Origin: Sphingorhabdus sp. EL138
GTDB taxonomy: Bacteria > Pseudomonadota > Alphaproteobacteria > Sphingomonadales > Sphingomonadaceae
Assembly (NCBI RefSeq): GCF_945890115.1
Contig: NZ_CAMDCK010000015.1
Coordinates: 1 to 64,000, forward strand
Length of the DNA: 64,000 bases
Direction of reading: 5' to 3'
Both the position numbers and the translations under genes were made by a program. This document shows positions 1 through 64,000 of this stretch, piece by piece. The notes beneath the pieces were generated by a model, which made no database searches, was not told the origin of the DNA, and saw nothing but the letters and a program-made list of their open reading frames with translations. Positions within the stretch are counted from its first letter, which is position 1. Every line of letters begins with the position of its first letter.

Positions 1-9
1 CCCGAACCG

Positions 10-1434
10 ATGAGCAAGATATTCATGTCCGCAAATGACCCCTTTGAAACTGCCGACCCGCAAGTCGCTCGCCTGTTAGCCGAGGAGCGGCCCGGCGACA
101 ATGCCCAGGCGATGAGCGTGTCGGAACTGTCGCTTGCCCTGAAACGCACGGTTGAGGATAGGTTCGGCCATGTCCGCGTGCGGGGGGAGATTTCCGGCTT
201 TAAGCGCGCGGCGTCGGGGCATATCTATTTTTGCCTGAAAGATGATAATGCACGGCTTGATGCTGTAATGTGGAAAGGCGGCGCGGCGCGCCTGCCCTTC
301 GCGCCGGAGGATGGGCTTGAAGTCGTCGCCACGGGCAAGCTCACCACATATGCGGGTCGTTCCAATTATCAAATCATTGTCGATAGCCTTGAGGTGGCTG
401 GCGAAGGCGCGATGATGCTTTTGTTTGAAAAGCTGAAAGCCCGTCTTGCGGCCGAAGGGCTATTTGCGCCCGAACGTAAGAAAAAGCTGCCGTCGCTTCC
501 CCGCACTATCGGCGTGGTTACATCGCCCACAGGCGCCGTCATTCGAGACATTTTGCACAGATTGGCCGACCGCTTCCCAACGCATGTCATCGTCTGGCCG
601 GTATTGGTACAAGGCGAAGGATCGGCGGCCCAAATAGCGCGGGCAGTGAACGGATTTTCCGCGATGCCGCAAGATGGCCCGGCCACGCGCCCCGACCTTG
701 TGATTGTCGCGCGCGGTGGCGGGTCGATTGAGGACCTATGGGCTTTTAACGATGAAGCCGTGGTCCGCGCGGTCGCCAATTGTGCGATACCGATTATCTC
801 TGCAGTCGGGCATGAAACCGATACCACCTTGTGCGACTTTGCCGCTGATCTGCGCGCGCCTACGCCGACCGCTGCCGCCGAAATCGCGGTTCCGGTGCGC
901 AGCGACCTGTTGCAACGCGTCGGGCAATTGGGTCTGCGCATGGCAAACAATGTACGCAAGCATGTGGACCTGGCGGCGGAACGGCTTGAGGCGCAACGGC
1001 GGCTGATGCCACGCCTGTCCGACCTTGCCGCACCGCATCAGCAGCGCACAGATGACCTTGCCGAACGCCTGCGCCAGTCTCTGCGCACGCGCGTCGGCAA
1101 GGCGGAGATCGCTTATTCGGGGCCAGCGATGATGCTGCACCCCCGCCTTTTGACCCGCCGTATCGAACAAGGCCAGCAACGGCTGGATGGGCTTACCCGC
1201 CTAGCCGACAGCCTGCACCCCGAGGCCCCGCTAAAACGCGGCTTTGCCCGTGTGACAGATGCAGAGGGCAAAACGATTATGTCGCGGGCGGCTGCCGTGA
1301 CGGCGGGCGACGTGACCCTGCGGTTCGTCGATGGTGCAGTCGGCAGCGTCATCAATGGCTCTGCGCCGCCGCGATCTGCGACACCCAAACCAGCGCAGCC
1401 GACGGTTAATCAAGGCAATCTGTTCGACGGCTGA
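10..1434 (+). CDS. xseA: Exodeoxyribonuclease VII large subunit
   Basis: This is the large, catalytic subunit of exonuclease VII, which with XseB degrades single-stranded DNA into oligonucleotides in the cytoplasm. The 474-residue protein has an N-terminal OB-fold (about residues 40-140, with GEISGFKRAASGHIYF). The exonuclease core follows, with GVVTSPTGAVIRD, ARGGGSIEDLWAFND and ISAVGHETDTTLCDF plus the downstream APTPTAAAE segment, all typical of the family. Length is normal. The start is ATG 10 or the in-frame ATG at 25; upstream context is cut by the window edge. No xseB is visible, so the small subunit must be elsewhere. Identification is confident; only the start is uncertain. Confidence 0.96.
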   Translation: MSKIFMSANDPFETADPQVARLLAEERPGDNAQAMSVSELSLALKRTVEDRFGHVRVRGEISGFKRAASGHIYFCLKDDNARLDAVMWKGGAARLPFAPEDGLEVVATGKLTTYAGRSNYQIIVDSLEVAGEGAMMLLFEKLKARLAAEGLFAPERKKKLPSLPRTIGVVTSPTGAVIRDILHRLADRFPTHVIVWPVLVQGEGSAAQIARAVNGFSAMPQDGPATRPDLVIVARGGGSIEDLWAFNDEAVVRAVANCAIPIISAVGHETDTTLCDFAADLRAPTPTAAAEIAVPVRSDLLQRVGQLGLRMANNVRKHVDLAAERLEAQRRLMPRLSDLAAPHQQRTDDLAERLRQSLRTRVGKAEIAYSGPAMMLHPRLLTRRIEQGQQRLDGLTRLADSLHPEAPLKRGFARVTDAEGKTIMSRAAAVTAGDVTLRFVDGAVGSVINGSAPPRSATPKPAQPTVNQGNLFDG

Positions 1435-1478
1435 CGCGACGCATTGCCCATTGCGCATCGATGCGCCATAATGCCGCC

Positions 1479-1682
1479 ATGCTAATGTCTTCGAAAAACA
1501 AAGTCGCCCGCCTGCATTATATGGCCAATAGCTTCCGTATACTCACCGCAGGCGACCATGTCATATGCGCGGTGACTGGCCAAGCGATTGCCTTGGAGGA
1601 GCTGCGTTACTGGAGCGTTGTCAAGCAGGAGCCATATGTGAGCGCAGAGGCATCCACCCGCGCAGCATTGGCCAAGGGCTGA
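1479..1682 (+). CDS. DUF2093 family protein
   Basis: A small protein of about 67 residues that I recognise as DUF2093, an alphaproteobacterial family of unknown function. The family-typical core is visible: a HYMANSFRIL segment, then GDHVICAVTG and LEELRYWSV, with a short Glu/Ala tail. Several ATGs lie close together (1461, 1479, 1485). Homologues usually begin shortly before the LHY segment, so I prefer 1479. It sits 45 bases after xseA and a few bases before the M23 peptidase, so cotranscription is likely. No catalytic motif can be named. Confidence 0.8.
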   Translation: MLMSSKNKVARLHYMANSFRILTAGDHVICAVTGQAIALEELRYWSVVKQEPYVSAEASTRAALAKG

Positions 1683-1689
1683 ACATTTG

Positions 1690-2553
1690 ATGCGCACCAG
1701 CCGGGTTTTGCGCGCAAACATCACGGCCTTCCTCGGTCTCGCCTGTGCGGTGCCTCCAGTTTCCGCGCAGCCACAGCTTCCTTCCCAAAACCCCCCAGCC
1801 GCATTCTGGATGTCCGGCGCTGCTGTTCAAGGTGGCTTGCTCATCGGCCGCGCGCCTAAAGGGACACGCAGCGTTTTTTTAGACGATGTGGCGTTAGAGC
1901 TTAGTCCGGACGGCTTCTTCCTGATCGGTTTTGACCGTGACGCACCGATGCAGGCACGGTTGGTCGCTATGCTGGCTGATGGCAGCAAGATGGAGCGCAA
2001 GATCGCCGTCGCCTTGGGCAATTGGCGCATCGAACATGTTGCTGCGAACATCACCGGCGGCGCGACAAGCTCCGTCGAATTTCAGGCACGGCGCAGCGCA
2101 GAGCTTGCACAGATTGCGTCCGCACGCGCCGTCCGCAGCGCTAGTGAAGGCTGGCGGCAAAGTTTCATCCGCCCCGTATCAGGCCGCATATCGGGTCTAT
2201 TTGGCGCGCAACGCATTTATAACGGCATGCCGGGCAGCTATCATAATGGCATGGACATCGCCGCTGCCCGAGGCGAGGATTTCGTCGCGCCCGCCGACGG
2301 CGTCGTCACCCTTGGCGCCAATGATGCCTTCACCTTGGAAGGCCATTTGCTGATGATTGACCATGGCATGGGTTTGAACAGTGCGTTTTTGCACGCGTCC
2401 GAATTGCTGGTCAAACAAGGCGACGTTGTGCGGCAAGGCCAGGTCATTGGCCGCGTCGGGGCCACAGGCAGAGCAAGTGGGCCGCATTTACACTGGGGCA
2501 TGAAATGGAACAGCGCGCGTATTGATCCAAAGCTGTTGTTGCCATCTGGTTGA
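1690..2553 (+). CDS. M23 family metallopeptidase (LytM-type)
   Basis: A secreted peptidoglycan endopeptidase-like protein of about 287 residues. An N-terminal signal peptide (hydrophobic stretch ending near PPVSAQ) precedes an Ig-like region. The C-terminal LytM domain starts around residue 170. Zinc ligands are visible in HNGMDIAAARG (HxxxD) and GPHLHWG (HxH), so the enzyme is probably active on peptide cross-links in the periplasm. A TTG lies directly before ATG 1690; the ATG is the simpler start. The gene begins 7 bases after the DUF2093 gene. Confident as M23; the substrate is unknown. Confidence 0.92.
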   Translation: MRTSRVLRANITAFLGLACAVPPVSAQPQLPSQNPPAAFWMSGAAVQGGLLIGRAPKGTRSVFLDDVALELSPDGFFLIGFDRDAPMQARLVAMLADGSKMERKIAVALGNWRIEHVAANITGGATSSVEFQARRSAELAQIASARAVRSASEGWRQSFIRPVSGRISGLFGAQRIYNGMPGSYHNGMDIAAARGEDFVAPADGVVTLGANDAFTLEGHLLMIDHGMGLNSAFLHASELLVKQGDVVRQGQVIGRVGATGRASGPHLHWGMKWNSARIDPKLLLPSG

Positions 2554-2586
2554 CCCGGAACGATCGGCAATCGAAGAACAAAACAA

Positions 2587-2614
2587 AGCACCCCGACGGT
2601 TAGGCCGGGGTGCT
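2587..2614 (-). terminator. Rho-independent terminator for phyR
   Basis: A 9-bp GC-rich stem (AGCACCCCG with its complement, mismatch-free) encloses a 10-base loop. Read on the minus strand it is followed by TTTGTTTTG, a fair U-tract, so it best fits termination of the leftward phyR transcript. The plus-strand peptidase gene ends just before it. A second 7-bp inverted repeat (GCTGGTC/GACCAGC, 2620-2647) lies between it and phyR. Confidence 0.7.
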
Positions 2615-2734
2615 AAGAAGCTGGTCTAGAAAGGGGAGGCGACCAGCTGGTCAACATTTGTTTTTACCCATTTGCTGACCTTAAAACATCGTTTCGAAAA
2701 GCAAACTGGAGTTTCCCGACATTGTTCCCAAAAA

Positions 2735-3517
2735 TCATGCCGCTTTTGAGTTTATGTCGGCATCCCGGTGCATCAGCAAAGCTTGGCCAATGGTGGCTAT
2801 CACAGTTTCCGGTTCAAAAGGCTTAGTGATAAGATAGGTCGGTTCGGGACGTTCGCCCGTAAGCAGGCGTTCCGGAAAGGCTGTAATGAAGATCACGGGC
2901 ACCGTTTGTTCAGCCAATATATCCTTCACAGCATCGATGCCGCTCGATCCGTCGGCCAGACTGATGTCGGCCAATATAAGATCTGGCCTTTCGTCCCGCG
3001 CTTTAGCCACAGCTTCTGCCCGGGTGCGGACAATGGCAATTGTCTCATGGCCGAGGCTTTGCACGATTTGCTTAATGTGCAGCGCGATGATCGATTCATC
3101 TTCAATGATGAGCACGCGCGCAGATAGCGCATCTTCGATCGCGCTGCGTGCAGCCTGAACATGTTCGTGCACATCGTCTTGGCCCATGCCCAAAATCACG
3201 GCCACATCGTCGACCGTAAATCCTTCAACCGTGGCCAGCAGCAAACTTTGTCGGCGCTTGACTGGAAAATGCGCAATCACACCGCTGCGACCGCGCGATT
3301 CGAGTGGTGCAATCATTTCGCTTTTCCAGATCCGGTGAAATGTCCTGAACAACTCGGTTTTGGCTGGGGCATTTTCATCCCATTCTTCAGGCGCTTCCAA
3401 TAACGCTTCCAATGTTTCGCGTACAGCCGCATCGCCCAGTGACTGTGACCCAGTCAATGCCCTTGCGTAACGCCTAAGATATGGCAATTGTGATGCCAGT
3501 TGCTGTCTGAATGACAT
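2735..3517 (-). CDS. phyR: PhyR, anti-anti-sigma response regulator of the general stress response
   Basis: PhyR is the central switch of the alphaproteobacterial general stress response. When phosphorylated, its sigma-like domain binds NepR and frees the sigma factor EcfG. The 260-residue protein has the expected inverted order: ECF-sigma-like domain at about residues 1-125, then a receiver domain at 133-255. Receiver residues are intact: acidic pair E139/D140, phospho-acceptor D184 in LADIS, T212, and K232 in TKPF. It is transcribed divergently from nepR-ecfG and has a textbook EcfG-type promoter upstream, implying positive autoregulation. Very confident. Confidence 0.97.
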   Translation of the reverse strand: MSFRQQLASQLPYLRRYARALTGSQSLGDAAVRETLEALLEAPEEWDENAPAKTELFRTFHRIWKSEMIAPLESRGRSGVIAHFPVKRRQSLLLATVEGFTVDDVAVILGMGQDDVHEHVQAARSAIEDALSARVLIIEDESIIALHIKQIVQSLGHETIAIVRTRAEAVAKARDERPDLILADISLADGSSGIDAVKDILAEQTVPVIFITAFPERLLTGERPEPTYLITKPFEPETVIATIGQALLMHRDADINSKAA

Positions 3518-3542
3518 AGTTGCTCCCTTTGCTAGCGAAACT

Positions 3543-3569
3543 AAAACGTTCGAACTGCAATTTTGTTCC
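3543..3569 (-). promoter_or_regulatory. EcfG-type promoter of phyR
   Basis: Read leftward, GGAAC (3569-3565) is separated by 16 bases from CGTTTT (3548-3543). This matches the established EcfG consensus GGAAC-N16/17-CGTT exactly. It lies 26 bases before the phyR ATG, leaving a short leader. Confidence 0.88.
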
Positions 3570-3577
3570 CGTCGGAT

Positions 3578-3582
3578 GGAAC
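3578..3582 (+). promoter_or_regulatory. Possible -35 element for nepR-ecfG
   Basis: A GGAAC pointing towards nepR lies 8 bases from the phyR -35, giving GTTCC-N8-GGAAC. At the usual spacing the sequence is only GCTT/CTTA, not CGTT. It is therefore a half-match to the EcfG consensus and may or may not be a working promoter. Confidence 0.35.
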
Positions 3583-3651
3583 AATATCATCTTTGGCGGC
3601 TTAATCGCCTATGATAAAAATCTTCGCCTGCCTGAATTATGGTATTGAGCC

Positions 3652-3906
3652 ATGGGCATAACGACAGAATATGGTCATCCCGGGTCCGACATTTTGCAGG
3701 GCGTCTGGAATGATGGAGGGGGTCAATTGGGTAATAATAAAGGCAAAAGGCACGCGGGGGAGGCAATGGACCCGGAATTTGATTCCCTCACTGCAGCCTT
3801 ACGCCAGATGCATGACAGCATCGCCAATGAACCTGTCCCCGACGATTTTCTGGATCTTCTGGACCAAATTGATGCCAAAATAGCGGCCTCCAAGAAATTG
3901 TCGTGA
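3652..3906 (+). CDS. nepR: NepR, anti-sigma factor for EcfG
   Basis: NepR holds EcfG inactive until phosphorylated PhyR captures it. The C-terminal half shows the family core: a LRQMHDSI helix followed by EPVPDDFLDLLDQID. The longest frame from ATG 3652 gives 84 residues, more than the usual 60 or so. An in-frame TTG at 3727, preceded by a strong GGAGGGGG site (3715-3722), would give about 60 residues and may be the true start. Another ATG lies at 3766 after GGGGGAGG. The stop overlaps the ecfG GTG (GTGA), so the two are translationally coupled. Identity is supported by family core and by position between phyR and ecfG. Confidence 0.88.
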   Translation: MGITTEYGHPGSDILQGVWNDGGGQLGNNKGKRHAGEAMDPEFDSLTAALRQMHDSIANEPVPDDFLDLLDQIDAKIAASKKLS

Positions 3907-4517
3907 GCGCCTTGCCTGTGGAAACGCGCCCCATCTCTGAACGGCGCGATGCATCGGATGATTTTCGAGCCCAGATGGTTGCACTTATCCCGTCGTTGCG
4001 CGCTTTTGCACGCGGACTATGTGGCAATAGGGAACTTGCGGACGATCTTGCGCAAGAGGCTATGATGCGGGCATGGGCTGCGCATGCAAGTTTCACCCCG
4101 GGAACCAACTTCCGAGCGTGGATGTTTATGATATTGCGTAATCAATTTTACACCACGATGCGCAAAAATTCGCGGATGACGAGTTGGGACCCCGAGGCCG
4201 CCGAACGGCTGCTGGTGGAGGCGCCGCCGCAGCAACATCATATCCACATGACCGATGTTGAAAAAGCGTTGCGAAAGCTACCTGCTGAACAACGCGAGAT
4301 ACTGATGCTGGTTGGCGCAGGCGGCGCCAGTTATGAAGAGGCTGCGGTGATTACAGGCTGCGCCATCGGCACCGTCAAGAGCAGGCTAGCACGTGGCCGC
4401 GTGGCATTGGCGGCGTTGATTAACGGTCCCGATGAGGCCGTGTTGAAGAAGCCTGCCAGATCGAAGTCGGTTCGGGGCCCATTGGCCAAGCACCCTAATC
4501 CGACGCCAGGCATATGA
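3903..4517 (+). CDS. ecfG: EcfG, general stress response sigma factor (ECF15 type)
   Basis: An extracytoplasmic-function sigma factor of 204 residues that directs RNA polymerase to GGAAC-N16/17-CGTT promoters. Region 2 spans about residues 22-90 (LIPSLRAFARGL, ADDLAQEAMMRAW). Region 4 spans about 115-175 (LRKLPAEQREILML, then CAIGTVKSRLARGR as the helix-turn-helix). The C-terminal tail after about residue 180 is basic and low in complexity. GTG start, overlapping nepR by four bases. Its position next to nepR, phyR and an HWE kinase makes the assignment firm. Its likely targets are the nearby genes with matching promoters. Confidence 0.95.
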   Translation: MSALPVETRPISERRDASDDFRAQMVALIPSLRAFARGLCGNRELADDLAQEAMMRAWAAHASFTPGTNFRAWMFMILRNQFYTTMRKNSRMTSWDPEAAERLLVEAPPQQHHIHMTDVEKALRKLPAEQREILMLVGAGGASYEEAAVITGCAIGTVKSRLARGRVALAALINGPDEAVLKKPARSKSVRGPLAKHPNPTPGI

Positions 4518-4627
4518 CGGTGCATTACCTGCCGCTGGGGAGGAGGCCGTGGACCCATATTTATTCCCTTCGCGGCACCGAAATGGCATCGAACCGTGAG
4601 AATTGCATTGATGGGTCCACTGGCTAA

Positions 4628-6307
4628 ATGGTGTTTTTGCGACCAATGAAAATGCGAAACGGGCTTATTCTGATCGTGTTCGCCGCCTTGCTGCCTGTGA
4701 CTGTTGTAAGCTTCATCCAAGGCAACGTGACTATGAAAAATACGCGAAATTTGGCCTTTGATCGGTTGCGCGATACGGCACGTGCAGTCGCCGAACGGCA
4801 ACGCGACCCTTTCGTAATTGCACAGCATCTATTGCTGGCCCACACAACGAACAGGGACGTGGTCCGCATGACCGCCGATTGCGATACGGCGCTGCGCATA
4901 TCTTTAAGCAATTATCCGCCCGTTACCAATATCGCCCGAACAGCAGCAGATGGCACGGTGCGTTGCTCTGCCATTCCTCTTTCCAAGCCAGTCAATTTTG
5001 CGCGCGAAGGTTGGTGGCGACGCGGAGTCAATGCAAAGGGTATGACCATTACAAAAGCGCCCGTTTTCGGGCTCATATCCCAAAGGGACGTGTTGTTCCT
5101 GATCTTACCGTTGCGCACCGCCGATGGTCAATCGGACGGCACAATCACTGCGGCCATTGACGTCAAATATCTGCGCGACGGGTTGCGCCAAGCCGCGCGC
5201 CGCAGCGCGGGCGCATTAGCCATCGTGACTCGCGACGGCGCGAAGGTGGCAAGTGGCGACCGGCCCTTGCCCTTTACGCCTGACGTCACAGCGCGCCAGA
5301 ACCAACCCGTCGAGATCCGCGATAACAAAGGCACATTATGGATTTACACGCTGCACAAGCTCTACAGTTCTGACCTGTTTGTCGTCTATGCCGAACCACG
5401 CGATACGTTAATGGCCGCAGCGGTATCGCAAGTGCGCATCAGCATTTTGCTGCCTATAATTTCCATATTGCTTGCATCGCTTGCCATCTGGGTCGGAACG
5501 CACCGTCTGGCCTTGATATGGTTACGCGAATTGCGTGCCGTTTCAGGGCGCTTCGCCCAAGGCGACTTTACCGCAGACAGGCACAAGTTCGACCGCGCGC
5601 CCGAAGAAATCGCTGCATTTAGCGCAGATTTACACAGCATGGCCGATGCCATTGACCGCCGTAATACCGACCTGACGCATGCGTTGGAGGCGAAAACGCT
5701 GCTTACCCGTGAAGTGCACCACCGAGTCAAAAACAACCTGCAAATCATCAACAGCCTACTGACATTACAGTTGGGCCGTGCGCACGAAGGCGCCGCAAAA
5801 GAAGTGCTGGCGCAAACCCTAGCGCGGATAAGCGCTTTGGCGCTTATCCACCGGCTTTTGTACGAACAAGATAATGGCTATGAACGCGGCGAAGTGCCGA
5901 TCAATAACCTGATGGCTGAGCTATGCGCGCAGTTGCGCGGTGCCAACCGGTCCATGACTCACGTTCAGTTGACCTGTCAGGCAGAGAGTTTCCCGGTGCC
6001 CATCGAATATGCTGTACCATTGACATTGTTCGTGGTGGAAGCGGTCACCAACGCCTTTCGCCATGCATTCCCCAAGGGCAGGCATGGGGCAGTAATCCTG
6101 CGGTTCAATCTGGATGGCGCGCGTGCCATTCTGGATATTTCGGACAATGGGCAAGGATATGTCGTCAGCGACGCAGCCGCGCAAATGGGTACCGAATTGA
6201 TGCACGGCTTTGCCACCCAAGTGGACGGCGAATTGTCGATATCAAGTCGCACAGGGAGCGGAACGCAAGTTGTGCTGAAATTCCCGCTGGCTAGGGTCAC
6301 GACCTAG
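4628..6307 (+). CDS. HWE/HisKA_2 sensor histidine kinase, probable PhyR kinase/phosphatase (PhyP-like)
   Basis: A 559-residue membrane kinase. TM1 lies at about residues 12-32, a periplasmic sensory domain (probably Cache/PDC-like) at 33-265, and TM2 at about 270-295. A HAMP-like linker, the phospho-acceptor box HHRVKNNLQ (H364/H365) and an HATPase domain with N-box [12 protein letters not shown] and DISDNGQG follow. The HHRVKN box defines the HisKA_2/HWE class that commonly controls PhyR. Position right after ecfG points to the stress-response regulator PhyP; the actual signal is unknown. ATG 4628 is given, and 4646 is an alternative start. The stop TAG lies inside a repeat core (see 6302-6316). 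Confidence 0.92.
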
Positions 6308-6316
6308 GGTCAGGAC
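6302..6316 (+). repeat. Fragment of the TAGGGTCAGGACC repeat family at the kinase stop codon
   Basis: The 15 bases here are identical to one end of the 264-bp element at 59801-60064 (plus its adjoining bases). The TAG of the repeat is the stop codon of the kinase gene. Similarity ends right after GGAC. Confidence 0.5.
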
Positions 6317-6334
6317 ATAGGCTCGGCACAAAAG

Positions 6335-6362
6335 AGGGCGCGTCAGTTTCCGGACGCGCCCT
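6335..6362. terminator. Bidirectional terminator between the kinase and the lipoprotein gene
   Basis: A 9-bp perfect GC stem (GGGCGCGTC/GACGCGCCC), extended by an A-T pair, has an 8-base loop. It lies between convergent genes. On the minus strand it is followed by CTTTTGTG; the plus side has only a weak T-tract. Confidence 0.72.
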
Positions 6363-6383
6363 GATTATCATACAAAGACGGGA

Positions 6384-6674
6384 CTATTTTTTGTCCTGTG
6401 CGTCTGCATTATCTTCCATGGCATCGGCCGTGGCGTCTCCTTGTTCGCGGACGGCTTCAGCTTTATTTTCAACGGCGGTTTCAGCCGCTGTGTCCTTGCC
6501 ATCTGTCTTGGTGTCCATGGCATCAGCCTCAACTTCCATGATGTCAGCTTGCACTTCAGCATTGTCGCGGACGGCGTCGGCCTTTTGCTCTTGTGCATTT
6601 TCTGCACCAGAGTCGCAGGCACCAAGTGTCGCCAAAGACACAGATGCTACGAGAATTAAAATCGACTTTTTCAT
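6384..6674 (-). CDS. Small acidic lipoprotein, unknown function
   Basis: A 96-residue protein with a clear lipoprotein signal: a KK-rich start, a hydrophobic core and the lipobox LGAC with Cys at about residue 20. The mature part is Ala/Asp/Glu-rich, with loosely repeated units such as ADAM, EAVRE and ADAVRD, and is probably helical. It lies 22 bases after the YmgE-like gene in the same direction, so it is likely cotranscribed from the EcfG-type promoter at 6997-7021. The strong compositional bias makes family assignment unsafe. A stress-induced envelope role is inference only. Confidence 0.75.
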   Translation of the reverse strand: MKKSILILVASVSLATLGACDSGAENAQEQKADAVRDNAEVQADIMEVEADAMDTKTDGKDTAAETAVENKAEAVREQGDATADAMEDNADAQDKK

Positions 6675-6696
6675 AAATTTTTCTCTGCGTTAATGA

Positions 6697-6966
6697 TTAG
6701 CGGACACTGCCGCGGCGGAACATATTGACGATCGCCAACAGAACGACTGCACCCAAAAATGACGCGACCAACGAGCGGAGATCGAAATTGCCACTGGTGA
6801 TTAGCGCGCCACCGATCAGGGGAGTGATGACAAAGCCAGCCAAAAAGGCGCCTACGATGCCAACAATAACGTTCAAGAAAATGCCCTGCTGTCCGTCCGT
6901 GCGCATCACGATGCTGGCCAGCCAGCCCAAAATGCCACCGACAATCAGAATGATAATGAGGTTCAT
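6697..6966 (-). CDS. GlsB/YeaQ/YmgE family stress-response membrane protein
   Basis: An 89-residue, strongly hydrophobic protein of the transglycosylase-associated/YmgE family. Three membrane segments are visible, with Gly-rich motifs GGILGWLAS near the N-terminus, IVGIVGAFLAG in the middle and a basic C-terminal tail. The family is commonly stress-induced, but its biochemistry is unclear. A near-perfect EcfG-type promoter lies 31 bases upstream, and a GGGAG ribosome-binding site precedes the ATG, so it probably belongs to the general stress regulon encoded next door. Confidence 0.9.
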   Translation of the reverse strand: MNLIIILIVGGILGWLASIVMRTDGQQGIFLNVIVGIVGAFLAGFVITPLIGGALITSGNFDLRSLVASFLGAVVLLAIVNMFRRGSVR

Positions 6967-6996
6967 GCTATTTCTCCCTTTCAGAGTGCGAAGGAA

Positions 6997-7021
6997 AACA
7001 TCGCTCGGGCCATTTGGTTCC
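6997..7021 (-). promoter_or_regulatory. EcfG-type promoter of the YmgE-like gene and lipoprotein
   Basis: Reading leftward, GGAAC (7021-7017), 16 bases, then TGTTTT (7000-6995). Only the first base of the CGTT consensus differs. The promoter points at the YmgE-like gene 31 bases away. Confidence 0.8.
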
Positions 7022-7081
7022 GATTTTGCTTAGGCCACTGCCTAATCCCCGTTCAACCGAGCAATTTGACAGCTGTTCAGA

Positions 7082-7107
7082 GGAACCATGCCGCACCCTT
7101 CGTCGTT
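7082..7107 (+). promoter_or_regulatory. EcfG-type promoter of the 150-residue membrane protein gene
   Basis: GGAAC (7082-7086), 17 bases, CGTT (7104-7107): an exact match to the EcfG consensus. It sits 46 bases before the ATG at 7154 and is divergent from the YmgE-like promoter about 60 bases away. Confidence 0.85.
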
Positions 7108-7153
7108 ACCTTTGCAGAATTAAACTTCGAAAAATGACGAAAGTGAGAATGAC

Positions 7154-7606
7154 ATGACGCAGTCAGTAAACCCCAAAAAAAATATGGCTAATGGGAGCGC
7201 AAAAAGTGCGAACGGATCAGCCCGGGCCAGCGCGAAGCCCGCTGGGAAGTCGAGCCCAAGGCCCATGCAGGCGCGTAAAGCGCAAGGCAGCCGCTCGTCT
7301 GCATATGCCGTGCCATCATGGCTTGGCGCGGTGGCCTCCGTCATTGGCGTCGGCGTTGCGATAGGCGCAGGACTATATGCGACGCGTGATCAATGGATGC
7401 CAAAGGCCGACAAATGGAAAGATGATTTTTCGGCCGCCTTTGCCGATGATGAAACCGATTCTGAGAATTTCGACCAAACCCGCCATGCCGGCGCGGCTTC
7501 TATGCGTGATCATCCGGGTAAGAATTGGAACAAGGTCGATGAGATGTCGGATGCGTCTTTCCCCGCCAGCGACCCGCCATCTTTCACGCGAGCGACCGCA
7601 TCATGA
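7154..7606 (+). CDS. Probable stress-induced membrane protein with SFPASDPPSF tail
   Basis: A 150-residue protein with three parts. The N-terminal 55 residues are basic and low in complexity (Lys/Ser/Ala-rich). One membrane segment spans about residues 57-77 (GAVASVIGVGVAIGAGLY). The C-terminal part is acidic and ends with DEMSDASFPASDPPSF. That tail resembles a short motif I remember from many uncharacterised proteobacterial stress proteins. Its promoter matches EcfG, and a strong hairpin terminator follows, so it is a single-gene unit of the stress regulon. No enzymatic motif is visible and the function is unknown. Confidence 0.85.
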   Translation: MTQSVNPKKNMANGSAKSANGSARASAKPAGKSSPRPMQARKAQGSRSSAYAVPSWLGAVASVIGVGVAIGAGLYATRDQWMPKADKWKDDFSAAFADDETDSENFDQTRHAGAASMRDHPGKNWNKVDEMSDASFPASDPPSFTRATAS

Positions 7607-7662
7607 ATGAAGGTCAGAATGATGTCGCATTCCGATGGTGGCATTATTATTAATCTCTAAGG

Positions 7663-7703
7663 AAAAACGGGCTGTCCGCTTCATTGCTGACAGCCCGTTT
7701 TTT
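7663..7703. terminator. Strong bidirectional terminator
   Basis: A 14-bp perfect stem has arms at 7663-7676 and 7689-7702 and a 12-base loop, with A5 on the left and T6 on the right. It can terminate both the rightward membrane protein gene and the leftward small genes. Confidence 0.88.
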
Positions 7704-7705
7704 CT

Positions 7706-7882
7706 TCAGCAGCGTAATTCCGACGGGGGCGATTCCAATGGGGTTTCATCGGGAATGCGCCCAGGATAATCGGTATCGCCCAAATCACCCGGGGACACTT
7801 CGTCTGGACTAGTGCCTGGCACTTCGTTCGGCGGGCTGTAAGGCTTGGGATCGCGCTCGGCCCTATTGTGCATAGGCATCAT
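7706..7882 (-). CDS. 58-residue Pro/Asp/Glu-rich small protein, unknown function
   Basis: Starting at the ATG at 7882, the frame encodes 58 residues rich in Pro, Asp and Glu, with repeated PxE/PDE turns (SPPNEVPGTSPDEVSPGDL) and no hydrophobic segment. Its ATG overlaps the stop of the upstream 41-residue gene (ATGA), which is strong evidence that both are translated and coupled. The frame is open further upstream but runs out of frame through that gene, so the longer version is unlikely. The terminator at 7663-7703 follows. I recognise no family. Confidence 0.62.
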   Translation of the reverse strand: MMPMHNRAERDPKPYSPPNEVPGTSPDEVSPGDLGDTDYPGRIPDETPLESPPSELRC

Positions 7883-8004
7883 TGCATGACTCCCCAATAG
7901 ACGGCGACCATAGCGACCACCGCAAGAACCAATGATATTGCCAGAACATAGCGCACGCCCATGCCGGTCTTTCCGGCCCGCGCGTCTTGTGTGTCTATCT
8001 TCAT
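7879..8004 (-). CDS. 41-residue single-pass membrane peptide, unknown function
   Basis: A short frame encodes a polar N-terminus (MKIDTQDARAGKTGMG) and one hydrophobic helix (YVLAISLVLAVVAMVAVYW). An AAGGAG ribosome-binding site lies 7 bases before the ATG. The stop overlaps the next gene's start by ATGA. A near-consensus EcfG-type promoter (8037-8061) lies just upstream. Together these make a real gene likely despite its size. The layout suggests a stress-induced membrane peptide; the function is unknown. Confidence 0.72.
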   Translation of the reverse strand: MKIDTQDARAGKTGMGVRYVLAISLVLAVVAMVAVYWGVMQ

Positions 8005-8036
8005 GAAGCGTCTCCTTATGTACATTGTACAAAGGT

Positions 8037-8061
8037 AACGCCTGAAGCGCTGCTTGGTTCA
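8037..8061 (-). promoter_or_regulatory. Near-consensus EcfG-type promoter of the small-gene pair
   Basis: Reading leftward, TGAAC (8061-8057; consensus GGAAC), 16 bases, CGTT (8040-8037). One mismatch overall. An odd palindrome, TGTACATTGTACA, lies between it and the ATG, near the expected transcript start. Confidence 0.6.
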
Positions 8062-8125
8062 ACCGGCGCGGCACCGAAAGATTGCAGACCGCACCCTCGT
8101 TAGTGCACAGACGATATCCACCGCC

Positions 8126-8186
8126 ACTTGCGCGGCAATAAAAAGGCCTCAGCACGCGAAGGTTAGATTTATGAGGTCCTGACCCT
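8126..8186 (-). repeat. End fragment of the TAGGGTCAGGACC repeat family, overlapping the cytochrome stop codon
   Basis: These roughly 60 bases resemble the right part of the element ending at 60064: the AAAAGGCCTCA segment, the CGCGAAGG segment and the GGTCCTGACCCT end are all shared, with small differences. The TAG stop of the leftward cytochrome gene (8187-8185) is formed by the end of the repeat. Confidence 0.6.
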
Positions 8187-8676
8187 AATTGGGCGTTTCG
8201 AGATATGCGATTAGGTCCGCACGCTTTTGCGCATCTGGCAGACCCGCGTAGATCATCTTCGTCTGTGGAATGACGCGCTGTGGCTTTTCCAGAAACTGGA
8301 ACAATTTTTCCTTGGTCCAGACGAAGCCGGCGCCCGCATTTGCCGCAGAATATGTAAATCCTGGAACTGTTCCAGCCGTGCGTCCGATAATATTATGCAA
8401 GGACGGGCCAATCTTGTTCACGCCAGCGTCGGTCACATGGCAGGTTCGGCATGCCGCGAATACCATCTTGCCATTGGCGGCATTGCCAGTGAAATTGGCA
8501 AAACTGGTGCCGTCAAGCGTGCTAACGTCAGTTGCAGCAAGGGGCCCTGCAGGTGCAGCTGGGGCAGATGCATCTGGCTGTACGGATGTATCCGTTTCGC
8601 CTTCCGAACCACCTGAGCATGCGGCAAGCATTACCGATAAAGCCACGAGGCCAGCTCTAGCTTTTGTGTTGACCAT
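8185..8676 (-). CDS. Class I cytochrome c, lipoprotein-anchored
   Basis: A c-type cytochrome of 163 residues from ATG 8676, chosen because GGGAGA lies just upstream. It has a signal peptide with lipobox LAAC, a short acidic/Ala-Pro linker, then a cytochrome c domain with the heme site CRTCH. GPSLHNIIGR and a later TKMIYAG segment supplying the axial Met fit the c2/c552 (mitochondrial-type) family. It probably carries electrons in the periplasm, tethered to the membrane, possibly towards the aa3 oxidase encoded at 31-36 kb. The stop codon lies in a repeat fragment. Confidence 0.92.
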   Translation of the reverse strand: MVNTKARAGLVALSVMLAACSGGSEGETDTSVQPDASAPAAPAGPLAATDVSTLDGTSFANFTGNAANGKMVFAACRTCHVTDAGVNKIGPSLHNIIGRTAGTVPGFTYSAANAGAGFVWTKEKLFQFLEKPQRVIPQTKMIYAGLPDAQKRADLIAYLETPN

Positions 8677-8787
8677 AAATTCTCCCATCGTGTCTTTATT
8701 GGCCACATAGCCAATGCCTTGCATCCGCAATTTCGTTGTAACTTTAGTCAACAACTACCCTCATGAAAAGGCCAATATGCAGTGATG

Positions 8788-10068
8788 TCAGGGCTTTTCG
8801 GTACGTTCATTTTCCGCGCCGCTTTCCATCAGCACCTTGTGCCTGAGGCGGTTTACCAAGAGGTAAATCAGCAACACTATGGGTAGGGTCACAGCGCCGA
8901 CAAACATCTCGCTGATTGACCCGCTTTTGGTCGCGGCCACGCCCTTTGTCATATAGGCAATGAGCCCAACGAGATAATAAGCAGCCGCAATAACCGACAA
9001 CCCTTCTACCAAGGTTTGCAGGCGAAACTGAAGCTGCGTTGAGCGCTCCATCGACCGCATCAGAACAAGGTTCTGTGCCTTTATTCGACTGTCAATGCGT
9101 ACATCGAGCGTGTGCATGACGCCAGAGACGCGCTCGGCAATATCGCTCAGGCGTTTCCGGAATACGGAACATGTCCGCGATGCCGGGACCAGCCGTCGTT
9201 CCGTAAAATCGGTAAGGCTTTGGAAATTCAATATCGGCTGGACATCCAGCGCGGAAAGCCTGTCCGCCGCGACTTCGGCATACGCTGCCGTTGCACTGAG
9301 CCGGAAACCCGTTGCCGAACGAATAAGTTCAAGCTCGGACGAAATGGCCGCGAGATCATTGAGCAAGATTTCATCATCTTCATCTGCCGAGGCAACGCGC
9401 CGGGCATGGTCCGACAAGCGATGCTCCAACTGGTCAAGCTGAGGTCCATATTGCTGCACCACCGGGAACCCAAGCAAGGCAAGGTTGCGGTAATTGCCCA
9501 GCTCTTGGACCCGCTGAATGATGCGGCCACGCTCGCCCTCTCCTACATCACCTGCGGTGATGAGCAATCGGCCATAGCCGTCGCCATGAATACTGAAATC
9601 GGACCAAAGCCGAATGCCTGCGTTGATATCGCAACAGACCATTTCATCGGTCGAAATGCCGATTGCGGACAATTCCGCATCAATATTTTCTGCGCTGGGC
9701 ACAATGCGTATTTGCGTCGCGCGCACAACGCCCCCGGGCCAATTTTCCAACCATTGAATATAATTATGACGAACGGGTTCAGGTGTTTTTTGCGGAAAAA
9801 TAAGCGTTAACGTGCTGGCTTCGGTGTGGCGTTCCCACAGGAAGTGAATGCCGCCGAGCGTATGCCCCGAACCATGCCGTGGCGCGAGGGCCCAGTCATC
9901 AAATTCGGGCCGCGCGTTTATCAGCCAACGATCCTCCGCATTACGTTCATCTTGTTCGATGAGGCGCACAACCTGATAAACGTCGCTATGCGCGGTAACG
10001 GGGGCGAAACGACGCAACCGCATTTCGTCAACGGCCCAGCGGCGCAAGGGATGCTCAGTAAAGCTCAT
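8788..10068 (-). CDS. DUF3422 family membrane protein
   Basis: A 426-residue protein of the DUF3422 family, found mainly in proteobacteria and of unknown function. The large N-terminal soluble part includes FTEHPLRRWAVDEMRLRRF and LTLIFPQK segments. Long helical regions follow, then two C-terminal membrane helices at about residues 345-365 and 378-400, and a charged tail. The arrangement resembles magnesium/metal channel-like helical bundles, but no transport function can be claimed from sequence. ATG 10068 is preferred over the earlier ATG at 10086 because family members begin near the FTEHPLR segment. Confidence 0.85.
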   Translation of the reverse strand: MSFTEHPLRRWAVDEMRLRRFAPVTAHSDVYQVVRLIEQDERNAEDRWLINARPEFDDWALAPRHGSGHTLGGIHFLWERHTEASTLTLIFPQKTPEPVRHNYIQWLENWPGGVVRATQIRIVPSAENIDAELSAIGISTDEMVCCDINAGIRLWSDFSIHGDGYGRLLITAGDVGEGERGRIIQRVQELGNYRNLALLGFPVVQQYGPQLDQLEHRLSDHARRVASADEDDEILLNDLAAISSELELIRSATGFRLSATAAYAEVAADRLSALDVQPILNFQSLTDFTERRLVPASRTCSVFRKRLSDIAERVSGVMHTLDVRIDSRIKAQNLVLMRSMERSTQLQFRLQTLVEGLSVIAAAYYLVGLIAYMTKGVAATKSGSISEMFVGAVTLPIVLLIYLLVNRLRHKVLMESGAENERTEKP

Positions 10069-10157
10069 AGCTGAATATTCGCACATATTTGCCGAAAGTC
10101 CATAGGCTTGGACTACGGCGTAAAATAATCGCCAAACGCGGTTTTGCGCACGCGATT

Positions 10158-11534
10158 TTAGCGCATGCTCAATAGCGCGTTACGTGCTGCTGCCACCGTG
10201 CGTGCGACATCATCCGCATTTGTATTCCAACCGCACACGCTGATCCGCATCACCCGCTCTCCGTTCCAACTGCCGCCACTTAGGAAGGCTTCGCCGCTGG
10301 CATTGATAGACGCGATGACGGCGTCGCTGATATTTGCGCCGTCTTTCGCATCGAAACGCAATAAGCCCTGATTCATGGTCGGACGCGCGATGCCTGTGGC
10401 ACCCTCAAGCTCTGAGATACCATCATAAATGGCCGCGGCATGATCGCAGCACCGTTCAATCATCGCGGCAAGGCCGTCACGGCCAAGCTCCATCAAAGCC
10501 GCCAGGGCAGGAATGGCTCGGGCGCGGCGCGACCATTCTGGCGTAAAGTCCATGGGGTCGCGCACCGGCCCGCCATTGGTCAGATAGGCAGCGGTCATAC
10601 GCATCGCAGCCATATGCGCACTGGTGTGGCGCGTGATCGCCATTCCACAGTCATACGGCGTGTTCAGCCATTTATGCCCGTCGGTGGCCCAACTGTCGGC
10701 CAGTTCTACCCCGGCAACCAAAGCGGACAGACGTGGGCTGGCATTCGCCCAAAGTCCAAAAGCGCCGTCCACATGCACCCATGCGCCAGCCGCATGGGCA
10801 ATTGGGCATAATGTCGCAAAATCGTCGCACGCGCCAATGTTGAGATCACCCGCGTTGAGAATGACGATCGTCGGTGCATCGGGCGTTTCGGCCAGCGCGG
10901 CGCGCAGAACGTCTGGCCCGACCAAACCGGGCCCGCCCCCATCCAGCGGCACAATACAATCGCTACCTAAACCCAAAAGGCGCAATGCTCTGGTCACCGA
11001 AGAATGGTGGTGGGCATTGGCGAGCACGCGGATCGCAGGCGCGCCTTGAAGCCCCTTCGCCTCAACATCCCACCCCTTTTGCGCCAGAACGCCGTGCCGC
11101 GCAGCAGCCAGCGCCGTCGCATGCGCCATCTGGCAGCCAGTGACAAAGGCGTAGCTGGCATCCGCCGGTAACCGCAAAGCGTCCAGCAGGAATCGGCCCG
11201 CGACCTCCTCAAGAACCGCGCCGGCGGGGCTAGTGGAGGCAAGTACCGCGTTTTGGTCCCATGCCGAGCACATAATGTCCGCCGCCAAAGCAGAAGGGAG
11301 CGCGCCGCCTTTCACCCAAGCAAAAAAGCGTCCGCCCGCATTGCCCGTCAGCCCGGGTTCAGCAGCCGCCGCAATGGCGCGCACCACATCATTCGCAGGC
11401 ATTCCGCGCGCGGGAAATTGCGCGGGCAAAGGCAAACGCATCTCGTCCGGCGTCCCGCGCGAGGCGACGGGCCGTGTGCCAAGTGAATTGAGAAAACGGC
11501 GGGCTTCGGCAAAAGCGATATCAAGTGTGTCCAT
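10158..11534 (-). CDS. PLP-dependent decarboxylase (group II, aspartate aminotransferase fold)
   Basis: A 458-residue enzyme of the aromatic-amino-acid/glutamate decarboxylase superfamily. The PLP lysine lies in TDGHKWLNTPYDCG. Upstream are the cofactor-binding segments VTGCQMAHATAL and HHSSV, and HVDGAFGLWA with the Asp that pairs with the pyridine nitrogen. Decarboxylation or an aldolase/aminotransferase-like side reaction of an L-amino acid is likely; the substrate cannot be read from the sequence. Neighbours give no pathway. Confident in the family, not in the reaction. Confidence 0.9.
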   Translation of the reverse strand: MDTLDIAFAEARRFLNSLGTRPVASRGTPDEMRLPLPAQFPARGMPANDVVRAIAAAAEPGLTGNAGGRFFAWVKGGALPSALAADIMCSAWDQNAVLASTSPAGAVLEEVAGRFLLDALRLPADASYAFVTGCQMAHATALAAARHGVLAQKGWDVEAKGLQGAPAIRVLANAHHHSSVTRALRLLGLGSDCIVPLDGGGPGLVGPDVLRAALAETPDAPTIVILNAGDLNIGACDDFATLCPIAHAAGAWVHVDGAFGLWANASPRLSALVAGVELADSWATDGHKWLNTPYDCGMAITRHTSAHMAAMRMTAAYLTNGGPVRDPMDFTPEWSRRARAIPALAALMELGRDGLAAMIERCCDHAAAIYDGISELEGATGIARPTMNQGLLRFDAKDGANISDAVIASINASGEAFLSGGSWNGERVMRISVCGWNTNADDVARTVAAARNALLSMR

Positions 11535-11610
11535 GACGCATCGGTAAAAGCTTTGTCAAAACGAGTCTATGTGGATGTTACTTGATGCATCCCCAACCGA
11601 GCGAGCCAGC

Positions 11611-12537
11611 TTACGGCAACGGAACGCTTGGGATTGTGGACGTCTCCGAATATTCATCTTCCGGCTCGGCGAAAAACACTTCCGAACCGACTGGCACGTC
11701 GGAGAGGTTGGCAAAGGCGCGGCTCTGCGCAATCGCTCTTCCAGGCGTTGCACTGATCACCGTTAGTCGGCGCGGTTCGATCGAGCGTTCACCTGACACC
11801 AGCACCGCTGCGCCCATGGGGATGATCGGCGGTCCGTAATTGAGCGCGATCGAACGTCCGTCGTTTGCGGTCACCCGTAAAGGCTCAAAATGAAACAGAA
11901 CCTGACGGGCGACGGCAAAGCCAATTTGTTCCTGAAGCTGCGAAAAGACCGTCCGTCCTGACTGTGAGCTCTGGAAGGTTGAACGGCTGGTTTCGACCGC
12001 AGTGTCGGTGTTGAACCGCTTGGTAAAGGATCCACCGTAGACAACGTTGCCCTTCGCGTTTTTCACTTGGTAGGTAACGCTTGCAAGGATATAGCCATTT
12101 GCTTCGGCGACACTCGCAGACCCATAGGACGTGCTTTCGTAGCCAATGTCAGTCAGGAACCCGTTGACGGTAAATGTGCCATCGCCCGGATTGAACGAGC
12201 CGGAGGATGCCAGCGCCGAAGCCATGGTGGAACGGATACGTGGAAAGTTCTGGGAGCAAATCTCGTTCAGTTCGGTGCCCCATTCGCGCAGATAGGCACT
12301 GCTGGCTTGGCTTGAGGAGCGCCGCGCGCCTGCCGCACCATAGGGATTGGCAACCACCGCACTTGATGCGCTTGAAGAACCCGTTGCAACGGCAATCTCG
12401 CGCTCCCACTCGGTGACGTAAAAGCGGCAGCTTTCCTCCGCCTTGAAATTGCCGACTGACAGCGACCCTGCCTCGGCGGCGGTTGTGCCTAACATGGCAG
12501 CAGCCACAAGGATGCCGTGGTGAAGAAAAATTCTCAT
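11611..12537 (-). CDS. Secreted CsgG/FlgT-like protein (paralogue A)
   Basis: A 308-residue protein with a signal peptide ending near AAEAGS. The middle part has the look of a CsgG/FlgT-like domain, with alternating beta strands such as VNGFLTDIGYES and LASVTYQVKN. The C-terminal segment contains IALNYGPPIIPMGAAVLV, similar to VLNYGSAFLPIGTYVKI in the next gene. That repeated LNYG...PxG pattern recalls the C-terminal domain of FlgT. The gene is followed by nothing in the same direction for about 1.5 kb. Function is unknown; an outer-membrane or cell-envelope role is inferred from fold similarity and from the penicillin-binding protein upstream. Confidence 0.75.
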   Translation of the reverse strand: MRIFLHHGILVAAAMLGTTAAEAGSLSVGNFKAEESCRFYVTEWEREIAVATGSSSASSAVVANPYGAAGARRSSSQASSAYLREWGTELNEICSQNFPRIRSTMASALASSGSFNPGDGTFTVNGFLTDIGYESTSYGSASVAEANGYILASVTYQVKNAKGNVVYGGSFTKRFNTDTAVETSRSTFQSSQSGRTVFSQLQEQIGFAVARQVLFHFEPLRVTANDGRSIALNYGPPIIPMGAAVLVSGERSIEPRRLTVISATPGRAIAQSRAFANLSDVPVGSEVFFAEPEDEYSETSTIPSVPLP

Positions 12538-12619
12538 GATCTACATCCCTTCGATTTGTCTGCGGGCCCCTGGTGTTCATCAATGCGGGCGAAGCCCCCG
12601 GCTATCCAACTCTTGCCCG

Positions 12620-13453
12620 CTATCGCGATGACCGTTTTTGGTTTTCATCGATCCGGGCAATCGAGCCGATGGGGACCGCGACCGGTTTTTTCCCCTCCAT
12701 CCTCGCGAGTGCTGCTTCCGCGTTAGCTTCCGAAACACGGGCGCGCCCAAGTTCAGAGCCAAAGCCGCCAAATTCGCCCGCCGTCGCAGGGCTAGATATC
12801 TTCACATAAGTGCCAATCGGAAGGAACGCGCTACCATAGTTCAAAACTATGGAACCGTCAGGCCGCACTGCCATAACCTTCATTGGGAAAACTTCAGCTG
12901 CAAACTTGAAAACAAGCTCGTTTGAAACTTCACTTGTGAGAACAGCCATGTCAACTAATTTGCAGCTTTTCTTGTAGCTTTTCGTGATCGGGGTCGCGTA
13001 AAGAAACTGGCCATTGCCATCTCTTACAGTAATGTTTACAATGATTGATACTGACTCAGTCCTACATGGCCCGGGATCGTAACCAAAAAGAACGATACCT
13101 GGTGTTTCCTCAACAGTTCTCGATGCAGCAGTGATCGAACCTTCGATTGCATAATCGACAGCTTCAAACTGCACGCTCGAATTGCTGGCATTGCGAGTTG
13201 TTTTTCCAGCACGACGGAGTTGCGCTTCTTCTTCGGCTGAAGAAAAATCCCGGGAGAAAACGCTAAATTTTTTGGTGTTCACCAGAGCAACTTGTAACTG
13301 TTCACGAAGCTGAAGGGCAATCCCGGAGTCTGTAGGATCCGTAAGCTTATACAAGGCCACTTTCGGCTGGCCCTGCGCCTGCGCTTCATCGCCCGCCTGC
13401 ATCGCCAGCAAAGCAGCCACGCCGAGGAAAATGCTAAAAAACCCTCGATTCAT
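12620..13453 (-). CDS. Secreted CsgG/FlgT-like protein (paralogue B)
   Basis: A 277-residue protein from ATG 13453, chosen for the GGGGGA ribosome-binding site 8 bases upstream. The signal peptide ends near AQAQ. The body resembles CsgG-type curli export or HfaB proteins: KVALYKLTDPTDSG, LREQLQVALVNTKKFSVFSRD, VDYAIEGSI. That is the fold in which a paralogous, ATP-free lipoprotein forms pores, but no lipobox Cys is present here. The C-terminal LNYG segment is shared with paralogue A, which starts 82 bases downstream. Likely a two-gene unit behind the penicillin-binding protein gene. Confidence 0.75.
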   Translation of the reverse strand: MNRGFFSIFLGVAALLAMQAGDEAQAQGQPKVALYKLTDPTDSGIALQLREQLQVALVNTKKFSVFSRDFSSAEEEAQLRRAGKTTRNASNSSVQFEAVDYAIEGSITAASRTVEETPGIVLFGYDPGPCRTESVSIIVNITVRDGNGQFLYATPITKSYKKSCKLVDMAVLTSEVSNELVFKFAAEVFPMKVMAVRPDGSIVLNYGSAFLPIGTYVKISSPATAGEFGGFGSELGRARVSEANAEAALARMEGKKPVAVPIGSIARIDENQKRSSR

Positions 13454-13561
13454 GCTCGATTCCCCCAATGTTTCAATCATGTGAAGCAATGACACGGTGT
13501 TCGCCCCCGAATCACTGCATGTTCATTAGCTAGATCGTTTAAGTTAGACGATTGATGAACG

Positions 13562-15805
13562 CTAGCAACTGTCATCGCCGCATTCGATCGTGAAATCTTC
13601 GTCCTCATCGCCGGAATTGCGTCGCGGACGGCGCGGCGGTTCGCGCGCTGGGGCTACCGGCCGAGGAGGCGTCCCGGCACGGCGCTGGGACGGCACCACG
13701 CGGATGCGGCTTCGCTCGGCCTCGCGCGCTGCGGGCGAACGATCCGGGCCGCCATCCTGCACAAACGACCCTGCCGCCGCTGCCGCCGATCCCGGCGCTT
13801 CGCGCGGCCCGGTCGTGCCAACCCGACTGGCACGCGAACCACCGGGCAGCCCCGCCTCACGCAGCAGGGCCGTGCGGCGCGACAGATCGATCTGCTGGCC
13901 ATCGTCGCCGCGCAACTTGCTCGGCACCAACGGAGCGCTCGTGCCGCTGGTCGCCGGGCCTGACGTTCCCGCGGCTCCGGGGCCAGTCTGGCCGGAGCTG
14001 CCCTTGCCTGCCCCGACGCGATCGGTCCCCGCCGCTGGCCGCATCAGACGATCAGCGGCCATCGCGCGCAGCATGAAGGCCTGCCACAGCCGCGCCGCCG
14101 CCTCACCGCCCGACATTCCATCAATGGCCGCTCCGCTATCATTGCCCAGCCACACCCCGACCACCAGTTCGCCGGCGTAACCGATAAACCATGCATCCCG
14201 GTTGTTCTGGGTGGTTCCGGTCTTGCCATAGGCTGGAACCGGAAGCTGCGCCGCCCGCCCAGTGCCATCGGTGATGACCCGCGCCAGCATTAACCGCATG
14301 TCGCGCAATGCCCTTGGATCAAGCGGTGCGGCGATGTCTTCGTCAACAAGGTAGCCACTTGTGGGCCCTGCTGACCGAGGAAGACCGATTGGGTCAATGC
14401 GCGCACGTCCGGCGGCGATAGCCGCGTAGGCTGCGGTCATTTGCAGCAATGATGCATCCGACGTGCCAAGCGCGAGTGACGAATTCATGTCCATCCGACT
14501 GCTGACGCCAAAAGCCCTCGCAGTATCAACCACCGCATTGGCCCCAACCTTTTCGAACAGACGCACGGCGGCGACATTACTCGAGGTGGCAAAGGCCTTG
14601 GCGAGGCTTATGGTATCGCCATAATTCCCGTTCACGTTTGTCGGCCGGTAATCACCTTGGGTTATCGGTGCATTGGATATGACCGTCTCTGGCCGCATAC
14701 CATTTTGCAGCGCAGTAAAGTAAGTGAACAGCTTGAACGTCGATCCGGGCTGGCGACGCCCGGATACGGCAATGTTAAACTGCTTGCGCGCATAGTCTCT
14801 GCCCCCGATCATGGCGACGACTTCGCCGTTGGGGCGCATCGCCACCAGCGCGGCATCAGCACCAAACGGAGACTGATACCGGACAACATCTTGTGCGGTT
14901 ATTTGCAGTTGGCCGTCCAAGGTGGTTCGGATCCGGTTCTCGACATAGCCTTGGCCGATGCGCGCCCGCGCCTCATCCATCACCCAGTCAGAAAAGTAGA
15001 AACCTGTTCGCAATGGCGGCTCAATTCTTATGTCCAGCTCTGCAATCTTCGGCAGGTTATCGGCACCATCAGGCAAATAGCCTGCATCTTGCATGGCTTT
15101 ACTGACACGTACTACGCGCGCACGTGCGCGTGCCTCGTTTCTGGTGGGATCATAGCGGCTTGGAGCCTGCACCAAACCCGCAAGCATTATTGCCTGCGGC
15201 AAGGTCAGTTTCTCCGGCTGCCGGTAGAAATAATGAAGCGACGCCGCTCTTAAGCCATAGGTGTTCTTGCCAAAGAGGACATTCGAAAGATAGCGTTCGA
15301 GTATCTGATCTTTTGTCAGCCAAGCCTCCAGCCAGAAGGCAATAGCGATTTCGCGCAGCTTGCGGGAGTAACCTGGATAGGGAGCCCCAGTTTCCGGATC
15401 GATCAGGTATACATTTTTTGCCAGCTGCTGGGTAATTGTGCTGCCGCCTTGTTGGCCGCCGCCGCTCACGTTGTTCAACAGGGCACGCCCGATTCCGACT
15501 GGATCGACGCCAAAATGATACTCGAAGCGCCTATCTTCTATGGCGTAGAATGCCTGCGCTACGTATGGCGGCAAATCCTCAACCGCCACAGGAGCACGCA
15601 TTCGGGGACCAGCAGCCGCAAACGGCACACCTTCACGGGTCAGTAAAACGATACGCGCAGGCACCAATGGTAAGGCTGATTTGTCTACCGGGATGTTCCA
15701 CCAAAGCCATGCTGTGACAAAAGAAACAACCAACAGAAATGTAACACTGAAGATCAGAAGCGAACGTCTGATAAGGCCGGGAACCTTCAGGTAAAAGTTT
15801 TTCAT
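13562..15805 (-). CDS. Class A penicillin-binding protein (PBP1A-type transglycosylase/transpeptidase)
   Basis: A bifunctional peptidoglycan synthase of about 747 residues. One N-terminal membrane anchor is followed by a GT51 transglycosylase domain with EDRRFEYHFGVDP and GGSTITQQLAKNVYL. The transpeptidase has SxxK in PGSTFKLFT, SxN in TSSNVAAV and KTG in YGKTGTTQNNRDAW. The C-terminal 150 residues or so are a Gly/Ser/Pro/Arg-rich disordered tail ending in an acidic segment with two Cys. That tail is GC-rich compared with the neighbours. ATG 15805 follows GGGG at good spacing; 15823 is an alternative start. The two CsgG/FlgT-like genes follow about 100 bases later on the same strand. Confidence 0.92.
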   Translation of the reverse strand: MKNFYLKVPGLIRRSLLIFSVTFLLVVSFVTAWLWWNIPVDKSALPLVPARIVLLTREGVPFAAAGPRMRAPVAVEDLPPYVAQAFYAIEDRRFEYHFGVDPVGIGRALLNNVSGGGQQGGSTITQQLAKNVYLIDPETGAPYPGYSRKLREIAIAFWLEAWLTKDQILERYLSNVLFGKNTYGLRAASLHYFYRQPEKLTLPQAIMLAGLVQAPSRYDPTRNEARARARVVRVSKAMQDAGYLPDGADNLPKIAELDIRIEPPLRTGFYFSDWVMDEARARIGQGYVENRIRTTLDGQLQITAQDVVRYQSPFGADAALVAMRPNGEVVAMIGGRDYARKQFNIAVSGRRQPGSTFKLFTYFTALQNGMRPETVISNAPITQGDYRPTNVNGNYGDTISLAKAFATSSNVAAVRLFEKVGANAVVDTARAFGVSSRMDMNSSLALGTSDASLLQMTAAYAAIAAGRARIDPIGLPRSAGPTSGYLVDEDIAAPLDPRALRDMRLMLARVITDGTGRAAQLPVPAYGKTGTTQNNRDAWFIGYAGELVVGVWLGNDSGAAIDGMSGGEAAARLWQAFMLRAMAADRLMRPAAGTDRVGAGKGSSGQTGPGAAGTSGPATSGTSAPLVPSKLRGDDGQQIDLSRRTALLREAGLPGGSRASRVGTTGPREAPGSAAAAAGSFVQDGGPDRSPAAREAERSRIRVVPSQRRAGTPPRPVAPAREPPRRPRRNSGDEDEDFTIECGDDSC

Positions 15806-15900
15806 CAAATTACCCCGGCCCATGGCTCTACGAATCGTCTCTCGGAAGTTTTAGTCTGCGCTTGTTGTTGCTTCACTTTATTTTGTAAAAAATACAATAT

Positions 15901-16154
15901 GGTGACAGGTAATTACGGTGTAATTACGCCAACAGGTGCGTCATCCCCGAAATAGCTTTGCTTTGCGTCCACCTTTGTCTTGATGCGTAACATAATGCGA
16001 AGTCCCCCGGATCAACTGTGACAAAACACGCAGGATAATAACGGAATTACGGTGACAGGTGCACCTTCCCCGAAATAGCTTTGCTTTGCGTCTGTCTTTG
16101 TTTGGCTGCGTAACATGATGCGAAGTCCCCCAGATCAAATGTCAAGAAAACACG
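15901..16154. repeat. Tandem 123-bp direct repeat, two diverged copies
   Basis: Two copies of about 100 bases (15932-16030 and 16055-16154) share long blocks: CCCCGAAATAGCTTTGCTT, GCGTAACAT-ATGCGAAGTC and CCCC-GATCAA. The period is 123 bases. Fragments of the joining piece (GGTGACAGGT, AATTACGGTG) recur at the left edge. A 65-codon leftward frame (15941-16138) spans both copies only because the period is a multiple of three; it has no start signal and I do not consider it a gene. The rest of the 15806-16307 gap holds no gene I can support. The repeat may be a relic of a mobile element next to tRNA-Cys. Confidence 0.8.
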
Positions 16155-16307
16155 TTCGATAAGAGCAGGTTAACGAGATTTCGATATATGTCAATTTGGG
16201 GGTTAATGCACTTAACACCGCAACTCAGGCGCGATGTGAAACGCGCAGAAATTAGGAAGGGCCCTTTAGGTCCGTGCCCAGATGCCGCGGTATAGGGACA
16301 ATATGGT

Positions 16308-16381
16308 TGGAGGCCCGAGCCGGAATCGAACCGGCGTGCAAGGATTTGCAGTCCTCTGCGTCACCACTCCGCCATCGGGCC
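16308..16381 (-). tRNA. tRNA-Cys (anticodon GCA)
   Basis: A complete 74-base cloverleaf on the minus strand. The acceptor stem GGCCCGA pairs with TCGGGCC and is followed by encoded TCCA. The anticodon arm is AGGACTGCAAATCCT with anticodon GCA, and the T-arm is GCCGGTTCGATTCCGGC. All stems pair perfectly. Confidence 0.97.
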
Positions 16382-16655
16382 CCTGAACAATAACCTGCCT
16401 GAACAGCAATGCCATTATGTGGTGAAGGCGGGCGTTTAGCGGCTTGACCAATTCAATGCAACCGGCAATCTGACGCCTTGTGCCCCGTCCGCCACAAGCG
16501 GCGGAAAAAGTTGTTATTTGCAACCTGAAATAGGCTGTTTGTCTGAATCTCGCTTGGCGTAAAGGACAAGGCTGGCTAGAACCAGAATCAAGGTCTGTAT
16601 TGTATTTGCAATACAGTTGTGCCAGTTGGCCAGCAAGTTAATGGAAATATTTCCG

Positions 16656-17240
16656 ATGGAAGCAGTGAATTTTCAAGAGATGCGGCGGTCCATGGTGGAT
16701 AGCCAGCTGCGTACCAGTGGCGTAACCGATGCATGGGTGCTGGCGGCGATGGGCAGCATCCCGCGTGAGGATTTCGTTCCGCTCATGCACCGATCCACGG
16801 CGTATATGGACCGGTCGATTGCGCTGGAGGATGGATCTGTCCTCAACCCTGCCGTGTCTTCTGCGTTGCTGTTGCAGGCGGCGGATGTGCGTGCAGACGA
16901 TCCTGTTTTGTTAGTTGGTAAGCCGGACGGGTATGTCGCCGCGATTTTGCGCGCGCGGGTCAGCGCTCTCACGACGGTAACGGCGGACAATGTTGCGGCA
17001 GCCCAATCGGCGGCGCCATATGCATTGATCATCATTGACGGCGCGGCAGAAGAGTTGCCCAATGCGTTGGTGAATCTGGCCGCCGACGGCGCGCGATTGG
17101 TGACGGGTGTTATCGAAGGCGCGGTAACGCGGCTGGCCAAGGGCTTTGTCCATAAGGGAAAAATAGCGTTGAAATCATTTGAGGATAGCGAGATTGCCCC
17201 ACTGTCGGCTTTTGCCCGCAAACCGGAGTTCGTGTTTTGA
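16656..17240 (+). CDS. Protein-L-isoaspartate O-methyltransferase-like protein (possibly degenerate)
   Basis: A 194-residue protein of the Pcm family. The N-terminal MVDSQLRTSGVTDAWV and IPREDFVP segments match the family. The SAM-binding motif I is altered: VLLVGKPDGYVAA replaces the usual glycine-rich VLEIGTGSGYQAA, and the acidic motif II is weak. Methyl transfer is therefore doubtful. ATG 16656 is chosen because it starts just before the conserved region and follows GGAA; ATG 16641 is possible. It overlaps the tolC start (TTGA), so the two are coupled. As I recall, this pairing recurs in other alphaproteobacteria, suggesting a role linked to export. Confidence 0.8.
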   Translation: MEAVNFQEMRRSMVDSQLRTSGVTDAWVLAAMGSIPREDFVPLMHRSTAYMDRSIALEDGSVLNPAVSSALLLQAADVRADDPVLLVGKPDGYVAAILRARVSALTTVTADNVAAAQSAAPYALIIIDGAAEELPNALVNLAADGARLVTGVIEGAVTRLAKGFVHKGKIALKSFEDSEIAPLSAFARKPEFVF

Positions 17241-18703
17241 GTGCGCGCCATTTGTTCATGGCCGCCTTGCTGGCGTCCACCGGATTGGTCGCGCCTGCTT
17301 ATGCGGACACTTTGCGGGACGCTCTGGCGTCAGCCTATGAAACCAACCCCAATCTAGCCGCAGCACGTCAGGGACAGCGCGCAACCAACGAGGGGGTTCC
17401 TTTGGCCAAGGCCAATGGCCGCCCCGATATCACATTGCAGCCAACTTTTTTCGAAAATATACTTCAGGACAGCGGCGGTTCGGTGGTGCAGGCACGCGGA
17501 ATCAACGTCAACGGCACGGTTTCAGCTCCCTTATACGCCGGCGGTGGCATTAAAAATGCGGTGCGCGCGTCGGAAAACCGGGTTGAGGCCGGCTTTGCCA
17601 GTCTGCGTGGTACCGAAAGCGCCATTTTTTCGGCGGTGGTCGGCGCCTATATGGATGTCATCCGCGATGAATCGATTGTCGATCTGAACCGCGCGCAGGT
17701 TGGCGTTCTAACGGTTAATCTGGATGCAACGCGTGACCGTTTTGAAATAGGCGATTTGACCCGCACCGACGTCGCGCAGTCCGAAGCGCGGCTTGCGCTG
17801 GCAACCAGCAATATGGAAACGGCGCGGGCCAATCTGATCCGTTCAAAAGAGATTTATATTCAGTTGGTCGGGCGCGAACCCGGGCAGTTGGAGGCGCCGC
17901 CGCCATTGCCCAATTTGCCATTAACGCCAGATAGCGCTGTGACCGTGGCGTTGGAAAGCAACCCGGATTTGATCTCGGCGCGCGAAACGCGTGAGGCCGC
18001 GCGTTTTGATCGCCGCGCTGCGAATGCGTCGCGCTTGCCCACCATAAGCGTCTTTACGTCCCCATCTTACTCCAATGCTTTAAATTCGATCTCATCGAAT
18101 ATTCCAGGCTTTGTTGCGGACAACAGCGCGTTAAATGCGCAAGCGGGCGTGCGTGCGACTATACCCCTTTATCAAGGTGGGCAGCCCGCCGCGCAAATTC
18201 GTCAGGCGCAGGCCCGGCTCGGCCAAGCGCAGGAACTCGAAATCGCCGCCGAGCGTGAAGTGATTGCCCAGACCCGCGCCTCTTACGCAAGCTGGCGCGC
18301 GGCGCTTGATGTCATCGCCGCCTCCGAACGCGCCGTGTCGGCAAACGAATTGTCGCTTGAAGGCACACGCGCCGAAAATGGCGTTGGCAACCGCACCATA
18401 TTGGACATATTGAACGCGGAGCAAGAATTGCTGAACAGCAAGGTTCAACTCGTCGCCGCGCGCCGCAACGCCTATGTCGCCGGTTTCACTTTGTTGGCCG
18501 CAATGGGTAAAGCCGAAGCGCGCGATTTAGGCCTTGAAGGCGGCGCATTATACGATCCCGTCGCTGACTATCAAAAGGTTGATGGCGCGTGGAACGACTG
18601 GTCGTCACAGCCGGATCCCGTTGCAAAATCGACCCGTACCGTTGACACGGCCGCGCAAAAAGCCGAGATAGAGCCAATTGTTACCGACGGTAAAATTCGG
18701 TAA
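17237..18703 (+). CDS. tolC: TolC family outer-membrane efflux/secretion protein
   Basis: An outer-membrane channel subunit of about 488 residues that docks to ABC or RND exporters for type I secretion and drug efflux. The signal peptide ends at PAYA-DTL. DTLRDALASAYETNPNLAAA is the typical N-terminal repeat, the internal duplication is visible (long helices around 150-210 and 350-420), and GNRTILDILNAEQEL is characteristic. The start is TTG 17237, overlapping the previous stop, or ATG 17258, which would shorten the signal peptide. No matching exporter is encoded here. Confidence 0.93.
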   Translation: MSARHLFMAALLASTGLVAPAYADTLRDALASAYETNPNLAAARQGQRATNEGVPLAKANGRPDITLQPTFFENILQDSGGSVVQARGINVNGTVSAPLYAGGGIKNAVRASENRVEAGFASLRGTESAIFSAVVGAYMDVIRDESIVDLNRAQVGVLTVNLDATRDRFEIGDLTRTDVAQSEARLALATSNMETARANLIRSKEIYIQLVGREPGQLEAPPPLPNLPLTPDSAVTVALESNPDLISARETREAARFDRRAANASRLPTISVFTSPSYSNALNSISSNIPGFVADNSALNAQAGVRATIPLYQGGQPAAQIRQAQARLGQAQELEIAAEREVIAQTRASYASWRAALDVIAASERAVSANELSLEGTRAENGVGNRTILDILNAEQELLNSKVQLVAARRNAYVAGFTLLAAMGKAEARDLGLEGGALYDPVADYQKVDGAWNDWSSQPDPVAKSTRTVDTAAQKAEIEPIVTDGKIR

Positions 18704-18723
18704 TTTACGCAAGGGCTGAAAAT

Positions 18724-19140
18724 ATGGCTGACGGCCGGAACGAACCTTCGATGGATGAAATCTTGTCCTCGATCAAACGCATCATCGCTGATGATGACAT
18801 TAATCGCCCCGTTACGAAGCGGGCGGCGAAGTCTGCTGTGCCGGATGTCGAGCCAGACGAAGTTCTTGAGCTGACCGACACCGATGACAATGCGGGCATC
18901 GGCGAAGTTTTGCTCGATGATGATAAGGCGCAAAGCCTGCGACACAGTTTTTCAACACTGCAGACCCTGGCCGAACCGAGCGCAGCGCCGCACATCATGC
19001 GGTCAGACGAAACGTCGCTTGAGGGCATAACGCGTGACCTGTTGCGCCCGATGCTGAAAGATTGGCTCGACACCCATTTGCCACCTATCGTTGAAGCGTT
19101 GGTCGAACGCGAAATCATGCGCCTCACCAAAAAAGGGTGA
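18724..19140 (+). CDS. PopZ-family (DUF2497) polar organising protein
   Basis: A 138-residue protein. The N-terminal EPSMDEILSSIKRIIADDD helix, acidic disordered middle and C-terminal LRPMLKDWLDTHLPPIVEAL/LVEREIMRL helices are the conserved parts of PopZ/DUF2497. In Caulobacter, PopZ forms polar condensates that anchor the chromosome origin and regulators. The spacing of 20 bases after tolC suggests one transcript. It is shorter than Caulobacter PopZ, mostly in the acidic linker. The family call is firm; that it is the polar organiser here is inference. Confidence 0.88.
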   Translation: MADGRNEPSMDEILSSIKRIIADDDINRPVTKRAAKSAVPDVEPDEVLELTDTDDNAGIGEVLLDDDKAQSLRHSFSTLQTLAEPSAAPHIMRSDETSLEGITRDLLRPMLKDWLDTHLPPIVEALVEREIMRLTKKG

Positions 19141-19197
19141 TGGTTGCCGTGCGCCTGTGGAGCCGCAATGCCGAACTGGGCGCCGCGCCCAAACCCA

Positions 19198-19275
19198 GTC
19201 ATGCTGAACTTGTTTCAGCATCTTAGTTTAAGCGCTGTTCAAAGCCTTAGGACCCTGAGCCACGTTCAGGGTGAC
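19198..19275. repeat. Paired palindromic (REP-like) repeat
   Basis: Two 25-base arms, 19198-19222 and 19251-19275, share the skeleton GTCa-CTGAAC-t-TTCAG in opposite orientation, with paired changes that keep the stems. The same arm occurs singly at 59769-59791 and in a worn form near 22005-22030. It overlaps the apparent 5' end of the next gene. Confidence 0.75.
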
Positions 19276-20565
19276 CGCCAAGTTGCTATAAGGCCGACCC
19301 AAATATTTTTGGCGGCGCTTTTAACCCTGACGCCCGCAACAGTTTTTGCCTCCAACCTCTACATTGCCACAGGCAGGCTCATTGACGTCCAAGCTGGCAG
19401 AGTCCTCACTAATCAATGCATCAGCATCAGCGGCGACAGGATAACGGCCGTTGCGCCCTGCGGCGCGACACCACAGGGCGCAAAACGGCTGGATTGGACT
19501 GCGTTCCATGTACTTCCCGGCTTGATGGACCTGCACACCCATTTGGCGGATGCAGGTCAAAGCGCGGACCTTGCGCTGCCCATCAAAACATCACCTGCGG
19601 CCACTGCCTTAATGGGTGCGCATCATGCCCGAATGACGTTGGAGGCTGGCTTCACTGCGGTCCGCGATGTCGGCACCTATCGGGGACTTACCGATATCGC
19701 GTTGCGTGATGCAATTAACGCTGGGCATGTTCCGGGGCCGCGCATGTTCGTTGCGGGTGCGTATATCACCCTGCCCAAGGGTGGCGGCGAGTTGAACGGT
19801 GTTGTGCCCAATGAAGAATTGCCCGCTGACATGCGGCTTGGGATAGCCAATACGCCGCAAGAAGCCGCAGCGAAGACGGCGTTCCTGATGGAACAAGGCG
19901 CTGATTTTATCAAAACCATCGCCACCGGCGCGGTGCTGGCCATCGGCACGGAGCCTGGCGAACCGGAGCTGAGCGAAGCGCAGATGCGTGCGGTCGTTCA
20001 AACGGCAAAAGCGAAAGGCAAATACGTCACCGCACATGCCCATGGCGCGGTTGGCATTAAAAACGCAATCCGCGCTGGCGTCCGGTCCATCGAACATGCC
20101 AGCCTGATTGATGATGAAGCGTTAAAAATGGCGAAAGCCAGCGGCACTTGGCTGGTGATGGATATTTATAATGGCGATTATATTGACGACATCGGGACGC
20201 GCGAGAAATGGCCTGAAGAATATCTCCGCAAAAATCGCGAGACCACTGATGTCCAGCGCGCGCGGTTTACAGTGGCCGTCAAAATGGGCGTGAAGCTTGC
20301 TTATGGCACGGACAGCGGCGTCTATCCACATGGGCAAAACGCCAAGCAATTTGCCTATATGGTCCGTTATGGCATGACGCCGATGCAGGCCATTCAAAGC
20401 GCAACGATCCGCGCGGCAGAATTATTGAGCAAGGAAAGCGAGCTCGGCAGCATAGCGCCGGGGCGCTTTGCTGATCTGGTTGCGGTCGACGGCGACCCTC
20501 TTAAGGATATCACTGTATTGGAAAATGTTGCGCATGTGATGAAAGGCGGCAACATCGTCCGCTAA
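19201..20565 (+). CDS. Amidohydrolase (imidazolonepropionase-like), secreted
   Basis: A metal-dependent hydrolase of the amidohydrolase superfamily, probably a dipeptidase or cyclic-amide hydrolase. Metal ligands are DLHTHLADAG (HxH), the lysine in FIKTIATG, the histidines in TAHAHGAV and SIEHASLI, and the Asp in LAYGTDSGV. A hydrophobic stretch ending in TPATVFAS looks like a signal peptide. The start is unclear: no ATG lies directly before the signal peptide, and the nearest in-frame ATG (19201) lies inside a palindromic repeat. Either the repeat supplied the start, or a non-ATG codon further in is used. The domain call is firm. Confidence 0.88.
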   Translation: MLNLFQHLSLSAVQSLRTLSHVQGDRQVAIRPTQIFLAALLTLTPATVFASNLYIATGRLIDVQAGRVLTNQCISISGDRITAVAPCGATPQGAKRLDWTAFHVLPGLMDLHTHLADAGQSADLALPIKTSPAATALMGAHHARMTLEAGFTAVRDVGTYRGLTDIALRDAINAGHVPGPRMFVAGAYITLPKGGGELNGVVPNEELPADMRLGIANTPQEAAAKTAFLMEQGADFIKTIATGAVLAIGTEPGEPELSEAQMRAVVQTAKAKGKYVTAHAHGAVGIKNAIRAGVRSIEHASLIDDEALKMAKASGTWLVMDIYNGDYIDDIGTREKWPEEYLRKNRETTDVQRARFTVAVKMGVKLAYGTDSGVYPHGQNAKQFAYMVRYGMTPMQAIQSATIRAAELLSKESELGSIAPGRFADLVAVDGDPLKDITVLENVAHVMKGGNIVR

Positions 20566-20605
20566 ATGCGGTGCGCTATTGCGCCGAATGAGGTGGGGGA
20601 AGAAT

Positions 20606-21988
20606 ATGACGGACATAATGCATAATGGGGCAGCCAAAACCCATGAAGGGGCGGAATTGTCGCGCAGTTTGAAGTCGCGCCATGTCTCCATGATCGCGAT
20701 TGGCGGCATCATTGGTGCCGGACTGTTCGTTGGGTCTTCAACCACAATCAGCCAGGCTGGCCCCGCCGCTGTCTTCTCCTTTGCCATTGCCGGGTTCATC
20801 ATTTTGCTGGTCATGCGCATGATCTCCGAAATGGCGATAGCGGTTGATGGGGTGCAGACATTCCCGGACTTCGCCCGCGCGGGCCTTGGCCATTTGGCGG
20901 GATTCATGTCCGGCTGGCTTTATTGGTATTTTTGGGTTGTCGTTGTCGCGATTGAGGCGATTGCTGGCGCGCAAATCTTGCATGGTTGGTTTCCTGCCGT
21001 GCCCGAACTTGGCATCGGCATTGCCCTGATGGCGATTTTGACCGCCGTGAACCTGATGTCCGCGCGGGCATATGGTGAATTTGAATTCTGGTTCTCGTCG
21101 ATCAAGGTTGCCGCGATCATCGTCTTCATTCTGGTCTGCGCCGCATGGGCCTTTGGCCTCACCTCCGGCAGCGGTGCGACCTTTGGCAATTTGACGGCCT
21201 ATGACGGCTTTGTTCCCAATGGTTGGGGCGTCGTGCTGGCGGCGGCAACATCGACCATATTCAGCCTTGTTGGCGCAGAAATCGCTACCATCGCGGCGGC
21301 TGAGTCCGAAGAGCCTTCCAAGGTCATTGGCCGCATGACCGTGTCGGTCACGATGCGCATCCTTATCTTCTATGTGCTGTCCATATTCCTCATCGTGTCG
21401 GTCGTGCCATGGACCGAGATCGTGCCCAAAGTTTCACCCTTTGCCACAACGCTTGCCTATATGGGCTTGCCAGCAGGCCAGTTGATAATGGAGGCTGTGG
21501 TGCTTGTCGCCGTGCTGTCATGCTTGAACTCGGGCCTATATGTCACCTCGCGTGCGTTGTTCGGCCTCGCCAAGCATAAGGACGCGCCTTTGTGGTTGGT
21601 GCAGGTCAACCATCGCAAAGTGCCGGCGCGCGCCATCCTGATCGCCAGCCTGTTCAGCTATTTCGCGCTCGCCGCCGACGCGGTGTCGCGCGATGTGGTA
21701 TTCAGCTTCCTCATTAATAGCTGCGGCGTGACCATGCTTCTTTTGTACCTGATGACATCCGCTGCACAGCTAAAGCTGCGCCGCCAATATGAGACGGAGG
21801 ACCCGAGCCGCCTGCAAATCAAAATGTGGTTCCACCCCTTTGGCACCTATATCGCGATAGCAGCGATGTTGGTGATCTTGGTCGCCAAAGGCCTTGATCC
21901 TTCCGCCTCGAAGGAATTGTGGCTGAGCTTACTCGTAGCGGGCGGCTTTGCGGCAGCGTTTTTCATCTTTCGGCGGCGGGTGGCGTAG
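20606..21988 (+). CDS. APC-family amino acid permease
   Basis: An inner-membrane transporter of 460 residues with about 12 hydrophobic helices. Helix 1 carries the APC-superfamily substrate motif IGGIIGAGLFVGSS. The segments GDV/APC-type QTFPDFARAGLG and the long C-terminal helical block fit the amino-acid transporter (AAT) branch that includes GABA, D-serine and aromatic permeases. ATG 20606 follows GGGGAAGAAT; an earlier ATG at 20579 has no ribosome-binding site. The substrate cannot be read from sequence. It is separated from the amidohydrolase by 40 bases, so the two may be cotranscribed. Confidence 0.9.
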   Translation: MTDIMHNGAAKTHEGAELSRSLKSRHVSMIAIGGIIGAGLFVGSSTTISQAGPAAVFSFAIAGFIILLVMRMISEMAIAVDGVQTFPDFARAGLGHLAGFMSGWLYWYFWVVVVAIEAIAGAQILHGWFPAVPELGIGIALMAILTAVNLMSARAYGEFEFWFSSIKVAAIIVFILVCAAWAFGLTSGSGATFGNLTAYDGFVPNGWGVVLAAATSTIFSLVGAEIATIAAAESEEPSKVIGRMTVSVTMRILIFYVLSIFLIVSVVPWTEIVPKVSPFATTLAYMGLPAGQLIMEAVVLVAVLSCLNSGLYVTSRALFGLAKHKDAPLWLVQVNHRKVPARAILIASLFSYFALAADAVSRDVVFSFLINSCGVTMLLLYLMTSAAQLKLRRQYETEDPSRLQIKMWFHPFGTYIAIAAMLVILVAKGLDPSASKELWLSLLVAGGFAAAFFIFRRRVA

Positions 21989-22074
21989 CCGCACCCCTGT
22001 CACCGTGAACTTGTTTTGGCATGACGCGCCGTGAGGGTTTCCCTTTTTGGCTAGGCTCGTTATGGCACCAATCC

Positions 22075-24906
22075 ATGACTATCGACAAGACTTTCGACCC
22101 CGCCGCGATTGAGGCGAAATGGTATGCGCATTGGGAAACCACGGGCGCATTCCGCCCCGATCGCCCCCATGCCGAGCCTTATACAATCGTGAACCCGCCG
22201 CCCAATGTGACGGGCAGCTTGCACATCGGCCATGCGCTCGACAACACCCTGCAGGATATCCTCATTCGCCATGCGCGTTTGCAGGGCAAGGATGCCTTAT
22301 GGGTCGTCGGCACGGACCATGCGGGCATTGCGACACAGATGGTCGTCGAACGTCAGCTCAATGCCCAAGGGCAGAAACGCACCGATTTCACCCGCGACGC
22401 ATTTGTCGCCAAGGTGTGGGAATGGAAGGCGGAAAGCGGCGGCGAGATTACCGGCCAGTTGCGCCGCCTTGGCTGCTCAATGGATTGGGAGAATGAACGC
22501 TTCACCATGGATGAAGGCTTTTCAAAGGCCGTCATCAAGGTGTTTGTGGATCTCTATAACCAAGGGCTGCTCTACCGCGACAAGCGCCTCGTCAACTGGG
22601 ACCCCGGCCTGAAAACCGCGATCTCGGATCTTGAGGTCGAAACGCGCGAGATTAACGGCAAATTCTGGCATTTCAAATATCCGTTGGAAGACGGCAGCGG
22701 TTTCATAAGCGTGGCCACCACGCGCCCGGAAACGATGCTGGCCGACATGGCGGTCGCGGTGAACCCGTCGGATGCACGCTATGCACATCTTGTCGGCAAA
22801 AATGTTCGCTTGCCGATCACGGGCCGTTTGATCCCGATTGTCACCGACGAACATGCCGACCCCGAATTGGGATCGGGTGCTGTAAAAATCACACCGGGAC
22901 ATGATTTTAACGACTTTGAGGTTGGCAAGCGCGCTGGTTTCAAGGCGAGCGAGATGTTCAACATGCTCGATGGCGAAGGCCGCGTCGTGCAAACCGCCGA
23001 TGGGCTTATTCCCGCAGAATATATCGGGCAATATCGCTTTGGCATCGAAGGCGAGCCGACCAACGCGCGCAAGATGGTGGTCGCGGCGATGGACGCCTTG
23101 GGCTTGCTTGAAAAGGTCGAAGACCGCGTCATCCAAACCCCCTTTGGCGACCGTTCAGGCCAAGTGATTGAGCCTTGGTTGACCGACCAATGGTATGTCG
23201 ATGCGCAAACGCTCGCCAAGCCAGCCATCGACGCGGCCCGCAAAGGCAAGGCCAATGGCGGTTTCGACATTGTGCCCAAGTCTTGGGAGAAAACCTATTT
23301 CAACTGGATGGAGAATATCCAGCCTTGGTGCGTGTCGCGGCAGCTGTGGTGGGGGCATCAGATACCGGCGTGGTTTGCCGCCGATGGCACATGCTATGTC
23401 GCCGAAACCGAAGAGGGCGCACAGGCGCTTGCGGGCGCAGGCATCGAGCTCACGCGCGACCACGACGTGCTCGACACTTGGTTCTCGTCCGCGCTTTGGC
23501 CGTTTGGAACTTTGGGTTGGCCGGATGCTGTATCCTCTCCATCGACTTGCGATGGGGAGGTGGCAGCCGAAGCGCCAGCTTCGGATGACGGAGGGGCCTT
23601 CGACGTTGCAGTCCCCTCCACCACCGCTACGCGGCGGTCCCCCTCCCCATCGCAAGTCGATGGGAAGGAAAAGAGCCTCCTCAACCGCCATTACCCCAAT
23701 GACGTGCTGATTTCCGGCTTTGACATATTGTTTTTCTGGGATGCACGGATGGCGATGCAAGGTATCCACTTCATGAAAGAGGTGCCTTGGAAAACGCTCT
23801 ATCTGCACGGCCTTGTCCGTGCGGCGGATGGCAGCAAAATGTCGAAGTCAAAGGGCAATACGGTCGACCCGTTGGGCCTGATTGACCAATATGGCGCAGA
23901 TGCCTTGCGTTTCTTCATGGCGGCGATGGAAAGCCAGGGCCGTGATATCAAAATGGATGAAAGCCGCGTTGCAGGCTATCGTAACTTTGCAACCAAGCTG
24001 TGGAACGCCGCACGCTTTGCGCAATCCAACGGCATCGGTGGATCGCACAGCGTGCACGCGCCAAAGGCCGAATTGGCGGTCAACCGCTGGATCATTGGCG
24101 AAGTTGTCAGCACAGTTGAAAAATTGAACAAAGCGTTTGCCGAATATCGTTTCGACGGCATGGCGGATGTGTTGTATCACATGGTGTTCGACCAGTTTTG
24201 TGACTGGTATCTCGAACTGATCAAGCCAGCGTTCATCGACGGCGAAAAAGGCGAAATGGATGCGGAGTCCAAAATCGTCGCTGGCTGGGCACTCGACCAG
24301 ATTTTGGTGATGCTCCACCCGTTCATGCCGTTCATTACCGAAGAATTATGGCACGCTTTGTCCGATGCAGATCATCCTCGTGGCTATGATATCATCCACG
24401 CCCAATGGCCCGAGCCCAACGCCACAGTTGATGCAGAGGCAGTTGCCGAAATCAATTGGGTCATCGACACTATCAGCAAAACCCGTTCGTTCAAGGCAGA
24501 GTTGAACATAGCGCCGGGCACGCGCCTGACCGCCAATATAGCTGGCCCACAGGCCGCCACGATTGCCATAATCGAGCGCCAAGGGGCGGCTTTGTCACGG
24601 CTCGGCCGCATTGACGATTTTGTCTATGCGCCCGTTGAAACCAATAATGTCGCACAGATCGTTGTGGGCGACGACACCATCGTTTTCGCGCTTGATGGCG
24701 TCATCGACCTCGACGCAGAACGCAGCCGGATCAGCAAAGCCATTGAGGCTGCCACTAAAGAGCGTGACGCGCTTGCCGGCCGTCTGTCGAATGCGGCATT
24801 TGTGGAAAAGGCCAAGCCCGATGCCGTGGACAAAGCGCGCGCTGACCATGCCGAAAAAACTGCGGAGGCCGAGCGGCTAACTGCGGCGCTAAAGCGGTTG
24901 GGGTGA
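22075..24906 (+). CDS. valS: Valyl-tRNA synthetase with an in-frame repeat insertion
   Basis: The class I synthetase that charges tRNA-Val. HIGH motif in [15 protein letters not shown] in [10 protein letters not shown], the editing (CP1) domain from about residue 200, and a C-terminal coiled coil rich in Lys/Glu/Ala are all present. The 943-residue length is close to normal but includes roughly 46 extra residues at 487-532, between the family-typical FGTLGWPDA and [13 protein letters not shown]. Those residues come from a palindromic repeat (23533-23669) and are Ser/Pro/Ala-rich. Because the reading frame continues perfectly, the enzyme is presumably functional. ATG 22075 is used because it begins the conserved N-terminus; the earlier ATG at 22021 lies in repeat-like sequence. 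Confidence 0.95.
23533..23669 (+). repeat. Palindromic element inserted in frame within valS
   Basis: The arms are 28 bases (23533-23560 and 23642-23669), inverted, with two mismatches. Inside are further hairpins (CCGAAGC-CAGC-TTCGG, CCGCTACGCGG). The element has no stop in the valS frame and adds about 46 codons. Similar CCATCGACTTGCGATGGG palindromes are, to my recollection, common between genes in sphingomonads; here it lies inside an essential gene. Confidence 0.88.
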
Positions 24907-24930
24907 CTATCGTCCGAACCGCCAACACAT

Positions 24931-25042
24931 TTTGTCATTCCCGCGAAAGCGGGAATCTATCGCCTGCGCGCGTGTTCATCCTTTCGGGGAGTTCACAAGA
25001 AGCGGCGGCCCCATGGATTCCCGCTTTCGCGGGAATGACAAA
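24931..25042. repeat. Short element with perfect 27-bp terminal inverted repeats
   Basis: Arms 24931-24957 and 25016-25042 are perfect inverted copies, each itself palindromic (CCCGCGAAAGCGGG). The 58-base middle carries no gene. It lies between valS and the MATE gene, could act as a terminator, and is related to the copy at 53286-53395. Confidence 0.85.
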
Positions 25043-25072
25043 TGCGGGCTCTTATGAAGCGGGCGTTTCAAC

Positions 25073-26482
25073 ATGACTACCCCCGCCCATCAACGCGACC
25101 TGACGGTCGGTCCAGTGGCTAAGACTTTGTTCCTGTTCGCGCTGCCCTCGCTTGGCGTGAACATTCTCCAGTCGCTGAACCATTCCGTCAATTCGGTGTG
25201 GATCGGTCAATTTTTGGGCGAAGAAGCGCTGGCCGCATCGGCCAATGCAGGGCTCATCATGTTTTTGATGTTCTCCACTTTGTTCGGCTTCACCATGGCG
25301 ACGACGATCCTGATTGGTCAGAATATGGGCCGCCGTGATGTGGAATCTGTCCGCCGTATCATGGGGACGGCATTCGGTATTTTCCTTGCGGCAGGCCTTG
25401 TCACGGCGGCGGCTGGCTGGATATTTGCGCCGCAAATGCTGCGCCTTATGGCAACGCCGGAGACGGTCTACCCGCTGGCGCTTGCCTATTTGCGCGTCAT
25501 TTTCCTATCCATGCCAACCTCGTTCGTGATGGTGCTTGTTGCATCCTCGCTGCGCGGCGTGGGGGATTCGGTGACGCCGTTTTGGAACACAGTGTTGAAC
25601 GTGGTTCTCGATATCATCTTGAACCCGATTTTCATCTTAGGCTTAGGCCCCATACCCGCAATGGGTATCGCTGGGTCGGCGCTTGCAACCATCCTTGCTG
25701 GGGTCATCAGCCTCGGTTTATTGCTGCATAAGGTCTATGCGCGTGACCTGACCATCCGCCTGCGCGGGCACGAGTTGAAATGGCTTCGGCCCGATGCACG
25801 GTTCTTGAAACCGATTGCGCGCATGGGCCTGCCTATGGGCTTGTCGATGATCATCATGTCGGGTTCTGCCGTCGTGATGATTGGCCTCGTCAATCGTGAG
25901 GGCGTGAATACAACTGCGGCATTTGGCGTGATGAATCAGCTGTGGAGCTATGTGCAAATGCCCGCGGTCGCCGTGGGCAGCGCCGTCAGCGCCATGGTCG
26001 CCCAGAATATCGGCGCCAACAAATGGGACCGCGTTGGCCGCATCATATGGTCGGGCATTGGGATTAACCTGCTGCTGGCGGGTGTGTTGATCTTACTCAT
26101 GACCGTGTTCGCTGCGCCATTGCTTGGCCTGTTTCTGTCAGGCGGCAGTCCCGCCATCGATATCGCGATTCACATCAACCACGTCATTGGCTGGACCTTC
26201 GTCCTGATGGGTGTGTCGGTTGTCGTGACCTTTGCGGTGCGCGCGAATGGCGCCGTCGTTGCGCCACTCCTGATCCTGATATTCAGTGCCGTTTTGGTAC
26301 GTTTCAGTGTCGGCTTTGGCCTATATGACCGTTTTGGCGCAGATGCCATTTGGGGGTCGTTTGTTGCGACCGCGATTGCATCTTGCGTCCTGTCGATTGC
26401 TTATTATCTCCATGGCGGATGGAAAAAGGCAAAGGTAATGCCGTCTATAAGTGCGAGCGCCGTGCATGTGGCGCCCGAATAA
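25073..26482 (+). CDS. MATE family multidrug/sodium efflux transporter
   Basis: A 469-residue inner-membrane exporter with about 12 helices in two homologous halves. The N-terminal helix VAKTLFLFALPSLGVNILQSLNHSV and the loop GQFLGEEALAASANAG, as well as NMGRRD after helix 3, are typical of MATE proteins. The second half repeats the pattern (MGLPMGLSMIIMSGSAVVM, QNIGANKWDRV). These pumps expel cationic drugs or metabolites using Na+ or H+ gradients. The gene begins 31 bases after an inverted-repeat element, separating it from valS. The substrate is unknown. Confidence 0.92.
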   Translation: MTTPAHQRDLTVGPVAKTLFLFALPSLGVNILQSLNHSVNSVWIGQFLGEEALAASANAGLIMFLMFSTLFGFTMATTILIGQNMGRRDVESVRRIMGTAFGIFLAAGLVTAAAGWIFAPQMLRLMATPETVYPLALAYLRVIFLSMPTSFVMVLVASSLRGVGDSVTPFWNTVLNVVLDIILNPIFILGLGPIPAMGIAGSALATILAGVISLGLLLHKVYARDLTIRLRGHELKWLRPDARFLKPIARMGLPMGLSMIIMSGSAVVMIGLVNREGVNTTAAFGVMNQLWSYVQMPAVAVGSAVSAMVAQNIGANKWDRVGRIIWSGIGINLLLAGVLILLMTVFAAPLLGLFLSGGSPAIDIAIHINHVIGWTFVLMGVSVVVTFAVRANGAVVAPLLILIFSAVLVRFSVGFGLYDRFGADAIWGSFVATAIASCVLSIAYYLHGGWKKAKVMPSISASAVHVAPE

Positions 26483-26524
26483 TCCGCTGTCTTATGCATG
26501 ATGCATTGTGCCATTGGGAATAGC

Positions 26525-28639
26525 ATGAAACGCAACGTCACCCTGTCGACAGAGTTTGTGAAGCCCAAGCATATCGCGTTGCGCATATGTCAGTTGCTGC
26601 TGGCGCTGTTTGTAGCGGGCAGCATGGCCCATGCGCAGGTTCCCACCCCTGCTGCACCCCAATATGTCCGCGCGTCGATGGAGGCGGAAACGCGCAACCC
26701 TGCGCCCGGTGATATTGTGACGGTCGCGATTGTCATGGACCCGAAACCTGGCTGGCATGATTATTGGGTGAACCCGGGTGATGCCGGAACGCCGCTTGAA
26801 CTGGCGTGGACATTGCCCACTGGCGCACGTGCTGGCCCGATCCGTGCGCCCGTGCCCGAAACGTTGATCGTCAGCGGTTTTATGAACCATATTTACAAAA
26901 TAAAGCACGCCTTTCTCGTGGATCTCAAAATCCCGCAAAGCGCGATTGTTGGGCAGAATTTAGATATCAAAGTCAATGCGCGCTGGTCGGCCTGCTCCGA
27001 TTTGGTCTGCGTACCGGAAAGCGCGACATTGTCCGTACCCCTGACAATTGGCGCAGGGTCGATTGGCAAGTCCGACCGCGCGCGTTTCGATGCGTGGCGC
27101 AGCGCATTGCCCGTGCCGCTGGACCGCAAGGCGCTCTATGCCATTGATGGCAACCGCATTGACATCGCCATTCCCTATCCACGCAGCGCCGATGCAAGCC
27201 GGGTTTGGTTTTTTGCGCAGCGCGAAAATCTGTTCCGCTACGCTGCCCCACAAACTGCGCGGCGCAACGGCGATTGGTTGATTGTCAGCAGTGAAGTCAA
27301 AGCGCCCTTTGACGGCGAGATTGACGGGCTGTTGCGCTTTAACGATGCGCAGGGACTTGGAATACGCGCGACCCCCGGCATTGTCCCAACGGGCGGTGCA
27401 GCCATATCCGTTTTGGGCAAAGGCGCAGCGGCTGAGGGGGAAGAACCGCCGCTCGGTTTTGGCTGGATACTGGCCTTTTCGGTGCTTGGCGGCTTGCTGC
27501 TGAACCTCATGCCTTGCGTATTCCCGATATTGGGATTGAAAGCCTTGAGCCTTGCCAAAATGGGCGGGGATGAGGGCGCGGCGCGGCGTGATGCGGTTGC
27601 GTATACCGTCGGCATCATCCTGAGCTGTCTGGTGGTGGGTGGTATCATGCTGGCCTTGCGCGCCGCGGGCGAAGAGGTGGGCTGGGCATTTCAGTTACAG
27701 GATCCAGCGATTGTGTTGTTGTTGCTGCTGCTCATGGTGGCGGTCACGGCAAATCTGGCAGGGGTGTTCGAAGTCGGCGCTATCGGCGCAGGCGAGACGC
27801 TGACGCGCAAGGGCGGCATGTCAGGATCATTCTGGACAGGCGTGTTGGCGGCTGTTGTAGCCACGCCATGCACGGGGCCGTTTATGGCTGCTGCAATCGG
27901 CGCAGCTTTACTGCTGCCAACGGCTTTGGCATTGTTGATTTTTGCGGGGCTTGGATTTGGTTTGGCGCTGCCCTTCCTTGCCATTGCCTTCATCCCAATT
28001 TTGCGCAAGCGCATGCCGCGTCCTGGCGCATGGATGGTGCGCTTCCGTCAATGGATGGCGGTCCCGATGGCGCTCACCTCCTTGGCGTTGCTATGGCTGC
28101 TTTATCAGCTGGCGGGTTTTAGCGGTTTGCTCATTGGTGGTACGGCGGCGTTCATCATATTGTTGCGGCTGTTTCAACTGGGTCAGAAACAGAAAAGCGG
28201 GTCGCCGCGCAAAATCGTCATTGCGGCCATATTGGGCATAAGTGTTGCGGCATTGCTCATCATGGACAATGCAACCACGGTCGCGCCGGCCCCGCAGCCG
28301 ATGAAAAACGGAAGCCTAGCTTTTGATGAAGCGCGGCTGGCCGCATTGCGTGCAGAGGGCAAACCTGTGTTTCTCTACTTCACCGCCGACTGGTGTGTGA
28401 CGTGCAAAGTGAATGAGAAGGCTGCGATCGACCGCACAGAAACCAGCACGGCCTTTGCCAAAGCAGGCATCCAGACGATGGTGGGGGATTACACGCGCAG
28501 GGATGCCGATATCACCCGCTTTTTGGCGAAGCATGGCCGTTCCGGCGTGCCATTATATCTATATTATCCACCAAATGCCGACGCGCGGGTCTTGCCACAG
28601 ATCTTGACCGTGAACGACCTGACGGCGCTTTCGAAGTAA
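26525..28639 (+). CDS. DsbD-like thiol:disulfide interchange protein (ScsB/DsbD family)
   Basis: A membrane reductase of about 704 residues that carries electrons from cytoplasmic thioredoxin to the periplasm. A signal peptide is followed by the periplasmic alpha-type domain (about residues 30-300) with paired Cys in WSACSDLVCVPES. Eight membrane helices follow, with LMPCVFPILGLKAL and VVATPCTGPFMAAA holding the two transmembrane Cys. The C-terminal thioredoxin domain has the motif WCVTCKVNEKAA. All three Cys pairs are present, so it is likely active. ATG 26525 follows GGGAA; ATG 26498 is a longer alternative. Candidate clients include cytochrome c and oxidase maturation. Confidence 0.93.
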   Translation: MKRNVTLSTEFVKPKHIALRICQLLLALFVAGSMAHAQVPTPAAPQYVRASMEAETRNPAPGDIVTVAIVMDPKPGWHDYWVNPGDAGTPLELAWTLPTGARAGPIRAPVPETLIVSGFMNHIYKIKHAFLVDLKIPQSAIVGQNLDIKVNARWSACSDLVCVPESATLSVPLTIGAGSIGKSDRARFDAWRSALPVPLDRKALYAIDGNRIDIAIPYPRSADASRVWFFAQRENLFRYAAPQTARRNGDWLIVSSEVKAPFDGEIDGLLRFNDAQGLGIRATPGIVPTGGAAISVLGKGAAAEGEEPPLGFGWILAFSVLGGLLLNLMPCVFPILGLKALSLAKMGGDEGAARRDAVAYTVGIILSCLVVGGIMLALRAAGEEVGWAFQLQDPAIVLLLLLLMVAVTANLAGVFEVGAIGAGETLTRKGGMSGSFWTGVLAAVVATPCTGPFMAAAIGAALLLPTALALLIFAGLGFGLALPFLAIAFIPILRKRMPRPGAWMVRFRQWMAVPMALTSLALLWLLYQLAGFSGLLIGGTAAFIILLRLFQLGQKQKSGSPRKIVIAAILGISVAALLIMDNATTVAPAPQPMKNGSLAFDEARLAALRAEGKPVFLYFTADWCVTCKVNEKAAIDRTETSTAFAKAGIQTMVGDYTRRDADITRFLAKHGRSGVPLYLYYPPNADARVLPQILTVNDLTALSK

Positions 28640-28801
28640 AACCCGGGTGAATTTGCCATTTTAAAGTGGCGCTTACGGCCCCGCGCTGATGGGCTTTCGC
28701 GCCACAAGGTGCAACAAAAGCGGAGGTTGCGCGCCTAAAGCCTTTATCTGTGGGCAAATTGGCTGTATTGGCGGTGCCGAACATCACAAGGAGTATCGAC
28801 T

Positions 28802-29347
28802 ATCGCCACCCCGCCGACCCGGCGCGCTATGACCCCACCTGTAAAAAGTGGACCGCGCTACAATAATCTAATCGCCGTTGAAAAAGTGCGGGTCATTGAT
28901 GATGACGGCGAGAATTTGGGTGTCATGTATACCCGCGAGGCGATAGCGCAGGCTGGCGAAGTTGGGCTCGATCTGGTGGAAGTTTCCCCGAACGCTGATC
29001 CCCCCGTGTGCAAATTTCTGGACATCGGCAAGTTCAAATATGAGGCCCAGAAAAAGGCTAATTTGGCCCGCAAGAGCCAGAAAACGCAGGAAATCAAAGA
29101 AATCAAGATGCGTCCAAACATCGATGACCATGACTATATGGTCAAGATGAAGAAGGTGGCTGAGTTCATCGAAGAAGGGGACAAGGTCAAGATCACGCTG
29201 CGTTTCCGTGGCCGGGAATTGGCGCACCAACAATTGGGTATGATATTGCTGCAACGCGTTCAGGCCGATACGACCGAGACCGCAAAAATCGAAGCGCATC
29301 CCCGCATGGAAGGTCGTCAAATGCTGATGGTGCTGTCGCCCAAATAG
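28802..29347 (+). CDS. infC: Translation initiation factor IF-3, probably with an ATC start codon
   Basis: IF-3 binds the 30S subunit and checks start-codon choice. The N-terminal domain ([19 protein letters not shown]) and C-terminal domain ([33 protein letters not shown]) are both intact. The first ATG (28829) has no ribosome-binding site, whereas an AAGGAG at 28788-28793 lies 8 bases before an in-frame ATC at 28802. Non-ATG starts are the classic autoregulatory feature of infC (AUU in E. coli), so ATC is the better start and gives 181 residues. From 28829 the protein would be 172. The gap of about 160 bases upstream holds small stems but no gene. Confidence 0.93.
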
Positions 29348-29354
29348 GGCGCAG

Positions 29355-30110
29355 TCACCAGATGGCTTGCCGAATCAGTTCGGCACCAATCAATACCATC
29401 AATAGACTGATGATGATGTTGAATCGCGCGGGCGAAACACGTTTGACTAGGCGCACCCCCGCCAATGTGCTCAAGATGGCAAGCGGCAGGAAGATCGCCG
29501 TCAACGTCATATTCTGCACGTTGAACTGCCCCAAAGCGGCATAAGCGGGCACTTTCAACCAGTTGATGATCGCAAAGAATATCGACGACGTGCCGATGAA
29601 CACCAGATGCGGGAAATTACGCGACAGCGCCCAAATCTGAAACGGTGGCCCGCCGGCATGGGCAATCTGGCTGGTAAAGCCCGCTAAACCGCCCATGATC
29701 GTCCCTAGCCATTCCGGTGCCGGGCCAGAAAGCTTCACAGGGCGGCCAAGCAGGGGCAGCAGGCGATAGGTGCCAAAGGCCAAGGCAATGACACCTACAA
29801 AGCCGCGCACGGCGTCTGCGGGAATAACCGAGGCGAGATACCAGCCAAGGAATATGCCCACGACCGCGCCGGGCAAGGTGAACCATAATGTGCGGGCGTC
29901 GTAACTGCGCCGGAACGCCCAGACGCTGACAATATCTTGCACCATGAGAATGGGTAACAACATTCCGGCGGCAGCGACGGGGTCCATGACCAATGCTAGC
30001 AACGGGATCGCGGCCGCCCCCAGCCCAGCAAAGCCGCCTTTAGCCAGCCCCACCAAGATGACGGCGGCGCCAGCGACAAGGTAAAACAGGATATCCGTCG
30101 GCAGGTTCAA
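29355..30110 (-). CDS. TauE/SafE family anion exporter
   Basis: A 251-residue inner-membrane protein with about eight helices. The family repeats are visible: the N-terminal GLAKGGFAGLGAAAIPLLAL and the second-half GGLAGFTSQIAHAGGPPFQIW. Members export sulfite or organosulfonates or act in taurine and sulfoacetate use. The start is TTG 30110, which overlaps the SURF1 stop (TTGA). A longer reading frame through SURF1 is open but begins inside that gene. Being the last gene of the cytochrome oxidase operon, it may be only loosely connected to respiration. Confidence 0.88.
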   Translation of the reverse strand: MNLPTDILFYLVAGAAVILVGLAKGGFAGLGAAAIPLLALVMDPVAAAGMLLPILMVQDIVSVWAFRRSYDARTLWFTLPGAVVGIFLGWYLASVIPADAVRGFVGVIALAFGTYRLLPLLGRPVKLSGPAPEWLGTIMGGLAGFTSQIAHAGGPPFQIWALSRNFPHLVFIGTSSIFFAIINWLKVPAYAALGQFNVQNMTLTAIFLPLAILSTLAGVRLVKRVSPARFNIIISLLMVLIGAELIRQAIW

Positions 30111-30688
30111 GACGCCTTGGTGCGCTTTCGAACCGCGAGGATGTAGATGATGGTCGCAGCGGCGGCAAAAATGAACCACTGGATGGCATATAGCAGATGG
30201 TTGTTGGGAATCTGGCGCGGAGATGGCTCCGCCAATATCTCCAAACCAGCGACCGCGTCTGTCGAAACCAGTTTGATCAGCTGCGCTCCGCTGGGCGCGA
30301 TAATACCCTCAACGGGGCCGCCGTCCCATTTTGGTGATTGCGGCCGTTCGGACCAGCCAAAGGCCACTTTGGCATCAGGGCCGCCTGCTGCGTCAGTCCG
30401 GCAAGAGGCGACATGGGCAAAGCCTGCTTTGTCCGCAGCATTTGAACCCGATACGGTCTCAATCTTCACCACACGCACGCAATTAAGGCTGGAGCGGCGA
30501 AACAATGGCAATGCCGCAGGGTCGGGAACCGTTGGCCATGCCACGGCTGGCAATCCCACCGCCGATTCATAACGTGACAGCATTGCGTCTTTCTGTTCCT
30601 TGCGTTGCAATTGCCAGATACCAAGGCCAATCATCGTGGCAACGGCAAGGGCAACCAATAAGGTTGGAATGACGGGTAGGCGGTTCAT
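30107..30688 (-). CDS. SURF1 family cytochrome oxidase assembly protein
   Basis: A 193-residue protein with two membrane helices, at about residues 8-25 and 166-185, around a periplasmic domain. The helix-1 end IGLGIWQLQRKEQKD and the C-terminal NNHLLYAIQWFIFAAAA are the SURF1 hallmarks. SURF1 delivers heme a to subunit I of aa3 oxidase. The gene overlaps DUF983 upstream by four bases (ATGA) and the TauE gene downstream, so it sits firmly in the operon. It is shorter than many SURF1 proteins, with a reduced middle segment. Confidence 0.9.
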   Translation of the reverse strand: MNRLPVIPTLLVALAVATMIGLGIWQLQRKEQKDAMLSRYESAVGLPAVAWPTVPDPAALPLFRRSSLNCVRVVKIETVSGSNAADKAGFAHVASCRTDAAGGPDAKVAFGWSERPQSPKWDGGPVEGIIAPSGAQLIKLVSTDAVAGLEILAEPSPRQIPNNHLLYAIQWFIFAAAATIIYILAVRKRTKAS

Positions 30689-31071
30689 AGCAGATCACTC
30701 TTTCCAGCTTCGCGCGCGCGGTTGCGATGCTCCGCCGCCAAAAGCGCGGCTTTCGCCATGCGCAAGGTTATGACGGTCAGCGCCGCTGTAAACGGTACCC
30801 AAATGAGGACATGGACCCAAAAGGGAGGCCGAAACACAGAATCGACGACCAATGCCAGTATGATGATCAACGTGCCAATAACCATTGTGAGTAACGCAGC
30901 GGGACCATCACCAACATTATAGCTGCTGAAATCAAGGCCGCAGTTTGCGCAACTGTCGGCGAACTGCCCCAGTCCAGCGAACAGGGTTTTGTGCCCACAT
31001 TGGGGACAGAGACCAAAAAGGGCAGCCTTAGCAATGCTGGGCTGCCCTTCTATGGATTGTTCTGGCGTCAT
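30685..31071 (-). CDS. DUF983 protein with zinc ribbon
   Basis: A 128-residue protein that begins with a zinc-ribbon-like region (CPQCGHKTLFAGL, then CANCGLDFS) and is followed by two membrane helices. DUF983 genes are regularly found in alphaproteobacterial cytochrome oxidase operons, between the subunit III and SURF1 genes as here; the molecular role is unknown but assembly-related by position. It begins immediately after the ctaE stop and overlaps SURF1. Confidence 0.9.
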   Translation of the reverse strand: MTPEQSIEGQPSIAKAALFGLCPQCGHKTLFAGLGQFADSCANCGLDFSSYNVGDGPAALLTMVIGTLIIILALVVDSVFRPPFWVHVLIWVPFTAALTVITLRMAKAALLAAEHRNRAREAGKSDLL

Positions 31072-31959
31072 TTACGCGTGCACTGGTGCGCCCCAGCCAC
31101 CCCAGATGTAAATGGTAATGAAGAGGAACAGCCAGACGACATCGACAAAATGCCAATACCATGCGGCGGCCTCAAAACCGAAATGCTGCTTGGGCGTGAA
31201 ATGGCCTTTATAGGTACGCGCAAGGCACACCGCCAAGAAGATCGTCCCAACAATGACGTGGAAGCCATGGAAACCCGTCGCCATGTAAAAGGCCGTACCA
31301 TAATTCAATCCGCCAAAAGGAAAGGGCGCGACGGCATATTCATACGCCTGAATCCCGCTGAACAACACGCCGAGCAATATGGTCGCCCACAGGCCTTTCT
31401 TCAGACCTTCGCGGTCGCCATGGATCAGCGCATGGTGCGCCCACGTCACGGTGGTACCGGAGCATAAGAGGATAAGCGTGTTGAGCAAAGGAAGCTTCAT
31501 CGAGTCGAGAACTTCCAATCCCTTTGGCGGCCACTGCATCAACGCGGCAGCACCTTCTTGGCCGATCAGGTTAGTGACCGTAAACGCGTGCGTTTCGGGG
31601 TCTATGACGAGTTCCAGCGGTACCGGGAACAAGGCATAGTCAAACCATGCCCAGAACCAGCCAACGAAGAACATGACTTCGGACGCAATGAACATGATCA
31701 TACCGTAGCGTAGGTGCAATTGCACCACGGGCGTATGGTCACCCGATTGCGCCTCATGCACAACATCTGCCCACCAAGCGTAGAATGTGTAGATAACGGC
31801 AATCAAGCCAACGCCAAAAACCAAGCTGCCATAGCTGAACTGTTCGGGATGCATCCACATCACCAAACCAAAAAACATCGTCAGGGCCGAAAACGATCCC
31901 AATATCGGCGTAATGCTTGGTGGCAAAATATGATAATCGTGATTCTTGGCACCCGCCAT
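31072..31959 (-). CDS. ctaE: Cytochrome c oxidase subunit III
   Basis: A core subunit of the aa3-type terminal oxidase with seven membrane helices and 295 residues. Family motifs are visible: HILPPSITPILGS at the N-terminus, SEVMFFVGWFWAWF, and FHVIVGTIFLAVCL near the end. It stabilises the oxidase and its proton uptake. ATG 31959 follows GGGA and begins MAGAKNHDYH; an upstream TTG is less likely. The gene follows ctaG by 30 bases or so on the same strand. Confidence 0.96.
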   Translation of the reverse strand: MAGAKNHDYHILPPSITPILGSFSALTMFFGLVMWMHPEQFSYGSLVFGVGLIAVIYTFYAWWADVVHEAQSGDHTPVVQLHLRYGMIMFIASEVMFFVGWFWAWFDYALFPVPLELVIDPETHAFTVTNLIGQEGAAALMQWPPKGLEVLDSMKLPLLNTLILLCSGTTVTWAHHALIHGDREGLKKGLWATILLGVLFSGIQAYEYAVAPFPFGGLNYGTAFYMATGFHGFHVIVGTIFLAVCLARTYKGHFTPKQHFGFEAAAWYWHFVDVVWLFLFITIYIWGGWGAPVHA

Positions 31960-31996
31960 GGTCAATTCCCTGTAGTCTTATCGATTAACAAATGTC

Positions 31997-32563
31997 TTAG
32001 CTACCGTTCGCCGTCTGGTCCACCGTGTTTGGCTTCTCCACCGGATAGAAAGTATAGCTAAGTGTGATTTCTTCAATGTCTTTGGTTTCCGGGTCGGTCA
32101 TAATCTTGGGATCGACATAGAATAAGACCGGCATACGGACCTGTTCACCCGGTTTCAGTGTCTGCTCGGTAAAACAGAAGCACTGAATCTTGTTGAAATA
32201 CTGACCGGCAAGCGCTGGCGTCACGTTGAACGTGGCGGTGCCAGTGACTGGCTCGTTCGAGAGATTCTTGGCAATATAAATCGACATATCCTTCGCGCCG
32301 ATGCTGACAGTGTCGGTCGGACGCTCGGGTTTAAATTCCCAAGGTAAGTCGCCCCGATGGTTAGCATCAAAGCGCACCACGATTGTTTTGTTGGAAACTG
32401 CAACAGTAGCCGCCTGCGCAGCGTCCACGCGCATGGTTGTGCCGCCAAAGCCAGTGACCTGACAGAATAAACGATACAAAGGCACCGCAGCAAAACCAAC
32501 ACCGACCATGGATACTGCAAGCGCCGCCGCCAAAAATCCGGTTTTTGCGTTAGAAATAGCCAT
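31997..32563 (-). CDS. ctaG: Cytochrome c oxidase assembly protein CtaG (Cox11)
   Basis: The copper chaperone that inserts CuB into oxidase subunit I. The 188-residue protein has one N-terminal helix followed by a periplasmic beta domain with the copper site QCFCFTEQTLKPGE. YRLFCQVTGFGG just after the helix is also family-typical. ATG 32563 is chosen because it overlaps the stop of the preceding small gene (TGATG) and begins directly before the membrane helix; a longer frame from 32614 would run through that gene. Confidence 0.95.
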   Translation of the reverse strand: MAISNAKTGFLAAALAVSMVGVGFAAVPLYRLFCQVTGFGGTTMRVDAAQAATVAVSNKTIVVRFDANHRGDLPWEFKPERPTDTVSIGAKDMSIYIAKNLSNEPVTGTATFNVTPALAGQYFNKIQCFCFTEQTLKPGEQVRMPVLFYVDPKIMTDPETKDIEEITLSYTFYPVEKPNTVDQTANGS

Positions 32564-32718
32564 CAGCCCCAGACTCCCACTTTCACCACAGTGATTAAGA
32601 AGAACAAGATGCACAATCCGACCAAAGCAACGCCCATGACGCGTGCGCGTCCCGCTTGGCGTTTGCGGATAAGTGCCGTTTCTTCGACGGTGTAAGCAGA
32701 CGGCTCATTAGGGGTCAT
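32563..32718 (-). CDS. CoxF-like small membrane protein of the oxidase operon
   Basis: A 51-residue protein, too short for many gene callers. The polar N-terminus ([20 protein letters not shown]) includes a basic RKRQAGRAR cluster. One membrane helix follows ([19 protein letters not shown]). Its ATG overlaps the ctaB stop by ATGA and its stop overlaps the ctaG ATG (TGATG), so translation is coupled at both ends. Size, position between ctaB and ctaG, and the FFLITVVK helix match the small CoxF-type gene found there in other alphaproteobacteria. The role is unknown. Confidence 0.82.
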
Positions 32719-33620
32719 GATATTAGCATCCGGTCAAAGGCGAAAATGGCAAAAAGGAGAAACAGGTAAAGGATCGAGAAAGCAAAAAGTTGCTTTTCCG
32801 GCTTCATCGCGGCTGCATCAGTGGCCTCGTTTTTCCAGACGCGGTAGGCCAGACCCAAGAATAGGACGTTTAGCACGACAGCAGCGACGCCATAGACCCA
32901 CCCGGTTTCAGCCAAAGCGAAAGGCAATATCGCCGTCGCCGCCATTGGGAAGCTGTAGCCGAATATCTGGTTACGCGTGACCCGTTGCCCCTTCACATTG
33001 GGCAGCATCGGAATTCCAGCAGCGCCGTAATCCGTTTTCATAAACAATGCGAGCGCCCAGAAATGCGGCGGTGTCCACAAGAAGATGATCGCGAAAAGCA
33101 GGACTGGCATCAGCGTAACGTCGCCCGTTACCGCCGCCCATCCGATGACAGGGGGAAATGCACCCGCAGCGCCGCCGATAACGATGTTCTGCGGCGTATT
33201 GGGCTTCAACCAGATGGTGTAGACAATCGCGTAAAAGAAAATCGAGAAAGCCAGCAGGCCAGCGCATAACCAATTGACCGCAACGCCCATGATGCCGACA
33301 GAAAAAGCCGCAAGGCCAATGCCAAAGTTCAGCGCAGACGCGCGGTCCATTCGGCCCGCAGGAAGCGGACGTCCCGCCGTCCGTGCCATTTTGGCGTCAA
33401 TATCTGCTTCGAAATATTGGTTCAGCGCACCGCAGGCACCCGCCCCCAGAGCAAGGCAGAGTATCGCGGTAAAACCGATCACCGGATGAATGCTACCCGG
33501 TGCGGCCAATAATCCACAAAGCGCTGTGAACACGACAAGCGACATGACCCGTGGCTTAGTCAAAGCCCAGAAATCGCGCCACTCGGCTGGCAAAATGATG
33601 TCACGCGCTGCGGTTGTCAT
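32715..33620 (-). CDS. ctaB: Protoheme IX farnesyltransferase (heme O synthase)
   Basis: This enzyme adds a farnesyl tail to heme b to make heme O, the precursor of the heme a used by aa3 oxidase. The 301-residue UbiA-type membrane protein has about nine helices with the prenyl-diphosphate-binding motif [12 protein letters not shown] and a second [17 protein letters not shown] segment. ATG 33620 starts at the usual position; an earlier TTG is unlikely. It lies about 50 bases after ctaD, and its stop overlaps the CoxF-like start. Confidence 0.95.
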
Positions 33621-33668
33621 GCCTGTTCCCAAACGTTCGAGACGTTCAAAGCGGCGAACCGCCGCCGG

Positions 33669-35336
33669 TTACTTAATAACCGGCAGCGTTTCGAACTGGT
33701 GATATGGTGGAGGGCTGGTCAGCGTCCACTCAAGCGTGGTCGCACCTTCACCCCAATAATTGTCTTCTGCACGGCGGCCAGCGACCAACGACCAGATAAC
33801 ATTGACGAAGAAAATGAGCACACCAACGCCCATGATGGCATAGCCAATGGAAGCAACGCCGTTCCAATAGGCAAAGGCCTCTGGGTAATCTGGATAACGA
33901 CGCGGCATGCCTGAATTGCCCAGGAAGTGCATTGGGAAGAACAGGACATTCACGCCAACGAAAAATATCCAAAAGTGCAAATGACCCAGGAATTCGTTCA
34001 ATTGACGGCCCGACATTTTGCCGAACCAATAATAGAAGCCAGCAAAGAGCGAGAATACCGCGCCCAGCGACAACACATAATGGAAGTGGGCAACGACATA
34101 ATATGTGTCATGCAAATTATCGTCGAGGCCACCATTGGCCAAAACAACACCCGTCACGCCACCAACAGTGAACATGAAGATGAAGCCCATGGCCCATACC
34201 ATAGGTGTCTTGAAGCTAACCGAACCGCCCCACATGGTTGCAATCCAGCTGAAAATCTTAATGCCGGTGGGCACTGCAATCACCATCGTTGCCGCGGTGA
34301 AGTACATTTTCATATCGACGCTCATGCCCGTGGTGAACATGTGGTGCGCCCAGACAACAAAGCCAACGACACCAATCGCGACCATGGCATAGGCCATGCC
34401 GAGATAGCCAAATACGGGCTTGCGGCTGAAGGTCGCGACGATTTGGCTGATGATGCCGAAACCGGGCAAGATCATGATATACACTTCGGGATGGCCGAAG
34501 AACCAGAAAAGATGCTGATATAGCACGGGGTCACCGCCGGCCGACGCATCGAAGAACGCGCCGCCAAAGTTACGGTCAACCAAAAGCATGGTGATCGCCG
34601 CCGCCAAGACAGGCAAGGCGAGCAAAAGCAAAAATGCCGTTACCAACACCGACCACACGAACAACGGCATTTTGTGCAGGGTCATGCCCGGCGCACGCAT
34701 ATTGAAAATGGTGGTGATGAAGTTAATAGCGCCCAAGATCGATGCGGCACCCGCCAAGTGAAGCGAGAAAATGGCCATGTCTACAGCGGGCCCAACGGAG
34801 CCTGACGTCGACAGCGGCGCATAGACCGTCCAGCCGGTTCCAGCGCCAAGACCCGTGCCACCCGGTACAAAGCTGGAGCCGAGCAACATGATGAAGGCCA
34901 CAACGGTCAACCAGAAACTGATATTGTTCATGCGCGGGAACGCCATGTCCGGCGCGCCGATCATCAAAGGCACAAACCAGTTACCAAAGCCGCCGATAAT
35001 GGCAGGCATGACCATGAAGAACACCATGATCAGGCCGTGGGCAGTGATCAGCACATTCCACATATGATAGGCTTCGTCGAGCGACGCTTCCTTGCCGGCC
35101 ATCATCGATGCCCAGCCTTGCAGATATTGAATGCCCGGAGCAGCAAGCTCCAAACGCATCAGGCCAGAAATCGCACCGCCCACAATCCCTGCGAAAATGG
35201 CAAAGATCAGATAGAGCGTTCCGATATCTTTATGATTGGTCGACATGAACCAACGGGCGAAAAAGCCCGGCTTATGGTCTGCGTCATGATGGTCATGCGC
35301 GTGAAGGTCAGTACCTGTGGCAGCAATGGTTGTCAT
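33669..35336 (-). CDS. ctaD: Cytochrome c oxidase subunit I (aa3 type)
   Basis: The catalytic subunit, holding heme a, heme a3 and CuB, with 12 membrane helices and 555 residues. Heme and copper ligands are visible in [29 protein letters not shown] (with the cross-linked His-Tyr), AHHMFTTGM and [12 protein letters not shown]. The motifs fit a type A heme-copper oxidase. The N-terminus is extended by a His/Asp-rich stretch ([10 protein letters not shown]). It starts 14 bases after the ctaC stop. Confidence 0.97.
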
Positions 35337-35350
35337 CCGTCTAAGCCTTC

Positions 35351-36439
35351 TTAATTGGTCGGCGCTGCTGCGGGTGCAGCAACGGTTTCAGTGGGGGTTG
35401 CGGTTACAGCAGGCGCCGCAGGTGCAGGTTTTTCTTCGCCGGGCATTGTTCCGCCCTGCGCCTTCACCCATGCCGCAAATTGTGCGGGCGGAAGGGCTTC
35501 CACAACCAGCGGCATGAATGCGTGGCGGGCGCCGCATAGTTCGGAACACTGTCCGAAATACACGCCGGGCTTCGTAATCGTCACCGACTTCTCGTTCAGA
35601 CGTCCAGGCACGGCATCAAGCTTGAACCAGAGCGACGGCACCGCAAATGCGTGAATCACATCTGCGGCAGTCGTTTGGATACGCAAAGGCACGCCCGCAG
35701 GTACAACCATCCGATTGTCGGCCGCCATGAGCTTGGGTCCGTCATTTTCGGTGCGAAAACGCTCGCCCTTTGCGACGTCGGCTTCCTCTTTCAGCATGTT
35801 CGAAATAACTTCGAACCCGCCATGGTCAGGATAGGTGTAGCCCCAATACCATTGATAACCCGTCGCCTTAATGGTCACGGCATTGGCTGGCGCTGGCTTA
35901 AATTGCTTGGCCAACAAATCGAGCGATGGGTAAGCAATACCCAAGAGGATGAGCACAGGGATTAGGGTCCACACAACTTCGATAAAGGTATTGTGCGTCG
36001 TTTTTGATGGCACTGGATTGGCGCGGCGGTTGAAACGCACGATCACCCAAAGCAGAAGGCCAAGGACAAACAGAGAGATGAGGGTGATGATCGGCAGCAG
36101 GATCGCATTGTTGATCCATTTTGCATATTGGCCGTTTTCGGTGAATTGTTCCTGAAAATCCACTTCCTTCGCCTTTGGCATGCCAACGCTATCTTCATAA
36201 TTGGGGCGCATCGGCGTGTAGCCCGGCAACGACCCATCCATGGATTTCGGCGCAGCTTCGGCTGGCGCGGCCGCGTCGGCGGCGGGTGCAGCAGTCGGTG
36301 CCGCGGCAGGCGTCGCAACAACAGGCGCAGCCACTTCCTTCGTCAAAGGCGCTGGCGCAAGATTCGCGGGCTGCGCCATCGCCAATGACGGCATGGCCAT
36401 TGCAGCAAAGACAACCAGTAATTTCTTAAACATATTCAT
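35351..36439 (-). CDS. ctaC: Cytochrome c oxidase subunit II with extended Ala/Pro-rich ends
   Basis: The CuA subunit that accepts electrons from cytochrome c. A signal peptide ends near SLAMA-QP, two membrane helices lie at about residues 105-130 and 150-170, and the CuA site is [12 protein letters not shown] with the His and Met ligands in place. The protein is long (362 residues) because of Ala/Pro-rich, probably disordered stretches after the signal peptide (about residues 25-70) and at the C-terminus (about 325-362). No cytochrome c domain is fused. It is the first gene of the operon. Confidence 0.96.
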
Positions 36440-36667
36440 CTACTTGGCCCCGTATCCTTGGTGCGGCGCAGAAACTTTGCGCATGTCTTGCTCACCCGTG
36501 GGCAGCCGGACTTGCGGGACCTATAGTCGCGCTAACCCGAACCCTCAAGCGGTCGATTTAATATTTTTAGCATTTAAATGCGTTACGTTTCTACCTATTT
36601 GCGATGCAATCCGTTAAACCGAAGATGCAAAAGACGGCATTGGCATAAAAGGAAACTTCTCCCCATC
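36440..36667. promoter_or_regulatory. Divergent control region between ctaC and pyrE
   Basis: A 228-base gene-free stretch that must hold the promoters of the oxidase operon (leftward) and the pyrE operon (rightward). The only clear element is a 12-base perfect palindrome GCATTTAAATGC (36570-36581) in an AT-rich patch that could be an operator. AAAAGGAAA precedes the pyrE ATG. I cannot place -35/-10 boxes safely. Confidence 0.5.
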
Positions 36668-37246
36668 ATGACTGAAGATGAAATACTGTCCGAATTCCGT
36701 AGCGTCGACGCGCTGCTTGAGGGGCACTTTGTGCTGTCCTCCGGCAGACATAGTCCCTATTATTTGCAATGCGCACGACTTTTGATGAACCCGGAACGTG
36801 CGGGGCGCATCGCGCTTGCTATCAATCAAAAAATACCACGCGAACTGCGCACGGAGATTCAGGCGGTCGTTTCGCCAGCCATGGGCGGGATTATCATAGG
36901 CCATGAAATGGGCCGCGCGCTTGGCGTCGATGCCATGTTTGTGGAACGTCCAGAAGGTATTTTTGGGTTGCGGCGCGGATTTACACTCGCGCCAGGCACT
37001 AAAATCCTCTTGGTTGAAGATGTGGTCACCACTGGCCTGTCTTCACGCGAAGCCATTGCCGCGATCGAAGCGGCTGGTGGTGTTGTTATCGCCGCGGCGG
37101 CTGTGGTGGACCGTTCGGCGGGCACCGTTGACCTCGGCGTGCCATTTTACCCGCTGATCCAGTTGAACTTTCCGACCTACGCGTCTCATGAACTGCCGCC
37201 TGAGCTAGCCGCGACAGAAGCGGTCAAGCCGGGTAGCCGGAAGTGA
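36668..37246 (+). CDS. pyrE: Orotate phosphoribosyltransferase
   Basis: This enzyme joins orotate and PRPP in pyrimidine synthesis. The 192-residue protein has HFVLSSGRHSPYYLQCARL at the N-terminus and the PRPP-binding motif KILLVEDVVTTGLSS, both typical. ATG 36668 begins at the family start; the longer frame from 36578 runs through the intergenic region and is rejected. The stop overlaps the pdxJ GTG by four bases, starting a tightly packed pyrE-pdxJ-acpS-lepB-permease operon. Confidence 0.96.
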   Translation: MTEDEILSEFRSVDALLEGHFVLSSGRHSPYYLQCARLLMNPERAGRIALAINQKIPRELRTEIQAVVSPAMGGIIIGHEMGRALGVDAMFVERPEGIFGLRRGFTLAPGTKILLVEDVVTTGLSSREAIAAIEAAGGVVIAAAAVVDRSAGTVDLGVPFYPLIQLNFPTYASHELPPELAATEAVKPGSRK

Positions 37247-37989
37247 GGCCGCAAGCGCCCACGTCGCACCGCTTGCGCTTGGGCGTGAACATTGACCATG
37301 TCGCGACCATTCGCAATGCGCGTGGCGGTTTGCATCCCGACCCGATGCGGGCGGCGCACATGGTTGAAGCGGCTGGCGGTGATGGCATTACCGTACATTT
37401 GCGCGAAGACCGCCGGCATATTCGCGACGCTGACCTAGACGCGATTATGCGGGAAATTCGTTTGCCGATTAACCTGGAAATGGCGGCAACCGATGAGATG
37501 CTTGATATTGCTCTTCGGCATAAGCCCAATGCGGCGTGCATTGTTCCTGAACGGCGCGAGGAACGGACGACGGAGGGCGGGTTGGATGCCGCAGGGCAGC
37601 ATAATCATCTGGCGCCCATCGTCACGCGGCTGAGGGACGCAGATATTCGGGTGAGCTTGTTCATTGAGCCTGAAGCGCGCCAGATTGAAGCGGCTATCCG
37701 CCTGAAGGCAGATATCGTTGAATTTCACACGGGCAAATATGCCCATCTGGAGGGCGAAGAACGCGAAATCGAATTGCGCCGCATAGCTGATGCTGCCGCC
37801 TTGGCTGCGAAAAACGGAATCGAACCCCATGCAGGCCATGGGCTGACTTTTGACAATGTTCAGCCCATTGCCGCCATTCCGCAATTTGCCGAGTTGAACA
37901 TCGGGCATTATCTGATCGGTGAAGCCATTTTCATTGGTTTGGAAGAAAGCGTGCGCAAAATGCGTGCGCTTATGGATCTGGCCCGGTGA
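37243..37989 (+). CDS. pdxJ: Pyridoxine 5'-phosphate synthase
   Basis: The last ring-forming step of DXP-dependent vitamin B6 synthesis, joining 1-deoxyxylulose 5-phosphate with aminoacetone phosphate. The 248-residue TIM barrel shows [31 protein letters not shown] and [11 protein letters not shown], all active-site segments of PdxJ. GTG start within the pyrE stop; its own stop overlaps the acpS GTG. Confidence 0.97.
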
Positions 37990-38396
37990 TCATAGGGCTT
38001 GGTTCTGACCTGTGTAATATCGAGCGCATCGCCAAATCGATTGAGCGTTTTGGCGCACGATTTGAAAATCGTGTTTTCACCGACGTGGAACGCGCCAAGG
38101 CTGCCAAGCGCCCTTTTACCAAAGCCGGAACCTATGCGAAGCGCTTTGCCGCCAAAGAGGCCTTTTCAAAGGCCGTAGGTACGGGTTTCAAACATGGTGT
38201 GTTTATGAAGGATATTGGCGTCGTCAATGCGCCCTCGGGTGCGCCGACGCTGGCGCTTACGGGCGGGGCAAAAGCGCGTCTCGACGCCATGATTCCTTCG
38301 GGCTATGAAGCGCATATTCATGTGACGCTGACCGATGACCATCCGTGGGCACAGGCATTTGTCATTATAGAAGCGTTGAGATCGCAAAAGGCATGA
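37986..38396 (+). CDS. acpS: Holo-[acyl-carrier-protein] synthase
   Basis: Transfers 4'-phosphopantetheine from CoA to acyl carrier protein. The 136-residue protein begins [14 protein letters not shown] (Mg-binding Asp) and has [15 protein letters not shown], the AcpS signature. GTG start overlaps the pdxJ stop, and its stop overlaps the lepB ATG. The pdxJ-acpS-lepB order is common in alphaproteobacteria. Confidence 0.96.
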
Positions 38397-39337
38397 CCAG
38401 TTTGACCACCGACGACAATATTCCGGCAACACCGCCGACCCCTGCACCAGAAAAGCAAGGTTGGGCTTCTGCCGCTTGGACCGAGTTCAAAGGCATGTTC
38501 TGGCTTCTGCTCGCCGTGCTTGCATTCCACAGTTTCATTGCAAAGCCATTTTATATCCCATCGATCTCCATGATGCCGACCTTGCTGGTCGGTGACCGGC
38601 TGTTCGTCAGCAAATATCCTTATGGATGGAGCCATGTGTCGCCGACGATACCGAATCCCGTCGCGATATTCCGCTGGCTGGTGTTGCGCGAAGAGATAGA
38701 CGCCTTGGCCGTGCCGTTACCCGAGAGCAACACGCGTATCTGGGGCAAAATGCCGGCGCAGGGAGACATCGTGATATTGACGCCAAAGGGCAGAAATCAG
38801 GATTGGATCAAGCGCGTCATTGGCTTGCCCGGCGATATCATCGCATTGCGCGCGGGCCAGATTTTCCTGAATGGAATGCCCGTGAAACAGGAAACCCAGC
38901 CGAACCTCATTTTGCCCGTAGATGCCAACAACGCTTGCAATGACTATGACTTTCCGGGCGCATTGACGCGCGGTGATGACGGCGCGCTGACGTGCCACTT
39001 GCCTATCATTCGCGAAACCCTCCCCAACGGCGTGCAATATGACATCATTGACGCACGCAGACGCGATACCGACGATATGGAGCCTGTAAAAATCCCTGCC
39101 GGTCATGTGTTCCTGATGGGTGATAATCGCGATAACAGCTCCGACAGCCGCGTGGCAGCGGAACTTGGCGGCCTTGGTGGCCCCGTATCATGGGACCGCA
39201 TCGGCGGCCGCGCTGAAATCATTACATTCTCGGTCGACGGCAGCACTGGCCTTAACCCCGCCAGCTGGTTCAGCGCACTACGCGGTGATCGCGCTGGCGA
39301 CAGCTTGCGTCCAAAAAAGGTCGATCAAGGTGAGTGA
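38393..39337 (+). CDS. lepB: Signal peptidase I
   Basis: The inner-membrane protease that removes signal peptides from exported proteins. The 314-residue protein has a cytoplasmic Pro-rich start, one membrane helix (about 33-50) and the catalytic Ser59 in PSISMMPTL. The catalytic Lys lies in [12 protein letters not shown], and [11 protein letters not shown] near the C-terminus completes the active-site boxes. ATG 38393 overlaps the acpS stop (ATGA); a longer upstream frame lies inside acpS. It is somewhat longer than the E. coli-type core in the beta-rich insert (about 175-215). Confidence 0.95.
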
Positions 39338-40457
39338 TGGCACCCCCCTTGCGCAAAGCAAGCCACGCAGGACGCGGAAAAAGCCTGCCGCGCAGGTAAA
39401 AGAGAGCTTTCGCGAAGAGGTCGGCCCAACCGAACTTTACGACCCCCTCATTCGTTCAGAGATTAAGCGCGCTGCGGTATGGATTGGCATGGCCAGCTTG
39501 GTTGTTGCCTTCATCTGGCTTGCGCAGCCTATTCTTCTCATCATTGGCGGCATCGTTCTTGCCGCGATGTTTGACGGCGGCGCGCGGCTTCTTGGCCGCG
39601 TATTGCCCATCCCGCGCGGCTTCCGCCTGACCATTGTCGTGCTGGCCGTGTTTGGTTTTATCTATTGGACATTTGTTTTCACAGGGTCTGAACTCGCCGC
39701 GCAAGCCGCAAGCCTTCAGGCCATTGTCGAAAGACAAATTGAAACAATAGGCAATCGGATTGAAGCCGCAGGGTTCAACATTTCTGCAGAGGATGTGAAG
39801 GGCCTTGGGTCGCAGATTTTAAACTCTGTGGGCCGCGTGACAGAAGCGGTATCGTCCGTTGTGGGGACCGTCACAAACCTTGCGATGATGCTGGTTCTCG
39901 GCATCTTTGTTGCCGCAGAGCCCCGCTTATATGAACGCGGTGTCGCGTGGATGCTGCCTTTGGCAGAGCGCACGCATTTTTATGGCACCGCCGAAAAAAT
40001 GGGTAGCGTCCTGCGCCGTTTGATGGCAGGTCGCCTGTTGGGCATGGCGGTTGAAGGCGTGGGCACATGGGCGTTACTCAGCCTTGGCGGCGTGCCTATG
40101 GCAGCGTTGCTTGGTGTGTTGACGGGCCTGCTGGCATTCTTACCGAATATCGGCGCAATTGTATCTGGGGCCCTTATCATCCTCGTTGGATTTTCGGCCG
40201 GGGTTGATGTCGGGCTCTACGCCATTTTCGTGTATTTCGTCGTGCAGACGGTGGACGGTTATTTGATCGTCCCGATGGTCGCAAAACGTGCGGTCGATTT
40301 GGCCCCGGCTTTAGTGCTCGGCGCGCAGATCCTGTTCGGTGCATTGTTCGGCATCTTGGGGCTTGCACTGGCTGACCCCATCATCGCGATGATCAAGGTT
40401 GCGCTGGAGCGCCAATCGGAGCGCAATGAAGCGCGTGGTATCCGCGAAGGGCCGTGA
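39330..40457 (+). CDS. AI-2E/PerM family permease
   Basis: An inner-membrane protein of 375 residues in the AI-2 exporter (UPF0118/PerM) family. After a basic N-terminus (RRTRKKPAAQ), about eight helices follow, with the family hallmarks VLTGLLAFLPNIGAIVSGAL and FVVQTVDGYLIVPMVAKRAVD. GTG 39330 overlaps the lepB stop by 8 bases and starts just before the conserved part; the reading frame is open further back only as a shadow inside lepB. The substrate is unknown. Confidence 0.88.
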   Translation: MSDGTPLAQSKPRRTRKKPAAQVKESFREEVGPTELYDPLIRSEIKRAAVWIGMASLVVAFIWLAQPILLIIGGIVLAAMFDGGARLLGRVLPIPRGFRLTIVVLAVFGFIYWTFVFTGSELAAQAASLQAIVERQIETIGNRIEAAGFNISAEDVKGLGSQILNSVGRVTEAVSSVVGTVTNLAMMLVLGIFVAAEPRLYERGVAWMLPLAERTHFYGTAEKMGSVLRRLMAGRLLGMAVEGVGTWALLSLGGVPMAALLGVLTGLLAFLPNIGAIVSGALIILVGFSAGVDVGLYAIFVYFVVQTVDGYLIVPMVAKRAVDLAPALVLGAQILFGALFGILGLALADPIIAMIKVALERQSERNEARGIREGP

Positions 40458-40467
40458 TGCAAATCCT

Positions 40468-40737
40468 ATGTTTCTAACCATCTGCTTTATATTGGGCATA
40501 GCCAATTTTTCTATGCACAAAGCGGTGGCAGAATCTGGGCACCCGATCGTCGAAGAGACCAAGCGTACTTTCGGTCGGCATTTCGGCCCTTATGGAAGCT
40601 ATGCCATTGAACTGGCGTTGCTCATCGGCGCGATGTGGTTGGCGCATGCAGGATCCTTATCGGTATTGCTCCTCTACACCGCCTACACCGCCATAAACGG
40701 CGTTGCGACTTGGCTGCTGCTGTCGAACAAGGCGTGA
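40468..40737 (+). CDS. Small membrane protein, unknown function
   Basis: An 89-residue protein from ATG 40468, placed 10 bases after the permease. Helices are visible at about residues 1-15, 47-63 and 65-84 (LLIGAMWLAHAGSLSVLL), with a charged loop between (ESGHPIVEETKRTFGRHFG). Codon use and spacing suit a real gene in the pyrE-lepB transcript. I do not recognise a family. An earlier start at 40399 overlaps the permease and is less likely. Confidence 0.7.
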   Translation: MFLTICFILGIANFSMHKAVAESGHPIVEETKRTFGRHFGPYGSYAIELALLIGAMWLAHAGSLSVLLLYTAYTAINGVATWLLLSNKA

Positions 40738-40769
40738 TGGGCCTTTGTGCTTTGCCCTAAAATAACTAT

Positions 40770-42590
40770 ATGGCCCCTGTGCCGCCATTAGACCCCACCC
40801 CTGATACAAAGCCGGATTTCGCCGTCATGCGGCGATTCTTGCCGTATTTATGGCCGAAAAACGAAACGGGTTTGCGTGTCCGTATCGTCTTTGCCTTATT
40901 GCTGGTGATTGTCTCAAAACTCATCCAGCTCAGCATGGCATGGCTTTACGGCCAAGCCATCGACCGCATGGTGCCGGGCATGGAAGACGGCGTCGCCATC
41001 GCCGTCGCATTGGTCGCCGCTTATGCGGGTGCCCGTTTTGGCGGAGTGTTATTCGACAATTTGCGCAACATCGTGTTCGAACGCGTCGGCCAAGAAGCGA
41101 CGCGCCGTCTCGCCGAAAATGTCTTCAGCCATTTGCACGATCTGTCGATGCGGTTCCACATGAACCGCCGCACCGGCGCCGTGACAAAGGTGATTGAACG
41201 CGGGACCAAGAGCATCGACATCATGCTCTATTTCCTGTTGTTCAACATCGCACCTACCCTGCTAGAGCTGTTTTTAGTCTCCGTTTATTTCAAGATTTCA
41301 TTTGGCTGGGGCATGGTCATTGCCACGCTGATCATGGTCGTCAGCTACATTGTTTACACGACGCTGATCACCAACTGGCGCAACAAATTGCGCGAGGAAA
41401 TGAACGAGCTCGACACGCAAACCGTTGCCAAGTCCGTCGACAGCCTTTTAAACTATGAAACGGTCAAATATTTTAACGCAGAGAAGCGCGAAACCCGCCG
41501 CTATGCTGAGGTCGTGCATCATTATGCCAATGCCGCCGTCAAATCGGAAAACTCGCTCGCTGCGCTGAACATCGGGCAATCGCTGATCACCAACCTGATG
41601 ATGGCCGGCGCGATGGGTTATGTCGTGTGGGGTTGGTCGCGGGGTCAGTTCACAACCGGTGACGTTGTCACCGTGAATACATTATTGGCGCAGCTATTCC
41701 GGCCATTGGACATGTTGGGCATGGTGTATCGCACAATACGCCAGGGCCTCACGGATATGGCCGCGATGTTTGCACTTATCGATACGCCCGCCGAAATCAC
41801 CGACAAACCAAATGCGCCCGCGCTGGCGATCCATGGCGGCGCGGTGGTGTTTGACGATGTGCATTTCGCTTATGATGCCGAACGGCAAATATTAAAGGGG
41901 GTCAGCTTCGACATAAAGCCCGGCCACACCTTGGCCGTTGTTGGCCCATCGGGCGCGGGCAAATCGACCATCGCGCGTTTGCTCTATCGATTTTATGATA
42001 TCACCGGCGGGCGTATCACCATCGATGGGCAAGATCTGCGCGATGTCACCCAGTCCAGCCTGCGCAGCGCCATCGGCATCGTTCCGCAAGATACGGTGCT
42101 GTTCAACGACACCATTGGCTATAATATCGGCTATGGCCGCGAAGGCGCCAATCAGGACGAGATCGAAGAGGCCGCGCGCGGGGCATCGATCCATGGCTTC
42201 ATTGAATCGCTGCCCGACCAATATGCCGCCAAGGTTGGCGAGCGCGGCTTAAAACTATCCGGTGGTGAAAAGCAGCGCGTGGCGATTGCCCGCACCTTGC
42301 TGAAAAATCCGCCGGTGCTGATCTTGGACGAAGCGACCAGCGCCTTGGACAGCCGCACGGAAGCCGAAATTCAGGCCACGCTGGAACGCATTTCGGAACG
42401 CCGCACCACAATCATCATCGCGCACCGACTTTCGACCGTCGTGAACGCGGATCAGATCCTTGTGCTTGAAGCGGGTCGCGTGGCGGAGAAAGGCACGCAC
42501 CTGCAATTGCTGCGCAAAAATGGTCTATACGCCGATATGTGGGCACGCCAGCAAACCGAAGCCGAGGAAGAGGCCATTCCCGCCGCGTAA
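40770..42590 (+). CDS. Atm1/HMT1-type ABC exporter (fused permease and ATPase)
   Basis: A 606-residue half-transporter with six N-terminal membrane helices and a C-terminal ATPase. Walker A is GPSGAGKSTIARLL, the signature LSGGEKQRVAIARTLL, and Walker B VLILDEATSALDSRT. The membrane part, with RTGAVTKVIERGTKSI and NYETVKYFNAEKRE, matches the Atm1/ABCB7 group, which in bacteria exports glutathione-linked metals or sulfur compounds. A short gap separates it from the previous gene; recQ follows 82 bases later. Confidence 0.92.
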   Translation: MAPVPPLDPTPDTKPDFAVMRRFLPYLWPKNETGLRVRIVFALLLVIVSKLIQLSMAWLYGQAIDRMVPGMEDGVAIAVALVAAYAGARFGGVLFDNLRNIVFERVGQEATRRLAENVFSHLHDLSMRFHMNRRTGAVTKVIERGTKSIDIMLYFLLFNIAPTLLELFLVSVYFKISFGWGMVIATLIMVVSYIVYTTLITNWRNKLREEMNELDTQTVAKSVDSLLNYETVKYFNAEKRETRRYAEVVHHYANAAVKSENSLAALNIGQSLITNLMMAGAMGYVVWGWSRGQFTTGDVVTVNTLLAQLFRPLDMLGMVYRTIRQGLTDMAAMFALIDTPAEITDKPNAPALAIHGGAVVFDDVHFAYDAERQILKGVSFDIKPGHTLAVVGPSGAGKSTIARLLYRFYDITGGRITIDGQDLRDVTQSSLRSAIGIVPQDTVLFNDTIGYNIGYGREGANQDEIEEAARGASIHGFIESLPDQYAAKVGERGLKLSGGEKQRVAIARTLLKNPPVLILDEATSALDSRTEAEIQATLERISERRTTIIIAHRLSTVVNADQILVLEAGRVAEKGTHLQLLRKNGLYADMWARQQTEAEEEAIPAA

Positions 42591-42672
42591 AATCTCGCGC
42601 TATCCACAAGCGTCTTGAACCACAGGCATGTCGGCTCTGTCATTGGCACGTCGGTCACGCTAGGGCTTTCAA

Positions 42673-44439
42673 ATGGCCTCCGTCGCTCCCTCCCCCACGC
42701 CAGCCGATGTTTTGCACCGCTTGTTCGGCTTTGCTGGCTTTCGCGGGCAACAGGAACAGGTGGTTACGCGCGTTCTGGCGGGTCAGCGGACGCTGGCGAT
42801 CATGCCAACGGGCGCGGGCAAGTCGCTTTGCTATCAACTGCCCGCCGTGATCATGGATGGCACCTGCATTGTCATATCGCCGCTGATCGCGCTGATGCAT
42901 GACCAAATGCGCGCCGCCGATGCCGTCGGCATTCGCGCCGCGACATTGACATCCGCCGACGACAATCGCGCCGAAACCATATCACGGTTCCGTGCAGGCG
43001 AACTTGACCTATTATATGTCGCGCCGGAACGGGCCTCAGGGCAAGAATTTCGCAGCCTGCTGCGCGAAACGAAGATATCCCTTTTTGCGATTGATGAGGC
43101 GCATTGCGTGTCCGAATGGGGCCATGATTTCCGGCCGGATTATCGTTTGTTACGGCCATTGCTGGATGACTTTGCCCATGTGCCGCGCTTGGCGCTGACC
43201 GCCACCGCCGACACCCACACGCGCGATGATATTGCCGAACAATTGGGCATAGCCAAAGATGGCGTCATGGTGGCCGGTTTTGACCGCCCCAACATCCGCT
43301 ATATCGCCGAAGCCGCCCCGAACAGCGGCATCGCGGCATTGGTCAAAGGCTTGCAGGGTGCAGGCATTGTCTATGCCCAAACCCGCGACCGCACCGAAAA
43401 AATCGCCGCCCAGATTGCCCAGACCGGCCGAAGGGCTTTATATTATCATGCCGGCATGGAACCACAGACACGCGCCCGTGCGCAGGCCGAATTTGTGTCC
43501 TCCGAAGACATGGTCATGGTCGCAACGGTCGCATTCGGCATGGGTATCGACAAGCCCGATGTCCGCTTTGTCGTGCATGCTGGCCTGCCAAAATCGATTG
43601 AATCTTATTATCAGGAAAGCGGCCGGGCGGGGCGCGATGGGGACCCGGCGGTGGCGCATATGCTGTGGTCAGCAGGTGATTTCACCCGTGCGCGCGGACG
43701 CTTGAGCGAGTTACCGCCTGAACGGCGTGAAACGGAGTTGGCGCGCGTGGCCGCATTGTCGCATTTGGTGGAAACCCCCGGCTGCCGCCGCGCGGTGCTG
43801 CTGCGTCACTTTGGCGAAAGTCCGCCTGAATCTTGCGGCAATTGCGACAATTGCCTGCATGCGCCCGACGTGCACGACGTGACCGAACTGTCCCGCAAAT
43901 TGCTCTCCGCCGCCTATCGGACGGGTCAAAGGTTCGGCATGGGGCATTTGGAAAAGGTCCTAACGGGCAGTACAGACGAGCGGATCACGCAATTCGGGCA
44001 TGACCAGCTTTCGGTATTTGGCATTGTGAACAGGGACGAGGCCGCGATGCTGAAGCCTTTGTCCCGTGCCTTGCAGGCGCGCGGCGCTCTTATCGCCAAC
44101 GAACATGGCGGCCTGAAACTTGGGGGCGATGCCCGCATCATCATGCGTGGCGATCAAAAGATTGAGATTGCTATGGTGAAACCCGGCAATAAACGCCGTG
44201 GTGGCCGCCCCGACAACCCCATTGGCAATCCGTTATTTGAGGCCTTGCGCGCCAAACGCCGGGCATTGGCCGAAAATGTCGGCGTGCCGCCTTATGTCAT
44301 TTTCCACGATGCAACCTTGCGCGAAATGGCGCTGACTCGGCCAGCCGATATCCGTGCCTTGGGCCGGATCAGCGGCGTCGGCGCGCGAAAGCTGGAGGCC
44401 TATGGCGCAGAATTTCTGTCGGTAATTGCACAATTTTAG
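42673..44439 (+). CDS. recQ: ATP-dependent DNA helicase RecQ
   Basis: A 3'-5' helicase for recombination and fork repair. The 588-residue protein has Walker A in [19 protein letters not shown] box in [19 protein letters not shown], and motif VI in [15 protein letters not shown]. The zinc-binding Cys set is [12 protein letters not shown]...CGNCDNC, followed by a winged helix and a C-terminal HRDC domain (about residues 510-588, ending near [13 protein letters not shown]). ATG 42673 is the first suitable start. Confidence 0.96.
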
Positions 44440-44545
44440 GACGGAAGTTTATCGCAGCATTGTCCCGCCTTGTCATCGATTGCGGATTAAAATATGGCAG
44501 GTAGATTATCGTCGGCTATGGCGATTTTATCACAGGACTTTTCAG

Positions 44546-44977
44546 ATGTTTCGCCAACTTACAGACCGCATCCTTGTCGCCCCGCAAATTACAGTTGGTG
44601 ACGTGATGGATGCTGCGCAAGCGGGCGTAACACTTATCATCAACAACCGCCCCGAAGATGAGACCGCCGATCAAACGCCCGGTGGAGAGATTGAAATCGC
44701 CGCGCGTGCCGCCGGGTTGGATTATGTCGCCATTCCGGTCACCCATGCTGGCTTTGCCGAATGGCAAGTGACCGCCATGGCCGAAGCGCTGGCAAAGACG
44801 GACGGTAAAATCTTGGCCTATTGCCGCTCCGGCACACGCTCGACGTTGCTTTGGGCCTTGGCGCAGGCGTCCAAGGGGGAACATCCTGCGGTGTTGGCCG
44901 AAAAGGCTGCGGATGCCGGTTATGATCTAACGCCTGTGACCGCGATGATGGATATGCTGCGCGGGCGGGCTTCGTGA
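44546..44977 (+). CDS. TIGR01244/DUF442 family phosphatase-like sulfurtransferase
   Basis: A 143-residue protein of the DUF442 (beta-lactamase-hydrolase-like N-domain) family. The dual-specificity-phosphatase-like loop is present: LAYCRSGTRSTLLWAL, with the reactive Cys. NNRPEDETADQ is also family-typical. Members are linked to hydrogen sulfide or persulfide handling, but the biochemistry is unsettled. ATG 44546 is used because the conserved part starts MFRQLTDRILVAPQI. The stop overlaps the next GTG (GTGA), giving a three-gene overlapping run. Confidence 0.88.
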   Translation: MFRQLTDRILVAPQITVGDVMDAAQAGVTLIINNRPEDETADQTPGGEIEIAARAAGLDYVAIPVTHAGFAEWQVTAMAEALAKTDGKILAYCRSGTRSTLLWALAQASKGEHPAVLAEKAADAGYDLTPVTAMMDMLRGRAS

Positions 44978-45390
44978 CGGCCGAATTGCTTAAGCTGGCA
45001 GGGTCCATCGCCGCGATTGTGTTCATCGCGTGGCTTGCGCGATTCTGGAAACTCGGTGGCGACGTCCGCATAGGCAGCGAAGAGCAAGCGCGCGCAATTG
45101 CGCAAGAAACTTTATGCGGATTTGATCCGGTGGAAATCGCCATTGATAAAGCGGGCATGGCCGCATTGATGCGCGATGCCGACGGTCGGCACCTTTTGGT
45201 ACGGCGACATGGGGTGCAATGGGCCGGGCGGTTGCTGGACCATCATAATGAAGCGCGGCTTGACCAAAATTTTCTCACCATCAGCACGGGCGAGAAAAGC
45301 TTTGGCTCGGTGACGCTCCATCTGGGTGCGCAAGCATCGCATTGGGCGGCTGGCCTGCGCCATTTGAATATCGGACGTAATTATGCCTGA
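44974..45390 (+). CDS. Membrane-anchored protein of unknown function
   Basis: A 138-residue protein with one N-terminal helix (about residues 8-24) and a soluble part with LVRRHGVQWAGRLLDHHNEARL and SFGSVTLHLGAQASHWAAGLRH. GTG 44974 overlaps the upstream stop, and its own stop lies 8 bases inside the next gene, so it is translated as part of this run. I do not recognise the family; position suggests a partner of the sterol-desaturase-like enzyme downstream. Confidence 0.82.
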   Translation: MTAELLKLAGSIAAIVFIAWLARFWKLGGDVRIGSEEQARAIAQETLCGFDPVEIAIDKAGMAALMRDADGRHLLVRRHGVQWAGRLLDHHNEARLDQNFLTISTGEKSFGSVTLHLGAQASHWAAGLRHLNIGRNYA

Positions 45391-46294
45391 ACTGTTCAAC
45401 CCAATTGATTATGCCGTTCCGGCGTTCATCTTCCTGATCGTTGCAGAGATGCTGTGGGCGCGTCGGCGCGCGCCAGAGAAATATGAACCGCGCGATACGC
45501 TGACATCGCTTGCCTTGGGCACGGGTAGCACCGTCGCCGGCGCATTGACCGGCGCGCTGGTGTTCAGCCTTGCCATGTGGATATATGAACATCGCTTTTT
45601 CGATATCGGCTGGGTCTGGTGGGCATGGCCCTTATGCTTTGTGCTCGATGATCTTGCTTATTATTGGGCGCACCGGTCGGGGCACCGCGTCCGCTGGTTC
45701 TGGGCAAGCCATGTAAACCATCACAGCAGCCAGCATTACAATCTATCGACGGCTTTGCGCCAAACATGGACTGGCTTTATCGCGCTTGGTTTTATCTTCC
45801 GGATACCTTTGGCATTTCTGGGCTTTCATCCCGCGATGCTATTGTTCGTCGGCGCGTTCAATCTCATTTATCAGTTCTGGATCCACACCGAGGCAATTTA
45901 CAAATTCCCGCGCTGGGTCGAATATATCATGAACACGCCCAGCCATCATCGCGTCCATCACGCGACCAACCCGCGTTATCTGGACCAGAATTACGCCGGG
46001 ACCTTCATCATCTGGGACCGGATGTTCGGCACCTTTACCGAGGAAGTAGAAGGCGAGAAAATCCGCTACGGCATCGTCAAGCAATTGGGCACGTTCAACC
46101 TGTTGTGGAGCGTGTTTCATGAATGGATCGGCATCGCCCAAGATGTATGGTCCGCACCATGGCGGCATAAATTTTCCTATCTGTGGCGCCCGCCGGGCTG
46201 GAGCCATGATGGCAGCCGGGACACGTCGGACAGCATCCGTGCGCAATGGCTGGAAAGCCAGCAAGCCAAAGCCGACCCGACTGGGCACGCATAG
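45383..46294 (+). CDS. Sterol desaturase/fatty acid hydroxylase family protein
   Basis: A di-iron membrane enzyme of 303 residues that hydroxylates or desaturates a lipid. The eight-histidine set is visible: HRSGHRVRWFWASHVNHHSS and TPSHHRVHHATN, with DQNYAGTFIIWDRMFGTF between helices. Members in this order modify hopanoids, sterols or fatty acids; the substrate cannot be read. It overlaps the preceding unknown gene and is followed, after 66 bases, by a GMC oxidoreductase. A joint lipid or alcohol oxidation pathway is only an inference. Confidence 0.9.
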   Translation: MPELFNPIDYAVPAFIFLIVAEMLWARRRAPEKYEPRDTLTSLALGTGSTVAGALTGALVFSLAMWIYEHRFFDIGWVWWAWPLCFVLDDLAYYWAHRSGHRVRWFWASHVNHHSSQHYNLSTALRQTWTGFIALGFIFRIPLAFLGFHPAMLLFVGAFNLIYQFWIHTEAIYKFPRWVEYIMNTPSHHRVHHATNPRYLDQNYAGTFIIWDRMFGTFTEEVEGEKIRYGIVKQLGTFNLLWSVFHEWIGIAQDVWSAPWRHKFSYLWRPPGWSHDGSRDTSDSIRAQWLESQQAKADPTGHA

Positions 46295-46360
46295 CCTATT
46301 TACACCCTTGCCAGTAATTAATCGTCCGCTTAAACTCTTCGGTTAGAGGGAGCAGGCGAT

Positions 46361-47944
46361 ATGGACGAATTCGACATCATTGTTATTGGCGGTGGTTCAG
46401 CCGGCAGCGCAGCCGCCGGACGGCTATCCGAGGGTGGCAAATATACAGTCTGCTTGATTGAGGCGGGCGGCACGAACAATAACATGTTGATCAAGACGCC
46501 CGGCTTCATGCCGTTCATCCGCAATGGGTCCAATTATAAATATGAAACCGTCCCGCAAAAAGGGCTGAATGGCCGCACGGGTTACCAACCGCGCGGAAAG
46601 GGCCTTGGCGGATCCAGCGCGATCAACGCGATGGTCTACATTCGGGGCCATAAATATGACTATGACAATTGGGCTGCCTTGGGCTGCGATGGTTGGTCTT
46701 ATGACGATGTCTTGCCCTATTTCAAACGCTGTGAAGATAATGAACGCGGCGCTGATGCTTTTCACGGGGCGGGCGGGCCACTGTCGGTTTCCGATCAACA
46801 TTGGCCGCAAGCGGGCAGCCGCGCCTTTGTGGAAGCCGCTGCCGAATTGCAATTGCCTATCAATGCCGACTTCAACGGCGCGACGCAGGACGGCTTTGGC
46901 CTGTATCAGGTTACGCAAAAAGGCGGCGAACGCTGGACCGCCGCGCGCGCTTATGTCGAGCCGGCGCGTGACCATATGGAGATACTGACGGGCGCGCTGA
47001 CCGAAAAAATCGTCGTCGAAAATGGCCGCGCCACGGGCGTGGTCATTCGTCAGGGTCGCAAACGCCGGACGATTAAAGCGCGCGGCGCCGTTATTTTATC
47101 GGCAGGCGCATTTGGCTCACCACAGATACTGATGTTATCGGGCATGGGTCCGGCCGAACATTTGCGCAGTGTTGGCGTGGACGTTGTCCATGACAAGGCG
47201 GCGATTGGTTCCGACCTGCAAGACCATATCGATTATGTTTCCAGCTTCAAAACCGAATCCAAAGATGATTTCTTCGGTGATTCGCTCGCTGGCACGGCCA
47301 AGATGGTTAAGGCTATCATCGAACATCGCCGCAAGCGCACCGGCGTGATGACAACTTGCTTTGCCGAGGCGGGCGGATTCTGGCGTTCGGACCCAAGCTT
47401 GCCAGCACCTGATATCCAATATCATTTCGTGCCTGCAATGTTGGAAGACCATGGCCGGTCCAAAGTGAAAGGCCACGGCTTTAGCTGCCACGCCTGCGTT
47501 CTGCGCCCTGAAAGCCGCGGCACTGTGCGTTTGTCCTCATCGGACGCCAAAGTTGCACCGGTCATTGATCCGGCCTTTTTAAGCGATGACCGCGACATAG
47601 CGACGCTGCGTGCCGGCGTGCGCGCGATGCACCGCATATTCGAAGCGCCGGCGCTTGCCGCCTATAATGGCCAGAATCGGCATCCGGTTGATATCAATGA
47701 CGACGCTGCATTGGACGACCTGATCCGCAGCCGCGCCGATACGGTCTACCACCCCGTTGGCACCTGCCGCATGGGGCCGAATGACGATGATGTTGTGGAC
47801 GCGCGCCTGAAATATCGGGGCATAGAAGGGCTATATGTGGCCGATGCCAGCATCATGCCGCGCCTTGTTTCCGGAAACACCAATGCGCCAAGCATCATGA
47901 TCGGCGAAAGATGTGCAGAATTTGTCCGCGCTGATTTGCAATAA
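46361..47944 (+). CDS. GMC family FAD-dependent oxidoreductase (alcohol/choline dehydrogenase type)
   Basis: A 527-residue flavoprotein. The ADP-binding motif DIIVIGGGSAGSAAAGRLSE opens the protein; GLGGSSAINAMVYIRGHKYDYD is GMC signature 1, and GAFGSPQILMLSGMGPAE is signature 2. The C-terminal active-site region HPVGTCRMGPNDDDVVD and TNAPSIMIGERCAE complete the family. The substrate is an unknown alcohol; choline is common for this branch, but no betaine-aldehyde gene is nearby. It is separated from thrC by a short gap. Confidence 0.93.
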   Translation: MDEFDIIVIGGGSAGSAAAGRLSEGGKYTVCLIEAGGTNNNMLIKTPGFMPFIRNGSNYKYETVPQKGLNGRTGYQPRGKGLGGSSAINAMVYIRGHKYDYDNWAALGCDGWSYDDVLPYFKRCEDNERGADAFHGAGGPLSVSDQHWPQAGSRAFVEAAAELQLPINADFNGATQDGFGLYQVTQKGGERWTAARAYVEPARDHMEILTGALTEKIVVENGRATGVVIRQGRKRRTIKARGAVILSAGAFGSPQILMLSGMGPAEHLRSVGVDVVHDKAAIGSDLQDHIDYVSSFKTESKDDFFGDSLAGTAKMVKAIIEHRRKRTGVMTTCFAEAGGFWRSDPSLPAPDIQYHFVPAMLEDHGRSKVKGHGFSCHACVLRPESRGTVRLSSSDAKVAPVIDPAFLSDDRDIATLRAGVRAMHRIFEAPALAAYNGQNRHPVDINDDAALDDLIRSRADTVYHPVGTCRMGPNDDDVVDARLKYRGIEGLYVADASIMPRLVSGNTNAPSIMIGERCAEFVRADLQ

Positions 47945-47985
47945 TCTTGCGTAAATGTGGCGCTGCGGTTAACCGCGTAGCCGCT

Positions 47986-49392
47986 ATGATGAATAACAGA
48001 ACAGAATATATCAGCACACGCGGCAACGCAGATGTGCTTGATTTTGCAGGCGTTACGCTGACGGGCTTGGCACGTGACGGCGGGCTTTATGTGCCACGCC
48101 ATTGGCCGCAATTTTCGCTGGACGAGATCGCGGCGATGCGCGGACTGTCTTATGTCGATCTGGCCGCGCGCGTCATGGCCCCATTTACCCAAGGGGTTTT
48201 GGATGAGGCGGAGCTGAAAAGCCTGTGCGCCACGGCTTATGGCTCCTTCGCCCATACAGCGGTGACGCCGCTGGTGCAATTGGATGGCCAGCATTGGTTG
48301 CTTGAGCTTTTCCACGGCCCGACCTTGGCGTTCAAGGACGTGGCGCTGCAATTGCTTGGCCAGTTTTTTGCACGCTTTCTGTCGGGTACGGATACAAAAC
48401 TGACGATTGTCGGTGCAACCTCCGGCGACACCGGTTCAGCCGCGATTGATGCCGTTGCCGGACGCTCGCAAATTGAGATTTTCATGCTCCATCCACACAA
48501 CCGCGTGTCCGATGTGCAGCGGCGGCAGATGACAACTATTCTTGCGCCAAATGTCCATAACATCGCCATTGGCGGCAGCTTTGATGACGCCCAAGCCATG
48601 GTGAAGCGGATGTTCAACGACAAGGATGTGAATGGTCCGCTGACCCTCTCTGCGGTCAATTCAATCAATTGGGCGCGCCTGATGGCGCAAGTTGTCTATT
48701 ATTTCTACGCCGCGCTTCGGTTGGGCGGCCCCGAACGCAAGGTCGCATTTTCCGTACCGACCGGAAATTTTGGTGATGTGTTTGCGGGCTATGTCGCCGC
48801 GCAAATGGGTCTGCCTATTGAGCGCCTGATTGTCGCCACCAACATCAACGATATTTTGCACCGCGCGCTTTCAAAAGGCGACTATTCGGTGCTTGGCGTG
48901 ACCCCGACAGCATCGCCATCGATGGATATTCAGGTGTCGAGCAATTTTGAACGTCTATTGTTCGATCTGGAGGGCCGCGATGGGGCGACCACAGGCGCGC
49001 GGATGAAATGGTTTGAACAAATGGGCAAGATGGTGCTGTCGTCCGACATGCGCAAAAATGCGGCGTTGCTGACCAGCGCGCGCACCGATGCCGAGCAGAT
49101 GTCTGCGGCCATGCGTTGGGCCTATGGCGCCACCGACCAAATTATTGATCCGCACACCGCCATCGCTTTGCATGCCGCCCGTGCCGCTGGCATCCGCCCC
49201 GATGTGCCTGTCGTGACATTGGCGACCGCGCATCCAGCCAAATTCCCCGACGCGGTTGAAAATGCCACGGGGATACGCCCCGCACTGCCCGCGCGCGTTG
49301 CGCAATTATTTGACCGCGAAGAACGCTTTGACGTTCTGCCCGGCGAATATGACGCCGTGCGGGATTATGTGTTGGCGCGCGCCACGCGTTGA
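47986..49392 (+). CDS. thrC: Threonine synthase
   Basis: A PLP enzyme that converts O-phosphohomoserine to threonine. The 468-residue protein has FHGPTLAFKDVALQLLG with the PLP lysine, ATSGDTGSAAIDAVAG and SVPTGNFGDVFAGYVAAQMG, typical of the longer thrC type of proteobacteria. ATG 47986 is used because it starts at NNRTEYISTRG; a second ATG follows directly. Its stop overlaps the next gene's region by TTGA. Confidence 0.96.
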   Translation: MMNNRTEYISTRGNADVLDFAGVTLTGLARDGGLYVPRHWPQFSLDEIAAMRGLSYVDLAARVMAPFTQGVLDEAELKSLCATAYGSFAHTAVTPLVQLDGQHWLLELFHGPTLAFKDVALQLLGQFFARFLSGTDTKLTIVGATSGDTGSAAIDAVAGRSQIEIFMLHPHNRVSDVQRRQMTTILAPNVHNIAIGGSFDDAQAMVKRMFNDKDVNGPLTLSAVNSINWARLMAQVVYYFYAALRLGGPERKVAFSVPTGNFGDVFAGYVAAQMGLPIERLIVATNINDILHRALSKGDYSVLGVTPTASPSMDIQVSSNFERLLFDLEGRDGATTGARMKWFEQMGKMVLSSDMRKNAALLTSARTDAEQMSAAMRWAYGATDQIIDPHTAIALHAARAAGIRPDVPVVTLATAHPAKFPDAVENATGIRPALPARVAQLFDREERFDVLPGEYDAVRDYVLARATR

Positions 49393-49394
49393 AT

Positions 49395-50273
49395 ATGGAG
49401 CGGGATTTCGTCACCCTGATCAGCGAGCCGCGCAGCGATTATACCCTGATCGATTCCGGTCATGGCCGCAAGTATGAATCTTATGGCGACCGCCATTTCA
49501 TCCGCCCAGAACCGCAAGCGATGTGGGCGCCGGCCTTGGAAGAATGGCCCGCCGACGCTGAATTTATTCCCGGATCAGACGATGATGGCGGCGGTCGTTG
49601 GTATAACAACAAACCTGTACCCGTGGATGGATGGCCCTTGTCGTGGAATGACGAAGTGCATTTTACGGCGTCCTGCACACCGTTTCGCCATTTAGGATTC
49701 TTCCCAGATATGGACCCGGTATGGCGTTGGATGCGGGAGCAATTGGCGGGCGTTACCGACCCAGTTGCCATGAACCTGTTCGGCTATACCGGCGTTGGCA
49801 CGCTCGCTTTGTCCGCCGCTGGCGCACAGATGGTGCATGTCGATGCGTCCAAGAAATCGGTTGGGCAAGCGCGGGCCAATGCCGAAATGTCTGGCATGGC
49901 AGACCGCCCTATCCGCTGGATCGTCGATGACGCCGCCAAATTCGTTGCCCGCGAAGTGCGCCGGGAAAAACGCTATGACGGCATATTGTTGGACCCACCC
50001 AAATATGGCCGTGGTCCCGAAGGCGAAGTGTGGCGGCTTGAAGTGGACTTGCCGGAACTGATCGCCAATTGCCGCAAGCTGTTGGATGCGGAATCGAAAT
50101 TTTTGTTTTTAACCGTCTACGCCGTGCGCATGTCTGCGCTGGCATTGGGCGGGCTATTGGAATCGCATTTTGCCGACCTTGGTGGCAAAGTTGAATTTGG
50201 CGAACTGGCGGTGCGCGAACAAGGCAGGGGCAATTTGTTGCCCACTGCCATCTTCGCCCGCTGGTCGCGTTAA
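49395..50273 (+). CDS. Class I SAM-dependent methyltransferase (RlmI-like, probable RNA methyltransferase)
   Basis: A 293-residue protein resembling RlmI-type rRNA cytosine methyltransferases but without the N-terminal PUA domain. The SAM site is NLFGYTGVGTLALSAAGAQ, motif II is VHVDASKKSVGQARANAE, and the catalytic motif is LLDPPKYGRGPEG. GTG-style TTG 49389 would overlap thrC; I prefer ATG 49395, three bases after the thrC stop. RNA is the likely substrate; the exact site is unknown. Confidence 0.88.
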   Translation: MERDFVTLISEPRSDYTLIDSGHGRKYESYGDRHFIRPEPQAMWAPALEEWPADAEFIPGSDDDGGGRWYNNKPVPVDGWPLSWNDEVHFTASCTPFRHLGFFPDMDPVWRWMREQLAGVTDPVAMNLFGYTGVGTLALSAAGAQMVHVDASKKSVGQARANAEMSGMADRPIRWIVDDAAKFVAREVRREKRYDGILLDPPKYGRGPEGEVWRLEVDLPELIANCRKLLDAESKFLFLTVYAVRMSALALGGLLESHFADLGGKVEFGELAVREQGRGNLLPTAIFARWSR

Positions 50274-50281
50274 GGAGTGAT

Positions 50282-50650
50282 ATGAACGACAGTTTAATTC
50301 TTGAAGTGCACGATCTTGTTGTCCATGTCCTGACGGGTATTTACAGCCAAGAAACGCATCTGCCGCAACCGCTGCGCATATCGATCAGCACCACGCTGGA
50401 TATTTTCCCGCATTATGCGCCGGATACGCCCTTGTCGGCTTCTAAAAATTATATGACGTTGAAAGAAGCGGCGACAAAATTGCCTGAAGGCGTGCACTTC
50501 ACGCTGATTGAGGCGGTGGCCGACCATATCATGGACACTCTGTTCGCTGACGACCCGCGTATCAGCAACATCGTCGTCAAAATCGTCAAGTTGGCGATTG
50601 CCGAAGATAATGAGGCGATTGGCATTACCATGTCGCGGGGCCGCAAGTGA
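50282..50650 (+). CDS. folB: Dihydroneopterin aldolase (FolB-like)
   Basis: A small folate-pathway enzyme of 122 residues that cleaves dihydroneopterin to the hydroxymethyl pterin. Family residues are visible: the N-terminal HDLVVHVLTGIYSQETHLPQ, the central ASKNYMTLKEAATKLPEG and FTLIEAVADHIMDTLFADD, and a C-terminal VVKIVKLAI segment. A GGAGTGAT site precedes ATG 50282. The next gene overlaps by GTGA and encodes a pteridine-reductase-like enzyme, strengthening the pterin assignment. The rest of the folate pathway is not in the window. Confidence 0.87.
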   Translation: MNDSLILEVHDLVVHVLTGIYSQETHLPQPLRISISTTLDIFPHYAPDTPLSASKNYMTLKEAATKLPEGVHFTLIEAVADHIMDTLFADDPRISNIVVKIVKLAIAEDNEAIGITMSRGRK

Positions 50651-51402
50651 CAGACAGACCGCTTGCAATCGTGACCGGCGGCAAGCGCAGGCTGGGCGCA
50701 GCGATTGCGGCGAAACTCGCGAGCGCTGGCTATGCGCTGGCTTTAGTGAGCCATATGGATACGCCGCCCGAGGCAGCTTTGGTAGCGGCGCTGCAGGCGC
50801 ATGCAAGCGAATGGCACGCCTTCACTTTTGACCTCAGCACGGGCGATCCGGCCAAGCTTCTGGGCATGATTGCCGCTTATTTCGGTCGCACACCCGACCT
50901 TTTGGTGAACAATGCGGCGATGTTCGGGCAAGACGACTGGCAGACGATGACGCTGGCAACGTTGGAGGCGCATTTCCGGTTGAATGTGTTTGCGCCATTA
51001 TTGTTAGGTCAGGCCCTTGTGCAAACCGCTGGCCAGCAGGCCCGCCCCGCCATCGTCAATATCCTCGATCAACGCGTGGTCAATCCGCACCATGACCAGA
51101 TGAGTTACACTTTGTCGAAACAAGCGCTGGCGGCGTCGGTCCGGTCCATGGCCGCATCCTTCGCTGGGCGCGCGCGTTACAATGGCGTTGCCCCCGGTCT
51201 TGTCATTGCAACCGATGATTATACCGCAGAGCAAGAAACCCGGCTCGCGCAGATGATGCCCTTGGGCGCATTGCCATCACCATCGGCTGTGGCGGACGCT
51301 GTCGTGTATCTCGCCCAAGCGCAGGACGTTAGCGGGCAAGTCATTTTTGTTGACGGCGGCGCGCATTTGAAAAGTTTCGACCGCGACTTCATGCATCTTT
51401 AG
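50647..51402 (+). CDS. Short-chain dehydrogenase/reductase, FolM/pteridine reductase-like
   Basis: A 251-residue SDR. The cofactor motif TGGKRRLGAAIA has the RxxxG form found in FolM and PTR1 pteridine reductases (arginine directly after TGG-K, suiting NADPH). The NNAAMFG segment and the catalytic Tyr/Lys of SYTLSKQALAASVRSMA are present. GTG start, overlapping folB by four bases. Adjacency to folB suggests reduction of dihydromonapterin or dihydrofolate, but general SDR activity cannot be ruled out. Confidence 0.85.
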   Translation: MTDRPLAIVTGGKRRLGAAIAAKLASAGYALALVSHMDTPPEAALVAALQAHASEWHAFTFDLSTGDPAKLLGMIAAYFGRTPDLLVNNAAMFGQDDWQTMTLATLEAHFRLNVFAPLLLGQALVQTAGQQARPAIVNILDQRVVNPHHDQMSYTLSKQALAASVRSMAASFAGRARYNGVAPGLVIATDDYTAEQETRLAQMMPLGALPSPSAVADAVVYLAQAQDVSGQVIFVDGGAHLKSFDRDFMHL

Positions 51403-51708
51403 CGGGCGCCTGCGACCGATTATTGCGCGAGCGGACAAATAACTTGCGTTTTCGCCGCAGTTTCGCCATAGGCCCCCCAAGCGCATGAGGCGAGCGGACA
51501 ATACCGCCGCAGTTTTGGCAGCGTGAGGGCCTTGATACAGGCTCCGCCAAACGAACAAGATGCGTAAGCTTAGAGGCTTCCCATATCACGCAGGGTTGTT
51601 TCCAACGGGTCAGCATAAGCTGCGCCCGAACACCTGCTGTTGCGCCTGTGCGGTCCTGATGAAAGGACGCGCATGACGGGCCGCGACGACTATTTTGAAA
51701 GTATAAAA
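51403..51708. other. Intergenic stretch without a supported gene
   Basis: About 306 bases between the FolM-like gene and the DEAD-box helicase gene. A leftward frame (51389-51616) encodes a basic peptide with a CQNCGG pair but has no ribosome-binding site and overlaps the end of the SDR gene, so I do not call it. The helicase frame opens upstream at 51640, but the conserved protein starts at 51709. The stretch presumably holds the helicase promoter and leader; I see no convincing boxes. Confidence 0.5.
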
Positions 51709-53262
51709 ATGTCTTTTTTCCAAGACCTGGGCCTTGCCCAACCTATCCTTAAGGCGCTTGAGGCGGCTGGCTATGATACGCCAACGCCCATTCAGCAACA
51801 GGCCATTCCATCCTTGCTTGAGGGCCGCGATCTATGCGGTATCGCGCAGACCGGAACGGGTAAGACCGCTGCCTTTGCGTTGCCGTCACTCCACCATTTC
51901 GCCACCAAGCCCAAGGCGCGTCAGCAATATAGCTGCCGGATGCTTGTTCTGTCGCCGACCCGCGAACTCGCGGCGCAAATCGCCGACAGCTTCCGCACTT
52001 ATGGCAAGTTTTTGGGCCTGAAGGTCGATTGCGTTTTTGGCGGCATGCCGATTTTCAGCCAGAAAAAGCGTCTTGCCGGCGGCGTCGATATTCTTGTCGC
52101 CACGCCCGGCCGCTTGATCGACCTGATCGAACAACGCACGGTGACGTTGAAGGACGTTGAAATCTTTGTCCTCGATGAAGCTGACCAGATGATGGACTTG
52201 GGTTTCATTCACGCGCTGAAGCGTATTGACCAATTATTGCCAAAGCAGCGTCAGACATTGTTCTTTTCAGCGACAATGCCAAAGGCGATTGCCGAGCTTG
52301 GCAACCGTTTCCTCAACAACCCTGTCCGTGTTTCGGTTGCGCCTGCAGCGACAACGGCAGAGCGCGTTGAGCAATTTGTGACCTTTGTCGAGCAACGCGA
52401 AAAGCAGACATTGCTGACGCTGAAATTGCAAAGCGAAGAGATTGACCGTGCGCTGGTTTTCACCCGCACAAAACATGGCGCGGACCGCGTTGTGCGTGGG
52501 TTGGCGGGCGCTGGCATTCAATCCGCCGCGATCCACGGCAACAAATCACAGGGTCAGCGTACCGCTGCGCTGCAAGCGTTCCGTGATGGCAAGATCAAAA
52601 TCCTCGTGGCCACCGACATTGCGGCACGCGGCATTGACGTCCCCGGCGTGAGCCATGTGTTCAACTTTGAACTGCCCAATGTGCCGGAACAATATGTCCA
52701 CCGCATTGGCCGCACGGCGCGTGCCGGCCGTGAAGGCGTGGCGATGAGCTTCGTTGCCGGTGATGAGCGCGGTTATATGAAGGATATTGAGCGTCTGACG
52801 GGCGTACGCGCGATGACGCTTGGCCTTCCCGAAGGCTTCCGTGCAGCCGTCGCAGCCTTGCCACCCCCCGTTGCCGATAAAAAACCGCAACAGGCCCGTG
52901 GCGGTCGCGGTGGTGGTCAGCCCGGCGGCGGACGGACGAACTATGCTGGCAAAAAGCTTGGCGGCAATAATGGCGGCACTGGATTGAACGGCGAAACCCG
53001 CAACCGCACGCACGCGCCGCAAGGGGGGTGGCAGCCCGCCATCGGCCCGCGCGACGGCAGTCGTGAAGGCAGGAGTGAAGGCGGCCGCGACGCCCGTCCA
53101 TGCAGTGACAATGCGCCTGCGGGTGATCGTCGTCCCACTGCCGACCGCGCCTTTGCCGCACGTAGCGAAAACCGCCGCGACCCCGGCGCACCTGCCCGCA
53201 ATTACGGCCCCAAAAAGGGTGGTAATGGCAACTATAAGGGCACGGTGAAGCGGGCTGGGTAA
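51709..53262 (+). CDS. DEAD-box RNA helicase (RhlE-like)
   Basis: A 517-residue helicase. The Q-motif YDTPTPIQQQAIPS, Walker A AQTGTGKTAAFALP, DEAD box FVLDEADQMMDLGF, SAT motif and the C-terminal HRIGRTARAGREGVA are intact. The C-terminal 140 residues or so (after residue 375) are a Gly/Arg/Asn-rich disordered tail, typical of RhlE/DeaD helicases that act in mRNA decay or ribosome assembly at low temperature. Start ATG 51709 begins MSFFQDLGLAQPI; earlier in-frame ATGs at 51640 and 51673 give an unusual extension. Confidence 0.94.
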   Translation: MSFFQDLGLAQPILKALEAAGYDTPTPIQQQAIPSLLEGRDLCGIAQTGTGKTAAFALPSLHHFATKPKARQQYSCRMLVLSPTRELAAQIADSFRTYGKFLGLKVDCVFGGMPIFSQKKRLAGGVDILVATPGRLIDLIEQRTVTLKDVEIFVLDEADQMMDLGFIHALKRIDQLLPKQRQTLFFSATMPKAIAELGNRFLNNPVRVSVAPAATTAERVEQFVTFVEQREKQTLLTLKLQSEEIDRALVFTRTKHGADRVVRGLAGAGIQSAAIHGNKSQGQRTAALQAFRDGKIKILVATDIAARGIDVPGVSHVFNFELPNVPEQYVHRIGRTARAGREGVAMSFVAGDERGYMKDIERLTGVRAMTLGLPEGFRAAVAALPPPVADKKPQQARGGRGGGQPGGGRTNYAGKKLGGNNGGTGLNGETRNRTHAPQGGWQPAIGPRDGSREGRSEGGRDARPCSDNAPAGDRRPTADRAFAARSENRRDPGAPARNYGPKKGGNGNYKGTVKRAG

Positions 53263-53285
53263 GCCTCAACCAACAGCATAGCCCT

Positions 53286-53395
53286 TGTCATTCCCGCGAA
53301 AGCGAGAATCCATGACCTGTTGTCTGTGCCTACGACAACATTATCGACTTTATTCGGATAAGATAGGCCATGGATCCCCGCTTTCGCGGGGATGA
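53286..53395. repeat. Inverted-repeat element between the helicase and purH genes
   Basis: The same family as 24931-25042: two roughly 28-base arms (TCATTCCCGCGAAAGCGAGAA and its diverged inverse) around a 55-base middle. Placed between convergent genes, it can form a hairpin on either transcript and may serve as a terminator. Confidence 0.75.
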
Positions 53396-53418
53396 AAAGC
53401 TTTAGCTTAGATCGCCGA

Positions 53419-55008
53419 TCAATGCCGAAAATGCCGCATGCCGGTGAAGACCATGGCCAAGCCAGCTTCATCGGCGGCGGCAATTACTTCGTCGTCGCGC
53501 ATCGATCCGCCCGGTTGAATGACTGCCGTCGCACCTGCCTCGGCAGCGGCGAGCAGCCCGTCGGCAAATGGGAAGAAAGCGTCGGAAGCGACCGCCGAAC
53601 CCACTGTGCGCGCGGCATCCCAGCCATAAGTTTCCGCCGCTTCCTTCGCCTTAATCGCGGCAATACGCGCGCTGTCGCGCCGGTTCATTTGGCCAGCGCC
53701 AATGCCCGCCGTTGCGCCATCCTTGGCATAGACAATCGCATTGGACTTCACATGTTTGGCGATCGTCCATGCAAAGCGGCAGTCCGCCAGTTCCTGCGCG
53801 CTCGGGCGCCGCTTACTAACGACAGTGAATGCATCATCGGCAACATGGCCATTGTCACGTGATTGCACGAGCAGCCCGCCGGTAATCGGCTTGATCGACA
53901 GGCCGCTACGTTTGGGGTCGGGCAAATCGCCCGTGAGCAACAATCGCAAATTCTTCTTCTTGGCGAACACCGCCTTGGCCGCGTCATCGGCGGATGGGGC
54001 AGCCACGACTTCGGTGAAAATTTCGGTAATCGCTTCGGCCGTCGCTGCATCCAACGGGCGGTTGACGGCCACAATACCACCAAAGGCCGAAACGCTGTCG
54101 CATTCCAGCGCCGCGCGATAGGCGTCGATCAATGTCGCGCCCGTTGCCACGCCGCAGGGGTTGGCGTGCTTGACGATTACGACCGTCGGCGGGCCATCGC
54201 GAAACTCGGCGACCAGCTCAAGCGCCGCATCGGCGTCATTGTAATTATTATAGGACAACTCCTTGCCCTGCACTTGTTCGGCCTGCGCGATGCCCGCAAT
54301 GTGCGGTCCAATGGGCACATATAGCGCCGCGCGCTGATGCGGGTTTTCGCCATAGCGCAATTCGGCGGCGCGGTTGCCATTGACCGCAAGCATGTCCGGA
54401 AACAGTTGCTGTTGATCGGCAAAGGCGAACCACTGGCTTATCATACTGTCATAAGCCGCCGTGGCCGAATAGGCCTTTGCCGCACATTTGCGGCGGAAGT
54501 CATAGCTGGTTTTGCCGTCGCTTTCCTCAAGCTCGGCAATCAAGTCATCATAATCGGCCGGATCGGTCAGGATCGTTACAAAGGCGTGGTTTTTAGCTGC
54601 GCTACGGACCATCGACGGCCCGCCAATGTCGATATTCTCGATGATTTCATCACGCGACGCACCTTTGGCTACCGTCTGGGCAAAGGGATAGAGGTTGACC
54701 ACCACAAGGTCGATTGCGCCAATATGATGTTCGGCCATCGCGGCGGCATGTTCGGGATTATCACGCACCGCGAGCAGGCCGCCATGCACCATCGGATGCA
54801 ATGTCTTGACGCGCCCGTCCATCATCTCGGGAAAGCCGGTGAGCTCGCTTATGTCCTTTACCGTCAGGCCAGCGGCACGGAGCGTTTTGGCCGTCCCGCC
54901 CGTCGACACCAATTCGACATGGCGCGCCGCCAGCGCATGGCCAAGCTCCACTAATCCAGACTTGTCGGACACCGATAAGAGGGCCCGCTTAATGACGACG
55001 TCATGCAT
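53419..55008 (-). CDS. purH: Bifunctional AICAR transformylase/IMP cyclohydrolase
   Basis: Catalyses the last two steps of purine synthesis, from AICAR to IMP. The N-terminal cyclohydrolase (MGS-like) domain starts with [19 protein letters not shown] and [13 protein letters not shown]; the C-terminal transformylase has [12 protein letters not shown], the KHANPCG catalytic motif and [10 protein letters not shown]. The 529-residue length is normal. It starts 4 bases after the heparinase-like gene, so they are cotranscribed. Confidence 0.97.
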
Positions 55009-55011
55009 AAT

Positions 55012-56730
55012 TCATCCTAAATGGCGCAAGTGCCAGCTAATATGGAGCTCGCCTTTACCCGTATCGGCGGCGATCACAAGTTGTTGGGTCGGGTGCGGTC
55101 GGCCATTTTGGTCAACCCATAAGCTATCATCGACAGACAATAGGCCGCCGGAGGTGATAAACGCCCAATTGCTGCCATCGGCCATGCGCAGCAGGGCGGT
55201 CTGCGGTTGGTCCGCGGGTGCAATCTCAATATCTGGGCCTAGATGAAAGCGGACATGCGCCATCACATCGGTCTGCGGCTTTTCCTGCGGTAACAGCCTA
55301 TCTTCGCCCCGCAATTCCATGCCGTCGGACCGCAAGATGAGCAAGCGGCTATGACTATAGCCAAAGCTTTTCGCATAGCCGTCATGGCTTGCCTCTATCC
55401 GTGTCGCCTGATCAATATCCCGGCGCTCAAGGCCGACTTCCGTCACGCCCTTGCCCAATTGCCCACCCGGCAGGATGGCGGTTGAATTGGTGTCATTCAA
55501 ACATAAGGTCGAATGCGCCGCCGTGGTTCGCAGCCCGCGTGCAAGCGCCGCCGATATGGTCGCACCGACCAGAGCCGCACCGCCGCAATTCACGATGATC
55601 CGCTGCCCATTATGCGACAATTCGAACGCCAGGGTCGAGGCGCAGCCCGACGCCGACTGGCGCGCAAGCGGCGGCGGCCCCGCGTCCAGCAAAAGTACAG
55701 ATTTGCCAGCCGACACACGCTGATACCCCCAATCCAGTGCTTGGCGATGCGGGCGGGCGCGGACGTCACTGGCGGTTACAAGCGCGTCAATCCGATCTGC
55801 GGTCATATGGGCCGACCCCTGCCACGCGCCAAGCCCGCCATCGGAATGGGTCAGGCCCAATAAGGCAGGGACCGCGCGGCCCAATGCCTCCGTCAGGAAA
55901 TCCGGTACCATCTCGTGTTGCGCAACATAGCATTGCTTCAACAGGCTCAAGAGGCCGATGAGCTCCATCAACTGGATTGGCGAGCGCGACACAACACCGC
56001 CATCGGGGAAAATTGTGGCGCGCAAGGATTCAGAAAGCCCGTCTTCACCCACGGCACGGCGGATTTTGCCTTCGGGCAATAATAACGACGCGGCAACGAC
56101 GCCCGCCCAACCAACGGTCTTGGAAAAATGGCTTTGCGCCCTTGGTGCGGACTCGTCCAAATGGCGCGCCACCCGCGCAAAATGGTTGATGACGCGCGAC
56201 CGGTAAATCGGGTCCGAACTGCTCAGCAAAAATGGTGATCCGGCGGCCATATTCAACAGCCGCCACGCGCAATTGTCGACACGCCAAGCCGGCTCGCGCG
56301 TCTTCATGCCATTGGCCAACAACCAAGCATCGGCAATACGCGCCGCGACGGGCGCGCCTTCGCCGCGATTGGTCGCCGCTGCCAGATCACGCAGCCAGTC
56401 AAAACGGTGAATATAATCCGTTAGCGATGGCGACAGATCAAGCCGATCATAATCCAGCGCATCAAAGGTTTGTTGTAAGCCCTGATAATGGAATTTGCCC
56501 ATGCGCAGCGCCTGACCTCGCCCGGCATCGCCTTCCAAAGGGTCCTTCGGCACCGCCAGAAGGCGCAAGGGCACCTTGCCCTTCAACCGCTTATTGTGCA
56601 GCGGCGTGCGCCATGTCAGCTTGTAGAATTCGAGGGCCAGGCGCTCGAGAATATTTTGCCCCGCGCCTTTGGGTCTGACGATTAAGGCCGTCTGCCGTTG
56701 ATCCCGATCGTCCTCAAAACCGCCGGTCAT
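55012..56730 (-). CDS. Heparinase II/III-like protein
   Basis: A 572-residue protein. The N-terminal helical (toroid-like) part includes WRTPLHNKRLKGK and RIADAWLLANG, and the C-terminal half is a beta-sandwich of the heparinase II/III family (SHDGYAKSFGYSHSRLLIL, FHLGPDIEIAPAD). No signal peptide is visible, unlike secreted lyases, so a cytoplasmic role on a cell-wall or storage polysaccharide is likely. It overlaps rpe by four bases (ATGA) and is directly followed by purH, an arrangement I remember from other sphingomonads. The substrate is unknown. Confidence 0.87.
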   Translation of the reverse strand: MTGGFEDDRDQRQTALIVRPKGAGQNILERLALEFYKLTWRTPLHNKRLKGKVPLRLLAVPKDPLEGDAGRGQALRMGKFHYQGLQQTFDALDYDRLDLSPSLTDYIHRFDWLRDLAAATNRGEGAPVAARIADAWLLANGMKTREPAWRVDNCAWRLLNMAAGSPFLLSSSDPIYRSRVINHFARVARHLDESAPRAQSHFSKTVGWAGVVAASLLLPEGKIRRAVGEDGLSESLRATIFPDGGVVSRSPIQLMELIGLLSLLKQCYVAQHEMVPDFLTEALGRAVPALLGLTHSDGGLGAWQGSAHMTADRIDALVTASDVRARPHRQALDWGYQRVSAGKSVLLLDAGPPPLARQSASGCASTLAFELSHNGQRIIVNCGGAALVGATISAALARGLRTTAAHSTLCLNDTNSTAILPGGQLGKGVTEVGLERRDIDQATRIEASHDGYAKSFGYSHSRLLILRSDGMELRGEDRLLPQEKPQTDVMAHVRFHLGPDIEIAPADQPQTALLRMADGSNWAFITSGGLLSVDDSLWVDQNGRPHPTQQLVIAADTGKGELHISWHLRHLG

Positions 56731-57389
56731 TCACCCCTCAGCGCCCGGATATTGGCAGCATAATGGCTCTCGCCGCCCTTGAATGTGGCCGTGCCAGCCA
56801 CCAACGTGTCGGCACCAGCCGAAATCGCGAGTGGCGCGGTGTCGGTTGTAATGCCGCCATCGACTTCAAGCCGAATATCGCGGCCAGTCTTGTCGATCAT
56901 TTTGCGAATGGCTTCAATCTTGCGCAGCTGGTTGGAAATAAAACTCTGCCCGCCAAAACCGGGGTTCACACTCATGACCAGAATGAGGTCAACGTCGTCG
57001 ATGAGATAATCGAGCATCTTTGCCGGCGTGTGCGGGTTGAGAACGATACCCGCCATTTTACCAAGCGACTTTATAAGCTGCACTGTGCGGTGCGGATGCG
57101 GCCCGGCCTCGGGATGGAACGAGATGATGTCCGCCCCTGCATCGGCAAAATCCTGAATATATTGGTCGACCGGCGCGATCATCAAATGCACGTCGAATGG
57201 CTTATCACTATGCGGGCGGAGGGCCTTTACGACCGCAGGGCCGATGGTAATATTGGGAACAAAATGCCCGTCCATCACATCGACATGAATCCAGTCGCAT
57301 CCAGCCGCGTCAATCGCGCGCACTTCTTCACCCAGCCGCGCAAAATCGGCGGACAAGATGGAGGGCGCAATGCGGACGGCGTTAGTCAT
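56727..57389 (-). CDS. rpe: Ribulose-phosphate 3-epimerase
   Basis: Interconverts ribulose 5-phosphate and xylulose 5-phosphate in the pentose phosphate pathway. The 220-residue TIM barrel shows IAPSILSADFARLGEEVRA, IHVDVMDGHFVPNITIGP, and MSVNPGFGGQSFI, with the metal-binding His and Asp of the active site intact, and DGGITTDTAPL near the end. Its stop overlaps the heparinase-like ATG. Confidence 0.97.
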   Translation of the reverse strand: MTNAVRIAPSILSADFARLGEEVRAIDAAGCDWIHVDVMDGHFVPNITIGPAVVKALRPHSDKPFDVHLMIAPVDQYIQDFADAGADIISFHPEAGPHPHRTVQLIKSLGKMAGIVLNPHTPAKMLDYLIDDVDLILVMSVNPGFGGQSFISNQLRKIEAIRKMIDKTGRDIRLEVDGGITTDTAPLAISAGADTLVAGTATFKGGESHYAANIRALRGE

Positions 57390-57449
57390 ATCATCCGCTT
57401 AGACGCTGCACTGCGGGCGGGCAAGGCGGCGGCGGGCGTTATACACAGC

Positions 57450-57983
57450 TTATCGTAAAATGCGCGGAGCGCGCCGATAGATAAGCAGGTCGCCAATGAC
57501 ATCATGCGATTCGGCAAATGTGGCAAAACCAAGCTTGCCCGCGACATTATGCGATGCGGTATTTCCGGTATCAATGATGCAGCGTATCTCGCCCAGTCCT
57601 TGGCCGTCCGCCCACTTCAATATCGCGGTCATCGCCTCCGTGGCATAGCCCTTACCCCAAGCGTCGGGCGTAAATGCCCACCCCGCTTCGGGAAAGCCTT
57701 CCAACTCTTCTATCCCGCGTTCAAATTGCGCCAACCCGCCATTGCCGACAAAGCGCCCGCTGGCCCGTTCCACAAATGACCAATAGCCATAGCCAAAAAG
57801 CGACCAGTTGCCGATGCCTTGAAGCATTTTGCCCCAGCTGACATTGCGGCTGCGCGGCTCGCCGCCGATAAAAGCAGTCATGCGCGGGTCGGCCCATGCC
57901 GCAGCATAATCTTCCCAATGCAGCAGCGACATGGGTTCAATCGATAAACGCTCGGTTGTGAGTGTGGGCGCTATAGTTTTCAT
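57450..57983 (-). CDS. GNAT family N-acetyltransferase (RimJ/RimL-like)
   Basis: A 177-residue protein of the GNAT_3 (RimJ/RimL/ribosomal N-acetyltransferase-like) group. TLTTERLSIEPMSLLHWEDY opens it, and the acetyl-CoA loop is AFTPDAWGKGYATEAMTAI, followed by DTGNTASHNVAGKLGF. The substrate is unknown. It lies about 60 bases before rpe, with an inverted-repeat element upstream (58008-58093). Confidence 0.88.
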   Translation of the reverse strand: MKTIAPTLTTERLSIEPMSLLHWEDYAAAWADPRMTAFIGGEPRSRNVSWGKMLQGIGNWSLFGYGYWSFVERASGRFVGNGGLAQFERGIEELEGFPEAGWAFTPDAWGKGYATEAMTAILKWADGQGLGEIRCIIDTGNTASHNVAGKLGFATFAESHDVIGDLLIYRRAPRILR

Positions 57984-58007
57984 ATATTCCCCGTCATTTC
58001 ACTTTAC

Positions 58008-58093
58008 CGTCGCCCCAGCGAAGGCTGGGCCCCATTACGTCTCTCAGCCGCGCACGAATAGCGCGATAGGCTCCAGCCTCCGCTGGAGCGACG
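58008..58093. repeat. Inverted repeat of another palindrome family
   Basis: Arms of about 24 bases (58008-58031 and 58070-58093) with three mismatches, core CGTCGC-CCAGCG-AGGCTGG. It lies between the rsmB and GNAT genes and could terminate the rsmB transcript. Confidence 0.72.
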
Positions 58094-58104
58094 TGGTTTA
58101 TTGA

Positions 58105-59373
58105 TTAAGCGTTTTTAGAAAACCGCGCCACAAAAAACCCGTCCAGCCCGCCTTGTTCGGCCAGCATCGGCGGCATCGTGCGGACATGGCCTTGGGCGTT
58201 AGCCGTCACCCCATCGGGCAATTCGTCGGCGGTCACGGGCATCGTTGTGTATTCGGGATGCCGCGCCAGAAAGGCCTCGGCCTGCGCCTCGCCCTCATGC
58301 AGCTCCAGCGAGCAAGTGGCGAATATCAAAGTGCCGCCGGGTTTCACCCAATCCGCCGCGCGGTCCAGCATCGCACTTTGAATCGCCGCCAAATTGTTAA
58401 TCGCCTTCAGGTCGATGCGCTGCAACACATCGGGGTGGCGGCGCATTGTGCCTGTTGCGCTGCAGGGTGCGTCGAGCAAAATCGCGTCGAACGGCTGCGA
58501 TGGTTTCCAATCCATGACATCGGCATTTACCCGCTCTGCATTCAACTGCGTGCGTTCCAAATTGGACATCAGCCGGTCCATGCGCCGCGCGCTGTTATCG
58601 AGCGCCGTGACCGCAAAACCAGCCGCCGACAGTTGCATGGTCTTGCCCCCGGGCGCAGCGCATAGATCAAGGGCGCGCTTACCAGTGCCATCGCCCAAAA
58701 GCCGCGCAGGCAGGCTGGCGGCCAGATCCTGTACCCACCAAGCGCCTTCATCATAGCCGTCCAGTTCTTCGACCGCCGTCCCACGCGGCAAACGCACATG
58801 GCCGGGCATCAGGCTGACCCCATTTAGGCGTTCGGCCCATGCGCTTGTCTGTGCGGGTTCCCGCAGGGCAAGGTCCAATGGCGGCGGTTCGGAGTATGCC
58901 TTTTGCGCGCCAGCGATCATGTCATCGCCCCATGCCGGGTGCCAACGCATCATCACCGCCTCTGGCAGCGACGGCAAATCAGGCAAGGTGACTTCGGCGC
59001 GCAGCAAGGATCCCAGCACGCCATGCACCAGCCGCCTTGGACCGCCATCGACCAAGGGCAATGCCGTTGCGATCGCCGCATGGGCAGGTGTACCCAAGCG
59101 CAAAATTTGCGCCAGCGCGAGGCGAAGCACCATCCGCGCCTTGCTATCATCTGGCAGAACTTGCTTGGTCTTGCTGTCGATGAGAGTATCCAGATCCACC
59201 GACCAGCGCAAAGTTTCCTGCGCGATCGCAATCGCCAAGGCACGGTCCGGTGACGAAAGGCCCTTGGTGGCATTGGCAGTCGCTTGGTCCATGGGCGTGC
59301 CCATACGCATCACTATATCAAGCAACCGCAAGGCGGCGCGGCGGGTGGGCAAGCCGGAAATTTCTTCAGTCAT
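58105..59373 (-). CDS. RsmB/NOP-type RNA cytosine-C5 methyltransferase
   Basis: A 422-residue enzyme. An NusB-like N-terminal domain (RAALRLLDIVMRMG to about residue 145) is followed by the NOL1/NOP2/Sun methyltransferase domain, with the SAM site LDLCAAPGGKTMQL and the catalytic Cys motifs LLDAPCSATGTMRRHPD and LIFATCSLELHEGE. This matches RsmB, which methylates 16S rRNA C967. ATG 59373 is preferred as it starts MTEEISGLPTRRAA; an upstream ATG at 59403 would add ten residues. Confidence 0.92.
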   Translation of the reverse strand: MTEEISGLPTRRAALRLLDIVMRMGTPMDQATANATKGLSSPDRALAIAIAQETLRWSVDLDTLIDSKTKQVLPDDSKARMVLRLALAQILRLGTPAHAAIATALPLVDGGPRRLVHGVLGSLLRAEVTLPDLPSLPEAVMMRWHPAWGDDMIAGAQKAYSEPPPLDLALREPAQTSAWAERLNGVSLMPGHVRLPRGTAVEELDGYDEGAWWVQDLAASLPARLLGDGTGKRALDLCAAPGGKTMQLSAAGFAVTALDNSARRMDRLMSNLERTQLNAERVNADVMDWKPSQPFDAILLDAPCSATGTMRRHPDVLQRIDLKAINNLAAIQSAMLDRAADWVKPGGTLIFATCSLELHEGEAQAEAFLARHPEYTTMPVTADELPDGVTANAQGHVRTMPPMLAEQGGLDGFFVARFSKNA

Positions 59374-59511
59374 GACCAAGGGCATTAGGCGTGTGCGGCA
59401 CACAAGTGAAGAGCGGTTCTGCGCGGTCCAACGTGCGATGCCAGACCTTGCAAATGCGCGGACAAAAGCCGATATTCCCTGTTAGCCATTACGCTTAAGG
59501 AAATTCAAACT

Positions 59512-59676
59512 ATGGGCACGCGTCCGCCACATGTCAAAGCGCCGGAATATCTCTCCAAAAGCCCGCCAGTCCCGGAAGCCAAAGAAGTCGTGCGTGCACC
59601 TGAGCCCGACGCCGAACGACCAGACCCCGTCCGCTATGGCGATTGGGAATTAAAAGGCGTGGCGATTGATTTTTAG
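59512..59676 (+). CDS. DUF1674 protein (SDHAF4-like succinate dehydrogenase assembly factor)
   Basis: A 54-residue protein that is easily overlooked. The C-terminal PVRYGDWELKGVAIDF is the DUF1674/SDHAF4 signature; the rest is charged and Pro-rich. In mitochondria SDHAF4 helps flavinate the succinate dehydrogenase subunit; a bacterial role is probable by homology. AAGGAAATT precedes the ATG. Its TAG stop is the first three bases of a diverged copy of the TAGGGTCAGG repeat. Confidence 0.9.
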   Translation: MGTRPPHVKAPEYLSKSPPVPEAKEVVRAPEPDAERPDPVRYGDWELKGVAIDF

Positions 59677-59695
59677 GATCGGGGCCACTTACTTT
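59674..59695 (+). repeat. Diverged TAGGGTCAGG-type repeat fragment at the DUF1674 stop
   Basis: TAGGATCGGGGCCACTTAC matches TAGGGTCAGGACCACTTAA with a few changes. The repeat's TAG is the gene's stop codon, as at the kinase (6305) and cytochrome (8187-8185) genes. Confidence 0.45.
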
Positions 59696-59768
59696 GATGC
59701 CTGAGGCTTTGATCCCTGAGGCGTCAAAAATAGCGCAGATCGGAAGGCCTAAAACGCAAAAAGAACCC

Positions 59769-59791
59769 GTCACCCTGAACTTGTTTCAGGG
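59769..59791 (+). repeat. Single REP-like palindrome (GTCACCCTGAAC type)
   Basis: One 23-base arm of the family seen as a pair at 19198-19275. It forms its own short hairpin (CCCTGAA-CTTG-TTTCAGGG). Confidence 0.7.
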
Positions 59792-59800
59792 CCTTACTTT

Positions 59801-60064
59801 AGAGTCAGGACCTCTTAAATCCACCATCGCGGCGTCAAAATGGCAAAGATATCGAAGGAAGATGGCCGCCGCAGACAGTCATTCTGCCTGCAAGGGCAAT
59901 TTGCTGCGAGAGCAAAGCCATTTTGGCGTCCTTCGGATTTGACCCATTTTGCCCATTGCCACGTTGGTAAGCTTGGACTTAGAACCACCAACTCCAAGCT
60001 TACTGCCTTGCGCTGAACAAAATGGCCTCAAACCGCGAAGGTGGATTTAAGTGGTCCTGACCCT
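59801..60064. repeat. 264-bp element with 32-bp terminal inverted repeats
   Basis: Ends 59801-59832 and 60033-60064 are inverted copies with three mismatches over 32 bases (AGGGTCAGGACC and CTTAAATCCACC cores). Inside, GTCAAAATGGC and GCCATTTTGG form a second inverted pair. There is no open frame of useful length. The stretch 59677-60132 therefore holds repeats only, plus the start region of the TauE gene. Shorter relatives lie at 6302-6316, 8126-8186, 59674-59695 and 61829-61848. This looks like a non-autonomous mobile element or a REP/BIME-type structure. Confidence 0.82.
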
Positions 60065-60132
60065 AGGTGGATTTAATACTAAGCCTAGCCTTTATCCTGA
60101 CGTCAAATGCCGTTAGGGTCCAATAGTCGATC

Positions 60133-61047
60133 ATGGATATTTATCTTCCCATAGCCAATCTGTCGGTAAACGCGCTGGTGATCATCCTTCTGGGTGGCGG
60201 CGTCGGCGTGCTGTCGGGTATGTTTGGCGTCGGTGGCGGATTCCTCACTACGCCTTTGCTCATATTCTACGGTATCCCGCCAGCGGTTGCTGCGGCGTCC
60301 GCATCCACGCAGGTGACAGGGGCCAGCGTCTCGGGCGTATTCGCACATATGAAACGCGGCGGGGTGGATTTTCAGATGGGCGGCGTGCTCGTGGTCGGCG
60401 GTATATTCGGTACAGGCGCGGGCGCGGCTATATTTGAAATATTGGAGGCAGTCGGCCAGATCGATACCGTCATCAACATCCTTTATGTTCTGATGTTGGG
60501 CAGCATCGGTGGCTTGATGGCCAAAGAAAGCTTGACCAGCGTTCTGGCTGTGCGCGCGGGAAAGCCAGTCGCTGCGGCCAAACGGCGGCATCATCCGTTG
60601 GTGGCCAATTTGCCGATGCGCTGGCGTTTCTATCGTTCCGGTCTTTATATTTCGCCTATCGCGCCGTTAATCTTGGGTTTTATTACAGGCATTATGACCA
60701 TGCTGCTTGGCGTGGGCGGGGGCTTCATCATGGTACCCGCTATGCTCTATCTATTGGGCATGGGCGCGCAGGTAGTGGTGGGGACATCCTTGTTTCAGAT
60801 TTTGTTCGTGACGATGGCATCAACGATGATGCACAGCCTGACCACCAAAGCGGTCGATATTGTTCTGGCCGTTTTCTTGCTTATTGGCAGTGTGACAGGT
60901 GCGCAAATCGGCGCGCGTCTGGCGCAGCGCATGCGGCCAGAATATCTACGTCTCTTTCTCGCCGCGATCGTTCTGCTTGTCGCAATTCGTATGGCGCTTG
61001 GTCTGGGCTGGCGTCCCGACGAAATCTACACGTTGCAGGCTTTATGA
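60133..61047 (+). CDS. TauE/SafE family anion exporter
   Basis: A 304-residue inner-membrane protein with about nine helices. The repeat motif appears in both halves: SGMFGVGGGFLTTPLLIFYG and MLLGVGGGFIMVPAMLYLLG. ATG 60133 lies at the start of the first helix. Its stop overlaps the TIGR02186 gene (ATGA). That pairing is established for this branch of TauE proteins and suggests joint export of an anion such as sulfite or an organosulfonate; the actual substrate is unknown. Confidence 0.92.
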   Translation: MDIYLPIANLSVNALVIILLGGGVGVLSGMFGVGGGFLTTPLLIFYGIPPAVAAASASTQVTGASVSGVFAHMKRGGVDFQMGGVLVVGGIFGTGAGAAIFEILEAVGQIDTVINILYVLMLGSIGGLMAKESLTSVLAVRAGKPVAAAKRRHHPLVANLPMRWRFYRSGLYISPIAPLILGFITGIMTMLLGVGGGFIMVPAMLYLLGMGAQVVVGTSLFQILFVTMASTMMHSLTTKAVDIVLAVFLLIGSVTGAQIGARLAQRMRPEYLRLFLAAIVLLVAIRMALGLGWRPDEIYTLQAL

Positions 61048-61808
61048 TCCGTTTATTCGCCCTGATATTATTGTTGCTGCCGATGACGGCGAGCGCGCAA
61101 AATGTGCCCAAATTAGTGCCAGACGTCTCACAGCGGCAAATCAACATCCAGTCGGGGTTCACGGGCGCCGAAATGCTCTTATTCGGTGCCATCATCTACC
61201 CACGCGGCGTTGTGCCAGACGGGCAAGTGGATGTTGCGGTTGTTCTGCGCGGGCCAACCCGGTCGGTAACGTTACGCGAAAAGCAGAAAGTTGCCGGTAT
61301 CTGGATCAACGCCGACAGCACCGATTTCCGGTCCGTCCCCGCATATTACGCAATCGCGTCATCACGCCCGCTTGATCAAATCATCAACAGCAAAACAGCA
61401 GCGATTTATGAACTTGGCCTTGACCGCCTGCAATTGTCGCCCAGCGGCGAAGTCAACGCCACCGAACAACGCCGCTTTGTCGATGGACTGGTGGACTTAA
61501 ATCGCCGCAACGGCCTTTTCCGCCAGGATGCGGGCACGGTCGAAATAACCGATCAGGTGCTATATCGTGCGCGTCTCAACATTCCGTCCAGTGTGCCGGT
61601 CGGTGTGTATACTGCGGAAACTTTGCTCATTCGCGATGGCCGGGTGATTGTGGCCGATGACAATGTCGAAGTCCGCATCCGCAAAACCGGGTTCGAACAA
61701 TTGGTCACCATATTGGCGCAAGACTATGCCCTTTTTTACGGCGCAATGGCGGTGCTTGTCTCGTTGCTGCTTGGCTGGTTTGCCGGATTTGTCTTCAACC
61801 GGCTATAG
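61044..61808 (+). CDS. TIGR02186 family membrane protein (TauE partner)
   Basis: A 254-residue protein of the alphaproteobacterial TIGR02186 family. A signal peptide (ending near TASAQN) precedes a beta-rich periplasmic region that begins with QINIQSGFTGAEMLLFGAI, and one C-terminal helix (about 229-250) anchors it to the membrane. It overlaps the upstream TauE gene by four bases, a conserved pairing, so it is likely an accessory subunit of that exporter. The function is unproven. Confidence 0.9.
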   Translation: MIRLFALILLLLPMTASAQNVPKLVPDVSQRQINIQSGFTGAEMLLFGAIIYPRGVVPDGQVDVAVVLRGPTRSVTLREKQKVAGIWINADSTDFRSVPAYYAIASSRPLDQIINSKTAAIYELGLDRLQLSPSGEVNATEQRRFVDGLVDLNRRNGLFRQDAGTVEITDQVLYRARLNIPSSVPVGVYTAETLLIRDGRVIVADDNVEVRIRKTGFEQLVTILAQDYALFYGAMAVLVSLLLGWFAGFVFNRL

Positions 61809-61828
61809 GCCATTTCTGATGCGCGCGT

Positions 61829-61848
61829 GGGGTCAGGGCCACTTAACT
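61829..61848 (+). repeat. Fragment of the TAGGGTCAGGACC repeat family
   Basis: GGGGTCAGGGCCACTTAACT is a close variant of the element end AGGGTCAGGACCACTTAAAT. It lies between the TIGR02186 gene and the metH stop, 3 bases from the latter. Confidence 0.5.
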
Positions 61849-61850
61849 TC

Positions 61851-64000
61851 TCACTCGTTCAGATTTGGCCGCAAATATTGCCGTGCACGATCCATATCCA
61901 ACCCACGGCGCGCCGCATAATCCGACACCTGATCATCACCAATACGCGCAACGCCAAAATATTCCGACTGCGGGTGGCCAAAATACAGGCCACTTACGGC
62001 GGCGGTCGGCAACATTGCGAAGCTCTCGGTCAACGTGATACCGGTTGTAGGCGTCGCATCCAGCAGGTCGAACAATGTCGGCTTCATGCTATGGTCCGGA
62101 CAGGCGGGATAACCCGGGGCTGGCCGGATACCGCGATATTCCTCGCGGTTCAGGGCCTCGGGCGTGAATTGTTCTTCAGGGGCATAGCCCCACAGATCCT
62201 TGCGGACATGTTCGTGCATCCGCTCGGCAAAGGCCTCTGCCAGCCGGTCGGCTAACGCCTTGAGCATGATGTCCGAATAATCGTCGATATTGGCTTTGAA
62301 CTGCGCCAAATGCGTCTCGATGCCGTGGCCAGTGGTCACCGCAAATCCGCCAATCCAGTCGCCATCGCGGCTGATGAAATCGGCAAGGCACATGTTTGCT
62401 TTGCCTGCACGCTTGGCGATTTGTTGGCGCAAGAACGGCAGGCGCACATGCGCCTCAGTCTGTTCGCAATAGACAAGCACATCATCGCCATCGCGTCGAC
62501 AGGGCCAAAGGCCCGCAACGCCCTTCGCGCGTAGCCATTTTTCGTTGATGATCTTGTCGAGCATCGCATTGGCATCGGAAAACAGGCCCGTCGCGCTTTC
62601 GCCCACAATTTCATCGGTCAAAATCGCCGGAAAATTGCCATGCAATTCCCACGCACGGAAAAACGGGGTCCAGTCGATATAGTTGCGCAGGTCGGCCAAG
62701 TCCCAGTCATCATAGACATGGACACCCGGCTTTTGCGGCGCGGCCGGCTTCATGCTTTCGTCGATTTCAAAGGCGTTCGCCCGGGCTTCTTCCAGCGTGG
62801 CGAGCGGCTTTGCCGTCTTGCCAGCGCGGGCGTCACGAATATCGCTATATTCGGCGCGGGTGTCGGCAACAAACTTGTCCGCCATGGTGTCGCTGACCAA
62901 TGTGCCGGCCACCCCGACGGCGCGCGACGCGTCAAGCACATGGATGACGGGACCGGAATAGACAGGCTCAATCCGCAAGGCCGTGTGCGTTTTCGACGTG
63001 GTTGCGCCGCCAATCATTAACGGCATCGACATGCCCGCTTTTTCCATTTCCTCGGCAACGGTCACCATTTCGTCAAGCGAAGGAGTGATAAGGCCCGACA
63101 GCCCGATCATATCGGCATCATGTTCGACCGCCGCTTGCAAAATTGTCGGCCACGGGACCATGACGCCCAGATCAACAATTTCAAAGCCATTACATTGCAG
63201 GACAACGCCGACAATGTTCTTGCCAATATCATGCACGTCGCCCTTCACGGTCGCCATGATGATCTTACCCTTGCCCTTGGCACCCGCCTCTTTCTCCGCC
63301 TCAATATAGGGGAAGAGATGCGCGACCGCCTTTTTCATGACGCGCGCAGACTTCACCACTTGCGGCAGGAACATGCGGCCAGACCCGAACAGGTCGCCAA
63401 CGACGTTCATTCCGTCCATCAACGGTCCTTCGATCACCTCGATGGGGCGACCGCCCGCGGCCTTGATCGCAAGCCGCGCTTCTTCGGTGTCATCGACGAT
63501 ATGCGCATCAATGCCCTTGACCAAGGCATGCTCCAACCTTTTGGTCACCGGCCAGCCGCGCCATTCAGCCTCGGCCTTTTCCTGTGCTACATCAGTCCCG
63601 CGATATTTCTCGGCAAGCGCGATCAGGCGCTCTGTTGCATCGGGGTCGCGGTTGAGGATGACATCTTCGCACGCGACGCGCAGTTCAGGTTTGATCTCAT
63701 CATAAATATCGAGCTGCCCCGCATTGACGATGGCCATATCAAGCCCCGCAGGGATGGCGTGATAGAGAAAGATCGAGTGCATCGCGCGGCGTACCGGTTC
63801 ATTGCCACGGAAACTGAATGACAGGTTGGAAAGCCCGCCAGAATAATGCGCATGTGGGCACAAGACGCGCAGTTCCTTTATAGCCTCGATAAAGTCGACG
63901 CCGTAATTATTATGCTCCTCAATCCCCGTTGCCACCGCAAAGATGTTGGGATCGAAAATAATGTCCTCGGGCGGGAAACCGATGCCGATCAGCAAGTCAT
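61851..64000 (-). CDS. metH: Methionine synthase (cobalamin-dependent), C-terminal part; runs off the window
   Basis: The downstream portion of cobalamin-dependent methionine synthase, at least 716 residues here. It starts within the pterin (methyltetrahydrofolate) domain ([18 protein letters not shown]). The cobalamin cap and binding domain follow, with [17 protein letters not shown] (His ligand of cobalt), and then the C-terminal SAM-dependent reactivation domain, including [11 protein letters not shown]. The frame is open to the window edge, so the 5' end is missing. In many alphaproteobacteria the homocysteine domain is a separate gene, which I cannot check. The stop lies next to a repeat fragment. 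Confidence 0.96.

Follow-up and report, generated by a model that had tools for sequence, protein, structure and literature searches.

We found an in-frame palindromic repeat in valS, the gene encoding valine--tRNA ligase (ValRS), in a 64-kb window of a Sphingomonadaceae genome. Here the window means the whole stretch of DNA that was analysed, G000 is the genome of the window, L101 is its valS locus, and the other G and L labels denote comparison genomes and loci. The element is very probably a non-autonomous dispersed palindromic repeat that was inserted in frame in valS and survives where a disordered loop of the protein tolerates repeats. The loop that it occupies is enlarged in 31 of 127 Sphingomonadaceae ValRS genes, that of the window included, and in our sample this enlargement is confined to Sphingomonadaceae.

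The element in valS and its copies in the genome

The window ValRS scores 1163.8 bits against the profile NF004349 (cut-off 704) and 967 bits against TIGR00422 (cut-off 612.1), and the best matching stretch of both profiles stops at residue 485, where the insert starts. An alternative start, an in-frame ATG upstream at 22021, would give a protein of 961 aa. A TIGR00422 search of G000 returned a single match at E <= 1e-150, and in a whole-protein ValRS search of the same genome the other match had only 29% identity, the level of another synthetase. Named loci with the most similar ValRS include Sphingorhabdus, which suggests a Sphingorhabdus-like genome.

Table 1. Features of valS and of the palindromic element in the window.
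Feature	Position	Strand	Remarks
valS, valine--tRNA ligase, 943 aa	22075..24903	+	curated ValRS profile matches
In-frame palindromic repeat element, group S1	23533..23669	+	137 bp, ValRS residues 487-532
Left arm of palindrome	23533..23563	+	self-folding possible: CCTCTCCATCG-ACTTG-CGATGGGGAGG
Left arm pattern TCCTCCCC..GGGGAGG	within 23533..23563	+	alignment of ten copies
Inner hairpin 1, CCGAAGC-GCCA-GCTTCGG	23567..23584	+	flanked by TGGCAG and TGACGG; RNA fold
Inner stem GGAGGGG / CCCCTCC	23590..23619	+	variable 16-nt centre; fold and copy alignment
Inner hairpin 2, ACCACCGC..GCGGCGGT	23620..23638	+	fold and copy alignment
Right arm of palindrome	23639..23669	+	inverted-repeat analysis

The palindrome described by the initial annotation is present, with its length and position as given in Table 1. 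It begins 9 nt inside the loop between the GWP and VLISGFD segments, and its reading frame is that of valS and free of stops, in agreement with the in-frame insert that had been claimed. The two arms are 31 nt each, 90% complementary and separated by a spacer of 75 nt. Inverted arms had been described correctly, but not their length of 28 bases, since the arms contain mismatches, with no perfect pairing longer than 22 nt found. The RNA fold of 23525-23680 has a free energy of -97.6 kcal/mol, compared to a mean of -58.0 (sd 4.25) for shuffled sequences (z -9.3), and none of 200 dinucleotide-preserving shuffles folded as well. When the 64-kb window was scanned for inverted repeats (seed 10, at most 150 nt between arms), the element was one of three that scored at least 20. 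At the gathering score the element has no Rfam match, and a tRNA is the only match across the window; a known Rfam RNA was thus ruled out.

Two TGTCATTCCCGCGAAAGCGGGAATC units stand head to head directly 3' of the valS stop (24931-25042; 27-nt arms), in the gap that separates valS from a MATE transporter gene, and this pair resembles printed CGTC REP dimers. A second pair of this type, TGTCATTCCCGCGAAAGCG..GGGGATGA, with 35-nt arms containing mismatches, is found at 53284-53399.

The AlphaFold model of the window ValRS (55 aligned sequences) has a mean pLDDT of 87.6 and a pTM of 0.83. Residues 485-530 are the only segment of at least three residues under pLDDT 50; the model thus predicts that the insert forms a disordered loop and leaves the fold intact, in line with the tolerated surface loop suggested earlier. 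The nearest solved structure is 1gax, the ValRS of T. thermophilus. Sequence alignment places the insert between residues 472 and 476 of 1gax, in the catalytic domain, between the DTWFSS motif and a ten-residue segment.

The initial annotation had proposed a search for further copies, within genes as well. We found matches to the element at 11 other places in the 2.31-Mb G000 (12 with the valS copy), four of them full-length and seven partial. The copies are mostly intergenic as judged by ORF context, valS and a cysteine desulfurase gene alone having been checked against family profiles. The desulfurase gene (L007 1191-2333; G000 C8:27503-28645) carries an in-frame copy of the valS repeat that replaces some 20 residues found in relatives; it adjoins a second desulfurase-like gene, and its matches to its families lie below the curated cut-offs. 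This copy reads NILPIDLRW.. and the ValRS copy SSPSTCDGE.., indicating that the repeat is used in another frame in the desulfurase. Across the genus, 5 of 24 loci have a palindrome in the cysteine desulfurase loop, and three different ones occur there (G000/G040, G021/G027 and G023).

Ten aligned S1 copies, from G000 and from the ValRS inserts of other genomes, have one common build. The first half consists of TCCTCCCC-x-GGGGAGG and TGGCAG-hairpin-TGACGGAGGGG, followed by a variable centre, and the second half of CCCCTCCACC-hairpin-GGTCCCCCTCCCC-x'-GGGGAGGA. For 10 of the 37 consensus pairs, both sides are changed with pairing kept in at least one copy, and two-sided changes are seen in the stem of inner hairpin 1 (alignment columns 39-42 with 55-58). 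With its strong inverted repeat and several genome copies, the element is a dispersed palindromic repeat. Element matches at E <= 1e-8 are present in 17 of 45 genus genomes, G000 included (8 in G027 and 14 in G040), and are absent at this threshold from G039, G044, G026 and G033, which are among the closest relatives by ValRS. From the copy number and this patchiness we infer that the repeat is mobile. A gene for a RAYT-type transposase (PF01797) is present in 13 of 59 family genomes; G000 has no PF01797 match, and RAYT-driven mobility in the present genome was therefore rejected.

Recurrent inserts in one ValRS loop

In most sphingomonads examined, the GWP-to-VLISGFD loop has 13 or 14 residues (for example, DQNTMLDRHYPND). 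The statement that GWPDA and HYPND are contiguous in the family was therefore mistaken, as relatives have 13-14 aa between GWP and VLISGFD. The family rate is based on an even draw of 129 Sphingomonadaceae genomes, 127 of which gave a ValRS match (90 genera); G128 and G135 gave none at the threshold. Two of the 127 loci come from the genus of the window, namely the window's own and that of G042. Loops that the script could not read, in ten class loci and two family loci, were read by eye. The two family loci are L201, whose insert was not folded and makes the 31st enlarged loop, and L233, with 14 aa. Among the 125 family loops read by script, 30 have at least 20 aa (23-63 aa); 22 of these fold with z <= -3 and 27 with z <= -2, compared to none of the 95 shorter loops at z <= -3. 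The three enlarged loops above z -2 (L167, L181 and L200) resemble remnants or copies with weak pairing, and L167, L181 and L205 are short remnant-like loops. An old insert may have left its scar in the 18-aa loop of close relatives (DDAGADSQTM..).

Outside the family, an even draw of 66 genomes of the class yielded 63 loci, three genomes having no match at the threshold. L388 and L389 encode a divergent ValRS type without the loop, and L390 repeats the family locus L147. The loop is 13-14 aa long in all 60 outside genes that have it, 52 of them read by script and 8 aligned and read by eye. The insert is thus lineage-specific, as had been supposed: the other ValRS proteins examined either lack the segment or carry mostly palindromic inserts at this place. 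An alignment with the same segment in distant ValRS proteins but no palindrome, which would have spoken against this, was looked for and not found. Inserts of the same kind occur at the same ValRS site in the single-contig genomes G129, G132, G066 and G141, and assembly error is therefore unlikely as a general cause of the inserts.

We also used the 80 loci most similar to the insert-bearing query, for which the search patterns included part of the insert. They contribute to insert folding, open-frame counts, 11-mer grouping and synonymous counts; since they were selected and ranked by likeness to an insert-bearing query, all rates come from the even draws. Inserts of at least 15 aa from the genus, family and best-80 loci were folded by position, with identical ones counted once (at reference positions 343-350, inserts of at least 25 aa). 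At 483-491, the 47 inserts have a mean z of -5.8, and 39 reach z <= -3. The 47 inserts at 430-465 have a mean z of -0.7, with 2 at z <= -3, and the 36 elsewhere in ValRS a mean of 0.0, with 1 at z <= -3. An ordinary indel as the source of the loop insert was rejected on account of these means. A strict hairpin scan of family ValRS gave 24 hairpins in 20 of 127 genes, confined to three loops: on a 907-aa reference, 2 are at 452-453, 16 at 483-487 and 6 at 673-678. The same scan was positive in 4 of 46 genus loci, in which some genomes are represented twice, and in 3 of 63 class loci, namely L390, which is from the family, and two AT-rich matches taken as chance. Two palindromic inserts each, in the catalytic-domain loop and in the loop near 673-678, are seen in L144, L186, L238, L239 and L102.

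The inserts are diverse. By shared 11-mers, which are not a full repeat annotation, 52 loops of at least 20 aa (best-80 loci included) fall into 9 components at the loosest threshold and 16 at the strictest, and four groups with several members are found at the two looser thresholds. We named these S1, the window type (peptide ..DGEVAA..), S2 (..PSPLRGEG../..PLPLAGGAGGG..), S3 (PFVSSEVE..STSLDTNG) and S4 (VRAEPVE..STSSGR). The insert of L139 (RHSELVSES..KHVQDDE) stands apart from S1-S4. Even the window and its sister G027 (L102) have different inserts; both belong to S1, and their arms and peptides differ.

A FastTree phylogeny was built from 165 ValRS rows with the loop columns removed, leaving out L131 (a duplicate of L101), three identical rows, and L124, L201, L233 and L270 (no parsed loop). 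An insert is here a loop of at least 20 aa, as in 36 rows, including a few without a clear palindrome (for example, L181 and L260). Loop state requires 27 changes on this tree, of which 22 are forced by starred branches; gains and losses are not distinguished in these counts. Shuffled labels require 32.9 changes on average, and 1 of 500 shuffles was as low as the observed 27. Thus, the inserts are somewhat clustered and part of them are inherited.

The nine S1 elements in ValRS range in length from 108 to 141 nt, with all three remainders modulo 3, and start 2-11 nt past GWP in phases 0 and 2, the flanks making up the frame. These flanks sum to 30-46 nt, compared to 39 nt for an empty 13-codon loop, and show no constant excess. 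In L102 and L161 they amount to 39 nt, exactly as for insertion without loss or duplication. In 44 inserts (best-80 loci included), a mean of 3.7 of 6 frames are open, the used frame counted, compared to 2.5 in shuffled sequence; leaving out the frame in use, about 2.7 of 5 are open compared to 2.1 expected.

Other genes and alternative explanations

The reading that we favour would work as follows. Small palindromic repeats are presumably copied around the genome and insert often, and copies in essential genes would be kept only where a long flexible loop does not disturb the protein. The frame may be kept by the repeat together with small indels at its flanks, and GC-rich repeats, which have somewhat more open frames than their shuffles, would thereby survive more easily. 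Translation of the valS copy would add about 46 residues, as a disordered loop, to an enzyme that presumably stays active. The GWP-(13 aa)-VLISGFD loop of Sphingomonadaceae ValRS would be a tolerant place of this kind. Different repeats have entered it many times, with an effect that may be neutral, and some copies have probably decayed into shorter remnants.

Strict hairpins are also found in other proteins. In TruB, 8 of 29 genes carry in-frame palindromes (L428, L429, L433, L434, L436, L437, L443 and L447), seven at 156-158 and one at 170; one of the eight has 14-bp arms. TruB may recur as a target across orders, since passages of PMC3733652 name it in R. conorii too. The IleRS sample comprised 29 genomes, 4 of them without a match at the threshold, and 4 of the 25 genes have hairpins, of which three lie past PQWF, at 473-476, and one lies at 344. 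The idea that IleRS is hit in a loop homologous to that of ValRS was rejected, because the inserts lie after PQWF and at about 344 rather than in the DVWFDSG loop. None of 29 LeuRS genes has a strict hairpin, and the only one in 28 AlaS genes, with 14-bp arms and unchanged protein length, was taken as chance. A tentative and rather doubtful extension is that the loops in ValRS, TruB, IleRS (after PQWF) and cysteine desulfurase are shared landing pads of Sphingomonadaceae, which would attract palindromes of different families beyond protein tolerance and supply disordered segments to essential translation enzymes.

Tolerance alone may not explain the concentration of inserts at the ValRS loop. 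Outside the family the loop is not obviously tolerant of indels, since it stays at 13-14 aa in 60 of 60 genes. Alternatively, the copying machinery might favour a DNA site or feature near the GWP codons, so that targeting matters more than tolerance. This is consistent with 16 of the 24 strict hairpins in the 127 family ValRS genes lying at one loop, and it keeps some weight because loop length is fixed outside the family and the 47 inserts at 430-465 are rarely palindromic (just 2 at z <= -3). However, the nine S1 starts are spread across 2-11 nt, at least four groups without common 11-mers occupy the site, and recurrently entered loops exist in TruB, IleRS and cysteine desulfurase as well. 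We thus consider such a site preference unlikely.

Another explanation is that the insert is useful, its peptide or its strong mRNA hairpin having been selected for adjusting ValRS activity or expression. The hairpin is indeed very strong, and the orthologous inserts L028/L029, from two Sphingomonas genomes, keep their peptide despite 4 synonymous changes (0 non-synonymous), which hints weakly at constraint on the peptide in that lineage. On the other hand, the orthologous pair L211/L266 has 7 non-synonymous and 2 synonymous changes, and sequence, repeat group and length vary between related genomes. The insert is also predicted to be disordered, and the remnant-like short loops of L167, L181 and L205 exist alongside it. 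A useful part is therefore quite improbable.

A large hairpin within an essential gene could also be an intervening sequence, removed or bypassed at the RNA or ribosome level and absent from the protein. We regard this as very improbable: the frame is open through the site in 127 of 127 family genes, which a removed element would not need, and no Rfam family matches the element at the gathering score. Finally, sphingomonad coding DNA is GC-rich, but an ordinary lineage-specific protein extension that looks palindromic by chance has a negligible probability in view of a z of -9.3 against dinucleotide-preserving shuffles, the dispersed copies in the genome, and mean z values of -0.7 or 0.0 for other ValRS inserts.

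Relation to known repeats and significance

The favoured explanation, a dispersed repeat inserted in frame, has its closest counterpart in the Rickettsia palindromic elements (RPE), reportedly described by Ogata et al. in 2000 and 2002. These elements are about 150 bp long, with several families per genome; they are in-frame palindromes in conserved genes (PMC10969869 and PMC2229807), and one of them, RPE-1, interrupts TruB in R. conorii (PMC3733652). The element studied here is alike in its in-frame insertion in conserved genes, namely valS and cysteine desulfurase, a likeness of mode. The comparison with RPE made in the initial annotation is thus apt as regards the way of working. RPE belong to Rickettsiales, whereas here different repeats enter one loop of one gene across Sphingomonadaceae.

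Going by their abbreviated names, S. wittichii, S. chlorophenolicum, S. alaskensis, E. litoralis and N. aromaticivorans are presumably sphingomonads. All five are named as hosts of CGTC REPs in passages of Di Nocera et al. 2013, which deals with CGTC- and GTAG-tagged REPs and describes the former as mostly alphaproteobacterial (PMC3733652). The same passages report REPs that lie inside genes, both in those for tRNA synthetases (X. oryzae, E. litoralis, printed 'lithoralis', and S. alaskensis) and in that for TruB (S. maltophilia, E. litoralis and S. alaskensis), and different REPs at about one site in recB of two Xanthomonas species (PMC3733652). They also state that some REP dimers sit inside longer palindromes, and that a CGTC REP is a unit of 20-40 bp with a CGTC tag, a stem of 8-9 bp, a loop of 4-5 and a CCA-like tail (PMC3733652). 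The window element differs in length, with 137 bp (108-141 nt for the nine S1 elements in ValRS) instead of 20-40 bp, and in its modular build of TCCTCCCC..GGGGAGG and TGGCAG..TGACGG. On the minus strand, its inner hairpin 1 has CGTCAT before it and CTGCCACC after it, but the stems and first pairs vary between copies. It differs from GTAG REPs and REPtrons in that the RAYT gene (Y1_Tnp, PF01797) was not found in G000.

MITEs and other small mobile sequences are short, dispersed inverted-repeat elements that also form in-frame fusions, according to parts of PMC2229807 and PMC10969869. The window element shares their terminal inverted repeats, in the form of its 90% complementary 31-nt arms. The flanks of the nine S1 copies in ValRS show no constant excess of the kind that a target duplication would leave.

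In-frame repeats in sphingomonad synthetases are already known, as passages of PMC3733652 list intragenic REPs there. The earlier remark that this repeat is not known to be described in a synthetase of this group has to be read with these listed REPs in mind. In the open-licence literature searched, we found no account of different repeats entering one ValRS loop again and again across the family; the synthetase and the site of the cases in PMC3733652 stand in its supplement.

One loop of an essential enzyme thus shows more than 20 state changes among 165 genes, with different repeats, and constitutes a natural landing pad for repeat DNA within that enzyme. With it one can test directly how selfish DNA adds segments to proteins, what the catalytic domain of a synthetase tolerates, and whether repeats choose their sites or merely survive there. 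It is also a candidate site for tag insertion in ValRS engineering. Sphingomonadaceae are mostly free-living, whereas Rickettsia are obligate intracellular bacteria. A phenomenon known mainly from Rickettsia hence becomes a natural experiment in mostly free-living bacteria.
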